From IMG/VR virus record IMGVR_UViG_3300010885_035225, positions 1-34,172 of that record: 34,172 bases of DNA; one strand, 5' to 3'. The position numbers and the translations under genes are program-made. The notes beneath the pieces were generated by a model that was not told the origin of the DNA, ran no database searches, and saw nothing but the letters and a program-made list of their open reading frames with translations. This document shows, piece by piece, positions 1-34,172 of this stretch. Within the stretch, counting starts at the first letter, position 1. The number at the start of each line of letters is the position of its first letter. This stretch comes from a virus.

Positions 1-1
1 C

Positions 2-796
2 ACACATCTTGCACGCTGCTACAAAAACGCCTGCCTCGATAAGCCCGGCAAGCTGGCGCAGTTTGAAGATTTGGTTTTCGGTGCTAATAAGCGCGTACTA
101 CCGAAGATGCTGATTCGGGCAGCGACAGAAGATCCCGGCCCCAAGGTTATGGACGCAGCCGGCGATATCGTGGCCATTAACGAACTTCCCGAGCAGCACC
201 CCGCGGTGCAGTATCTTGTCAGTCGTGGTTTTGATATCAAGGAACTCGCGAACGATTTCAATATCGGGGTGTGTACGTCGCCATCGAGCATTCGTTACAG
301 CATGATGCGCGGTCGGATTTACATTCCTATCTATTTCCACAAGCAGCTGGTTGGTTGGCAGGGTCGTGTTGTGGGAAACACTGTGTACGGCAGCAAGTAT
401 TACAACGCTCCCGGCACGCCCAAGAGCCAGCTGTTATACAACTACGACTCGGCTGTAAATCAGCCTGTAGCTGTTGTAGTTGAAGGTGTTCCTAGCGTCT
501 GGCGTTTGGGCGCCGCGGCTGTGTGCATCTTTGGTAAGACGATGTCAGCGTGGCAACAGACGACTTTGGCCACATCGTGGGTGGGTAAGCCAGTGTTTAT
601 CGTGCTTGACCACGACGCTCAAGCCGAGCTGGAGAACACTGTCCATATGTTGTGTCAGCGCGGCGTCAACGTAGTGCCTGTGTTCTTGCCAGACGCTCGT
701 GATCCTGCGGACTATTCACGGCCTGAGCTATTTGAGATTCTGGCCGCGGCTGCTGATGCGGTTGACGTTCAAGCAGACCTGTCTTTTTTAAAGTGA
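2..796 (+). CDS. DNA primase, TOPRIM-containing C-terminal part (5' truncated by window edge)
   Basis: The frame is already open at base 2, so the gene begins upstream and only 264 residues are visible. The segment around visible residues 60-130 resembles the DnaG-type core, with a 'YLVSRGF' stretch and a 'GRIYIPI...GWQGR' stretch. A TOPRIM fold follows: an acidic residue in 'VVVEGVPS' (E161) and the metal-binding D203-x-D205 in 'FIVLDHDAQ'. TOPRIM primases make RNA primers for DNA replication. Two cysteines (C6, C11) at the extreme left could belong to an upstream zinc-binding domain, but this cannot be judged here. No helicase motifs are seen downstream, and the gene is followed 6 bases later by the DNA polymerase, which fits a replication operon. 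Family assignment is firm; exact architecture is unknown because the N-terminus is missing. Confidence 0.85.
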   Translation, partial: THLARCYKNACLDKPGKLAQFEDLVFGANKRVLPKMLIRAATEDPGPKVMDAAGDIVAINELPEQHPAVQYLVSRGFDIKELANDFNIGVCTSPSSIRYSMMRGRIYIPIYFHKQLVGWQGRVVGNTVYGSKYYNAPGTPKSQLLYNYDSAVNQPVAVVVEGVPSVWRLGAAAVCIFGKTMSAWQQTTLATSWVGKPVFIVLDHDAQAELENTVHMLCQRGVNVVPVFLPDARDPADYSRPELFEILAAAADAVDVQADLSFLK

Positions 797-802
797 GGAT
801 TT

Positions 803-3800
803 ATGTCAGTCGGGTTGTCGTTGGATCATCGGTTAACGCAAGCGCTGTATGACCCTGATAGCGAGGCATTCACCGCAGCGTGTTACCAGTTCATTCCATT
901 GACTGCGCCCGGCATGCCCCCCGCCGGCGCAGATTTCATCGCGCACGCCACTGCTCTTGGTGACAGCATTGACGTGGCAGAAGCGAAGAAGAAGAAAACA
1001 GTGCCTGTGGGGGAGAAGTTATCTGCGCTGTATCGTGCAGCGCTTTATGATCCCAAGTTCTTCATGCCGGCGGCGTTCAAAACTATTACGCCTGTACTGA
1101 AATTGTTGCCGGGCCATAAATGGGGCGGCTATCACCAGCATGTTTCTGTGTTCGGCCCGCGCGAGAAATGCCGTGTGATGGTAGTCGGCAAGTTTGTTGG
1201 AAAGTACGAGCTAGAGCGTAGAAATTTTACAGCTGGCCCCGGCATGACTCTGTTAGCGCAGCTGCTAAACGAAAACGGCATTCCGCCCGAGCAGTTTGCA
1301 ACATGGTACGTAACGGCGGCTTGTAAATTTGCTCCTCACTCTGAAGAAGTGACAGCTCTTCCGGCGTTGTGGTTTAAGGACTGCGCAATTCTGTTAGAGC
1401 AGGAAATTCGTATTGTGCAGCCTGACTTCATTCTCTGTCTGGGTAATGAAGCTACTAAAGCCGTCATGAAGACAACCGGGAACGTATCCGGGCTGGCTGG
1501 GCGTGTAATGCCGATGGAAGTCTTTGACTTGCACGGAAATAAGCGTGAGATTAAGGTCATGTCGGTCATGCACCCGTCTTACGTCTCTATCAAACCAGAA
1601 GTCACGGATGATTTTGTTGGTCAACTCAATCGGTTTAAAGCGATGTTGGCTGATGAGGTTCACACGGAAGAACAGGTAGATCATGCCGCAATTTACACCG
1701 AAGAAGCGCTGGCCGAAACCGTGGACGCTATGCTTGGTGATCAAGATCCCAACGCAAATATCATCGCGATTGACTGCGAATGGCATGGGGATTACCCGAC
1801 TGAGCCGGGTGCATATTTACGTACGGTGCAGATTTCCAACAAGGATAAGTGGGCGCGCACGATCGTATTGCGGCATGAAGGCGGCGCAGAAGCGTTTATG
1901 CCTAGCCTCGACGCCGCACGATCGCAACTTTCGCGCCTTCTTAAATCTACCAACAGTCGAAGCGTACGGGTGGGTGGGCATTTTTTCCGTGCTGACCTTC
2001 CGTGGCTCCTTGACTTTGGCGTCGACCTACGTGACGAGTATAAACCCGCTACTGACCCGGAAGATCGGACGCATGGTGGTTGGGACACGAGTCTGATGTA
2101 TCACGCAGTAAACGAGTGCGCTCGTTACGGCCTCGATCACTGCTCGATGCGGTTTACATCAGCGCCAACGTACTGGGAGTCGCTTGACAAATGGATCAAG
2201 CAGTACCGTGAAGAGCACAAGATTAAAGCGTCAGCGCTAGGTGGTTACGGCAACTGCCCGGCTCACGTGCTGCACCCGTACGCCAACTATGACGTTGACG
2301 TAACTCGGCGCATCATGATGAAGTTTTACGGGACCAATGGCCGTGACGGCGAGTTGTCCCAAGATACGTTCGGCCACGACTGCTGGCTGCCATATTGGAC
2401 AGCTCATCAGGCGTCGACGGCGTTTCTGGAAATGGAAATGACCGGGTTAGTCATCGACCGCAACCGCGCCGACGAGCTGACCACGTTGTTCATGAATACG
2501 CAGAACAGACTGCTTGCTGAGATCCGCACAGAGCTAAACTGGCCGGCGTTTAATCCAAAGAGTCAGCCGCAGTTAGCCGTGGCGCTATTCGGGCAAGAAT
2601 TTGGCGCGCGGTATACAAACCCGCCGACAATTCCAGAAGGTGCTATTCTGCTGAACATGAAACCTGTGAAGACAACCGGAAAGCGGCCAATTCTGTGGCC
2701 AGACCTGCAGTCCAAGAGTAACGCCGCTACAGCAGTGCCGAGTACAGACAAAGAGAGTCTCGGTATTCTTGGGCATAACAATACGACTGCGGCTAAGATT
2801 CGTGACTACAAGTTTACGAGTCAGGTGCTGCAGTCAGTGCTTAGGAAACCGGCGGAAACAGAAGAGGGAGAGTTTGAAGTAGATGACAACGGAAACTTTG
2901 CCTACGAGAAGGGCCTTGTCGGCTGTGTTCACGCCGATGGTAAAGTCCGTACTCATCTTTTTCAGACCAAGGAAACTGGGCGTGCTTCTTCATCGCGGCC
3001 GCCGCTTCAGAACCTCAGCTCCCGACGAGAAGACGACTACAAACGAATCCTTGGTGCGCAGTATCAGCATCCAGTGCGCTCAATCCTCCGTGTCCCGGAG
3101 GGCTGCGTTGGGATTGAAACGGACCTCACTGGTGCGGAGCTGGCGGTCCTCGCGTGGCTAGCGCAGGACAGAGATATGATCGAGCACGTTCGGCGAAACA
3201 TCCTGCCGGAAGACCACCCCGATCATTATGATATCCACGCCAGACAGGCTGTAAAAACCTTCAACATCCGTGACATCGAGCCGACTAAGAAAGGGCTCGT
3301 CAAAGCGGGCAAGAAGGGTTTGCGGGTTGCCGCCAAAAACGTGAACTTCGGCATTCCATACGGTCGTGGCTCTGAAGCCATTGCCCGGCAGTGCAAAGAA
3401 GAAGGCGTTGACGTTACAGCTGACGATTGCCAGCAGATGATCAACGCTTACTTTGCGTCTTATCCGGGCACGAAGGATTTCTTAGCCGAGTGTAGGGCAC
3501 GATCCCAAGACCCGGGTTGGATCGTTGGGCCTTACGGTCGGTATCGTCGGTTCATGCCGTCGAATGAAAAGGCGGTGAAGGGCGAGCAAGAACGGCAAGC
3601 CCAGAACTTCCCAATTCAAGGTGGTGTAGCTGATGCTGTCTCCATTGCGCTGTACAACTTCTACAAGTACCGCGAAGAGCACCCTGAGATTGATTACAAG
3701 ATCGCGCTGCAGATTCATGACGCTATCATGTTAATCGTGCCGCTGGAACATGCTGAGCGCGTGTACAAAGAAGTCGTGCCAAAGTGCATGGTTGAGCAAG

Positions 3801-3955
3801 TTCCGTTTTATCCGCGGTATCTCGACGGCACACCGATTCCAAATGCCGGGCCGTACTTTTTCGGCGCTGACAGGGACGTGTTTGTGCATTGGGGTGAGAA
3901 GCTCAAGCCGGCAGAAATCGAGGCGTTGGGCCTGCATTTTCTGCTGGAAAATTAG
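803..3955 (+). CDS. Family A DNA polymerase with 3'-5' exonuclease and N-terminal UDG-like domain
   Basis: This 1050-residue protein has three parts. Residues about 120-285 resemble family 4/5 uracil-DNA glycosylases: a 'VMVVGKFVGKYE' strand-loop (G129), 'ILCLGNEA' and 'HPSY' (H257). Residues about 318-505 are a DnaQ-like proofreading exonuclease with D324-x-E326, D398 and Y493-xxx-D497. Residues about 540-1050 are the polymerase: motif A D774-LTGA-E779, the O-helix 'RVAAKNVNFGIPYG' with Arg, Lys, Phe and Tyr in the expected spacing, and motif C 'QIHDA' (H972, D973). The Phe in the O-helix is the E. coli Pol I-type residue. Motif C has Ala974 where most relatives have Glu, and the glycosylase motif is degenerate. 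A glycosylase-like N-terminus is also known on SPO1-type phage polymerases. The start has a GAGG ribosome site. It is the likely replicative polymerase. Confidence 0.93.
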   Translation: MSVGLSLDHRLTQALYDPDSEAFTAACYQFIPLTAPGMPPAGADFIAHATALGDSIDVAEAKKKKTVPVGEKLSALYRAALYDPKFFMPAAFKTITPVLKLLPGHKWGGYHQHVSVFGPREKCRVMVVGKFVGKYELERRNFTAGPGMTLLAQLLNENGIPPEQFATWYVTAACKFAPHSEEVTALPALWFKDCAILLEQEIRIVQPDFILCLGNEATKAVMKTTGNVSGLAGRVMPMEVFDLHGNKREIKVMSVMHPSYVSIKPEVTDDFVGQLNRFKAMLADEVHTEEQVDHAAIYTEEALAETVDAMLGDQDPNANIIAIDCEWHGDYPTEPGAYLRTVQISNKDKWARTIVLRHEGGAEAFMPSLDAARSQLSRLLKSTNSRSVRVGGHFFRADLPWLLDFGVDLRDEYKPATDPEDRTHGGWDTSLMYHAVNECARYGLDHCSMRFTSAPTYWESLDKWIKQYREEHKIKASALGGYGNCPAHVLHPYANYDVDVTRRIMMKFYGTNGRDGELSQDTFGHDCWLPYWTAHQASTAFLEMEMTGLVIDRNRADELTTLFMNTQNRLLAEIRTELNWPAFNPKSQPQLAVALFGQEFGARYTNPPTIPEGAILLNMKPVKTTGKRPILWPDLQSKSNAATAVPSTDKESLGILGHNNTTAAKIRDYKFTSQVLQSVLRKPAETEEGEFEVDDNGNFAYEKGLVGCVHADGKVRTHLFQTKETGRASSSRPPLQNLSSRREDDYKRILGAQYQHPVRSILRVPEGCVGIETDLTGAELAVLAWLAQDRDMIEHVRRNILPEDHPDHYDIHARQAVKTFNIRDIEPTKKGLVKAGKKGLRVAAKNVNFGIPYGRGSEAIARQCKEEGVDVTADDCQQMINAYFASYPGTKDFLAECRARSQDPGWIVGPYGRYRRFMPSNEKAVKGEQERQAQNFPIQGGVADAVSIALYNFYKYREEHPEIDYKIALQIHDAIMLIVPLEHAERVYKEVVPKCMVEQVPFYPRYLDGTPIPNAGPYFFGADRDVFVHWGEKLKPAEIEALGLHFLLEN

Positions 3956-4000
3956 GGCTAGACAGCTTGTTTTTGTGTGATAGACTCCGGGAATCAACAC

Positions 4001-4014
4001 GGGCAAACTTGCCC
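4001..4014. promoter_or_regulatory. Palindrome in the leader of the putative single-strand-binding gene
   Basis: A perfect 6-bp inverted repeat with a 2-base centre (GGGCAAacTTGCCC) sits in the 84-base gap between the polymerase and the next gene, about 25 bases before its start codon. It could be an operator for a dimeric repressor or part of a small RNA hairpin affecting translation of the downstream protein, as gp32-type proteins often control their own messages. A 2-base loop is too tight for a stable hairpin without opening the inner pair. The function is inference. Confidence 0.35.
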
Positions 4015-4039
4015 ATTACTTAAGAAAGAAAGGTTAATT

Positions 4040-5476
4040 ATGCCACGCTACGAAAGCCAAAATCTGGCCGCAGTGGATCCCGAGTATCGCAAGGCTCATA
4101 ACATCGGTTCCGGTGGTGCGAGCAATACCAAGAAGCGATACGCATACGGCAAGCAGGGTAATGTGCTTGTCGCCCAAGGCAACGAACTGTTTGCCAACGG
4201 CATGTGTCTGCGTTTCCTCCCGCTCTATGAGGAAACCGCCAAGGACGAAGCTGGTAATCGCCAGTTCGTGAATTTCCGCGAAGGTCGCGATAACGTGGCT
4301 TTCGGTGACTGGGCACGTCGTATGACTTGCGCACACTGGGTGGGTAACCCGGGTGTGTGTTTTGTTATCCATGACGGTAACCCAAACATTGATCTGTATT
4401 CCAGCCCGTACCACGTGCTGCGTAACGCTGCGTACAACAGCAAGGACAATCCCGGCGTTGGTCGGTTGTTCGCTGAGTTGCTGGCAAAACCGAAGGTCAT
4501 GAAGTCGCATATTGGCAGCTTGACCAAGCCCGAGCAGATTCTGTTCGTGTCAGCCAGCGTTGTGTTCGTCAGCGAAAACGGGCGTGACACGTTGCTGGGT
4601 GCGTTCTCTGACGATCAGAAGCGTAACGCGCGTATCATCGGCCTGAAGACCAGCGCTCAACAGGCGCTCTATTCGGCGCTGCGGGTACAGGATCCAACGA
4701 CGGGTGAATACATGAGCGGCGATATGCTGTCGTTCGGCCCGGCGAAACTGATGACGTTTCTTCCCGAATCGTATGTAACGTCACGGGATCAGCAGAAGGT
4801 ATTGGCGGTTGGCGAACGTGGCCCTGAAACGTTTGACTGCCCGACACATGCCCGAAGCACCGATCCGCACGCTAAGTACGTTGTCGGTTACCCGCAGTCG
4901 CGTAGTGATTACACGCATTACGCTATCATTCACGACAAGTTCTTTAACCACGACATCACGCTCAATGCCTACGCCGATAAGCTGGTGGCCGAGTCGCTGT
5001 CGTGGGACGAGTACATGTGGGTTCCGACGTATGAGGAGCAGGCGGAAATGCTGGCAACAGCGTTCCCCCGCGAGGCTCTTGATTACGCTTGGCGTGAACA
5101 TCCTGAGTACCTGCGGACGATTCCAAAGCACACGGCTACGTTTGAGGGCGCTGGCGTGCCCGTAGACGAGCTGGAAGAGTCTCACATGGCCCCGAGGGCT
5201 CCTGCCCCGGCTCCGGCGCGTCCGGCGGCTCCTGCGGCGCACACAGCGCGTCCTGCAGCCCGCCCGGCTCCGACGCCTGATCCTGTAGCCCCGTGGGACA
5301 TGCCCGAGGCTGAGCTTTCTGCCGACGAGGAAGCTGGTGTTGCGGATATGTTCTCTGCGCCTTCTGCGCCACTTCCGCCGCCGGCCATGCCGGCACAGCC
5401 TGCACCGGCTGCTGGTAAAGCTGACTCTGCTGACATTCTGGCTAAGGCGCGTGCGCGTGCTGCCGCCAAGAAGTAG
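4040..5476 (+). CDS. Unknown replication-region protein, possibly gp32-like ssDNA-binding protein
   Basis: The protein has 478 residues. The start chosen is the ATG at 4040, preceded by an AAAGAAAGG ribosome site; an in-frame GTG 63 bases upstream lacks one. Residues 1-360 are well-mixed and globular. The stretch 'ANGMCLRFLPLYEE' and a later 'ILFVSASVVFV' strand followed by 'GLKTSAQQALYSAL' are reminiscent of the OB-fold layout of T4 gp32-type proteins. No zinc-binding cluster like that of T4 gp32 is present. The last about 110 residues are a Pro/Ala-rich, mildly acidic low-complexity tail ending in a basic 'AKARARAAAKK' segment; gp32-type proteins also carry disordered tails, although theirs end acidic. 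Its position between polymerase and recombinase supports a DNA-binding role. It could equally be another abundant replication accessory factor. Confidence 0.6.
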   Translation: MPRYESQNLAAVDPEYRKAHNIGSGGASNTKKRYAYGKQGNVLVAQGNELFANGMCLRFLPLYEETAKDEAGNRQFVNFREGRDNVAFGDWARRMTCAHWVGNPGVCFVIHDGNPNIDLYSSPYHVLRNAAYNSKDNPGVGRLFAELLAKPKVMKSHIGSLTKPEQILFVSASVVFVSENGRDTLLGAFSDDQKRNARIIGLKTSAQQALYSALRVQDPTTGEYMSGDMLSFGPAKLMTFLPESYVTSRDQQKVLAVGERGPETFDCPTHARSTDPHAKYVVGYPQSRSDYTHYAIIHDKFFNHDITLNAYADKLVAESLSWDEYMWVPTYEEQAEMLATAFPREALDYAWREHPEYLRTIPKHTATFEGAGVPVDELEESHMAPRAPAPAPARPAAPAAHTARPAARPAPTPDPVAPWDMPEAELSADEEAGVADMFSAPSAPLPPPAMPAQPAPAAGKADSADILAKARARAAAKK

Positions 5477-5496
5477 TTCAGTATTCGTTCTCCATG

Positions 5497-5550
5497 CCGC
5501 GGGGCCCACTTCCTGCATAACTGTCGCAAGCGGTTATGAGGGCCCCGCGG
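5497..5550 (+). promoter_or_regulatory. Long two-tier hairpin in an intergenic leader
   Basis: The 104-base gap before the gene at 5581 holds an 11-bp perfect inverted repeat: CCGCGGGGCCC at 5497-5507 and GGGCCCCGCGG at 5540-5550. Inside it lies a second stem, CATAAC (5516-5521) with GTTATG (5533-5538), capped by CGC-AA-GCG. No run of T follows (the next bases are TGTGGATTTC), so it does not look like a standard intrinsic terminator. It could be a leader structure, an RNA-processing or stability element, or a protein-binding RNA site between two replication genes. The structure is directly visible; the function is inference. Confidence 0.75.
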
Positions 5551-5580
5551 TGTGGATTTCATATCTTTACGGAGATAACA

Positions 5581-5925
5581 ATGTCGGCTGATAGCTACAC
5601 CAACATTTATCACTTGACTAAACACGGCTGGGTTGACGGCGCAAATGGCTGTTATTTATCCGCGGCAGATGAGGCCGCAGTTTTACCGCCGGTCGGCCGG
5701 CTAGTTACGTTGCGGTATAGAGAATTTACACCGTATATCAAAACTAGTTACGCGTGTACCGTTGATTACGTCACAGATCGGTATTTTGATTTGTTGCGCG
5801 CAGTTGTCACGTACGGGGTCTATCCGCCGGCGATGCAAGATGAAGCTGAAAAGTACGAACATGACGCGTACCTGATCAAGTTCTTTCCCGGTCCGTTCGC
5901 CAAAAATAAAGTTGAAACTGTATAG
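5581..5925 (+). CDS. Hypothetical protein, 114 residues
   Basis: The start is the ATG at 5581, with a GGAG ribosome site 5-8 bases before it; the same frame is open further upstream, but that stretch runs through the hairpin at 5497-5550. The protein is rich in Tyr and aromatic residues and has a beta-rich look ('GRLVTLRYREF', 'YACTVDYVTDRYFDLL'), without cysteine clusters, membrane segments or a signal peptide. It lies between the putative ssDNA-binding gene and the recombinase, so a small accessory role in replication or recombination is possible. No family is recognised. Confidence 0.7.
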   Translation: MSADSYTNIYHLTKHGWVDGANGCYLSAADEAAVLPPVGRLVTLRYREFTPYIKTSYACTVDYVTDRYFDLLRAVVTYGVYPPAMQDEAEKYEHDAYLIKFFPGPFAKNKVETV

Positions 5926-5946
5926 CCACACTCAGAGAAAAAAATT

Positions 5947-7320
5947 ATGGGCAGGAAACGTAAGGAAACAAACGAATCAGTTGATATCCACGCCCGCAAC
6001 GGCGAGCACCCGATGTTTACGGAAGTGCTCAAAGCTGCCGCAGAGGATAACGATCCGCTGATCGGCCTGCCGCTGCCGTCATTAGCGGCACGCTATCTGT
6101 TGCAGGCGAACATCTTCCCGCTGAGTCGGTTCACCCAGCTCCGCGGCGAGTTCAGCGCCGGCAAGTCTGCGTTCCTGATTGAGATCATGCGCTGGTTCCA
6201 TGTCTATGGCGGCGGTGCGATCATGATCGACACAGAGAACAAGGGCAGCCCGACGATGATGTCTGGCTTGTTCGGGCACAACCAGCAGTACATGGCCCGC
6301 ACGAAGGTCACGACGGCTGCGAGTGTGGAAGAGTGGCAGAAGAAGTACATGGGCTTCTGCCAAGCGATTCATAAGCAGATTGATGCGGAGAATGCCCCTG
6401 AGCGGGTTATTCCTATTTGTATCGGCGTGGACTCGATCTCGGCCGTCGAGGTTGATCGCCGCGTTGAGAAGGTGGCTGACGAGGGTCATGCTGCCGCTGG
6501 CCATCCGTATCTGGCCCGTAACTTGTCTGACTTTATGCGTACGGCACTGGTGCCCACACTGCGGCACTATCCCATCGCGCTGGTGGCCACGAATCATCTC
6601 AAGGAGGAAATTAACTCTATGGGATTTGGCCCGCCCAAGAAGTACGCTCCGGGCGGCGCCTCGCTTGACTATTACCCGACCTTAATTCTGGACATGTCCA
6701 AGGCATCAGCCAAGAACATCACCGGTGGTCGGTATGAGGGCCAGTCAGTGCGTATCTCGGCGACCAAGAACAACCTTGGCGCTCCGGGTCGCAAGATCGT
6801 TGTTAACCTCATGTGGTACAACGACATCGTTGCCGGCCGGGACGCTAATGGCGACGAGACGTACACTAACAAGCAGTACCATTACTGGGACTGGCACACA
6901 GCCACGATCCGGCTATTGCTGGACTTGCAGGCCGCGGACCGAAAGCCGCAGCCGGGCACTGATCCTAAGCTGCCGGCGCTTCTCCGGCAGGTGTGCGATC
7001 TGGAATACAAGCACGGCACCAAGAATGCTGAGGTGCCGCTGGTGTATTCCACGGCTCTAGGCATCTCCAAGCAGGAAGCGCTGTCAGAGGTTGAAGCGTC
7101 GATGGCGTTGGAGAGCAACAAGAAGGTCATGGGTCTGCTTCACGGTCTGCTGGGCGTGAATGAGTATCCCGTCTGTGACCCGGCGCGTAGGTTCCGTGAG
7201 CAGGTTATGGCCGAGCTGCAGAAGAACGCCATGACCGACGTTCCCGAGCTGATGGCGGCGTCGAGCGCTGTCAGCGAGATCATCCCGACCGATTTTGACC
7301 CACTAGGACAAGTTGACTGA
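5947..7320 (+). CDS. RecA/UvsX-like recombinase ATPase
   Basis: The protein has 457 residues. A Walker A loop 'GEFSAGKS' spans residues 67-74 and a hydrophobic Walker B strand ends at D162 ('PICIGVDSIS'). These are followed by a strand ending 'ALVATNHLKEE' and a Gly-rich 'KYAPGGASL' segment, which match the RecA core including the DNA-binding loop region. RecA-class proteins form filaments on single-stranded DNA and drive strand exchange; in phages this supports recombination-dependent replication and repair. The C-terminal 150 residues are helical and not recognised. It is longer than T4 UvsX (about 390). A DnaB-like helicase or RadA-like ATPase is less likely given the 'NHLKEE' and GG segment. 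Its stop codon overlaps the next start by one base. Confidence 0.85.
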   Translation: MGRKRKETNESVDIHARNGEHPMFTEVLKAAAEDNDPLIGLPLPSLAARYLLQANIFPLSRFTQLRGEFSAGKSAFLIEIMRWFHVYGGGAIMIDTENKGSPTMMSGLFGHNQQYMARTKVTTAASVEEWQKKYMGFCQAIHKQIDAENAPERVIPICIGVDSISAVEVDRRVEKVADEGHAAAGHPYLARNLSDFMRTALVPTLRHYPIALVATNHLKEEINSMGFGPPKKYAPGGASLDYYPTLILDMSKASAKNITGGRYEGQSVRISATKNNLGAPGRKIVVNLMWYNDIVAGRDANGDETYTNKQYHYWDWHTATIRLLLDLQAADRKPQPGTDPKLPALLRQVCDLEYKHGTKNAEVPLVYSTALGISKQEALSEVEASMALESNKKVMGLLHGLLGVNEYPVCDPARRFREQVMAELQKNAMTDVPELMAASSAVSEIIPTDFDPLGQVD

Positions 7321-7658
7321 TGACAACTGAAACAAACGAAGAATCTAACGTTCCTATGATGGCGTGTTTTGGCGGGCCGTTGCACGGTCAAAACGTGCCG
7401 GCCGACGAGCCAGATGAAGAAACCACGGCAAAGTTATATCCAGATCTTTATTACGAGCACGGCATTGGGTTTTACAAAAAGGTGCAAAACGAATCCGGCG
7501 GGGATGTCTGCCACTGGTATGTCGCGCTGACTTATCCAAACCCGGAAGTGGCTAACCAGTCACTTACGGCGTTTACCTATCGCGGTATTCTGACGGAGAA
7601 TGCCGCAGATCACATCAAGTTTGAAATGACGGCTGACAAGGCGCCTGATTTCTCATAA
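7320..7658 (+). CDS. Hypothetical protein, 112 residues
   Basis: It starts on the TGATG junction with the recombinase, so the two are translationally coupled. An early 'CFGGPLHGQ' segment resembles the opening of many small uncharacterised phage proteins, followed by an acidic 'DEPDEE' stretch and a mixed alpha/beta body with two scattered cysteines. No catalytic motif or membrane segment is visible. Its role is unknown; co-expression with the recombinase is the only clue. Confidence 0.7.
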   Translation: MTTETNEESNVPMMACFGGPLHGQNVPADEPDEETTAKLYPDLYYEHGIGFYKKVQNESGGDVCHWYVALTYPNPEVANQSLTAFTYRGILTENAADHIKFEMTADKAPDFS

Positions 7659-7670
7659 ACAAGGTGTATT

Positions 7671-7883
7671 ATGCCTAAAGCTACTTTGTCATTTGACTTG
7701 CCTGAAGAACAGGCTGAATTTACGGCGGCTGTTGAGGGGCAAGCCGCGCGTAGTTTGATCTGGGAGATTGACCAGCACTGTCGTGGGCTGATCAAGCACG
7801 GCAATCTGCCCGAAGAGATTGACCGGCACTTGCAGGAAATACGTGACGTAATCCGTAACTCACACGGCATCACGATTGAGTAA
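7671..7883 (+). CDS. Small hypothetical phage protein, 70 residues
   Basis: An AAGGTG ribosome site precedes the ATG. The protein opens with a short strand 'KATLSFDLPEEQAEF' followed by two or three predicted helices rich in charged residues. This 'beta strand, LPEE, helix' layout is common among tiny phage proteins of unknown function. It probably acts as a helical binding protein, but no partner can be named. It ends 3 bases before the next gene. Confidence 0.7.
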   Translation: MPKATLSFDLPEEQAEFTAAVEGQAARSLIWEIDQHCRGLIKHGNLPEEIDRHLQEIRDVIRNSHGITIE

Positions 7884-7886
7884 CAC

Positions 7887-8444
7887 ATGGACCGCGATCA
7901 ATTCTTTGGCGAGCTGTTTAATGAAAACAGCGCCAATGCCGATGCGATTAGAGAGCAGCGGCAGTTGGCGTATGAAGAGCGCACTATCAAGCGCGTGTTT
8001 ACGGAGTGCGGGGCAAAACGCACAGCATGGGGAAGATTAGTAAATGAATGCCGGCATATCACCGGGCATCAGAATCTGAACTTTAACTGGTTCAATTCGA
8101 CATATCGTCATTTCCCGGGCGTGTTGTGCGGTAGAAGAATTCCGCGGCTACATGAGCTGACAATGCTGGACATCTTCAAGAATCCGGGTAAAGTCAAGAA
8201 CCGGTTAGCCGCCGCTGTAGCTACCAACCTACACCGGCAGGGGGTCAATTCTTCTCATCCGTTTGTGTTTGTGTTCCCCGTCGTGAAGACCATGTTCTGC
8301 GCCCACAACATCGACACCGAAACCGGGGATCACTCCCGTGTTCAGTGGCGGGCATCGTTTCGGCCAGCGAACAACACCGTGCTGTTCATTGAGCCGACAA
8401 TCTCTCTGTTTCAGACTATTGGCCCAGAGTGGTGCGCGGAGTAA
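7887..8444 (+). CDS. Hypothetical protein, 185 residues
   Basis: It starts directly after the previous stop. The N-terminal 60 residues are highly charged and helical, and the rest is mixed with several histidines and cysteines ('TMFCAHNIDTETGDH'). The histidines and cysteines do not fall into a recognisable metal site. It forms a tight cluster with the genes on both sides. No family is recognised. Confidence 0.7.
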   Translation: MDRDQFFGELFNENSANADAIREQRQLAYEERTIKRVFTECGAKRTAWGRLVNECRHITGHQNLNFNWFNSTYRHFPGVLCGRRIPRLHELTMLDIFKNPGKVKNRLAAAVATNLHRQGVNSSHPFVFVFPVVKTMFCAHNIDTETGDHSRVQWRASFRPANNTVLFIEPTISLFQTIGPEWCAE

Positions 8445-8448
8445 TGCT

Positions 8449-9603
8449 GTGGCGCGGGCTATGCATAATGCCGGAAGTCTCTTTGCGCCCGTGTCGGCGT
8501 TTGCGTTTACAGCAACGCAGTTCGAAGACTGCAAAGAGTTTCTAGCCACCCGAGCTGCCAACACTGAGATCGTTCCCGTGGTGGACGAAGCGCAGCTGGC
8601 CATGACGGCTGATGGCAGACTGCGCGAGACTGGTTACAGGTTCAACGCTATTGGTTTTGCAGCGTTGGCCGGCACGCTAGCTACTGGGCTAAACGGCTTG
8701 TTCACCGAGCTGTCTGGCGAAAGCATGCGGGGCATGGAGCTAGAAGAGCGGGCGACAGACATCGCCGCAGCTGTGAACATATACAACATCACGCTGCGGG
8801 TCCGGTTTGAGGCGTTGCGTGAGCGCAGTCTGCTAGTTAATCACAAAGAGCAGGCGGTGGAGGGTTTTTTGGGCCTCGATCACCGCCTGCTCGAAAACAG
8901 CACGTTTCTGAATATCGTGACGAACGAGCTGTTCGATAAGCAGCCAAACGCCGAGTTCTCGCGGGCAGAGCTGGTGGGGCGAGCCTTACGGCTTTACTTC
9001 ATCAACCCGGCTACACGGCGTACTGATATCTATTCAGACCCGCGGCACACGTTCGCGTCTGGCTGGTGTTTTTCTAACCGAGAAGACGTGGGCAATGCCA
9101 TTCACGCCTCGACGTGCATCTACACGCGATTTGGCATAGCTGTAGAGCCTCCGCACGCTGCGGCCAGATTAGCGCACATGGGCGCTGACCTGTCTGGGCG
9201 CACGGCGATTTTGATATCTAGGGCGGCAGAGAAAGAGATCGACATGAATCTGGTGGCAAAGCAGATTCACCGGTTGGCGCATATCCAGCTGGGTTTCTCT
9301 GACGACAAGACCACCAATGACGCGGCACATGCTTCTTGGGCAACAACCTTGATGAAATTCAAGATTGCCAAAGAAGAGGCTAAACGTGTGCTGAAGAATG
9401 CAGCCATGGTTGGTTCTGATCTGGCCCCTAGAGATCCGCTCGACGCCTACGCGAAAGAGACGCTAGGTTCTCGAAGCGGCTACGACTTGTTTTGTTCGCT
9501 CTTGCGGTGTTCAAAGAATCAGTATCACGGCGTGCGTGATGTGCTTCAAACGACCGCAATGAAGTTATTGATACCACCGGTAAAAACCGAAAAACGTAAG
9601 TAG
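8449..9603 (+). CDS. Hypothetical protein, 384 residues, possibly DUF932-like
   Basis: The frame is open upstream into the previous gene, so the start had to be chosen. The GTG at 8449, with GGAG 5-8 bases before it and 4 bases after the previous stop, is preferred over the ATG at 8461. The sequence is helical at the N-terminus. A middle part has 'VEGFLGLDHRLLEN' and then 'FASGWCFSNREDVGNAI', an order that faintly recalls DUF932 phage/plasmid proteins; this is a weak resemblance only. The C-terminus is basic ('PPVKTEKRK'). A perfect inverted repeat lies within its coding sequence (8848-8892). Confidence 0.7.
   Translation: MARAMHNAGSLFAPVSAFAFTATQFEDCKEFLATRAANTEIVPVVDEAQLAMTADGRLRETGYRFNAIGFAALAGTLATGLNGLFTELSGESMRGMELEERATDIAAAVNIYNITLRVRFEALRERSLLVNHKEQAVEGFLGLDHRLLENSTFLNIVTNELFDKQPNAEFSRAELVGRALRLYFINPATRRTDIYSDPRHTFASGWCFSNREDVGNAIHASTCIYTRFGIAVEPPHAAARLAHMGADLSGRTAILISRAAEKEIDMNLVAKQIHRLAHIQLGFSDDKTTNDAAHASWATTLMKFKIAKEEAKRVLKNAAMVGSDLAPRDPLDAYAKETLGSRSGYDLFCSLLRCSKNQYHGVRDVLQTTAMKLLIPPVKTEKRK
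8848..8892. repeat. 12-bp perfect inverted repeat inside a coding region
   Basis: GAGCAGGCGGTG at 8848-8859 is the exact reverse complement of 8881-8892. Inside it GAGG (8860-8863) can also pair with CCTC (8874-8877), leaving a 3-base bulge and a loop containing six T. The total is about 16 pairs. It lies in the middle of the 384-residue gene, so on the coding strand it would form a strong mRNA hairpin. It might be a regulatory or processing structure, a protein-binding site, or a coincidence of codon choice. Confidence 0.7.
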
Positions 9604-9633
9604 GTTTAGGCCATTTATTTATGGAGGAATGCA

Positions 9634-10521
9634 ATGGGTAGGAAATCAAAGGCGGCTTTGGCATTACAGGCGGAGATTGTGGACAACAGTCAGCAGCAGC
9701 TGATTCGCCACGAAAATCTGACGCCGGCTTTGCAGGAGATCGTCTCTGAGATTGACAATTTGTTCGGTGACATTCAGGTGGCCAGCCTGACGGCGTACTG
9801 GCGCGTGGGTCACCGAATCTCCGAGGTCAAAAACAACCCGGAGCGGTACCTGACGGCGCAGCAGCAATCGTCTCATGTGGACGGGGCGTCGTTGCTGGTG
9901 TCGATTTTCGCGCCGGTGTACACGTCCGAGCAGCTGCGCGGTGCCGTGAACTTCTTTGAGAAGTATCCCACCGAGGGCGAGATCACGCGGCTGCTGAGTC
10001 TGCGGTGCCCCGATAGGCCGCGGTGGCGTCTGACAACGTCTCACGTACAGCTGCTGGCTCAGATCACCGACGAGTCGCAGCGTACGACGATTGAAGAGAA
10101 GTGTGCCGAAGAGGCATACACAGCCCGAGCTTTGGCGACAGAGCTGCAGGAGCTGCGCGGTAAGCAGAAGAACAGTGGCAGGACACACAGGGCGCCGAAG
10201 GGCCTGAAGCAGCAGATTCATGACTTGCTGCAGCATCAGCGCCGGTTTATCGCCCGGTCGGAAAATCTGTGGCTAACCGAGAACAAGGACAACATCTATG
10301 ACGACATCGTGAACGCGTCGCCGACGAGGTTGGACGAGACAGTGCGGGGTTACTTGATCGAGATCGTTGAAAATTTCGACAAGCTGGGTGATCTGATTTC
10401 CGATCACGTTGGCATGTGTCGTAAGGTCAACCAAGAACTGGATCGTCGTGAAGAGAGCGACGAAGAAGTGGATGAAGCCCCGACTCAGCGTAAGAAGACG
10501 CGTTCAAATATCACAAGGTGA
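9634..10521 (+). CDS. DUF1016_N-like protein without visible nuclease domain
   Basis: The 295-residue gene has a full GGAGG ribosome site. Residues about 45-170 follow the layout of the DUF1016 N-terminal domain (YhcG-type proteins): 'AYWRVGHRISEV', then 'YTSEQLRGAVNFFEKYP', then a segment where relatives have 'LsWsHy..Ll' (here 'WRLTTSHVQLLAQI') and a final helix 'AYTARALATEL'. In YhcG relatives this precedes a PD-(D/E)xK nuclease domain, which is not seen here; instead a helical, charged C-terminus ends in a basic 'RKKTRSN' tail. DNA binding is likely but inferred. A ParB/KorB-like partition or regulatory role is an alternative. Confidence 0.65.
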   Translation: MGRKSKAALALQAEIVDNSQQQLIRHENLTPALQEIVSEIDNLFGDIQVASLTAYWRVGHRISEVKNNPERYLTAQQQSSHVDGASLLVSIFAPVYTSEQLRGAVNFFEKYPTEGEITRLLSLRCPDRPRWRLTTSHVQLLAQITDESQRTTIEEKCAEEAYTARALATELQELRGKQKNSGRTHRAPKGLKQQIHDLLQHQRRFIARSENLWLTENKDNIYDDIVNASPTRLDETVRGYLIEIVENFDKLGDLISDHVGMCRKVNQELDRREESDEEVDEAPTQRKKTRSNITR

Positions 10522-10532
10522 AAGGCGACAAC

Positions 10533-11081
10533 ATGTTTTCTGTGAGGAATGTCCCCGTGGTAATCGAGCCCGGGGTTGGATGTCTTGAGTCGGAGTTTGC
10601 GGTTGTCGACGAAAAGTTGGGCGACCGTATGTTTCCGGTTCAATTGCAGCGAGTGAACTTAGATAAAACAACTATTGAGCAGCTACCGTTTATTCCGTCG
10701 ACAAAGTTTCCGCACGTGTTTTCTCTGCTGGAAGATTTAGACAAATCTTCGGTTCTTATTATCTACGATTTTCTTGGTCGGCTGACGACAGTGTATACGC
10801 GAAACAACACTAACAAGTCTTGGGAGAAAAACGATGTTGCAGCGGAACATGCTGGTAAGACAGTTACGCAGTTTTCAGTGCGATTTAATTTTAGCGCAGC
10901 CAAAGATCGCACGAAGTTCGTAGAGCTGATTAACAAAGCTGTGAAGGATGTAACTAATGGTGACACGCCTGATATGAATGAGGTCGTGAAAGCCCTTAAT
11001 TTCCTAGCGCGCTCTCGCACAGCCCCGGTTATACTTCCGGTCGCCGTGGCGAGATCGCAACGCAGCAACGTAAAGCTGTAA
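10533..11081 (+). CDS. Hypothetical protein, 182 residues
   Basis: The ATG at 10533 with AAAGG 7-11 bases before it is preferred; an in-frame GTG at 10518 overlaps the previous stop. The protein is beta-rich in its first half and helical at the end. It has no cysteine cluster, membrane segment or recognised motif. The base composition is slightly more AT-rich than in neighbouring genes such as the one at 9634. The function is unknown. Confidence 0.68.
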   Translation: MFSVRNVPVVIEPGVGCLESEFAVVDEKLGDRMFPVQLQRVNLDKTTIEQLPFIPSTKFPHVFSLLEDLDKSSVLIIYDFLGRLTTVYTRNNTNKSWEKNDVAAEHAGKTVTQFSVRFNFSAAKDRTKFVELINKAVKDVTNGDTPDMNEVVKALNFLARSRTAPVILPVAVARSQRSNVKL

Positions 11082-11111
11082 CCAAAAATTGCCTGCCGGA
11101 CGGAGCCGACT

Positions 11112-11852
11112 ATGGCGGATGGACCCGCTGATGTCTGTGTGTGCGTATTGTTTTACGGGCACGACGACTATTGCTTTAAACTTGCGCAGCGGGTGTTAAA
11201 CGACCCAATGCGCAAGCTGGCCGAGCAGAACGTTGAATTTCGCTTCGGTTGTAACGCCGTCGGTGATAGGACCCGGCAGTTCGTTCGAGAGCAAATAGGC
11301 CGTCATTTCCGGCAGGCAGTTTTGGTTGACTCGCCGCACAACATGCATAAATATCCGTTGATGCGGCGTCTATTTCTGGCGCAACCTATGACGGCGCCGG
11401 TGACCATGTGGTTCGACGATGATTCTTGTCTGGCCCCGGATAATGAGCCCGACAAGTGGTTGCCACGGCTCAAAAAACAGTTAGACTGCTGCAGCTTGGC
11501 TGGCTCCGTCTATAAGACACGGCTGGCCGGTAATCAGCCTGACTGGATTAAAGCGCAGCCATGGTACAACGGCAAAGAACCGCAGCCATATGTGCAGTTT
11601 GTGTCCGGCAGCTGGTGGGCGATTCGGTCGTCTGTTCTTCAGCAGTTCGACTGGCCCGCGGTAAACTTTCGGCATCGCGGTGTCGACGTCATGCTGGGCG
11701 AACTGTGTAGACAACAGGACTTGGCTATCTGTCATTTTCGTGACGGCGTTTGGATCAATGCAAACGATTCTGGTGTAGAAGCTGCTGCGTCAAAACGCGG
11801 TAACGACGAAAAACCAATAGGGTTTTATCATCCAAATGAAACTGATAGTTGA
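11112..11852 (+). CDS. GT-A fold glycosyltransferase (GT2-like)
   Basis: The 246-residue protein begins with a nucleotide-sugar-binding-like strand 'VCVCVLFYGHDD'. It has a clear metal/nucleotide motif 'MWFDDDSCL' (D102-D104), and a later 'FRHRGVDVMLGELCRQQ' segment of the kind that carries the catalytic base region in GT-A enzymes. Such enzymes transfer a sugar from a nucleotide-sugar donor. In phages they act on modified DNA bases, virion proteins or host surface glycans; which applies here cannot be told. No signal peptide is present, so it should act in the cytoplasm. It overlaps the next gene by 17 bases. Confidence 0.75.
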   Translation: MADGPADVCVCVLFYGHDDYCFKLAQRVLNDPMRKLAEQNVEFRFGCNAVGDRTRQFVREQIGRHFRQAVLVDSPHNMHKYPLMRRLFLAQPMTAPVTMWFDDDSCLAPDNEPDKWLPRLKKQLDCCSLAGSVYKTRLAGNQPDWIKAQPWYNGKEPQPYVQFVSGSWWAIRSSVLQQFDWPAVNFRHRGVDVMLGELCRQQDLAICHFRDGVWINANDSGVEAAASKRGNDEKPIGFYHPNETDS

Positions 11853-12240
11853 GCAACTCGACATGCTTAAGACGAAAGAGCGTTGGCCGGCAGACATGCC
11901 GTTTGAGCCAGCAATCGTTAAGAAGCGCACAAAACTTGGCGCGTTAAACTGGCAGATTTTGTCGGCGCCATTTGTTTCTGAAACACCACCGCAGTGGTCG
12001 AATGCCGGCGCTGATGAGTACATTCGTGTTCCGTTGTTTTCGTATACGTTAAATCCGTCTGCGGATTTGGCGTTAGCTTTTCCTCTGCATGTGGGGCTGT
12101 CCTGCGCCGCATATTTGCCGCAAGGAATTACGCACTTATATGTGGCGACGGGCAACCCAGTTGAACTTTTGTACGATTCTGATACAGATATCAATACCGG
12201 GTTACGGTATTGGTTTGGTTTTGCAGTAGTCACAGCCTAA
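11836..12240 (+). CDS. Hypothetical protein, 134 residues
   Basis: It overlaps the glycosyltransferase by 17 bases, so the two are probably translationally coupled. The body is beta-rich ('YIRVPLFSYTLNPS', 'LYVATGNPVELLYD'), reminiscent of a small jelly-roll or head/virion-decoration type protein. That is only an impression, and no family is recognised. A role with the upstream glycosyltransferase is possible. Confidence 0.65.
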   Translation: MKLIVEQLDMLKTKERWPADMPFEPAIVKKRTKLGALNWQILSAPFVSETPPQWSNAGADEYIRVPLFSYTLNPSADLALAFPLHVGLSCAAYLPQGITHLYVATGNPVELLYDSDTDINTGLRYWFGFAVVTA

Positions 12241-12251
12241 AGGAGTAAATT

Positions 12252-12821
12252 ATGGCGCAACCGACAGTTGTAGACGCGATTAAGACAGAAGCCCCATCCA
12301 GCATCAACGTACCTGTTCGGCTTGATGCTTCTGCACTGGCAAAAGCGCTACAAGCCACGCAGACGCAGACTGAAGTCCGCGTAAACGCTGGTGAGCTGAT
12401 CAAGAACTCAGCGGTAAAAATTGAAGAGATGTACACGCGGTTCGAGGCATTGAAAGCTCTTACCAACGAACTAAACGGCAAGTCTTTCAATGATCCGCTG
12501 CCGCCATCGCTCAAGATTTCTGAGATTGTTTTCAAGTTTCAAACAGTCAAGGACGGCGTCGATGGCGCTACGGCCGAGGCTGTAGTTAAAAATGTCATCT
12601 GTGTTGGCGATATCGCTAACCTCTTGTCCGGCGAGCTTGGGTCTATTATTGGTCAGCTTGAGCAAGAAGCAGCGGCTGTCAAGAACATCGCTACGTTGAC
12701 AGAGGAGACGAGCAGCAAGGCTAAGGCAGCGTGGGAAGCTAATAACCCGACGCGTAAGTTCACAGCGGCCGCACCGGAAGCCACGGAGCAGCAGGGCGAA
12801 AATGCATCAAGCAGCGTTTAG
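12252..12821 (+). CDS. Hypothetical protein, 189 residues
   Basis: It has a strong AAAGGAG ribosome site. The protein is rich in Ala, Val, Lys and Glu, with long predicted helices at both ends and a disordered, Ala/Gln/Ser-rich C-terminus. No cysteine cluster or enzymatic motif is seen. It overlaps the zinc-ribbon gene by 20 bases. It could be a structural or scaffolding-type protein, but nothing in the sequence proves that. Confidence 0.68.
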   Translation: MAQPTVVDAIKTEAPSSINVPVRLDASALAKALQATQTQTEVRVNAGELIKNSAVKIEEMYTRFEALKALTNELNGKSFNDPLPPSLKISEIVFKFQTVKDGVDGATAEAVVKNVICVGDIANLLSGELGSIIGQLEQEAAAVKNIATLTEETSSKAKAAWEANNPTRKFTAAAPEATEQQGENASSSV

Positions 12822-13650
12822 CTACCAGAGAGTTAAAGCCCGCCGCGACAAGCTGTTTACCCGCGCACTCCGTCCATATATTGACGCGCATATTGTCGGC
12901 ACAATTGTCTACGATATGAGTAAAGATATCATGGCGGAGATGCCGGAAACAGCTGTGCGAACGGCTGTGTTTGATTCTGTTCGCGCGCTGGCCGGCACGA
13001 TATTGACAAGCTCGGCGGCGAAGTCGCTGGCGTGGCGGTTGGCCGGCAATGTTGACAAGCTTATCGACGGGTTGCCGGTTCTGCCGTGGACGCGACAAAT
13101 CGCCGACGAGCAAGTACCTGTTTGCGTCGAAAGCGTGCAACCGTATTTCCGTAAGAATAACTCCGGGCATCTATTGTTTTGTCGGGCGCTTGCTGGCACA
13201 CCGTGCCCGATGGGTTTTACGCAGTTTCTGTCTGACGGTAATTGCCGGGCTATTTCGCGCTCATTGGGGTTCTCGGCGCCGTGGGGTCAGTATCCCTATA
13301 CGACGCCGATGCACTTTGTGAATCTGCTTTTCTTTGCGCATATCGACGCCGGGCGTAGTGGCGAAACGCCATATTTTTCGCGGGTCAGCGCCACCGGCAG
13401 CATGATTAAAGCCAATCGTGGTCTGCTGGAAGTTCGTTGCCGTGCACAGCCTTGCCCGCAGGGATACGACCATTCGTGCGTGAGTTGTTTCGTTGGCCAT
13501 GATCTCTGCGAGCATGCCGTGCATCCTAAAACGTACGAATCGCGCTATTGCGAGAACTGCAAGATGAACGGCTTTTTTGATCCAGAAGATAGCGGTCTTA
13601 TGTGTATACGTTGTCAGCATGTAAGTAGTCACCGCGCAACAGCGCAATAA
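12802..13650 (+). CDS. Cys-rich zinc-ribbon protein
   Basis: The protein has 282 residues. The last 70 hold a Cys-rich domain: C213, C218, C226-xx-C229 and C236, then a clean pair of CxxC knuckles C250-xx-C253 and C268-xx-C271 typical of a zinc ribbon. The N-terminal 200 residues are helical, then mixed, with no recognised motif. Zinc ribbons usually bind nucleic acid or another protein. It overlaps the preceding gene by 20 bases, so the two may act together. Zinc binding is inferred from spacing. Confidence 0.72.
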   Translation: MHQAAFSYQRVKARRDKLFTRALRPYIDAHIVGTIVYDMSKDIMAEMPETAVRTAVFDSVRALAGTILTSSAAKSLAWRLAGNVDKLIDGLPVLPWTRQIADEQVPVCVESVQPYFRKNNSGHLLFCRALAGTPCPMGFTQFLSDGNCRAISRSLGFSAPWGQYPYTTPMHFVNLLFFAHIDAGRSGETPYFSRVSATGSMIKANRGLLEVRCRAQPCPQGYDHSCVSCFVGHDLCEHAVHPKTYESRYCENCKMNGFFDPEDSGLMCIRCQHVSSHRATAQ

Positions 13651-13674
13651 CTATTTCAAAAGAAAGGACTCGTT

Positions 13675-14334
13675 ATGGGCTCAATTGGCTACAGGCAAAA
13701 AGGCGATAATGGCCCGATGTATAATCCAGATCGGGACTATGCTTACATCACGCCAACGCTAATGACACGCGCTATTGAAAATCTGGATCTTGCGGCGCTG
13801 TCTCCAGAAGCGACCGAGTGGTACGAAAAACACAACATCAAAGAAACCGACGTCGTCAAAATTGCTGAAGCTCTCGCGGCAGCGCAACGAGACTTTGTAA
13901 ATGCCGCAGATCCTGTGACTAGTTTTGAGCAGGCTCTGGCCCGACGGAACTTTGTGGAATTCAGCTACCCACTGCGGCAGGTATTGTTTGCTGCGATTGG
14001 TGAGGTATGCTGCGCCGCTTGGTTCTTGGCTGTACGCGAAGTTTCTGTTATTGGCGAAGAATCACCTGCGCAGACAAATATGGCGAGGTTCTCTTCGGCC
14101 GTAAGAGTGTTTGCGGAGGCGACAGGTGCGCCAACGTACGACGCAGATTTTGCAGCGGATCATTTGCGAATGCGCAACGACGTATTGCAGGCAAGACTAA
14201 ACGTGATGTATAAAGAGCTTGAAGCCACACGCGAAAAGCTTGCAGCCGCACAAATGACGACACAGTCAGTTGCAGCTGTACAACCTAAGACGCTGCTGCA
14301 ACGAGTTCGAGAAATATTTAGGCCCAGCCGATAG
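13675..14334 (+). CDS. Hypothetical protein with coiled-coil C-terminus, 219 residues
   Basis: It has an AAAGGACT ribosome site. Residues about 98-125 are hydrophobic ('VLFAAIGEVCCAAWFLAV') and could be a buried helix or a weak membrane segment; charged residues around it make a soluble helix more likely. The last 60 residues look like a coiled coil. No enzyme motif is seen. It is close to, but not overlapping, the resolvase gene. Confidence 0.68.
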   Translation: MGSIGYRQKGDNGPMYNPDRDYAYITPTLMTRAIENLDLAALSPEATEWYEKHNIKETDVVKIAEALAAAQRDFVNAADPVTSFEQALARRNFVEFSYPLRQVLFAAIGEVCCAAWFLAVREVSVIGEESPAQTNMARFSSAVRVFAEATGAPTYDADFAADHLRMRNDVLQARLNVMYKELEATREKLAAAQMTTQSVAAVQPKTLLQRVREIFRPSR

Positions 14335-14344
14335 AAAGCAAATA

Positions 14345-14986
14345 ATGCCGAAGTACAGGATGTACAAAGACCCGGATCAGTTCCGGGCCAAGTTGGCAAA
14401 GAAGTCAGACGACGCAATCCGGTTTATTGGGCTCGATCTTGGTAGCAACTGCGGCGTAGGTATCTACGACCACATCCCCGGCAAAAAGCTGCTGCAGGAA
14501 AAACTGCAGTTGTTCCAGTGGGATCTCTCGCCGCAGGGGCTGGAATCCAAAGCCGCTCGTTTCGTGCGGCTCCGGGCGTTTTTAAACGTCGTGAATCCCG
14601 ACGTGCTGGGTTACGAAGACGTGAAGTACACGCCGCCGAAAGAGTTCTTCGTTAACAAAAAATTCGGTATTCCGGCTGTACTTTCTCGTGTTGCTACAGC
14701 GTCTGAGGTACTGGGCGGCATGAAGGTAACCGTGGCAACATGGGCCGAAGAAGGCAACATGCTATGCAACGGTTTTGCTATCAGTACAATTAAAAAGTTC
14801 GCCACCGGTAACGGCAAGGCAAGCAAAGAAGAAATGATTGCCGCGGCCAACAAAAACTTTGGCGCTGCGTTCAATGCCGATAAGTACAAATCTACCGGTA
14901 TCGATAACGTAGTAGACGCGGCGTTTATTCTGATCCTGCTGATTCAAACAACCAACGCTGGCATCGAGCACGTAAAGAAAAAGTAA
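14345..14986 (+). CDS. RuvC-like Holliday junction resolvase
   Basis: The ATG at 14345 gives 213 residues; a further upstream frame exists but runs into the previous gene. The RNase H-like signature residues are visible: D31 in 'FIGLDLGSNCGVGIY', E91 in 'VLGYEDVKY', and D187 and D191 in 'IDNVVDAAFIL'. These are the acidic set of RuvC-type nucleases, which cut four-way DNA junctions. In phages this resolves recombination and branched replication products before packaging. The gene is about 7 kb downstream of the recombinase, with which it would act. An endonuclease with related fold but other target is an alternative. Confidence 0.82.
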   Translation: MPKYRMYKDPDQFRAKLAKKSDDAIRFIGLDLGSNCGVGIYDHIPGKKLLQEKLQLFQWDLSPQGLESKAARFVRLRAFLNVVNPDVLGYEDVKYTPPKEFFVNKKFGIPAVLSRVATASEVLGGMKVTVATWAEEGNMLCNGFAISTIKKFATGNGKASKEEMIAAANKNFGAAFNADKYKSTGIDNVVDAAFILILLIQTTNAGIEHVKKK

Positions 14987-14999
14987 TAGCGCGGGCGGT

Positions 15000-15644
15000 A
15001 TGAAACGGCCAGACACGTTTACTGAAGTAGAGGCGATTACAAGCGCTGACGCTATTCAGGCTATTTCGTGCAGCGAAGCTTTGCGCCGGCGTGAAAAGCC
15101 GCTGGTATTGTTCACGCCGGCGCTGTTGTTTACGCACGCTGGGTTTGATCGTGATCCAGTGGTTGAGTTTGATGCGCGGTTCCCCGCCGAGTCACGCGAC
15201 TTGCGACCGTTCTGTATAGACCTCAAAGGCGACGATGTTTTTTTCCGCGGATTAGGCGTTATGCCACCTCCGGGTAGAGTAACGCCAGTGAATTGGGATA
15301 AGCGGATTTATGGTATTGACACCGATAGAAAAGAAGAGTGTTTTTCGTTTCTGGGCGGTATTGCATTCTCGTGCCCAAAAACGCAATTCTTTGCCAGCAC
15401 GTTTTACTACGAATTGCCTGTCCCAGATCCGACGGCGAAGACACTTGAGTTCTTAAACATAACTGTGTTTGGAGCCCTGACAAACAAAGGTGCCGTACTG
15501 CTATCTGGCCGATTTGATAAGCCGCCGATTGTGCGCATGCTCGATTCACAAGCTGCGCAAATTCAAATACCGGGCGCTGTTCGTTCGGCAGAAATTCTTG
15601 GTGGTTTTACCGGAGAAGACCCACTTACTATGCGAGACGAATAA
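15000..15644 (+). CDS. Hypothetical protein, 214 residues
   Basis: The protein is mostly beta-rich with Pro/Gly-containing turns ('MPPPGRVTPVNW') and two Cys in the middle. No motif is recognised. It ends on the TAATG junction with the next gene, so the two are coupled. Function unknown. Confidence 0.66.
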   Translation: MKRPDTFTEVEAITSADAIQAISCSEALRRREKPLVLFTPALLFTHAGFDRDPVVEFDARFPAESRDLRPFCIDLKGDDVFFRGLGVMPPPGRVTPVNWDKRIYGIDTDRKEECFSFLGGIAFSCPKTQFFASTFYYELPVPDPTAKTLEFLNITVFGALTNKGAVLLSGRFDKPPIVRMLDSQAAQIQIPGAVRSAEILGGFTGEDPLTMRDE

Positions 15645-16072
15645 TGGCAGAAGCGGAAAACAAGGATGTGCCGCAGCCCGGAAATTACTACGCCGCAATT
15701 CTTCACGCTGACGGCGCATATACCGTTGAAGAGTTTGACGCGCTGGATAAGCTAGCCACGCGGTTACGCGAGCTTATCGACCGAGACGTATCTGTATTTA
15801 CGTTCGCTGGTTTACGGCTTCAAATATCTAAACCGCCATTTCGCCACTTGCTTACGCCGTGGGGAAACCTGCCGCTCTATTCGGCACCAGATGCGGAGCT
15901 GGAACCAGACGACACAGGATATCTGGGCCTCGACCCGATCCATCTTGAAGACCCGCCGGAGATTAAAACTCCCAAGGTTCCGCGGGCGAGCCAGTCAGAT
16001 GACTTTTTTCCAGAAGACAACGAGAACGTGATGAACGTTTTTGACAGTATTCTGCCGGATCCTGACAGCTAA
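15644..16072 (+). CDS. Hypothetical acidic protein, 142 residues
   Basis: It shares one base with the stop of the previous gene. The N-terminal about 80 residues appear folded; the C-terminal 60 are very acidic and Pro/Asp-rich ('DDFFPEDNENV'). Acidic tails are common in phage proteins that bind or mimic DNA, but no such role can be claimed. It is followed by a structured, gene-poor leader. Confidence 0.65.
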   Translation: MAEAENKDVPQPGNYYAAILHADGAYTVEEFDALDKLATRLRELIDRDVSVFTFAGLRLQISKPPFRHLLTPWGNLPLYSAPDAELEPDDTGYLGLDPIHLEDPPEIKTPKVPRASQSDDFFPEDNENVMNVFDSILPDPDS

Positions 16073-16090
16073 ATTTTTTGCGTTAACCGG

Positions 16091-16156
16091 GCATATTTAC
16101 TGCGACGTACGTTGTGTTGTTCGTCGTGGTAAATATTGCTGCAACCGTAGAGTTGC
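16091..16156 (+). promoter_or_regulatory. Two consecutive hairpins in the leader of a small gene
   Basis: In the 101-base gap before the ATG at 16174, bases 16091-16107 pair with 16122-16139 (17 pairs, two of them G-T, one bulge, 14-base loop). Immediately after, GCAAC (16141-16145) pairs with GTTGC (16152-16156). The second hairpin ends about 5 bases before the GGAGG ribosome site at 16161-16165, so folding could affect access of ribosomes. The first stem has no T run after it, so a simple terminator is unlikely; a run of six T lies before it, just after the preceding stop. Confidence 0.7.
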
Positions 16157-16173
16157 AAATGGAGGCGCAATGC

Positions 16174-16473
16174 ATGTCTCTGCTTAAAACGTTCAGAGGC
16201 CTGTCAGTTAAGAAACAATTTAAGCTTGAGAACGGCATGATCCGTGTCAAGCTTTACGATCTAGATGTTTCACCAGAGGATTGGGATAAGTTTTCTGGTG
16301 ATAAGTATTTCAGCGGTGAGAATAGGCGCGATATAGCGACAACAACAAACACCTTTTGTGCAGAAGGACAGAAACATGAGACTCAGCGAAATTCAAACCA
16401 AGATGGTCCAGCAGTTCGATCGAATCGGCCATCTGGTCGAAGGTCTGGCGGCGGTAAGCTGGCTGCCCGGTGA
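16174..16473 (+). CDS. Small hypothetical protein overlapping the next gene, 99 residues
   Basis: The ATG at 16174 has a perfect GGAGG 8 bases upstream. The first about 65 residues look like a real protein ('KLENGMIRVKLYDLDVSPEDWDKF'). The last 33 run through the start of the following gene in another frame (98-base overlap) and look like low-quality sequence rich in Arg, Ser and Asn. Either the overlap is real or the product is truncated or frameshifted. It lies behind the structured leader. Moderate confidence only. Confidence 0.5.
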   Translation: MSLLKTFRGLSVKKQFKLENGMIRVKLYDLDVSPEDWDKFSGDKYFSGENRRDIATTTNTFCAEGQKHETQRNSNQDGPAVRSNRPSGRRSGGGKLAAR

Positions 16474-17389
16474 GGCGCGGACGTTCGACGATCCGATTAG
16501 GTACGGGCTCGAAGAAATTCGCCCGTTGGCGGTAATTCTTGAGACGATGGCCGAAGGCGGCCTGACGGTGTCGATTGCGATCAGCCGGCCCTGTAACGGT
16601 CGACTGGTGTTTGTCACGCAGGGTAAGTGGGATTTCAGAGCCCCAATTATTCCCGGCGGGCGAATGGCGCAGATGGATCTGAACAAGACGCATCATCGGG
16701 TGCTCGCTACGCGGGCTATCGATGCCATGCATAGACTGCTGGATTATGGCTTCGCGTGCAAGCGAGGAGAGGCGCCGGTACTGGCAAAGCCGGCGTGGCC
16801 GTCTGTGCTCACGATGCCTAACGGCCGATTTGTTGAGGACTACACACCCGTGCTGGGTGCGCAGGACCGCAACCCGCTCGTGTCTGTGCGAGAGATGACA
16901 GTGCGGCTTCCAAACCCGGCGGCTAAGATTCTGGCCCGCCGCGGGCTGGAGTCGTTAGATCAGGCTGAGAAAGATCCGGCGCTGTTTGAGGAGCTGGCGG
17001 CCGAGATTCGATCTTCGGCTCCTGACATGGAGTTTTCTGAGTCGGCAGTGTGTGAAGCGCTGTTGAATCCAGAGGCGCCCGTGACGGTCGGTGTGGATAT
17101 CAAATCCGTGATTGCCGACAAGCCGGCAGACGCGGCACACTATCTCCGCCGGCAGGTGAGCCGCCGAGTGGCCAGCGAGGCTACGGATCAGGAGCTGATC
17201 GTTGCGGCGTTGAACCCGGAACAGCCGCTGGTCATGAACCGGCTGTCATCTATCCAGCTCTGCGACATTGCAGACTGGCAGGATATGCCGGCGCCATATA
17301 CCGGCGCGTTTCTGGCTCCGATTGATTGGACTCCGGCCAATCGGTTCTCGGTGTACGACACCGTAGAAGCAACGGCAGAGGCAATGTAA
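16376..17389 (+). CDS. Hypothetical protein, 337 residues
   Basis: The ATG at 16376 with AAGGA upstream is preferred over a GTG 18 bases earlier. The protein begins with a helical region, has a beta-rich middle ('GGLTVSIAISRPCNGRLVFV') and an acidic, helical C-terminal third. No cofactor or catalytic motif is visible. It ends on a TAATG junction with the next small gene. GC content is visibly higher than in the genes just before it. Confidence 0.68.
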   Translation: MRLSEIQTKMVQQFDRIGHLVEGLAAVSWLPGEARTFDDPIRYGLEEIRPLAVILETMAEGGLTVSIAISRPCNGRLVFVTQGKWDFRAPIIPGGRMAQMDLNKTHHRVLATRAIDAMHRLLDYGFACKRGEAPVLAKPAWPSVLTMPNGRFVEDYTPVLGAQDRNPLVSVREMTVRLPNPAAKILARRGLESLDQAEKDPALFEELAAEIRSSAPDMEFSESAVCEALLNPEAPVTVGVDIKSVIADKPADAAHYLRRQVSRRVASEATDQELIVAALNPEQPLVMNRLSSIQLCDIADWQDMPAPYTGAFLAPIDWTPANRFSVYDTVEATAEAM

Positions 17390-17679
17390 TGCGTTATTTT
17401 ATTAACCCGAAACAAGATGTGCTGGATTGGCTACTTAAAATAGACGCCATGCCATGTACGTTGCCGACATTCTCAGCAAATGATGGGCTCGGGTTAGTAG
17501 TAGCGCATTTAGTTTCAGGGGCTGTGCTGGCAGAGGTTCTGCCAGCGCAGTCGCAGGTGAAAGTCGCCTGCGGCGAAGGGGTACCGCTGGGCCGTTTGTA
17601 TTTCCAAATCCCGCGGGATCGGTTATACAGTGTCTGCCCGGACCTGAAGCCAGAATCTTTCCGGGGGGACGCAGCGTAA
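17389..17679 (+). CDS. Small hypothetical protein, 96 residues
   Basis: It starts on the TAATG overlap with the previous stop. It is a small mixed alpha/beta protein without recognised motif. Its own stop codon (17677-17679) lies in the loop of the following terminator hairpin, so it is the last gene of its transcription unit. Confidence 0.66.
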   Translation: MRYFINPKQDVLDWLLKIDAMPCTLPTFSANDGLGLVVAHLVSGAVLAEVLPAQSQVKVACGEGVPLGRLYFQIPRDRLYSVCPDLKPESFRGDAA

Positions 17680-17701
17680 GGCTGCTCCCCCCGTTTTTTT
17701 T
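17662..17701 (+). terminator. Strong intrinsic (Rho-independent) transcription terminator
   Basis: Bases 17662-17669 (CGGGGGGA) pair with 17686-17693 (TCCCCCCG); after one bulged C, GCAGC (17671-17675) pairs with GCTGC (17681-17685) around a 5-base loop. Eight T follow (17694-17701). This GC-rich stem plus T run is the classical layout. It ends the long region 2 transcription unit and separates it from the gene at 17718, which therefore needs its own promoter or read-through. Confidence 0.95.
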
Positions 17702-17717
17702 AGCTATTGGAGCTTTT

Positions 17718-18686
17718 ATGTCGCAGTATGGGGATCCCGCAAAAGAACGTTTGCAGAACGGTCGGTCGATGGCTGACCTTATGCGCGGCGGTCCGCGCGG
17801 ACTAAAGGGTGTAGTAGTCGCTCCGTCAAATGGTGGCGGCACACCTATTAATTTTAACCCACACGACCGCAGCGCCATTGCTATTAATGTCGAGCCTGAC
17901 GGCATGAATAGTCAGTTAACACTTGGGCAGATGACAGCGGACCGGGTGACACAGGCTTTGACGTTTGCAAATCAAACAGTAACTGGCAACGACATCGAAT
18001 CCATAAGGGAGCGCGCAGCCGTGGCATTTGAAGAACTGGCAAAGATATCTAAATCAGGTGTTCAGCGGGTTCCGGCAAAGCAGGCCGCGTTTGCGGCGCC
18101 GGCTAAGCCACAGCCCCGCGTTCGTGATGACGACGAAACGCTGGCCATGATTGCCGAGCTGGATGCAGAAGTTGACGCCCTCGAAAGTTATGGCGCGCAG
18201 CCGAATCCGTTAATCAAACAGTCTGCCATGCCGCCTATCGAAAAAATCGACAGGAGCTACAGCCCGATGGCGGCGTTTGGCTTGAAAAAGCAACCTACGC
18301 AAATGCCGTCGGCGCAGCAGCCAGTTGTAACAAAAACAACACTGGTAGGTCCGCCGCAGAAACTGCTGTACTTCGAAAAAGAGGGTATTGGTACTGTCCC
18401 CGCCTTTTTTCACGAAGTGCTTGTAAACGTTGCGCGACAAGATACTGAGAACTTTGAGGAGAGCGGCTTTTTAGTTCTTATTTACGACCTGCGATTTGAG
18501 CAAAACGCGGCACGCTGGTTTCCTCCAGCAAATGACCCGTACGGTCGTCCTTGGGCTGTACAGATTAGTGACGATAATCGGTTATACCTTGTTCATACGA
18601 CCGGATTTCAGTATGTTTATGATAGCCGAGAGTATTGCGTTTTACTCGTCGAGCGGGCTGTCAGAGCGCAACCAACCGAGCAGTAA
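17718..18686 (+). CDS. Hypothetical protein upstream of the portal, 322 residues
   Basis: It is the first gene after the terminator. The N-terminal about 210 residues are low-complexity, Ala/Gln/Pro-rich and probably disordered, with an acidic helical part in the middle ('AELDAEVDALESYG'). The C-terminal 100 residues look folded ('FLVLIYDLRFEQNAARWFPP'). Its place just before the portal suggests a virion or assembly role, for example a scaffold-like or head-completion protein, but this is inference. Confidence 0.66.
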   Translation: MSQYGDPAKERLQNGRSMADLMRGGPRGLKGVVVAPSNGGGTPINFNPHDRSAIAINVEPDGMNSQLTLGQMTADRVTQALTFANQTVTGNDIESIRERAAVAFEELAKISKSGVQRVPAKQAAFAAPAKPQPRVRDDDETLAMIAELDAEVDALESYGAQPNPLIKQSAMPPIEKIDRSYSPMAAFGLKKQPTQMPSAQQPVVTKTTLVGPPQKLLYFEKEGIGTVPAFFHEVLVNVARQDTENFEESGFLVLIYDLRFEQNAARWFPPANDPYGRPWAVQISDDNRLYLVHTTGFQYVYDSREYCVLLVERAVRAQPTEQ

Positions 18687-18688
18687 AC

Positions 18689-18871
18689 ATGGAAAAACGC
18701 GGCATTATCGAAAGTGGCCTTACGCCCCCGGTAGATACAGATTCGCCAAAACACGATTCGGCAGCTATGCTTTCCGGTAAATCCGCCGCAGAAAAGCAGG
18801 CCACAGTCGCCGATTTAGACAACGATTTTCGCAGACGAGCTGCTGAAGCGGCGCGGACGTCAATTAACTAA
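18689..18871 (+). CDS. Very small hypothetical protein, 60 residues
   Basis: The ATG at 18689 starts two bases after the preceding stop, so translation is probably coupled. The protein is charged and helical ('VADLDNDFRRRAAEAART'). No recognised family. It sits between the upstream unknown and the portal gene. Confidence 0.55.
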   Translation: MEKRGIIESGLTPPVDTDSPKHDSAAMLSGKSAAEKQATVADLDNDFRRRAAEAARTSIN

Positions 18872-18888
18872 GCGCAAGAGGCGTCATC

Positions 18889-20823
18889 GTGTCGTCATTA
18901 CAACCTTCAGCCGGCATGGGTTATAACACCCTTGGCCGCGGTGCGCAGAGCGACGAGCGGTTCCCGGATCCGTTCTGTGACGTAGCCAGCCTGTCGATGC
19001 CTGAGAGCATCCAGTCTGCGCTGCGGTGGTGCGAATACATCATGAATGCCAACGGCCCGTATAGGCAGGCCGTAGATCGCGTAGTGTCGTACTTCATTAC
19101 CGACGTCGAGATCAAAGACACGGGCGAAAAGACAGTCGGCCGAGAAGAAAAAGAAAAGTTTCGTGTCTTTCTTGAAGACACGTTAAGTATCAAGAATGTG
19201 CTGCACACTGTCGCGCTGGACTATCTGACATACGGCAATTCTTTTACCAGCCTGCTGATCCCGTTTCGGCGTTATTTGTCGTGCAAGAAGTGCGGCTTAG
19301 AGATGCCGCTTGAGCGGGTTTACAATTCTTCACAGTGCGCTTTCAAGTGGCAGAACTTCGAATTCACCGCGACATGTCCGCACTGCAAAACCAGCGGCAT
19401 CTGGCGACACATTGATCGGCGCAGCGGCGACTCCGAATCGATGACAGTAAAGAGATGGAGCCCGCACGAAATCGATTTGCTGTGGGATCCGTACACGAAC
19501 GACGCTTCTTATATCTGGAAGATTCCTGAAGATTACCGCACGCTTATCCGGCAGGGTCACTTACATCATTTAGAGCGCGCCAGCTGGGAAGTCATTCAGG
19601 CGATCAAAAACGGTCAGAATCTGATGTTCGACAAGGGCGTCATTTTCCACCTAAAGGAAGATGCGCTTTCCGGCATGCGTAACCGCGGCTGGGGTATCTC
19701 ACGCATTCTGGTGAACTTCAGGCAGGCGTGGTATGTGCAGATTCTGCACAGATATAACGAAGCTATTGCGCTGGATTATGTTATCCCGTTCCGAGTTATC
19801 ACGCCGCAACCTCGTGGCGGCGATGCGCAGTCTGGTGACCCCGTACACACAATTAACCTTGCCAGCTTCTCTTCTCGTGTAGCGGCGATGATTCGCGCTC
19901 GCCGGTCTGACCCGGCGCGCTGGAACGTATTGCCGTTCCCCGTGAACTATCAGGCTCTTGGCGGTGACGCTACGCAGATGGCGCCCAAAGAGCTGCTAGA
20001 TCAGGGGCTTGAAACGCTACTGAAATGCATTGGTATGCCCGTAGAGCTGTTCAACGGCACGCTCACGCTTCAAGCTGCCCCGGCGGCTTTGCGGTTGTTC
20101 GAGGCGAACTGGAGTCACTTGCCGCATAACCTGAACAGGTTCTTGTCGCAACTTGTAGATGGTGTAGCTAAAGCTATGTCGTGGTCGCCCGTTACGGCCA
20201 AATTACAGCGTGTCACACACGCCGACGACCTCAACCGTCAGATGGCCAAGCTGCAACTCATGCAGGGTCAGCAGATTTCCAAGACAACTGGTCTTCAGAG
20301 CGTTGGCCTCGATTACGAGGAAGAAACAAAGCGCATGCTGGAAGAGCAGAAGATCTACGCCGAAGAGCAGGCTCGCATGCAGGAAGAGATGGAACAGTCT
20401 CAGCAGATGCAGGCTATGAGTCAGGGCCCAGACATGATGATGGGCGCTGGAAACACTGGCGCCAGCGCCACAGGCCAGCCGCAGCAGCCGCAACAAGGCG
20501 GTGGCGGCCAGCAGCAGCCGGCACCGGTCGGCCCGCCGCCGAGCCCCGTCGATCAGTTCTTGGCGCAACGACAGAACGCGCCCAATGTTCCGCGCACACC
20601 TGAAGATTTGCAAGCTCAAGCCCAGACTATTGCGAATCAGGTGCTCAGCATGCCCGAGCCGCAAAAGGACGCAGAGCTACTCAAGCTCAAGCGTAGCGAT
20701 CCGACAATGCATGCTCTTGTTACGAGCATGATTGACGATATTCGCCAGCAAGCGCGCTCACAGGGCGGGCAAATGGTAATGGCCCAACAATTCGGCCAAG
20801 GTGGCGGAGCACCGCCGCAATAA
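18889..20823 (+). CDS. Portal protein with inserted zinc ribbon
   Basis: The 644-residue protein starts at GTG 18889 behind an AGAGG site. It has the layout of large myovirus-like portals: an early 'YRQAVDRVVSYFITDVEI', 'LTYGNSFTSLLIPF', a helical 'VNFRQAWYVQILHRYNEAIALDYVIPFRVI', and a long Gln-rich coiled-coil and Gly/Pro C-terminus. Portals form the twelve-subunit ring through which DNA enters the capsid. Unusually, residues 132-166 hold two CxxC knuckles, C132-xx-C135 and C163-xx-C166, plus C150, consistent with a zinc ribbon inserted in the N-terminal part. No terminase or capsid genes lie beside it. The portal identity rests on overall pattern. Confidence 0.78.
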   Translation: MSSLQPSAGMGYNTLGRGAQSDERFPDPFCDVASLSMPESIQSALRWCEYIMNANGPYRQAVDRVVSYFITDVEIKDTGEKTVGREEKEKFRVFLEDTLSIKNVLHTVALDYLTYGNSFTSLLIPFRRYLSCKKCGLEMPLERVYNSSQCAFKWQNFEFTATCPHCKTSGIWRHIDRRSGDSESMTVKRWSPHEIDLLWDPYTNDASYIWKIPEDYRTLIRQGHLHHLERASWEVIQAIKNGQNLMFDKGVIFHLKEDALSGMRNRGWGISRILVNFRQAWYVQILHRYNEAIALDYVIPFRVITPQPRGGDAQSGDPVHTINLASFSSRVAAMIRARRSDPARWNVLPFPVNYQALGGDATQMAPKELLDQGLETLLKCIGMPVELFNGTLTLQAAPAALRLFEANWSHLPHNLNRFLSQLVDGVAKAMSWSPVTAKLQRVTHADDLNRQMAKLQLMQGQQISKTTGLQSVGLDYEEETKRMLEEQKIYAEEQARMQEEMEQSQQMQAMSQGPDMMMGAGNTGASATGQPQQPQQGGGGQQQPAPVGPPPSPVDQFLAQRQNAPNVPRTPEDLQAQAQTIANQVLSMPEPQKDAELLKLKRSDPTMHALVTSMIDDIRQQARSQGGQMVMAQQFGQGGGAPPQ

Positions 20824-21866
20824 TGCGTGTAGGTATTTACACTCACTACGCGCACTGCGACGAGGCATATTTAGCAATACGTCTCGCTGACTTTTTACGC
20901 ACTCAGAATGTGGAGTGCAGTATTTACTCAGAAAATCAGCCGGGCAAACTTGGCGTGATTTATGACAATGCGGTGCTGCACAAGAAAAAAACAAAATACA
21001 CTCACTGGGTAAAAGGGCTATCTACCGTGATCTGGACACGGCCGCCCAAGCTGGAGCAGGTCAATTACGCCAAGCGTTCAGGCTGTCACACGCTGATAGT
21101 GCCAATGTGGCAAGAGATGGTACGACCTTTTCGTAAGGTCATGCAGCGTGTAGATCACGTGATAGCCATGAGCGCCGAGTGCCGCGAGCTGTTTACTACG
21201 GTCTACAAGTTTAAAAACGTCACACTAATTCCGTTCGACACGGGCTTGCCGGCGATTAAAAAGCGGCAGAACGTCGACCCCAAAAAGGTAAAGATATTTT
21301 TACCGTGGTTTGATCGAAATGCCCGATGCGCCAACAGCAATTTTCTCGGGTTTTTGGGGTATCTCATTACGCGCATGCCAGACGCGCAGATCACAGTAGC
21401 CGTCTCATCCAGCAAGTTTTCTCCGGCAGTCGCCAAGTTTTTCAAAACGCTTGGGCGCAAAACAGACGGCCGGGTGACTCTTGTCAGAAAAGTACCGCTA
21501 TTAAAGCGGCTAGCGCTATACACCGAGCACGACCTGACGTTTTATCCGGCGGAATGCGATAATTACGGCTTTTGCGCGCTGACGTCTTTAAGCTGCGGGA
21601 CGCCGGTCTTGGCGTTCAATCTGTCGCCGCAGACTGACTTTATTCACCCGGAAACGAATGGCGCGTTGGTCAACACCAAAATAGACTATGACGAAAACGG
21701 AGCGCCGCATGCCGCCCCAGATTACGAAACAATCATCACATCGTTACAAACACTTATTGCTGAGCCTTGGAGTATTGATACTTTAAACAGACGCGTCAAC
21801 CACAACCTAAACACGCGACGCCGCGCCTTTGACCTAGGCTGGCAAACGATTTTGCGGTTGGTTTGA
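20823..21866 (+). CDS. GT-B fold glycosyltransferase (GT4-like)
   Basis: The 347-residue protein starts on the TAATG junction with the portal stop. It has the two-lobe layout of GT-B enzymes: an N-terminal lobe beginning 'MRVGIYTHYAHCDEAYLA', and a C-terminal lobe with 'VKIFLPWFDRN' and the nucleotide-sugar site 'YPAECDNYGFCALTSLSCGTPVLAF' region (E244, G249). The usual second acidic residue of the E-x7-E motif is not in its normal place, so catalysis should be tested. Such enzymes transfer sugars; here the acceptor could be virion protein, DNA base or host surface glycan. It is coupled to the portal, which makes a virion protein acceptor attractive but unproven. Confidence 0.76.
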   Translation: MRVGIYTHYAHCDEAYLAIRLADFLRTQNVECSIYSENQPGKLGVIYDNAVLHKKKTKYTHWVKGLSTVIWTRPPKLEQVNYAKRSGCHTLIVPMWQEMVRPFRKVMQRVDHVIAMSAECRELFTTVYKFKNVTLIPFDTGLPAIKKRQNVDPKKVKIFLPWFDRNARCANSNFLGFLGYLITRMPDAQITVAVSSSKFSPAVAKFFKTLGRKTDGRVTLVRKVPLLKRLALYTEHDLTFYPAECDNYGFCALTSLSCGTPVLAFNLSPQTDFIHPETNGALVNTKIDYDENGAPHAAPDYETIITSLQTLIAEPWSIDTLNRRVNHNLNTRRRAFDLGWQTILRLV

Positions 21867-21884
21867 CGGCACATGGAGGTGCCG

Positions 21885-22637
21885 ATGAACGACATGCACA
21901 TCGCGACAATGCAGCAAACGCTAGCATTTGCGAAACAACATTACAGCGATAAGCAGACCAACACGGGCGCAAGCTTGTTGGCGCACTGCACGACTGTCGC
22001 CCAGCAGGCAGAGACAATCGCGCAGAAGCTGTATCAGGACGTGCGCGCTGACTTCATGCCGGATGACACCAAGGACAGTATTGGCGCGATTATTCAGAGC
22101 GCTCTGCTGCACGATGTTTTGAATGTTAGCGCTTGCGCTTTCGAGAACATTGCTGAAATCGCTACGGTACAAGTGGCGGCAATGGTGGCTGACATTAGTC
22201 GCGACTTCCGGCTGGTCGAAACAAAGCGCGATATGGAATTCCGCGGTCGACTGAGTCAAAGCCCTGTTGGCGCGCAGATCGTCGTGGTAGCTGACGTTAT
22301 TTGCACTGCGCGTGACATGCTTGTGCTGCTGCAAAAGCAGGGGCTGCCATTTGTACCAAAGGCGAAAAAAATCCTTACGCAGCTTGACGGCGATCTTTTA
22401 GCTGTCCACGCAGCAAGTCGGTTCTATGTCTTGCGCATGTACGTGCACGCTGCTAGAAACCTGTTGGTCGATGTAAGCCAGACAATTAAAGCTTGTAAAA
22501 GCAAAGCAAAGCTTGACAAAATCGTAGCGCAAAATACAAAGGCGCTTCGGGAACGTACAGCGGCTAAAAAGAAAGCTGCCGAGTCACCACCCAAAAAGAA
22601 AGGTGTGCGATATGCCCGGAAAAGACGTACTGAGTAA
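21885..22637 (+). CDS. HD-domain protein resembling SpoT/MESH1 alarmone hydrolases
   Basis: The ATG at 21885, with GGAGG at 21875-21879, gives 250 residues. Residues 5-150 match the (p)ppGpp hydrolase layout: an opening helix 'LAFAKQHYSDKQTNTG', H34 in 'LAHCTTVAQQA', H76-D77 in 'ALLHDVLN', and D137 in 'IVVVADVICTARDML'. These are the four metal ligands. The Glu-Asp pair that normally follows two residues after His-Asp is replaced by Asn80-Val81, so alarmone hydrolysis is doubtful; it may have another nucleotide substrate. The C-terminus is strongly Lys/Arg-rich. It is near thymidylate kinase, which suggests nucleotide metabolism. Confidence 0.72.
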   Translation: MNDMHIATMQQTLAFAKQHYSDKQTNTGASLLAHCTTVAQQAETIAQKLYQDVRADFMPDDTKDSIGAIIQSALLHDVLNVSACAFENIAEIATVQVAAMVADISRDFRLVETKRDMEFRGRLSQSPVGAQIVVVADVICTARDMLVLLQKQGLPFVPKAKKILTQLDGDLLAVHAASRFYVLRMYVHAARNLLVDVSQTIKACKSKAKLDKIVAQNTKALRERTAAKKKAAESPPKKKGVRYARKRRTE

Positions 22638-22932
22638 GATCGGCGAGGATTATATTGCTGCCACGCCAGATGCTACACCTGAGAAGGTTTCAGCGTTTTG
22701 TGCCTATGCGGCTAAGTGGCTGTTAGACCGCGGCGTTGTCGGGTTGGGCCATACTGACAACGGAATGGCGCTGCGTTTTGCTGACGGCGAAGAATTGATG
22801 TTGTTTTCTCGTAATGTGCCTGAACTGCTTCCGGCTGCCCGGGGCGTATACAGCATTACGGGCGAAGCCGGCGGCAAAATATCAAAACCTGTTCTTGGCG
22901 ATGCGCCTGATTTTCAAATCACCGGCCGCTGA
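22612..22932 (+). CDS. Small hypothetical protein, 106 residues
   Basis: The ATG at 22612 is chosen because an AAAGG site lies 10-14 bases upstream, and it overlaps the HD gene by 26 bases. The protein has a helical first half ('VSAFCAYAAKWLLDRGV') and a beta-rich second half ('MALRFADGEELMLF'). No recognised motif. The overlap suggests co-expression with the HD protein. Confidence 0.65.
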   Translation: MPGKDVLSKIGEDYIAATPDATPEKVSAFCAYAAKWLLDRGVVGLGHTDNGMALRFADGEELMLFSRNVPELLPAARGVYSITGEAGGKISKPVLGDAPDFQITGR

Positions 22933-22966
22933 TTACTGATATCTAAAACATTTGGAAAGGACTCCA

Positions 22967-23611
22967 GTGTTCGTTTGTTTCGAGGGAATTGACGGTGCCG
23001 GCAAAACTACACAGGCCCGCATGCTGGCGCAGCGGCTCAAAAAAGACGGCGTCGCGGCCGAGCTGGTTGCCGATCCGGGAACGACAAGGATTGGCACGGC
23101 GATCCGACAGATCTTGCTGAACAACGACGATCCGATTTCGCCTGCAGCACAGATGCTTTTATTTTCTGCTGCCCGGGCTGAGCTATCGGCGTATATCCAG
23201 CAGCGCGTCAGTGAAGACGTTGTAGTTATTTGTGACCGCTGGCTACTCTCAACGCTGGTCTATCAAGGTGAGATCAACAATATCTCACTGGAGCTGATCA
23301 CGCACATTTTTCGGGAGACATCCTACGTCTGCCCAGAGATTTGTTTCTTGTTGGACTTAGCGCCAGAAGACGCCAAGGTGCGCATGGGCAATCCGCGCGA
23401 CCGGTATGAGCGGCGCTGCCTAAAAGATAGAGAGCGCATGCGCGCAGCGTATCAGACGCACGCCAAGCTCCGGCCGCACGCAAACGCGGTACATCACATC
23501 GACGCCAACCGCGATGTTGACATAACGCATGACGAGATTTACTCACTGTTCTGTCGAATCAGCAAGGTTTACGGCGTCCCTGTTCGCGATACGAAACCAG
23601 AAAGGACTTAG
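22967..23611 (+). CDS. tmk: Thymidylate kinase
   Basis: The GTG at 22967 is preferred: GGAAAGGA lies 7-14 bases before it and the protein then starts 'MFVCFEGIDGAGKTTQ' as in the family. The 214-residue enzyme transfers phosphate from ATP to dTMP, giving dTDP. Seen are the P-loop 'GIDGAGKTT' (residues 7-15), the D90-R91-W92 motif with 'STLVYQGE' after it, and an Arg-rich lid region 'PRDRYERR'. A 'DPGTT' loop stands where many bacterial enzymes have 'REPGGT'. Phages encode such kinases to raise dTTP supply. The identification is secure. Confidence 0.9.
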   Translation: MFVCFEGIDGAGKTTQARMLAQRLKKDGVAAELVADPGTTRIGTAIRQILLNNDDPISPAAQMLLFSAARAELSAYIQQRVSEDVVVICDRWLLSTLVYQGEINNISLELITHIFRETSYVCPEICFLLDLAPEDAKVRMGNPRDRYERRCLKDRERMRAAYQTHAKLRPHANAVHHIDANRDVDITHDEIYSLFCRISKVYGVPVRDTKPERT

Positions 23612-23612
23612 C

Positions 23613-24149
23613 ATGAAGACGCGGGTTCACCCGAAAATGGTCGGTACTGAGGCTAACCAGTACAACGAGCGCCACGATTTTATTTTCACCGCGAAAACGC
23701 TTGTGAAAGAAAAAGAGCGTGAATTTCTATTGACGCACGAAAGCCTGCGTCGCGACGTACTGGCCGAGCTTACAAGTGTGTGTAAGTCACTGCATAAGCT
23801 GGCGCAGAAATACGTGCCGAACACGCCAAACGCTTTTCATGATTTTTCGGCGTTTTTACAAGCCAGCAGGCGACTACGTAGCTTTGGCTTGCATGTGCCA
23901 CTGGATTCGCGGGTCAAAGCCGCTGCAGAAACTACAGACAACTCGGCTATTACAAGCTCGTTCGAGTATCGTATACTGCGTAACAAGTTTATTGCAGCGC
24001 TCGCGACTATTGCCGACCTGACAACCAAACCGGCCCCTATGGGTGATCCGAACGAAAATGGTTATCAGCGGGGTGTTAGAGAAGGCTATCGTCGCGCCAG
24101 CGATATCGCCATTCTTTTTCTGGAAGATATCCAACACGGCGGGCAGTAA
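23613..24149 (+). CDS. Hypothetical helical protein, 178 residues
   Basis: It starts one base after the tmk stop, with AAAGGAC upstream. The protein is almost entirely helical, with many Lys/Glu and a tail that ends 'RASDIAILFLEDIQHGGQ'. No catalytic motif or membrane segment is visible. It could act with thymidylate kinase or simply be packaged in the same operon; the sequence does not decide. Confidence 0.66.
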   Translation: MKTRVHPKMVGTEANQYNERHDFIFTAKTLVKEKEREFLLTHESLRRDVLAELTSVCKSLHKLAQKYVPNTPNAFHDFSAFLQASRRLRSFGLHVPLDSRVKAAAETTDNSAITSSFEYRILRNKFIAALATIADLTTKPAPMGDPNENGYQRGVREGYRRASDIAILFLEDIQHGGQ

Positions 24150-24180
24150 TGTTAACAAAATGGGAGAGGAATAAAGACCA

Positions 24181-24486
24181 GTGGCTACCGTTGTCGCAAA
24201 TACACCCGATCTAATAGAATTTAAGAACATTCTTACGGGCGCAGATCCGAAAGAATCGCCAACTGTTACGGTACAGGCCGGTAGCTGGGACGCTGGAGGT
24301 CACTCAGAATCAGGCGTCGTAATTGACGTTTACGGTAGTCAGGCGCCCCTACTAACACCGGCAGACGCTCGAAAACTGGCGAAGTGGTTAAACAAAGCGG
24401 CGGATGAGCTGGAAGGCCCGAAATCGAGTAAGAAACCCGGGCATAAGCAACGGCACTACGAAGAAGACGACGATAATAATTACTAG
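24181..24486 (+). CDS. Small hypothetical protein, 101 residues
   Basis: A GTG start with GAGAGGA 13-19 bases upstream is the best choice, although the spacing is long. The first 75 residues look folded, with a beta-rich part ('[15 protein letters not shown]') followed by a helix '[19 protein letters not shown]'. The last 25 are basic and then acidic ('YEEDDDNNY'). No family recognised. It precedes the tail-fibre locus. Confidence 0.58.
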
Positions 24487-24500
24487 GGGCTGCGCAGACT

Positions 24501-25316
24501 ATGGCCAACAAAAAGATATCTGAGCTGCCGGCAAAAACGACCCCAACCGGCGCCGACCTGCTTCCGATTGTTGACACGTCCACGGCGCCTTATACGTCCA
24601 AGACGGTTACTGCTTCCGCGCTGGCTCTGCTGTTTGACGCAGAGAAGATGGGCGCTACTGGTGTTGCCGGCCCCACAGGTCCGTCTGGCCCGGCGGGTGT
24701 TACCGGTCCTACTGGTCCGGCGCCGACTGTAACCGCCACAGCTGATCCAACCGTTGTTTTAGTTGGTGGTGTACCGGTGGCTGCTGCACGCGGCCAGACT
24801 GGCCCGCAGGGACCTACTGGGCCTGCTGGCGTCACAGGCGCTACTGGTGCCGGTTCGACTGGCGCCACAGGCATGTCGGGCGTAAAGGGGCAGACCGGCG
24901 TTACAGGCGCCACAGGTGTACCGGGTACTCCGGGCGTCTCCGGGCTCAGTGGTCCGGTTGGCGCTACAGGCCTCACTGGTGCTACCGGCCCGTCGGCGGC
25001 TGACAGCGTGTACGAGTTTAATGTTACCTATACCGGTTCGTCGCCAACGAGCATTACAAATCTTCCGGCCGGCTGGTCGTCTTCTATCGCTACGAACGAT
25101 GTAACGATTACTCACACTGTGGGAAGACCAGTTAATGACGTCACATACTGGGGTTATACGTCTGGTACAGGACTATGGCACGCTCGATACCCCACGGCGG
25201 CCAACGAGCTGACGACAACGAACAGCACAAAGACAACGGCGTTCACTGTGCGTATTTCAAATACCGTAGTGGGTTGCGACGCGGGCGGCTCGGCCCGGAT
25301 TGTATGTTTCTTCTAA
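24501..25316 (+). CDS. Collagen-like tail fibre protein 1
   Basis: The 271-residue protein has an N-terminal anchor-type domain '[20 protein letters not shown]' of a kind common at the base of phage fibres, then about 110 residues of Gly-X-Y repeats from residue 52 ('[16 protein letters not shown]'), interrupted once by a short non-collagen insert. The C-terminal 100 residues form a beta-rich head likely to bind a receptor. Collagen-like repeats form trimeric helices in phage fibres. The next gene follows after an 18-base gap. Confidence 0.8.
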
Positions 25317-25334
25317 TTCACAAAAAGTCGCGCC

Positions 25335-26669
25335 ATGGCGTTTCAACCGACAAAAATATTGCGGTTCAGTATGGCGCAAACAGCGCCATACGCTACGTGG
25401 CCGCAAGATGACGGGTGGCAGGGCTACCCGTATCAGTGGAGTACAACGCTTTTTATTGGCTCGCAGTCGCACGGTTCTCCGTCGACGCGTGTGCCGTATT
25501 ATTACGACGGCCTTGACGTCAACGTTGGCGACTACATTGTCACGAGCGGGCAAGGACGAATTCTCAAGATTGTCGCTATCACGACCCAAGACTCGGGGTC
25601 TGTGCAATGCGTCGTTGAAGACGAGAACCGCGAAAACATTCTGCTCGATGAGACGACCAGTGGTGACGGCGGCATTCCAGACGGCGAAGGTTTGCTGTTT
25701 GAGGTAAAGAACGGCTGGCCGATTCTGCATCCGCTGCCGGACGCGTTAGCCGGAGCGCTGCCGCCGTATTTTTCGGCGGACATTATTGCGCGGTTCATGA
25801 ATTCCCGCCTAGACAACGGCGGCGGGAATGTTACTGGCCCAGTCGGTCCAAGCGGGCCTTCTGGACCGCAGGGCGTTACGGGCGTAAGCGGCGCAACTGG
25901 GCCCAGTGGCTCTATCGGCGCTACCGGCCCAGCCGGCGCGACAGGTATTCAGGGCGCCACAGGCGTTGGTGTTTCTGGGCCCATTTACGCGACGGGTGTG
26001 CGTTTTACTTACCCCGGATTGAACTACACAAATGTCAACGAAGCGTTAAGTGATCTTATCGGTACAGCTATAAGCAACCCGACCAACCCAAATACGCCGC
26101 AGGTTCTGTTAACCAATGACGTGAATCAGGTTGAGGCCGGCACGGTTGTGTCCGCTATCACGTTTAACTGGACATTGTCGAAAGGTACGATTACCGCGCA
26201 GTCTTTGACAGATGTCGGAACGCTGACGTCTACGCTGCGCACGTATAGCCTGACCGGTTTAAATATCACTACGCAAAAATCGTATGTGCTCTCGTACAGC
26301 CTTACTTATCTTGGCTATAGCGGCACAATTAACGACTCGGCGGCAACAACTATCTCATTTGCTCGAAAACGTTATTGGGGCCTTTCTGACGCGACAACGC
26401 TTACAGATGCGGATATTATTGGGCTTACGTCTGAGTTCTCAGCCGTACGCACACAATCGCGCGTATTTAATCCAACAGCGCAATACATCTATTTTGCTTG
26501 GCCGTCTACGTTCGGCGACGCAATTTTTAAATTCAACGGCCTTACAAACTCTGCTTGGATTTTGACTTCGCGGGTGTTCGTAAACGCCTCCGGCGGCGCC
26601 ACCACCTACAATATTTACCGCAGCCAGTATCAACAAAATGGCTCAAATATCGTTATTGAGGTGCTGTAA
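25335..26669 (+). CDS. Collagen-like tail fibre protein 2
   Basis: The 444-residue protein has a novel N-terminal domain (residues 1-165, aromatic- and Asp-rich) followed by about 50 residues of Gly-X-Y repeats ('[19 protein letters not shown]') and a long beta-rich C-terminal part with many Ser/Thr. It lacks the N-terminal anchor type seen in gene 24501. A 9-bp perfect inverted repeat (25801-25829) lies exactly at the border between the N-terminal and collagen parts. It ends on a TAATG junction with the next gene. Function as virion fibre is inferred from composition. Confidence 0.76.
25801..25829. repeat. Inverted repeat at a domain border of a fibre gene
   Basis: ATTCCCGCC (25801-25809) and GGCGGGAAT (25821-25829) are exact inverted copies around an 11-base loop. 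They sit where the N-terminal domain meets the collagen-like repeats. A 9-bp repeat like this can occur by chance in a sequence of this length, so its position is what makes it of interest. Confidence 0.5.
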
Positions 26670-26926
26670 TGACTATAATTCTGGGTACAAATATAGGCGC
26701 GCCAATTGTTCCCGGCGCAGAAGCGGACCAGTTCCCAACGCACATTGATAAATACGGCAGTGGTGGTTACAGAGCTGTAGCCAACAACGCAGAGCGTGAC
26801 GCTATTCCAATGGATCGTCGCCGCGCGGGTATGGTAGTATTAGTTATTGAAACGCAGCAGTCGTGGGCGTTGTCGGCCAATTTAACTACGTGGCTTGAGC
26901 AAGTTATCGACGGCGGAAATTTTTGA
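26669..26926 (+). CDS. Small tail-associated protein, 85 residues
   Basis: It starts on the TAATG junction with the preceding fibre gene. The core 'ERDAIPMDRRRAGMVVLVIE' followed by 'SWALSANLTTWLEQV' matches a short module found within or near many phage tail proteins. It stands alone here rather than fused to a fibre. The likely role is a connector or accessory tail protein. The next gene starts after a 15-base gap. Confidence 0.66.
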   Translation: MTIILGTNIGAPIVPGAEADQFPTHIDKYGSGGYRAVANNAERDAIPMDRRRAGMVVLVIETQQSWALSANLTTWLEQVIDGGNF

Positions 26927-26941
26927 ATTTTGAGGTAACAA

Positions 26942-28324
26942 ATGGCTAGCACATTACGTATTCGTCGGCGTATTACAGGCACCGCTGGTGCGCCCTCGTC
27001 GCTCAAAAATGCAGAGCTTGCGTATAACGAAATTGACAATATTTTATACTACGGGAAAGGCGATACCGGTGACGGTACAGCCAGTAGTATCATTCAAATT
27101 GGTGGTTCTGGTGCTTACGCCACCACCACATATGTCGACACAAATTTTGCAAAGCTTGGCGCCAGCAATTCTTTTGCGGCTGGCTTCACCAACACATTTG
27201 CCGGCACTCTCAACATTTCGGGCACGTTCCAGATTGGCGGAACGTCCGTCACCGCGGTAGCCGCCGAGTTGAATACGCTGGCTGGCGTAAACGCAGGCAC
27301 AGCGGCAGCGGGCAAGGCGTTAATTCTCGACAGCTCGCGCAATATTGCGACGATCAATCAGCTGACGGTTACCAGCCTGCAAAACGCTACAAGCAGCCCG
27401 TCGTTTACCGTCAGCAGCGGTGGCGCGATTGTGGGCGCCAGCCTGACATCCGCGACCATCAATATTGGCAGCAGCGCGTTCACTGCAAGTAGCTCTTCTG
27501 CTTCGTTTACTACCTCGTTGCAGTCGGCGTCTTTTTCAACATCGGGTTCTGGCAATATCACCGCTGGCGGCGACCTGATCGCTACGGGTTACGCATATTC
27601 GTCGACGAACAAGCGCTTGGCGACAGAAGAGTACGTTAACTCTGTGCAGCAGGGCTTAGACGTCAAGCAATCTGTTCGCGCAGCCACCACGGCGAGCATT
27701 ACGCTTAGCGGCACACAGACAGTTGACGGCGTTGTGCTCGCAATTGGCGATCGTGTTCTTGTAAAAGACCAAACGAACGGCGCGCAAAACGGTATCTACG
27801 TTGTCGCTGCCGGGTCGTGGTCGCGTGCTACAGACGCTGACAGCAGCGCTGAAGTTACAGCTGGCTTGTTTACATTTATTTCCGAAGGCACAAGAAACGG
27901 TGACCAAGGCTGGGTCTTAACGTCGAACGACACGATTACGCTCGGTACGACTAGTCTGACATTCACGCAGTTCACTGGCACCGGTCAGATCACAATTGAC
28001 GCCGCTTCGGTCGCAAACGTCACAGACGGTCTTGAAAAAGATGGCAACCAGCTGCGACTTGACGTGCGCCTGAAGCGTATCGCCAATCTGACTGGCGTTA
28101 CGGCTGACAAGCTTATTTATGTAAGCGGCACAGACACGTTTGCTACGACGTCGTTCACATCAACTGGTCGTACGCTTGTTGGCGGCGCAGACGCCTCTGC
28201 TATGCGCACTACGCTTGGTCTTGGCTCAATGGCTACGCAGGCAGCCAACAACGTCGCTATCACTGGTGGATCTATTTCTGGTGTAAGCCTAGATTTGGTG
28301 ACGTTGGACGGGGGCACTTTTTAG
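26942..28324 (+). CDS. Phage tail fibre protein with N-terminal anchor and repeat module
   Basis: The 460-residue protein opens with the anchor-type domain 'LRIRRRITGTAGAPSSLKNA' and 'ELAYNEIDNILYYG'. Residues about 95-130 carry the repeat 'AAELNTLAGVNAGTAAAGKA', widespread in phage fibres. Residues about 240-345 are a module known from prophage tail fibres ('LSGTQTVDGVVLAIGDRVLV', 'GIYVVAAGSWSRATDAD'). The C-terminus is beta-rich and Ser/Thr-rich. It should form part of the host-binding fibre. No collagen repeats are present. Confidence 0.82.
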   Translation: MASTLRIRRRITGTAGAPSSLKNAELAYNEIDNILYYGKGDTGDGTASSIIQIGGSGAYATTTYVDTNFAKLGASNSFAAGFTNTFAGTLNISGTFQIGGTSVTAVAAELNTLAGVNAGTAAAGKALILDSSRNIATINQLTVTSLQNATSSPSFTVSSGGAIVGASLTSATINIGSSAFTASSSSASFTTSLQSASFSTSGSGNITAGGDLIATGYAYSSTNKRLATEEYVNSVQQGLDVKQSVRAATTASITLSGTQTVDGVVLAIGDRVLVKDQTNGAQNGIYVVAAGSWSRATDADSSAEVTAGLFTFISEGTRNGDQGWVLTSNDTITLGTTSLTFTQFTGTGQITIDAASVANVTDGLEKDGNQLRLDVRLKRIANLTGVTADKLIYVSGTDTFATTSFTSTGRTLVGGADASAMRTTLGLGSMATQAANNVAITGGSISGVSLDLVTLDGGTF

Positions 28325-28331
28325 ATAACAA

Positions 28332-28583
28332 ATGCCTACGATCATCAACAAACACAGCGAGACTGCGGGCGCTGTGCCAGCAACGACAGCGTTGTTGGTC
28401 GGCGAAATTGCTGTAAACACAGCAGACAACTTGTGGTTTACCAAAACTACAGGCGATGATGTCGTTTGTTTAAATTATTTGACAGTGATTGACGGCGGAG
28501 AGATAAGCGGCTTTGTTGAACTTGTCACCAGCTCCGGGCAGAATCTTGTCGACGCGAGCGGTAACATTATTGGCTTCTACTAA
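28332..28583 (+). CDS. Stand-alone fibre-anchor-like protein, 83 residues
   Basis: The protein 'IINKHSETAGAVPATTALLV' followed by 'GEIAVNTADNLWFTK' is a short version of the N-terminal anchor domains of the genes at 26942 and 33837 and carries no fibre shaft after it. It may be an adaptor that connects a fibre to the tail, or the remnant of a fibre gene that lost its shaft. It ends 8 bases before the next gene. Confidence 0.66.
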   Translation: MPTIINKHSETAGAVPATTALLVGEIAVNTADNLWFTKTTGDDVVCLNYLTVIDGGEISGFVELVTSSGQNLVDASGNIIGFY

Positions 28584-28591
28584 GGTGCTGT

Positions 28592-30016
28592 GTGACACAA
28601 ATAGCTATCAATCAGTTGCAGGCCACAGGCGCTGTTGGTACGAGCGTTGTGCCGGTATCGACTGCTGACGGGTCGTCGACGAATAAAGTGACGCTGGCTG
28701 CAATTGCCGCGCTGGCTTCGACCGGCGGTTCTGGTGCTACTGGGCCTGCAGGCGTAACTGGAGCTACTGGCCCTGCTGGTTCTGGCGCGACGGGTGCTAC
28801 TGGGCCTGCAGGCGTAACTGGAGCTACTGGCCCTGCCGGCGCCGTAGGCGCTACTGGCCCCGCAGGTACTGGCGGCGACGGTTCTGGTGTTATTGCCGCC
28901 GCCACGGTAGCGGGTTTCCCAGCGACAGGCGTTTCTGGTGTTCTGTATTTGGCGACCGACACCGCACGCATTTACGAGTGGCAGGGAGTTTACGCTGAGT
29001 GCGGCGGCTCCGGCGCCGATCCGTTCCTTCGATCCCTGTTCGTGCCACCGGCCCCAACGAGCGTGACTGCGACGGCCGGCAACGCGCAGGCGACCGTGTC
29101 GTGGGCGGCGCCGACCGTGCTGACGCAAACGCCGATCACTGAATACGTGGTGGAATACACGCCGGCAGGTGGCAGTGCGACTGTTGTAAGTACAGGCAGC
29201 ACATCTACTAGCTACACACAGACCGGACTCACAAACAGCACGGCATACACTTTCAAGGTGGCTGGCGTGAACACTGTTGGTACTGGCAGCTACTCGACGC
29301 CGTCGAGTAGCGTGACCCCGATTAATGGAGATGCGTTCTACAACAACGTGGCGTTGCTCTTGCACGCGGACGGCACTGGCGGCACCTTTGTCGATTCGTC
29401 GCCATACTCGCGGACGATAACTGCGGAAGGAGGTGTAACGCAGTCAACATCGCAGAGCAAGTTCGGTGGAAAGAGCGCGTATTTCTCAAGTAGCGGGGAC
29501 TACCTCTCGGTTGCAGATGCCGATTCTGTTGAGTTGTCAAACAGCGATTTCGTGCTTGAGTTTTTCATGCAGACGACAAACTCGACGCAGTACGCAACGC
29601 TGGTTAGCCGTTCGCCAAGTTCTTACGAGTCCGGTGCGTGGTCGTTGTTAATGAATTCGGCAGACTCGACGTCTGGCGACATTGCTCTGTATGCAGCTGA
29701 CATAGCATCGCCAATCCTTCAGTCATCTGGCGTCAACCTACGTGACGGCTCGTGGCACTACGTTGCGGTTTCTCGCGCTGGCTCAAACTGGTCGCTTTAT
29801 GTTGATGGTACCAGAGTCGGAACAGGTACGTCGTCGGCCACGGTCGTCAACATCAGCGGAGGAATCAGGATTGGTGACGACGAATACTACGGCCGCCAGT
29901 ACACCGGATACATAGACGAATTCAGGCTCACCATCGGCCAGAATCGCGCGTACACAGGCACCATCATAACCGTCCCCACGGCGGCGTTTCCTGACTCTGG
30001 GCCAGCGGTCGTCTGA
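28592..30016 (+). CDS. Collagen-like tail protein with FN3 and LamG-like domains
   Basis: A GTG start with AAGG close before it gives 474 residues. The N-terminus has an anchor-type segment 'QIAINQLQATGAVGTSVVPV', similar to that of the gene at 24501. Residues about 46-95 are Gly-X-Y repeats, residues about 148-248 look like an FN3 domain ('PPAPTSVTATAGNAQATVSW'), and residues about 250-470 are a LamG/concanavalin-like beta sandwich ('LLLHADGTGGTFVDSSPYSR' to 'GYIDEFRLTIG'). Such domains bind carbohydrates, so this is a likely receptor-binding or adsorption protein. It is a paralogue of the LamG part of the gene at 30750. Confidence 0.8.
   Translation: MTQIAINQLQATGAVGTSVVPVSTADGSSTNKVTLAAIAALASTGGSGATGPAGVTGATGPAGSGATGATGPAGVTGATGPAGAVGATGPAGTGGDGSGVIAAATVAGFPATGVSGVLYLATDTARIYEWQGVYAECGGSGADPFLRSLFVPPAPTSVTATAGNAQATVSWAAPTVLTQTPITEYVVEYTPAGGSATVVSTGSTSTSYTQTGLTNSTAYTFKVAGVNTVGTGSYSTPSSSVTPINGDAFYNNVALLLHADGTGGTFVDSSPYSRTITAEGGVTQSTSQSKFGGKSAYFSSSGDYLSVADADSVELSNSDFVLEFFMQTTNSTQYATLVSRSPSSYESGAWSLLMNSADSTSGDIALYAADIASPILQSSGVNLRDGSWHYVAVSRAGSNWSLYVDGTRVGTGTSSATVVNISGGIRIGDDEYYGRQYTGYIDEFRLTIGQNRAYTGTIITVPTAAFPDSGPAVV
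28733..28836 (+). repeat. 44-base exact tandem repeat in a collagen-like region
   Basis: Bases 28733-28776 recur exactly at 28793-28836, 60 bases apart, within the Gly-X-Y part of the gene at 28592. Identity at DNA level, not only at protein level, shows recent duplication or gene conversion. Unequal recombination here would change fibre length. Confidence 0.85.
28754..28803 (+). repeat. 50-base exact repeat shared with a second fibre gene (copy 1)
   Basis: Bases 28754-28803 are identical to 30194-30243 in the following collagen-like gene. Both copies lie within the Gly-X-Y region. Perfect identity over 50 bases between separate genes points to recent exchange and offers a ready site for domain swapping. 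Confidence 0.88.
29289..29311. repeat. 10-bp inverted repeat at the FN3-LamG border
   Basis: GCTACTCGAC (29289-29298) and GTCGAGTAGC (29302-29311) are perfect inverted copies with a 3-base loop. They lie where the FN3-like domain ends and the LamG-like domain begins in the gene at 28592. A role as a recombination joint is a guess. Confidence 0.6.
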
Positions 30017-30064
30017 ATGGACAACGAAACGATCACTGATACTTGATAATTCACAGGATCAACC

Positions 30065-30745
30065 ATGGCACTTTCATTCCCCCCGTCCCCAACAATCGGT
30101 GAAACATATACGGCCAATGGCCGAACGTGGTCGTGGACTGGTGCGGCGTGGGAACTCGTTGGGGCGAATGCGGGTATAACTGGCGCTACCGGGGTAACTG
30201 GAGCTACTGGCCCTGCTGGTTCTGGCGCGACGGGTGCTACTGGCCCCGCGGGCACTGCGTGGGAAATACCCACGTTTTCAAGTTACAATTTTACGGCAGT
30301 TAACAAAAGGCAATACTATACTGCGCCTGACGATTCCACCGGAATGACGCCTTACGATATTGCCGATCCGGCGACGGGCGACTATTACTTTTTTTGGAAC
30401 CCGGGTAATAACCCAAATGTTTTTCGTGTTGGCGGCGTGACTGTTCCGGCTGGCCGGTTAATCGCTCGTGTGTTTAGCTCCACCCTTGCTGGCGCACAAT
30501 GGACAACGTACACGATAAGCAACGCGACAGGAACTAGCGGCGCAACTGGGCCCACCGGTGCAACTGGCCCCGCTGGATCTTCTGGTTCTGCCGGCGCTAC
30601 AGGCGCCACTGGCCCGGGTGTAGCCAGCAACATTACTGGCATTACCGGCGCTAGCGCAATCACAAATATTGTGTCATTGTCGGCATCTGCGTACGCGGCA
30701 ATTGGTTCGCCAAGTGCTACTACGCTGTACATAGTCACGGGGTAA
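30065..30745 (+). CDS. Collagen-like tail fibre protein 3
   Basis: The 226-residue protein starts with a short anchor-type segment 'PPSPTIGETYTANGRTWSW' found at the beginning of many tail proteins. It has two collagen-like stretches (residues about 36-64 and 156-188) around a globular middle, and ends with 'ITNIVSLSASAYAAIGSPSA', a tip module also seen in other phage tail proteins. It probably forms a short fibre or an accessory tail protein. The leader before it (30017-30064) holds no other visible element apart from a weak AGGA site. Confidence 0.76.
   Translation: MALSFPPSPTIGETYTANGRTWSWTGAAWELVGANAGITGATGVTGATGPAGSGATGATGPAGTAWEIPTFSSYNFTAVNKRQYYTAPDDSTGMTPYDIADPATGDYYFFWNPGNNPNVFRVGGVTVPAGRLIARVFSSTLAGAQWTTYTISNATGTSGATGPTGATGPAGSSGSAGATGATGPGVASNITGITGASAITNIVSLSASAYAAIGSPSATTLYIVTG
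30194..30243 (+). repeat. 50-base exact repeat (copy 2)
   Basis: This is identical to 28754-28803 in the preceding gene (see there). The flanking bases differ at both ends. Confidence 0.88.
30258..30274. repeat. Short inverted repeat at the end of a collagen block
   Basis: CGTGGG (30258-30263) and CCCACG (30269-30274) are exact inverted copies around 5 bases and are followed by TTTT. They are where the first collagen block of gene 30065 ends. A 6-bp arm can easily arise by chance. Confidence 0.35.
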
Positions 30746-30749
30746 TGCT

Positions 30750-31970
30750 GTGTCTATTTATCTAGGCTCAGCGCAGCCGACCACCTATAAATTAGGCAGC
30801 ACAGCCGTTAGCAAAGTTTATCTTGGCGCAACGCAAGTGTGGCCTGCTGTCAATGTCGCCACTGATCCATATTGGGATTACGTTACATTGCTGATGCTGG
30901 CCGACGGGTCTGGCGGCACTTTTGTTGATTCGTCGCCTTACGCTCGCACGCTTACGGCTACCGGCGCAACGCAATCAACCACAAACGGTCGCGCGTCGTG
31001 GGGCGGGTCATCTGCGTATTTCACTGGAACATCAAGCCGCATTGAACTTCCAAATAATATTTATACAAGTCTTTCATTCCCGGAAAATTATTCAACGGCA
31101 ATTGTTGATTATGCCGTTGAAGCGTGGCTTTATATCCCCACGCTCAGCACATCAAGCGGCGGGGGCACTTTTTTTTCTAAGGCGCCGTCAACGCTGAATG
31201 CATATAGGTCTTTTGCGTTTTCAGCAAACAGCGCCGGCTTGCAATTATCTCGCTTCGGTGTTAGCAACGCCTCGTGGCAGACGCTTACATTTTCTGCAGC
31301 GCTTCCAACGAACACTTGGTTCCACGCTGCTTTTGCTAGAACTTCTGGTTCGCTACGTGCCTATGTAAACGGCAGTCAAGTTGGAAGCACTACCAGCGAC
31401 AGCTTTAACTACAACTGGCTTTATAACTATGTCGGGGGCAACAATACGTACATCGGCAGCTATGGTTCGGCGAACAGCGGACTTGATTTCGCTGGATACA
31501 TAGATGATTTACGTGTGACTCGCGGATCATCTCGGGGCTATACCAGTTCTACAATTCCGGTTCCGACTGCGGCTTTACCGACTGCCGGTACTATCACGGC
31601 AGCAAAACTAAATGTCACCGTTCCGGGTGCTCATCAGTTTGTTGGTCGCGGTACTACTGCGGCCCCGTATTACTCACCCGGCGCAGGTTTTGATGCTACC
31701 CTCAAGTTTACTGCAACGGCTGCTTGCACTGTTTCGTTCAGTGGCGATTTTTATGATGACAGCGGGGACGTTGGAACGTATCCGCAAACCGTCTACATAA
31801 AGAAAAGAACGTTCGCCACAAGCACAGACAGCACGGTATATAGCGTCGTCGGCGGCGGGGTCTTGAACAACCTGTCAATCTCAATGGCTGCTGGCGATTA
31901 CATTTGGTTTGCTGGGACATCTGACGTGGACTACTGCGGCACAAGCTGGATGATCATCTCCGCCGCGTGA
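30750..31970 (+). CDS. LamG-domain tail protein, paralogue of gene 28592
   Basis: A GTG start with GGGG 8-11 bases upstream gives 406 residues. The N-terminus 'YKLGSTAVSKVYLGATQVWP' is a short module common in phage tail proteins. Residues about 40-275 are a LamG/concanavalin-like domain ('LLMLADGSGGTFVDSSPYAR' to 'GYIDDLRVTRG') whose protein and DNA sequence is clearly related to the gene at 28592. The C-terminal 130 residues are a different beta-rich domain. It probably binds a surface glycan. It overlaps the next start by one base. Confidence 0.78.
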   Translation: MSIYLGSAQPTTYKLGSTAVSKVYLGATQVWPAVNVATDPYWDYVTLLMLADGSGGTFVDSSPYARTLTATGATQSTTNGRASWGGSSAYFTGTSSRIELPNNIYTSLSFPENYSTAIVDYAVEAWLYIPTLSTSSGGGTFFSKAPSTLNAYRSFAFSANSAGLQLSRFGVSNASWQTLTFSAALPTNTWFHAAFARTSGSLRAYVNGSQVGSTTSDSFNYNWLYNYVGGNNTYIGSYGSANSGLDFAGYIDDLRVTRGSSRGYTSSTIPVPTAALPTAGTITAAKLNVTVPGAHQFVGRGTTAAPYYSPGAGFDATLKFTATAACTVSFSGDFYDDSGDVGTYPQTVYIKKRTFATSTDSTVYSVVGGGVLNNLSISMAAGDYIWFAGTSDVDYCGTSWMIISAA

Positions 31971-32716
31971 TGTGGCGCAATCGTGTTATGTTTATTTCGT
32001 ACTGCACGCAGATCAAAAACAGGCTGCCGCAATTCGAACAGGTATTTGCGCATAACCTCGCGCACGTTTTAGATAACCCCGACACAGAATGGGTTATCGT
32101 TGACTGCGATTCTTCAGACGGGCTAGACGCATTTATCGCAGACGAGTTTCCAGTATTTCCTGCTCACGTGCACTACTACCGCTCCCGACCGCAGGCGTAC
32201 TCAATCCCTGTGGCAAAGAACTTTGCTGCGCGGCTTAGTTCTGGCGACTATTTGTTCAACCTAGACGCCGATAACTTCATTGGCGATACGTCTGCCCATA
32301 TACGTCGCGTGGGCCGGTATGACGGTATTTGCTGCGACTTGTTTAAACGCGGTGTGTACGGCCGTATTGGTTGCGCCCGTAAAATCTTCGAGTTTGTCGG
32401 CGGCTACGACGAGTCATTTTTGCCGGCGGCCAAACACGATGTGGATCTGAGGGCGCGATGCGGGATTATTGGCTATAATTTTGTCAATGTTGTGCCCGAT
32501 ATTGGCGCTATTCTGAACGTAAAAGAAGACACGGTGCGAAACTTTGCGTCGGATCTTAGCTGGGAGCAAATGCACGCATTAAACACAGAGAAAATGCAGC
32601 AGAATTTAGCCCTGCGAAACTACTGTCCCAATCAGTGCATGACTTCCGGCGAATTCATCTATAATTTTGACAGCGTTGTTCGGCTAACAGAGGATTTCAA
32701 AAATGCTATTCGTTAA
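31970..32716 (+). CDS. GT-A glycosyltransferase (Glyco_transf_7C-like)
   Basis: Start at ATG 31970 on the TGATG junction gives 248 residues; an alternative ATG is at 31988. The DxD motif is 'LDADNFIG' (D99, D101), preceded by the beta strand 'WVIVDCDSSDG'. The segment 'FEFVGGYDESFLPAAKHDVD' matches the C-terminal part of galactosyltransferase-like GT-A enzymes. It should transfer a sugar from a nucleotide donor. Its place between a LamG tail gene and the lyase gene suggests that it modifies fibre proteins, which is inference. It overlaps the next gene by 14 bases. Confidence 0.74.
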   Translation: MWRNRVMFISYCTQIKNRLPQFEQVFAHNLAHVLDNPDTEWVIVDCDSSDGLDAFIADEFPVFPAHVHYYRSRPQAYSIPVAKNFAARLSSGDYLFNLDADNFIGDTSAHIRRVGRYDGICCDLFKRGVYGRIGCARKIFEFVGGYDESFLPAAKHDVDLRARCGIIGYNFVNVVPDIGAILNVKEDTVRNFASDLSWEQMHALNTEKMQQNLALRNYCPNQCMTSGEFIYNFDSVVRLTEDFKNAIR

Positions 32717-33833
32717 TCCACAGCGGCTGCAAAATATCCCCGCCGCGGCGGGCGTCTCGTTTTTGACTGACGCGGCATCGCTTCTCGCCATGCCTGATAT
32801 CAGCGTAACGCAGAACGAGGCTGCTATTAAACAGCTGACTGGCGCGAACAACTATACAAGTATTGCGCCGTATTATCACCCAGACCCGGCGACAGAAACT
32901 GGTTTTCCGTACATTCGTCGCGATGGCGTGCGCAACCCAGAAGCTGCGCAAACGTCCGACTCCAAGTACTTATACAACATGCTTTATGCTGTACAGAGTC
33001 TGGTGATTGCGTACAAAACAACCGGCGATGCTAGTCACGCTGCGCGCGCTGTTGAGCTGCTACGGTTTTTCTTTATTGCGCCAGCAACAAAAATGAATCC
33101 AGACTTGACGTACAGTCAGGTCGTATTTGGTGCAAGTCGCGCTGATCTAAAGATCCGTGGCGCCGTCATTGATTTCGACAGGTTTCCGCTCATTGTCGAC
33201 TTTGTTGAGATCTTGAGTGCCACGCCAAGTTGGACGGCGGAAGATACGGCTGTCATGAAAGATTGGTTCACAGCGCTAGCTGATTGGTTTGTGACCTCAC
33301 CGCGTGGAATTATTCAAGACGGTTACAGCCATAATATCAAAACGTCGTATGTCACTCAGCGTGTTGCTTACCTATGCGCAGCTGACAAGCGCGATGAAGC
33401 AATTGCATATTTGAATGCAAACGTGCCGGCGTTATTGGACGCGCAGATCGACACAGAGGGAAAGCAGGCGTTAGAGATGTCGCGTGTCACTAACCGGCGC
33501 TACTGCGAATTTAACCTGACACTACTGTGCCGGCTTGCGACTATGGCCGGAAACCTTGGCGTAGACTTGTGGAATCACGTAGGCGAAAACCGTATCGGCA
33601 GTATCAAAGCCGCTATGCTCTATATGGCGCAATTCACTATGCCCGGCGCTGTGTGGCCTTTTTCGGAAGAACATCTGAACACCGCCTCTTCCCGTGAGTG
33701 GTTGCGATATGGTGTAGCGATGTATGACGATACGGCGCTGGTTGACGCTTACGCGCGTGTCAAAATGTATGGCGTAATTTCGTTGCCTAACTACATCACA
33801 ACGCCGCCCGGACCGTATATCGAAAGGGCGTAA
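32703..33833 (+). CDS. Alginate lyase-like protein (PL5 family), possible depolymerase
   Basis: The 376-residue protein matches the alpha/alpha-toroid alginate lyase family along its length: 'RRDGVRNPE', 'FFIAPATKMNPDLTYSQVVF', 'WFVTSPRGI', 'QIDTEGKQALEMSR' (R261) and 'RYCEFNL' (Y267). PL5 enzymes cleave alginate by beta-elimination. The family's Asn-Asn-His catalytic segment is not in its usual form; the region reads 'YSHNIKTSY' (H210, N211), so activity or specificity may be altered. No signal peptide is seen, as expected for a virion or lysis-released enzyme. It lies in the tail-fibre locus, consistent with a tail depolymerase. Confidence 0.8.
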   Translation: MLFVNPQRLQNIPAAAGVSFLTDAASLLAMPDISVTQNEAAIKQLTGANNYTSIAPYYHPDPATETGFPYIRRDGVRNPEAAQTSDSKYLYNMLYAVQSLVIAYKTTGDASHAARAVELLRFFFIAPATKMNPDLTYSQVVFGASRADLKIRGAVIDFDRFPLIVDFVEILSATPSWTAEDTAVMKDWFTALADWFVTSPRGIIQDGYSHNIKTSYVTQRVAYLCAADKRDEAIAYLNANVPALLDAQIDTEGKQALEMSRVTNRRYCEFNLTLLCRLATMAGNLGVDLWNHVGENRIGSIKAAMLYMAQFTMPGAVWPFSEEHLNTASSREWLRYGVAMYDDTALVDAYARVKMYGVISLPNYITTPPGPYIERA

Positions 33834-33836
33834 GTC

Positions 33837-34172
33837 ATGTCGATCAGAATAGTCCACAAAAAAAGTGAAGTATCTGGCGCAGTGCCGACGATTAACGATC
33901 TCGTCACAGGCGAGTTTGGCGTCAATGCTGCAGACGGCGACGTATTTTTGCGTGTTTTGATAGATCCCGCAGGCGGCGATGTTACGGGTAACCAACAGAT
34001 CTTGTCTGTACGTCGTGCGCTGTATGCGGATGGCGGTGTAATTACAGGCCCTACCGGCCCTACCGGTGCAACAGGTGCTAGCGGCGCAACAGGCGCTAGC
34101 GGGGCTAGTGGAGCTAGTGGAGCTAGCGGGGCTAGTGGTGTTACCGGGCCTACCGGCCCTACCGGTGCAACA
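33837..34172 (+). CDS. Collagen-like tail fibre protein 4 (3' truncated by window edge)
   Basis: The ATG at 33837 lies 3 bases after the lyase stop and the frame stays open to the end of the window (112 codons). The first about 70 residues are an anchor-type domain ('HKKSEVSGAVPTINDLVTGE', 'FGVNAADGDVFLRV') related to the genes at 28332 and 26942, followed by Gly-X-Y repeats 'GPTGPTGATGASGATGASG'. The DNA repeats here are near-identical, so recombination or assembly errors are possible. It is clearly the start of another fibre gene. Confidence 0.8.
   Translation, partial: MSIRIVHKKSEVSGAVPTINDLVTGEFGVNAADGDVFLRVLIDPAGGDVTGNQQILSVRRALYADGGVITGPTGPTGATGASGATGASGASGASGASGASGVTGPTGPTGAT
34050..34172 (+). 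repeat. Exact 24-base repeat and short tandem units in the last fibre gene
   Basis: Bases 34050-34073 recur exactly at 34149-34172. Between them lie short near-identical Gly-Ala-Ser units (GCTAGCGG/GCTAGTGG). The window ends inside the array, so its full length is unknown. Confidence 0.8.

Follow-up and report, generated by a model that had tools for sequence, protein, structure and literature searches.

A stand-alone HD protein of uncultured phages, related to small alarmone hydrolases, is a probable pseudo-hydrolase

The HD gene and its genetic environment

The window (the whole 34,172-nucleotide stretch of virus DNA that was analyzed, IMG/VR record IMGVR_UViG_3300010885_035225) includes an intact ORF at nucleotides 21,885 to 22,637 that codes for a 250-amino acid, single-domain protein, named here the HD protein, a probable pseudo-hydrolase with the predicted fold of small alarmone hydrolases (SAHs) and MESH1. 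This gene and all other features given below with both window coordinates are located on the + strand. Since a Shine-Dalgarno-like GGAGGT sequence (nucleotides 21,875 to 21,880) directly precedes the ATG at 21,885, and many relatives lack the alternative upstream ATG at 21,873, the former was taken as the start codon, in agreement with the original prediction. The ORF is a real gene, with homologues at more than 80 loci in IMG/VR.

The HD gene is found within a block with the order ORF 17718, portal gene (18889), glycosyltransferase-like gene (20823), HD gene, ORF 22612, thymidylate kinase gene, ORF 23607 and ORF 24181, which is kept, contig ends excepted, in the 49 loci compared, and collagen-like tail-fiber genes usually come after it. 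The portal gene (18,889 to 20,823) encodes a protein that is 26% identical over 464 amino acids to its counterpart in Salmonella phage Arash (E 7e-58), a portal protein that has been detected in virions by mass spectrometry (PMC10585845). The glycosyltransferase-like gene (20,823 to 21,866; Glycos_transf_1, E 1.7e-4, under the cut-off; PHROG 2170, E 2.5e-5) is located upstream of the HD gene at every locus examined, and no relative of it was found among isolate phages. Downstream, a small conserved ORF that matches no known family (22,612 to 22,932) overlaps the end of the HD gene by 26 bases and is followed by the thymidylate kinase gene (22,952 to 23,611; Pfam PF02223, E 1.5e-36). The proximity of this kinase, the second gene downstream, had been considered to make a nucleotide-related role plausible. 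While the synteny is real, the position does not favor such a role because the portal gene shares the conserved block.

In the window the tail-fiber-like genes with collagen-like repeats lie in a row (24,501 to 25,316, 25,335 to 26,669, 28,592 to 30,016, and 30,065 to 30,745), and downstream of them an alginate lyase domain (32,703 to 33,833; PF05426, E 8.5e-48) probably belongs to a polysaccharide depolymerase. A protein with a DUF1016_N domain (9,634 to 10,521; E 5.9e-8, just above the cut-off) is encoded amid unknown phage genes.

A total of 58 distinct homologues of the HD protein were collected, every one of them on uncultured phage contigs, with a lowest pairwise identity of 40%. The long relatives are contigs of 193-205 kb that carry the HD gene in single copy, and the HD protein is a core protein of this uncultured group of phages of approximately 200 kb. 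A search of 84,980 bacterial and archaeal genomes gave no relative, and no member of the family was found among isolate phages; the only two matches there, at 25%, are both ordinary bifunctional Rel-type sequence with HD-xx-ED and lie outside the HD family. A RelA_SpoT synthetase domain (PF04607) was found in none of 11 long relatives. Ten of these 11 include a mazG gene, far from the HD gene, and, should the phage perform any clean-up of nucleotides or alarmones, MazG is a candidate for it.

Predicted fold and relationship to small alarmone hydrolases

An AlphaFold model of the HD protein, obtained with 40 family members, had a pLDDT of 84 and a pTM of 0.78. The best 14 Foldseek matches of this model were SAHs or MESH1 with no exception. 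Comparison using VIA-align 2 gave a Z-score of 20.6 with the Pseudomonas aeruginosa SAH (2.5 Å over 172 residues), 19.6 with human MESH1, and 16.7 with SpoT, while the values for other HD families were lower (YpgQ, 14.5; dGTPase, 10.6; DatZ, 9.7). Profile-profile comparison (hhalign) of the HD family with SAHs resulted in a probability of 93% (E 2.7e-7), which increased to 96% (E 1.3e-9) with a larger SAH profile, and MESH1 orthologues were at the top of a phmmer search of PDB sequences with the HD protein (3nqw, E 0.0032). A MESH1 sequence served as a query in the SAH comparisons, and the superposition on MESH1 was judged through alignments and Z-scores. The fold can thus be assigned to the RSH hydrolase branch: as modeled, the HD protein has the fold of the (p)ppGpp hydrolases, ahead of other HD families, and common ancestry with the SAHs is the best explanation. 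A non-SpoT HD family as the best structural match was looked for and not found, and the SpoT/MESH1-like shape that had been proposed from the sequence thus holds after profile searches and structure prediction.

Matches to domain libraries were weaker. The window protein scored 17.1 bits with Pfam HD_4 (PF13328; cut-off 27.2) and 17.0 bits with Pfam HD (PF01966; cut-off 22), in both cases below the cut-off, and the predicted fold agrees with the latter; the best of 40 family members reached E-values of 1.4e-6 for HD_4 and 4.6e-6 for HD. NCBIfam gave weak matches to HDIG (0.0023) and, in one member, to NTPtran_DVU1551 (3.6e-6), a model with which the window protein scored 20 bits for a cut-off of 315. 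A search of PDB sequences with the family profile gave no meaningful match. A SesA match of the window protein was dismissed as due to chance, as it recurs in only one of 40 members.

The likeness to the structures of P. aeruginosa SAH (6yvc), human MESH1 (3nr1/5vxa), and Corynebacterium glutamicum RelH (7qoc) extends over residues 1-201 of the HD protein (Z 18-20.6) and includes, in the window protein, the four metal ligands and the stand-alone nature of the domain. On the other hand, the HD protein lacks the Glu-Asp pair, the guanine-stacking Arg and the Asn that follows the last Asp, its family does not conserve the metal site, and a C-terminal extension past the SAH fold (22,485 to 22,634) adds a long helix that reaches approximately residue 233 and then a basic tail, with 19 Lys or Arg residues among the last 50.

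The Glu-Asp pair and the metal ligands

In profile-profile alignment with the SAHs, the window protein segment HDVLNV, which starts with His76-Asp77 (22,110 to 22,115), aligns free of gaps on the HDxxED motif, and Asn80-Val81 (22,122 to 22,127) occupies the place of the catalytic Glu-Asp. The pair is missing in 58 of 58 homologues and present in all of 90 SAHs. An intact Glu-Asp aligning elsewhere in the site was also looked for and not found, and the absence of the pair noticed in the original prediction holds family-wide. The positions that had been named as metal-binding, His34 (21,984 to 21,986; RelSeq His53), His76, Asp77, and Asp137 (22,293 to 22,295), do align on the SAH ligands, and all four residues are present in the window protein.

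Across the family these ligands are not conserved. His34 is Phe or Tyr in 6 of the 58 homologues, His76 is replaced by Ser, Ala, Leu or Arg in 9 and Asp77 by Glu or Pro in 12, and the fourth ligand, Asp137, is replaced in 15 (13 if Glu is allowed). The complete HHDD tetrad is found in 41 homologues, that of the window included. In 14 the metal site is broken, i.e., one or more ligand positions have lost the required His or Asp/Glu, and three more with Asp-to-Glu changes alone may still bind metal. A tree built without the metal-ligand columns places the breakage in about five independent changes; parsimony gives the number of changes but no direction, and we read them as losses because the SAHs have the ligands. 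The best explanation is that the Glu-Asp pair was lost before the phage lineage diversified, and that the metal ligands drifted later in several branches.

Several controls bear on these losses. In the 90 SAHs, most of them 34 to 53% identical to their own query, His53, His77, Asp78, Glu81, Asp82, Asp144, Asn148, and Arg44 (RelSeq numbering) are kept with at most one gap; this control is partly biased at the His-Asp and Glu-Asp columns because some members were found through a pattern containing HDTIEDTG, and less so at the His53, Asp144 and Asn148 columns. In all 53 thymidylate kinases encoded by the same phage contigs, the P-loop and DRW motifs are invariant, also beside broken HD proteins. 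One homologue, L168, lacks all four metal ligands, and its model nevertheless has a pLDDT of 89 and matches the SAH fold with a Z-score of 18.1 (2.4 Å over 170 residues). Since five contigs carry this protein with 100% identity, the loss is not an assembly artifact. Values of pN/pS, calculated with synonymous sites near saturation, ranged from 0.07 to 0.21 where both proteins of a pair were intact and from 0.17 to 0.28 where at least one was broken; both broken and intact HD proteins are under strong purifying selection. Taken together, these controls indicate that selection maintains a function independent of the metal.

Residues conserved in place of the catalytic site

The 58 homologues share 33 invariant columns, about half of them charged. 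The most conserved stretch, residues 105-126 (SRDFRLVETKRDMEFRGRLSQS; 22,197 to 22,262), corresponds to the loop α6-α7 and helix α7 and has a mean entropy of 0.28 bit, compared to 1.30 over the rest of the core. Invariant residues also concentrate at 166-171 (QLDGDL; 22,380 to 22,397), where Q166, D168, D170, and L171 are invariant, and at 181-202. C140, one turn past D137 in the helix of the former pocket, is invariant as well.

A precedent for an inactive domain of this kind is the hydrolase domain of Escherichia coli RelA, which is devoid of HDxxED and uses its α6-α7 loop to control the synthetase and ribosome binding (PMC8012599). The two proteins have in common an SAH-type fold without HDxxED (PMC8012599; PMC3153485), and the functional loop of RelA corresponds to part of the segment most conserved in the HD family; however, the dead domain of RelA is fused to an active synthetase while the HD protein stands alone. 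Our search of the literature found no paper on phage HD pseudoenzymes and met no stand-alone RSH-type pseudo-hydrolase; a search on ppGpp hydrolases encoded by phages gave one paper, on an unrelated subject.

Possible roles of the HD protein

We consider it rather likely that the HD protein is a stand-alone pseudo-hydrolase in which metal-dependent hydrolysis is dispensable and a conserved face binds a macromolecule. Its ancestor would have had the small alarmone hydrolase fold, and the dependence on metal-ion hydrolysis would have disappeared, while selection appears to keep mostly charged residues in the α6-α7 loop, helix α7, and the helices at 166-171 and 181-202. These residues would form a putative face for the binding of a macromolecule of the phage or the host, and the HD protein could therefore act as a scaffold or a regulator in the phage cycle. 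From the state of the catalytic residues we infer that hydrolytic activity is absent, and the conservation of the α6-α7 face together with the analogy to RelA points to a binding role for it; the protein probably acts by binding something and not as a (p)ppGpp hydrolase. The gene order, with the HD gene downstream of the portal gene, suggests a possible participation in virion formation.

One finding fits this reading less well: HHDD is retained in 41 of 58 homologues, a proportion higher than expected if the site were completely idle and the ligands had no part in the fold. The same count is in favor of a metal-dependent phosphohydrolase of another nucleotide, in which the metal site works in most members without the Glu-Asp pair and was lost in a few branches that no longer required the activity. 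Other HD families are active although they do not have HDxxED, and YpgQ, YfbR, dGTPase, and DatZ are among the structural matches. Against this possibility, which we regard as unlikely, the conservation of D137 is exceeded by that of 127 of the 194 core columns, and the broken lineages, in which the other invariant residues are kept, still experience strong purifying selection, which indicates that the main selected function is metal-independent. Hydrolysis of a different nucleotide, as had been suggested for the altered site, is thus not supported given a metal site broken in 14 homologues by about five independent events. The accompanying suggestion that the protein only binds a nucleotide is weak for an alarmone. 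A non-hydrolyzing sensor or sponge relying on the old pocket would be compatible with the SAH fold and with a site that lost Glu-Asp and retained His and Asp, as expected for binding without turnover, but the SAH positions that contact the nucleotide are either substituted or variable in the HD family. RelSeq Arg44 corresponds to Thr25 and Asn148 to Thr141, Lys45 falls on residue 26, which is highly variable in the family, and in the phmmer alignment MESH1 Lys97, a phosphate-binding lysine, falls on Glu112, invariant in the HD family. Such a binder is improbable.

The share of charged residues, about half, among the 33 invariant positions, and the location of C140 one turn after D137, could also be explained if E43, E87, D107, E112, D116, E118, D168, D170, R184, H188, and C140 made up a rebuilt pocket that catalyzes a different reaction. 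We find this still less convincing, as a contiguous invariant segment such as 105-126 would rather be expected at an interface. Phage-encoded proteins with the SAH fold that are active, or presumably so, are known, and PaSpo, the SAH of Salmonella phage SSU5, acts on tRNA by removing the pyrophosphate that FaRel2 installs (PMC11559606). This precedent makes a counter-defense hydrolase directed against toxic small alarmone synthetases conceivable. However, an action of the PaSpo type belongs to an active hydrolase, while the catalytic residues of the HD family are absent or eroded; the SAHs of Bordetella phage PHB04, Dickeya phage JA13, and Rhizobium phage IC12 keep the His, His-Asp, Glu-Asp, Asp, and Asn, and the phage SAHs have no close sequence relation to it. 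We consider a counter-defense hydrolase very improbable. A broader scheme, in which the former pocket and the rim of this core protein were rebuilt as a new site, either catalytic or for the binding of a ligand or macromolecule, that links host takeover or the assembly of virions to a component of host signaling, is speculative and rather unlikely.

The SAH fold makes it easy to annotate a phage protein as a (p)ppGpp hydrolase. The HD family illustrates that the fold, and in a single sequence even a complete HD tetrad, can be misleading; here the pattern of conservation among relatives speaks for a non-catalytic role. If this role of the stand-alone pseudo-hydrolase is confirmed, the family would provide a natural means to examine what RSH hydrolase domains can bind through their α6-α7 segment, and the series of homologues with broken metal sites makes such binding testable using wild sequences.
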